The position numbers and the translations under genes were made by a program. A stretch of DNA of 5,336 nt. Source: Roseburia sp. (GTDB taxonomy: Bacteria; Bacillota; Clostridia; Lachnospirales; Lachnospiraceae). Where the stretch lies: contig JAGAIK010000650.1 of assembly GCA_017626625.1 (NCBI GenBank), forward strand, positions 1 through 5,336. Direction: 5' to 3'. Under the pieces are notes generated by a model. The model searched no databases and was not told the origin of the DNA. It was given only the letters and a program-made list of their open reading frames with translations. Below are positions 1 to 5,336 of the stretch, one piece after another. Positions within the stretch are counted from its first letter, which is position 1. Each line of letters begins with the position of its first letter.

Positions 1-569
1 ATAACAGGGAAGCGATAATACAGGCAACAATCGCACTCATTGAAGAAAAGGGTGAGCGTTTGGATGAAATCACTGTCCGTGAAATCTGCAAAAGAGCAGA
101 TGTCGGATTAGGTCTTGTGAATTATCATTTTGGAAACAAGGACAATCTCATCGAGCTATGCGTAGAGCGTATTATAAATGGAATTGTGGAACGGTTTCAG
201 AATATACGGGAGAAAACAGAAGAACTTACACCATTTGAAAAGCTGGAGTATCTCGGAAATATGACGCTTAATTTTTTGTTCGAGCATTACGCTGTGTCAA
301 GAATCTCTGTTCTTACCGATATGCAGACACCGAAAGGCAATGACAATACGAGCAGAACTTATGCGGCGTATTTGCCTCTTGTTGCAGCTTGCCGCCCCGA
401 CCTCGATGAAGCAGCCATAAAACGAAAGACCTTCTATTTGATTACGGTTATGCAGCAAACATTTTTGCGGTATGAAGTCATATCCCGGATGCTGGGTGTC
501 GACCTTAGAGAAAGAAAAAGCCGCAAAGCATTTCATACACAGGTCCTGCACGATATTTTGGAGGTATAA
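1..569 (+). CDS. TetR/AcrR-family transcriptional regulator, 5' end cut by window edge
   Basis: A DNA-binding repressor of the TetR family, with an N-terminal helix-turn-helix and a C-terminal ligand/dimer domain. The reading frame (codons starting at position 3) is open to the left edge. Before the possible TTG at 60 it already encodes typical TetR helix 1 residues (REAIIQATIALIEEKG), so the true start lies upstream and only about ten residues seem to be missing. The helix-turn-helix follows as ITVREICKRADVG, then the hallmark recognition-helix end LVNYHFGNKDNLI. The remaining roughly 140 residues are the divergent helical sensor domain, so the ligand cannot be told. The stop TAA at 567-569 is 3 bases before the next gene, so the two are co-transcribed. 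TetR proteins usually repress their own operon, but the promoter and operator are outside the window. The family call is firm; target and ligand are unknown. Confidence 0.93.
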   Translation, partial: NREAIIQATIALIEEKGERLDEITVREICKRADVGLGLVNYHFGNKDNLIELCVERIINGIVERFQNIREKTEELTPFEKLEYLGNMTLNFLFEHYAVSRISVLTDMQTPKGNDNTSRTYAAYLPLVAACRPDLDEAAIKRKTFYLITVMQQTFLRYEVISRMLGVDLRERKSRKAFHTQVLHDILEV

Positions 570-572
570 GCA

Positions 573-1289
573 ATGAATATTACTGTGATAAACGGAACAG
601 AAAAACACGGAGTGACCTATCGGCTGAAGGAGATTTTTTTGTCAGAGTTCAGGGATAAAGCGAACATCACGGAATACTATCTCCCAAAGGCTTGTCCCAG
701 CTTCTGCACCGGGTGCACAAACTGCATATTAAAGGGAGAAAGCACCTGCAAAGACGCAGACAAAATAAGAAGTATCGATAAATCACTTTTGGAAGCGGAT
801 TTGATTGTAATGACCTCTCCGGCGTATGTGTTCCACGCTACGGGTGCCATGAAAACATTCCTTGACCATTTTGCCTACCGTTGGCTACCACACCGCCCCG
901 CTCCGGAAATGTTTGGAAAGCGAGCGTTTATCCTGACACAATGCTTAGGGCAAGGAGCAAAATCTGCTGCAAAAGACATGAAGCATAGTTTATCCTGGTG
1001 GGGTATATCCAAAATTGAGGTATTTACCGGTGCATTGATGAGCGACATTGTCTGGGAAAAACTTTCTGAAAAGAAACGTTCCCAACTTACAAAAAAGGTG
1101 AAAAGACTTTCCCGAAAGTTTGCACAGATTGATTACACGAAACCCGCACACACAAATTTGATTACCAAAGTCAAGTTTTCATTCTGCCGTGCTATGCAGA
1201 AGTCATTACATAAATCAGACCCCGAATACCTCGACGGGCAATATTGGTCGCAGCAAGGTTGGCTTGACAACATCAGACCGTGGAAATAA
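573..1289 (+). CDS. Flavodoxin-fold NAD(P)H-dependent oxidoreductase with iron-sulfur-flavoprotein-like cysteine cluster
   Basis: A 238-residue cytoplasmic FMN protein of the NADPH-dependent FMN reductase/flavodoxin-like superfamily. ATG at 573 follows GGAGGT (560-565) at 7 bases, the ribosome binding site lying inside the end of the TetR gene. Visible features are the first beta strand and phosphate loop (ITVINGTEKHG, residues 3-13), a cysteine-rich segment (C41, C45, C48, C51, C59), the flavin-contact strand TSPAYVFHATGAMKTFLD (81-98), and a later ILTQCLGQGAK segment (120-130). The CX2CX2CX7C spacing from C45 agrees with the compact cluster motif of iron-sulfur flavoproteins (Isf), where it binds a 4Fe-4S cluster. 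Many related reductases keep only part of it, so cluster binding is an inference. The C-terminus is basic and then aromatic-rich. Position directly behind a TetR gene suggests induction by a redox-active or electrophilic compound. The substrate is unknown. Confidence 0.88.
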   Translation: MNITVINGTEKHGVTYRLKEIFLSEFRDKANITEYYLPKACPSFCTGCTNCILKGESTCKDADKIRSIDKSLLEADLIVMTSPAYVFHATGAMKTFLDHFAYRWLPHRPAPEMFGKRAFILTQCLGQGAKSAAKDMKHSLSWWGISKIEVFTGALMSDIVWEKLSEKKRSQLTKKVKRLSRKFAQIDYTKPAHTNLITKVKFSFCRAMQKSLHKSDPEYLDGQYWSQQGWLDNIRPWK

Positions 1290-1332
1290 AAAACAGCCGC
1301 CCTGCCCCCTGACGGGGGAGGACGACTGTTTT
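1290..1332. terminator. Bidirectional rho-independent terminator between convergent genes
   Basis: The arms AAAACAG (1290-1296) and CTGTTTT (1326-1332) enclose further pairing: CG with CG, CCT with AGG, and CCCCC with GGGGG around a TGAC loop. Two internal mismatches and one unpaired G interrupt the stem. On the plus strand the stem ends in TTTT followed by CTTATTT. On the minus strand it ends in a T run that includes the complement of the oxidoreductase stop codon. It sits exactly between the stop codons at 1289 and 1334 and can serve both genes. Confidence 0.85.
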
Positions 1333-1333
1333 C

Positions 1334-2626
1334 TTATTTCTCCAATTCCCAAATATGTTTATCATGCCGGAAATACAGACACACCGCAATTCCTGCAAAA
1401 GCAATCACGAAAAACAAAAACGCTGCTCCCGAGCCTTTTCCCTGCCCGAATAACCGAATCAGAATACTGTCACTGCCACAGGCTGCCATCAGTGGTTCAA
1501 ACACTTTATCCACCAGCAGTCCCCCTAAGAAATATCCCAGCGGAATCGTGAAAAACTGGAAAGAATTTCGCACGGAATACACTCTTCCCTGCATTTCCTC
1601 CGGCACCCTGAGACGCATAATGGCATCCAGATTCGTATTCATCAGCGGTATCGCAATCCAGCCGAGGAAACCACCGATACACCATACGAGCGGAGTCCGC
1701 CCCAACGCCAGCATGAAGTTCTCAAAACTCATGGAGAACAGCAGGCAGTTGCAGATGACCCGCACCCGGCTTTTCGGTGTTTTCATAAGGGAGGCAAGAA
1801 TGCTTCCCGCCAACGTCGATATTCCAATGACCGCATTGACCAGTCCAAGAACTTTCTCGCTTCCGCCCTCTCTCGACAAAAGCATTGCCGGAAACGCTGC
1901 GTCATAGACAGATGCCACCAGATTAATAGCTGCCAGAAAGAAAATTAAATCCAGAATGCCCCGTTCCTTTTTCAGGTAAACGATTCCCTGCCTTGCGGAG
2001 GTTATGAGGCTTTCCTGTTCCTGTACTTCCTGTCCGCCTTTCGGTATCCGTATTGCAAAGGCAAGTACAAGGAATGCCACCGTAAAGGTAAACAAATCGA
2101 AAGCAAAAACAACATTCATGCCTGCAAGCCCTAAAACAGCCGTTGCAATAATCGGCGTCAGAATAGAATTTAATGCGTTGGAAAAATAGCGCAATCCGCC
2201 CACTTTCTGGTAGTACTTCTCAGGAAGCACCCTTGTCACCGCCACCTCCGACGCAGGCTGCTGCACCGTATTCATCAGCCCGATGACTACATTTAAAAGG
2301 TACAGATGCCAGATTTGAAGTTGCCCCTTTTGCAGTAAAATTAAGGTAACAACCGTAGTTGCCGCTGCAATGGTATCACAAACCAGCATGGTTTTCTTTT
2401 TGTCCCACCGGTCACTCAGCGCCCCTGCAAATATGGAGAATATCACATAGGGTGCATAAGAACAAACCATCAAAAGCGCTGTCTTAAGCGCCGAGCCCTC
2501 CTGGGTGTAAGACCAGACCACCAGGGCATAACTTGTCATACTGCTTCCCAAGCCGGAAAATGACTGGGTAATCCAAAGCAACAAAAATGTCCGCATTTCC
2601 AATAATGTATTTTTATAATTTTTCAT
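1334..2626 (-). CDS. MFS drug efflux transporter, Mef-like (MFS_3 type)
   Basis: A 430-residue inner-membrane proton-driven exporter of the major facilitator superfamily. The nearest familiar pattern is the macrolide exporter Mef(A) and EntS-type proteins, judged by eye. Hydrophobic helices fill the sequence except for a hydrophilic central loop at about 192-220. The loop between helices 2 and 3 carries motif A, GALSDRWDKKK (68-78). The second-half equivalent is EMQGRVYSVRN (344-354), very like the corresponding part of Mef(A). Length is normal to slightly long for the group (Mef(A) is about 405). ATG at 2626-2624 is preceded by AAGGAG (2642-2637), 10 bases away. That ribosome binding site touches the arm of a predicted sequestering hairpin. 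The gene has its own promoter and structured leader and is transcribed toward the shared terminator at 1290-1332. The regulation points to a ribosome-targeting antibiotic as inducer and perhaps substrate, but specificity cannot be read from sequence. Confidence 0.9.
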   Translation of the reverse strand: MKNYKNTLLEMRTFLLLWITQSFSGLGSSMTSYALVVWSYTQEGSALKTALLMVCSYAPYVIFSIFAGALSDRWDKKKTMLVCDTIAAATTVVTLILLQKGQLQIWHLYLLNVVIGLMNTVQQPASEVAVTRVLPEKYYQKVGGLRYFSNALNSILTPIIATAVLGLAGMNVVFAFDLFTFTVAFLVLAFAIRIPKGGQEVQEQESLITSARQGIVYLKKERGILDLIFFLAAINLVASVYDAAFPAMLLSREGGSEKVLGLVNAVIGISTLAGSILASLMKTPKSRVRVICNCLLFSMSFENFMLALGRTPLVWCIGGFLGWIAIPLMNTNLDAIMRLRVPEEMQGRVYSVRNSFQFFTIPLGYFLGGLLVDKVFEPLMAACGSDSILIRLFGQGKGSGAAFLFFVIAFAGIAVCLYFRHDKHIWELEK

Positions 2627-2629
2627 ATA

Positions 2630-2733
2630 GACTTTGCTCCTTAAGGTATTTGATATTTTCCCGTATTTCGCAAAGTCCCAGGATAGTTAGTCCTGCTCCA
2701 TGCCGCCCTATCCTAAAAGACTCTGCATGGAGC
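2630..2733 (-). promoter_or_regulatory. Translational attenuator with two exclusive RNA folds, upstream of MFS gene
   Basis: Read on the minus strand. The predicted OFF fold pairs GCTCCATGC (2733-2725) with GCATGGAGC (2703-2695), 9 perfect bp, and GACTTTGC (2677-2670) with GCAAAGTC (2637-2630), 8 perfect bp, next to the exporter's ribosome binding site. The predicted ON fold pairs GCAGAGTCTT (2726-2717) with GGGACTTTGC (2679-2670), 10 bp including three G-U pairs. It continues after a 2-base bulge with AGGATAG (2714-2708) pairing CTATCCT (2686-2680), 7 perfect bp. The two folds share segment 2677-2670 and bases 2726-2725, so they cannot coexist, and the ON fold leaves the ribosome binding site free. 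The 5' segments lie inside the 13-codon leader ORF, as expected for control by a stalled ribosome. No U-run follows any hairpin, so translational rather than transcriptional attenuation is inferred. Energies were not computed. Confidence 0.72.
2637..2642 (-). promoter_or_regulatory. Ribosome binding site of MFS gene, sequestered by leader hairpin
   Basis: On the minus strand AAGGAG lies 10 bases before ATG 2626-2624. Its last G is the first base of GCAAAGTC (2637-2630), which is perfectly complementary to GACTTTGC (2677-2670). Closing that hairpin would put the ribosome binding site at the stem mouth and leave only 3 bases between the stem and the start codon, blocking initiation. Confidence 0.7.
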
Positions 2734-2754
2734 TCCTGCAATACATAATAACAT
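2713..2754 (-). CDS. 13-codon leader peptide of MFS exporter (MLLCIAGAPCRVF)
   Basis: A short ORF, ATG 2754-2752 to TAG 2715-2713, encoding MLLCIAGAPCRVF. The Shine-Dalgarno-like AAGGGGG (2769-2763) lies 8 bases upstream. A second purine tract, AGGAG, is at 2775-2771. The transcript is predicted to begin near 2778, so this is the first ORF on the mRNA. Codons 8-10 (Ala-Pro-Cys) are precisely the 5' arm of the 9-bp leader stem, and codons 10-12 make up the arm that frees the exporter's ribosome binding site. A ribosome stalled over roughly codons 3-6 would mask the first arm and leave the second free. A ribosome reaching the stop codon would cover the second. This geometry is that of erm, cat and related inducible resistance leaders. 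The peptide itself matches no stalling motif I know. Confidence 0.68.
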   Translation of the reverse strand: MLLCIAGAPCRVF

Positions 2755-2777
2755 TTGTACTTCCCCCTTTCTCCTAA

Positions 2778-2795
2778 TGTGTTTATTGTAACACA
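2778..2795. promoter_or_regulatory. Candidate operator dyad over the -10 box of the MFS promoter
   Basis: TGTGTT (2778-2783) and AACACA (2790-2795) form a perfect 6-bp inverted repeat around the 6-base centre TATTGT. The dyad covers the whole -10 hexamer (2790-2785) and reaches the predicted start site. A bound protein would therefore block initiation. Most of one arm lies upstream of the transcript start, so it cannot act as an RNA hairpin. Which regulator would bind is unknown. Confidence 0.4.
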
Positions 2796-2813
2796 GGGGG
2801 TGGAATTGGTAAA
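2785..2813 (-). promoter_or_regulatory. Sigma-A-type promoter of leader peptide and MFS gene
   Basis: On the minus strand, -35 TTTACC (2813-2808) and -10 TACAAT (2790-2785) are separated by 17 bases. The -10 has 5 of 6 and the -35 has 4 of 6 consensus bases. Transcription should start near 2778, giving a leader of about 150 bases. The promoter begins only about 20 bases after the stop codon of the upstream small gene, so some read-through from that gene is also possible. Confidence 0.65.
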
Positions 2814-2833
2814 TATTGTTGCTGCAAAATTCC

Positions 2834-3253
2834 TTATTTTCCGCTGATTACCGTCCGGGTCACCGTTTCCACGCCACCCGAAGTTGTGGTAGTTTCCAAA
2901 TAGGTAACTCCGTTGATGGTGACAACCTTTGTGCTGGTTTCCTCTTCGCTGTCAGAATCTCCGCCGCCTCCGCCGGAAGCTCCCGCACTGCTTACCGCTT
3001 CTCCGGTTTCACCGGAAGCTTCTGAGGAAGTGGAGGTTCCGGAGGACTCTGCTTTTGCACTCTGCATTACCTTTAAAATATCATTGTAATTTTCACTGGG
3101 TAATGCCGCAGAGGAATCCACCCCGGAGGCTATGTAGCTGTCGGTGTCACTCTCTTCTGCCAAAGCGCTGCCCGAACTGACGCTCTGTCTGTCCTGCATT
3201 ACTGTTTGAAGTGCATTGATTGAACTTAAATACTCGTCGATTGATAAAGACAT
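2834..3253 (-). CDS. Small acidic Ser/Gly/Thr-rich protein of unknown function
   Basis: I do not recognise this 139-residue protein. ATG 3253-3251 is chosen because AGGTGG (3266-3261) precedes it by 7 bases. The frame stays open to a GTG at 3337, but that has no ribosome binding site and would add 28 very basic residues unlike the rest. The N-terminus (SLSIDEYLSSINALQTVMQDRQ) looks helical. A disordered Ser/Glu/Gly-rich middle follows (about 24-108, with five Gly at 94-98). The C-terminus (VVTINGVTYLETTTTSGGVETVT, about 110-132, broken here only for description) looks beta-strand forming. There is no Cys or Trp, no signal peptide and no membrane segment. A weak internal repeat is visible: LQTVMQDRQSVSSG (15-28) against LKVMQSAKAESSG (60-72). 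It lies alone between the ABC operon and the MFS promoter, and no terminator was seen on either side. A link to either transporter is not shown. Confidence 0.72.
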   Translation of the reverse strand: MSLSIDEYLSSINALQTVMQDRQSVSSGSALAEESDTDSYIASGVDSSAALPSENYNDILKVMQSAKAESSGTSTSSEASGETGEAVSSAGASGGGGGDSDSEEETSTKVVTINGVTYLETTTTSGGVETVTRTVISGK

Positions 3254-3313
3254 ATGTTTACCACCTTTCCTTTTTGTGCCTGTTCCCTCTGGCTTTCTGC
3301 GGCATCCATGCCT

Positions 3314-3337
3314 GTTATATATATCGGAGCGCTTCAC
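3314..3337 (-). promoter_or_regulatory. Weak candidate promoter of the small Ser-rich protein gene
   Basis: A TATATATAAC tract (minus strand 3323-3314) offers -10 hexamers TATATA or TATAAC about 60 bases before the ATG at 3253. No -35 hexamer is found 16-18 bases upstream; that stretch is C-rich. A GTGAAG (3337-3332) ends 8 bases before the AT tract and repeats the motif of the direct repeats further upstream. A promoter relying on an activator would fit, but the evidence is thin. Confidence 0.25.
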
Positions 3338-3352
3338 CGGGGGTTTACGGAC

Positions 3353-3383
3353 TTCACATAAAATTCAGGTAATCTTCACATAA
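3353..3383. repeat. Three 11-bp-phased direct repeats, candidate activator sites
   Basis: TTCACATAA occurs at 3353-3361 and again at 3375-3383, with the variant TTCAGGTAA exactly midway at 3364-3372. Starts are 11 bases apart, one helical turn each. Identity of the outer copies extends to ten bases (CTTCACATAA). Tandem sites on one face of the helix at about 11-bp spacing are typical of OmpR/PhoB-type response regulators. They lie in the 156-base gap between the ABC permease stop and the small gene, upstream of the candidate -10 at 3323. Confidence 0.4.
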
Positions 3384-3409
3384 TGCCTGTAAATCATTTT
3401 GGCGATACG

Positions 3410-4105
3410 TCATTCTAATCCCTTTCTCCGGTACACCACCACAAACAAAACCACTGCCGCCAGCATATTTGCCCCGGCAATCCATAAGCCCTCCGCTATT
3501 TCCTGCCCGTTTCCCATGGAATTTAGCAGCAGACTCATCCGCCCGGTATAAAAATATTTTGCCACTTTCGCAATCCTCTCATTAAACATCGCCAGCATAG
3601 GAAGAGACGCCAGAACCAGCATGACGGGAACCATCAGGGAGGTTGCCATCATCTGTGTTCTGCTGTAAGTCCCAATCACCGCCCCTGCCAGTATGGAAAT
3701 AAGAATTCCCACCGCCATGGCAGCCAGAACAAATGCAAGCTCTCTCCCCCGGTAGCCCCCGGCAAATCCAATCACTCCTGCCCCCAGCATACAGATAGCA
3801 AACAGATAGATGCCTGCCCCAAGAAAATATTCTATGGCTTTCACATCTGACATCAAAAGCACCCGCAGGGTATTTTTTTCTTTTTCTTCCGCAAGAATCG
3901 CCGCCATACTCACCAAAGGCGCCATGCCAAGGTACATCACCGCAAAAAGATTGGCAAAGAAATGCTCCGGCATTCCTTTTATCTCCATGGCATTCTCCAT
4001 AATCACCGTCAGAATGGGAAACATCACAAACTGCACTAATATTTCCTTATTTTTAAAGGTGTCCTTTCCCTGTTTCCATAAAATCGCTTTTATATGTTTT
4101 GTCAT
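3410..4105 (-). CDS. ABC-2 type transporter permease
   Basis: A 231-residue membrane subunit of an ABC exporter, of the size seen in compact BcrB-like permeases. About six hydrophobic segments are visible, roughly at residues 22-40, 50-72, 94-116, 123-146, 153-173 and 206-226. Between the second and third lies AEEKEKNTLRVLLMSDV (72-88), the charged ExEKxTL...LL segment typical of ABC-2 permeases, where the coupling helix contacts the ATPase. The ATG (4105-4103) overlaps the ATPase stop as ATGA. AAGGAGG (4120-4114) lies 8 bases upstream inside the ATPase gene, so translation is probably coupled. One ATPase and one permease gene suggest two copies of each in the complex. The substrate could be a peptide antibiotic, a lipid-linked molecule or another hydrophobic compound. 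Nothing in the sequence decides this. Confidence 0.88.
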   Translation of the reverse strand: MTKHIKAILWKQGKDTFKNKEILVQFVMFPILTVIMENAMEIKGMPEHFFANLFAVMYLGMAPLVSMAAILAEEKEKNTLRVLLMSDVKAIEYFLGAGIYLFAICMLGAGVIGFAGGYRGRELAFVLAAMAVGILISILAGAVIGTYSRTQMMATSLMVPVMLVLASLPMLAMFNERIAKVAKYFYTGRMSLLLNSMGNGQEIAEGLWIAGANMLAAVVLFVVVYRRKGLE

Positions 4106-5007
4106 TCCTCTAACCTCCTTCCCGTCAATTCCATAAACACATTTTCCAGATTGGGCTCTGTGGAATGGATGGTTTCAAGTTTTCCCTCTTCCAGATAAAA
4201 CAGCAATTTCTCTGCGCAGGATTTATCATGGGGCAGAACCACCTCCTCACCCCCCGCAAGGTGCAAAAGCAGCCTTTTCTGATGATGATACCTTCTACAG
4301 ATTTCCCCCGGATTTCCATACTCCACAATCCTGCCCTCATGAAGCAGTGCAACATGATTACATAACTTTTCCGCCTCCGCCATGTTATGTGTCGTAAGAA
4401 AAATGGTTGTGCCCTTCTCCTGCTCTTCCCGGATAAGCTTATGTATCTCTGCGGCTGTTGCCGGGTCTAAACCGTTGGTGGGTTCATCTAAAAAGAGAAG
4501 CTTTGGCTCCGATAAAAGCGCCCGCGCCAGCAGCAACCTGCTTCGCATTCCCTTAGACAAATTTGCTGCCGAGGTTTTCTTTGCCTGGAAAAGTCCCACT
4601 TTCTTTAACGTTTCCTCTATTTTTTTCATGGGAATCCCCTGCAGCTTTGCGTAAAATTTTAAATTATCATAGCAGGACAAGCGCTCATACAAGCCAAAAT
4701 TGTCCATCATAATTCCGATTTTCTGACAGAAATGCTCCCTGCCCGACACTGCAGGTTTTCCCGACTCCTCCGCAGAAACGACGCCACGGTTCGGTTTATA
4801 TTCCCCGGAGGTTCCGCATATCTCCACCGTTCCCTCCGTTGGCGCAAGCTGCCCCGTTATAATTTTTATCAGAGTGGTTTTTCCCGCTCCCGAGGGATCT
4901 AATAAGCCCAAAATCTCTCCCTCTCCGACCTCAAGATTTACATTTTCCAACACCGTCTTTTTCCCAAAGCACTGTTTTACTCCCCTTACTTTCAGGATTG
5001 TTTTCAT
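4102..5007 (-). CDS. ABC transporter ATP-binding protein with Asp in Walker A loop
   Basis: A 301-residue cytoplasmic ATPase subunit partnering the permease encoded after it. The Walker A is DPSGAGKT (37-44), with Asp37 where Gly is canonical. The signature is LSKGM (150-154), the form usual in BcrA-like drug and bacteriocin exporters. Walker B is LLFLDEP (170-176) with catalytic Glu175, followed by the D-loop GLDP (179-182) and switch His207. The Q-loop region reads IMMDNFGLYERLS (99-111) with no Gln, as commonly seen in this subgroup. A poorly conserved insert of about 25 residues (about 66-92) precedes it. The C-terminus ends with the typical EPNLENVFMELTG. ATG 5007-5005 overlaps the preceding stop as ATGA. 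AAGGAGG (5024-5018) lies 10 bases upstream. Apart from Asp37 all catalytic motifs are present. Related subfamily members export antimicrobial peptides or bacitracin, but specificity here is unknown. Confidence 0.92.
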   Translation of the reverse strand: MKTILKVRGVKQCFGKKTVLENVNLEVGEGEILGLLDPSGAGKTTLIKIITGQLAPTEGTVEICGTSGEYKPNRGVVSAEESGKPAVSGREHFCQKIGIMMDNFGLYERLSCYDNLKFYAKLQGIPMKKIEETLKKVGLFQAKKTSAANLSKGMRSRLLLARALLSEPKLLFLDEPTNGLDPATAAEIHKLIREEQEKGTTIFLTTHNMAEAEKLCNHVALLHEGRIVEYGNPGEICRRYHHQKRLLLHLAGGEEVVLPHDKSCAEKLLFYLEEGKLETIHSTEPNLENVFMELTGRRLEE

Positions 5008-5336
5008 GTTTTTTCTCCCTCCTTCAGCCGCTGCAATGCCTCCTGCATTTTCCGGTTCTCACTTTTTTCTTTTAAAGCCGATACCGCCACGCTCACTGCG
5101 GCGCTGCTTCCAAAGCAGAGGAAAAACATCGCCCAGGGCAGCCACATGTCTACGGGGAACCAACCACAGCCAGCGATAAACAACGCCAGAACTGCGATTT
5201 CCGAAGCAAACATGCACACCGTCCTTACCGCCAGCGGCATTTTTTTTATCACCATATCCGTAAAAAATAAAATTTGCAGCACAACGGTAATGACCGAAAC
5301 CAGGAAAAATTCCAGCATGGTTTCTACGCTAAGTCC
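5004..5336 (-). CDS. DUF3021-like small membrane protein, 5' end cut by window edge
   Basis: An open frame enters from the right edge. An internal ATG at 5318-5316 has no ribosome binding site in front, and six further codons (GLSVET) are open to the edge, so the true start is probably outside. Three hydrophobic segments are visible, counted from that ATG at about 2-22, 32-50 and 58-80. A charged cytoplasmic tail follows (KEKSENRKMQEALQRLKEGE). The pattern fits the C-terminal three-quarters of a DUF3021 protein, usually about 130-150 residues with four helices and such a tail. In Firmicutes these genes typically sit between a LytTR regulator gene and an ABC ATPase/permease pair, and the order seen here agrees. 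The stop overlaps the ATPase start by 4 bases. The likely role is a membrane partner that modulates the LytTR regulator. That is family knowledge and inference, since the family call was not searched. Confidence 0.6.
   Translation of the reverse strand, partial: GLSVETMLEFFLVSVITVVLQILFFTDMVIKKMPLAVRTVCMFASEIAVLALFIAGCGWFPVDMWLPWAMFFLCFGSSAAVSVAVSALKEKSENRKMQEALQRLKEGEKT

Follow-up and report, generated by a model that had tools for sequence, protein, structure and literature searches.

Inducible resistance escapes both surveys that look at genes only and tests carried out free of inducer. A leader ORF lies ahead of the resistance gene tet(M) of Tn916. In the ermC-type attenuators, a drug-stalled ribosome acts on a short ORF with alternative stems, through which the initiation region of the resistance gene is sequestered or freed (PMC5418344). 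Translational attenuators of this general kind have also been described before cat genes or chloramphenicol exporters, with cat, cmlA and fexA as examples (PMC5418344). A leader peptide likewise precedes the Mef-type exporter of the mef(A/E)-msr(D) system, where the ribosome is stalled by macrolides; the mef and msr(D) attenuators, whose leader peptides are MTASMRLR and MYLIFM, are described as acting on transcription by means of an intrinsic terminator (PMC4335068, PMC10314930).

The window analyzed here is a stretch of 5,336 nucleotides from Roseburia sp., which encodes on its minus strand a Mef-like MFS exporter of 430 aa (1334..2626; Pfam MFS_1, 7e-36). This protein also matches TIGR00900 (2e-49) and Mef(A) (5.6e-31), both under the curated cut-offs, and by the NCBIfam exceptions cut-off it does not score as a Mef macrolide exporter (108 bits for Mef(A) vs 675); among solved structures, no match was found at an E-value of 0.001. 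Many of its named relatives are from Lachnospiraceae. Further upstream on the same strand lies a 139-aa ORF (2834-3253) rich in Ser, Gly, and Glu, with no NCBIfam or Pfam match at an E-value of 0.001.

The leader of the exporter gene quite probably controls translation as an attenuator: the exporter start site would be freed by a ribosome that has stalled near codon 5 of a short ORF, the likely cause of the stall being a ribosome-targeting antibiotic. That the signal is an antibiotic is indicated only indirectly, by the downstream genes (the Mef-like exporter and CatA-like enzymes) and by the likeness to known systems. Should the leader respond to drugs, the exporter behind it would be a widespread inducible one, and the leader would offer a ready-made reporter for finding the inducer. 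In its working the element looks like the ermC, cat, and fexA attenuators, and elements of the window type likewise precede CatA-like genes; compared with the mef/msr(D) attenuators, the window is without a terminator-like site between leader ORF and gene. Comparisons with Rfam and with R2, a covariance model built from 46 diverse elements, suggest a separate family. No family of Rfam 15 matches the leader (two unrelated sub-threshold matches lie elsewhere in the window), and for 10 element-bearing loci, of 11 searched, the sole result from Rfam was one sub-threshold rox2 match over an element (33 bits vs a gathering threshold of 55). R2 itself has no match, up to an E-value of 1, in three plasmid catA loci (types A-7, A-8, and A-9; L197-L199). 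The original prediction had also suggested a likeness of the loop to Tn916-type tet leaders, which was not borne out by blastn against 72,556 plasmid records (no match at an E-value of 1e-5) or by Rfam. Among the titles and abstract openings listed by full-text literature searches, mainly of papers outside subscription journals, none describes the leader.

Arrangement and conservation of the leader

Read directly from the minus strand (2754-2630), the leader comprises a 13-codon ORF, MLLCIAGAPCRVF, and a group of mutually exclusive stems. The ORF (2713..2754, predicted translation, closed by TAG) is preceded by the Shine-Dalgarno (SD)-like words AGGAG and GGGGG (2763..2775), and SD-like words of similar type lie upstream of homologous leaders too. 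A consensus scan predicts a sigma-70 promoter, TTTACC-17-TACAAT with TG ahead of the -10 (2785..2813, minus strand, nine of 12 matches), from which the transcript would start near 2778; the evidence for this promoter is weak, because shuffles of the region give a mean of 0.9 promoter-like sites.

Two of the arms lie within the ORF. Arm a (GCTCCATGC, 2725..2733) corresponds exactly to codons 8-10 and arm b (GCAGAGTC, 2719..2726) to codons 10-12, the two sharing two bases, and arm c (TTAGGATAG, 2708..2716) overlaps and follows the leader stop. They are followed, in the direction of transcription, by a' (GCATGGAGC, 2695..2703), the partner of a, by c' (CTATCCTGG, 2678..2686), the partner of c, and by the switching arm b' (GACTTTGC, 2670..2677), which can pair either with b or with b'' (GCAAAGTC, 2630..2637). 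The last of these consists of the final base of the exporter SD (AAGGAG, 2637..2642) and the spacer between SD and AUG. In the OFF set, a pairs with a' over 9 bp and b' with b'' over 8 bp; in the ON set, the 8 bp of b:b' are extended by the pairing of TTAGGATAG with CTATCCTGG (c:c', 9 bp including a G-U) into an interrupted hairpin of 17 bp. Sequence and covariation together establish these two exclusive pair sets among the arms a, a', b, b', b'', c, and c'. Each element given in the original prediction is present in the sequence at its coordinates, namely the 13-codon ORF with its SD-like sequence, the 9-bp stem built from codons 8-10, the alternative pairing of segment 2677-2670 with 2637-2630 (OFF) or 2726-2719 (ON), and the competing 17-bp interrupted hairpin.

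Homologous leaders were collected by scanning genome contigs with the exporter as query, which gave 108 stretches encoding a relative, and the best 80 of these 108 (50-97% identity in the best segment) were kept. The window and 55 of the best 80, picked by length and a recognizable b'', make up an alignment of 56 leaders. Across the best 80 of 108, the element is present at 75 homologous MFS loci, comprising the 55 used for model building and 20 of the 25 others, one of which (L026) is cut at its 5' end. The five loci without a model match are L029, L050, L066, L069, and L077, and L050 starts just 7 bases ahead of its gene.

The OFF pairs are formed in 97.3% of cells of the alignment, compared with at most 42.3% when slid. 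Changes on both sides of a pair occur at nine of the 17 OFF pairs and in 37 cells, against a shuffle mean of 6.8, with 0 of 500 shuffles as high. For b':b'' taken separately, 98.4% of cells are paired and three of eight pairs have changed on both sides. The ON pairing b:b' is formed in 96.9% of cells (56 sequences), but its covariation alone is modest: the score was reached by 0 of 500 shuffles, and two further measures fall within the shuffles (290 of 500 for pairs changed on both sides and 48 of 500 for further types), which may reflect the need of b' to suit two partners. The three arms b, b', and b'' vary jointly, as in GCAAAGTC/GACTTTGC/GCAAAGTC and GCAGGGTT/TGCCTTGC/GTAAGGTA, and in the six leaders whose b'' reads GTAAGGT(A/T), b' has GCCTTGC and the b arms match. 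The c and c' arms covary strongly: they differ in sequence between leaders but remain complementary, with a mean helix score of 18.2, whereas 500 swaps among sequences averaged 12.6 and went no higher than 13.8.

Folding, ribosome position and proposed mechanism

The minimum-energy fold of the window leader is the OFF set, at -42.2 kcal/mol, and none of 200 shuffles folded as well (z -3.04); forcing the ON helix in the same RNA costs 8 kcal/mol. In constrained folding, a ribosome footprint of -14 to +15 was masked round each P-site codon. Under this mask the window RNA turned ON only with codon 5 in the P site (0.94, as against 0.11 at codon 4 and 0.00 at codon 6), and it stayed OFF with the masked ribosome beyond codon 5; when the 3' edge of the mask was moved from 12 to 18 nt, the codon at which the RNA switched went from 6 to 4. 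In free RNA, OFF (b':b'' >0.5) is dominant in 37 of the 56 leaders and b:b' in 17. Masking codons 1-4 left between 12 and 24 leaders ON (b:b' >0.5), close to free RNA, and masking codon 5 brought 43 of 56 above 0.5 for ON, with 12 OFF. With the mask at codon 6, 52 of 56 were OFF, as were all 56 at codons 7-12 and 54 at codon 13. By these models, the switch is sharp in the window and not in every homologue. In 52 of the 56 leaders, the start region was predicted to be more accessible upon a codon-5 stall. Taken together, the folds imply that ribosomes running on would keep the gene shut and that one parked early would open it.

What the OFF state covers is narrower than had been supposed. The 8-bp stem had been said to hide the exporter's ribosome binding site, which holds for the initiation region but not for the whole SD: in the window, the OFF stem reaches a single SD base, the last G of AAGGAG, and otherwise lies over the spacer between SD and AUG, and the six SD bases are still, on average, 76% unpaired in the OFF model. 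The broader claim, that of a ribosome-position-controlled switch before an MFS exporter, agrees with both folds and covariation, and neither of the two computational tests set in advance refuted it. Compensatory changes are present in homologous leaders (weaker for b:b' alone), and the folds contain both states, free RNA being OFF and the RNA with a masked codon-5 footprint forming the ON hairpin. The occurrence of the element at 75 of the best 80 of 108 loci and the compensatory changes show that these complementarities are not due to chance.

A second lock, by pairing of arm a with the exporter SD, is likely. The first five bases of arm a are complementary to the SD (GCUCC:GGAGC), and in 14 of the 17 leaders that prefer b:b' in free RNA, the partner of arm a is then the exporter SD; the 37 OFF leaders and these 14 therefore give 51 of 56 leaders that are locked one way or the other. 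The complementarity is found in 98.2% of cells, compared with 22.9-43.2% when slid. Covariation between a and SD was not found within the 56 leaders, where 119 of 500 shuffles reach the observed number of paired cells (435 of 2000 in a repeat), and covariation among the 56 was dropped as a proof of the lock for that reason. Upon addition of 17 further hand-read elements, the paired cells exceed the shuffles (1 of 2000), and the 17 alone give 36 of 2000.

In the mechanism proposed here, the leader would rest OFF, as predicted by folding, with a:a' formed and b' paired to b'' within the SD-AUG spacer. Ribosomes that reach the leader stop would sit over b, so that b' would pair with b'' and the gene would stay OFF. 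A ribosome stalled with codon 4-6 in its P site would instead cover a and leave b free, upon which b:b' and c:c' could form and b'' would be released (ON). Where naked RNA folds into b:b', the a:SD lock would keep it shut, such that only a parked ribosome would open the gene. The nascent L-[C/M]-I-[A/V] at codons 3-6 may be what makes the stall drug-dependent, and the putative inducer would be a drug that binds the peptidyl transferase or the tunnel. Compared with the ermC stems, the leader differs in that the 5' arm to be covered by the stalled ribosome, arm a, has in a' a partner of its own, distinct from the switching arm. It differs further in the two-base overlap of a and b, in the c:c' extension past the leader stop, and in an arm a that matches the SD.

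Distribution and downstream genes

A covariance model built from the leader alignment, R1, had matches in 43 of 299 genomes sampled from the family to which the window belongs (45 places) and in 27 of 391 genomes of the same class (28 places), and R2 matched 10 of 398 genomes of the phylum (10 places); with six repeats removed, 77 distinct places remain. These counts describe spread and are no independent validation, because several of the places later went into R2 and some species behind R1 may recur among the genomes. Relatives of this MFS exporter lie downstream at 57 of the 77 places (broken or partial matches at L095, L106, and L111), CD3324-family genes at 12, CatA-like genes at three, and an alpha/beta hydrolase gene at one. 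Three more lie before gene remnants or no gene (L114, and L146 and L155 with only the C-terminal end of an exporter), and one is at a contig edge (L121). Element-bearing loci with broken exporter genes or remnants behind the leader are thus found at L095, L106, L114, L146, and L155. Two pattern scans of viral contigs yielded one locus each: at L192 the element precedes a copy of this MFS that is divided between two ORFs, and L193 looks like a lone palindrome.

The three CatA-like genes are preceded by the element with an A-P-C-type leader, and their products reach 210-214 bits, where the CatA cut-off is 270. At two of these loci, L144 and L145, the CatA-like gene is followed by a Vat-like acetyltransferase gene (245 and 242, respectively, vs the Vat cut-off of 300), which gives an apparent phenicol and streptogramin A pair; with scores under the cut-offs, the CatA-like and Vat-like proteins are to be regarded as relatives and not as certified members. 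The element is lacking at the CatA-like locus of Pusillibacter faecalis (L194), in which R2 has no match.

All 12 CD3324 genes behind the element score above their family cut-off. Before MFS, CatA-like, and hydrolase genes, arm a is mostly read as A-P-C, with some T-P-C, F-P-C, A-L-C, and A-P-R, whereas before CD3324-family genes the same arm bases fall into other frames, which mostly give L-H-A-K or L-H-A-E, and otherwise S-M-Q-S (L157), G-S-K-Q (L148), or G-S-E-Q (L161). All three frames are open in L160, and L158, L144, and L145 each have a second open frame under a loose start rule. Pairing of the arms with a', b', and the start region is kept through this re-framing (weaker, over 5 bp, for b' and the start region of L143), which suggests that the RNA is the inherited unit. 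Were it the RNA switch rather than the peptide that is inherited, sensors of different specificity could evolve by re-framing of the leader ORF. The wider proposal, that one RNA chassis with double-locked arms has been put to repeated use across Bacillota as a plug-in sensor of translation arrest, with its peptide swapped, in all three frames and before unrelated genes, is evenly balanced between holding and failing. In any case, the re-framed leaders amount to a natural experiment on which part of an attenuator is the switch and which the sensor.

CD3324-family genes scoring over the cut-off are present in 25 of 299 genomes, and R2 gave four matches at an E-value <1e-5 at these 25 loci (L164, L171, L173, and L180), three of which are places already in the phylum search. 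By eye, the 21 of 25 loci at which the start was found often have a leader ORF and competing arms of other sequence. Across the sampled phylum too, many CD3324-family genes (L162-L184) are preceded by a short leader ORF and, immediately upstream of the start codon, by complementary arms that recur, for example GCGTTGGCTC/GAGCCAACGC/ACGTTGG as read by eye, which looks like the same logic in unrelated sequence. The window's own genome has such a gene (L181, G000:C495:1349-1594), with a similar competing-arm layout upstream and arms that, by eye, differ in sequence (TTATAGCCAATGC vs GCACTGGCTATTG); R2 has no match in this upstream region. At L156, L159, L161, and L151, the CD3324-family gene with the element is followed by FusB/C-like, Vat-like, ABC-F-like, and SpoU-methyltransferase-like genes. 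CD3324-family operons were considered as general resistance operons, and this idea was rejected after inspection by eye of 23 loci, whose downstream genes are mixed and mostly not resistance-like; the Vat-like, FusB/C-like, ABC-F-like, and SpoU-like neighbors are therefore not used as proof.

Leader peptide and alternative explanations

The peptide was compared in 73 sequences, the window and 72 loci from the best 80 of 108; left out were L026, L029, L050, L066, and L069 (no pattern hit), and L051, L077, and L080 (no usable leader). Codon 3 encodes Leu in 68 of the 73, by means of all six Leu codons, and this retention through synonymous codons argues that the leader peptide is under selection. 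Codon 5 is Ile in 54 and codon 6 Ala in 45. Counted from where the A codon of A-P-C begins, the distance to the stop is 5 or 6 codons in 70 of 73 leaders, and the start codon, assigned under a simple SD rule, is found 4 to 17 codons upstream of A-P-C (7 in 44 of 73). The spacing of the L-C-I-A motif is accordingly fixed relative to the RNA arm and not to the N-terminus, a pattern that would be expected of a stall-site mark. The motif is not known to fit any arrest motif.

This conservation bears on a rather unlikely alternative, in which the leader would be a general sensor of translation stress that opens the gene upon any arrest or slowing, the peptide mattering little. Such a sensor would account for the unrelated leader peptides, in other frames, that are encoded over the same RNA arms before CD3324-family genes, the copies of the element in that family being without the MFS leader motif. 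The Leu at codon 3 of 68 of 73 MFS leaders, with its free synonymous change, points instead to a specific need for the nascent peptide.

Transcription attenuation is improbable. In this scheme, b:b' and c:c' followed by U would form an intrinsic terminator and the ribosome would decide on termination, much as such attenuation is used by the mef and msrD operons (PMC4335068, PMC10314930). A T run of at least four within 9 nt 3' of b' is seen in 13 of 56 leaders, but the other 43 are without a T run of four and no terminator-like site was found in window 2590-2870. The logic would moreover be reversed, the terminator hairpin forming upon ribosome stalling, and b'' covers the exporter start region and covaries with b'.

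An attenuator responding to amino-acid or tRNA starvation, in which slow decoding of, e.g., Cys or Pro codons would flip the switch, has very little probability and was discarded on codon content and re-framing. The A-P-C codons are indeed conserved in the leader, but they are arm a itself, the same bases of which are read in other frames before CD3324 genes, and the leader is without a run of a single amino acid. The stall that flips the switch is at codons 4-6, upstream of A-P-C, and exporters and CatA-like enzymes are among the downstream genes. Chance complementarity in an ordinary 5' UTR, where short complementary words are common within 150 nt, is refuted by the alignments with their compensatory conservation, by a stability that 0 of 200 shuffles attain, and by matches in 43 of 299, 27 of 391, and 10 of 398 genomes.

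A further regularity of the leader ORF is seen at codons 5 and 6 (2742-2737 in the window), where codon 5 nearly always ends in T regardless of the residue (ATT, AGT, AAT, GTT) and codon 6 starts with G in 72 of 73 sequences, a nucleotide-level constraint that falls outside the stems.
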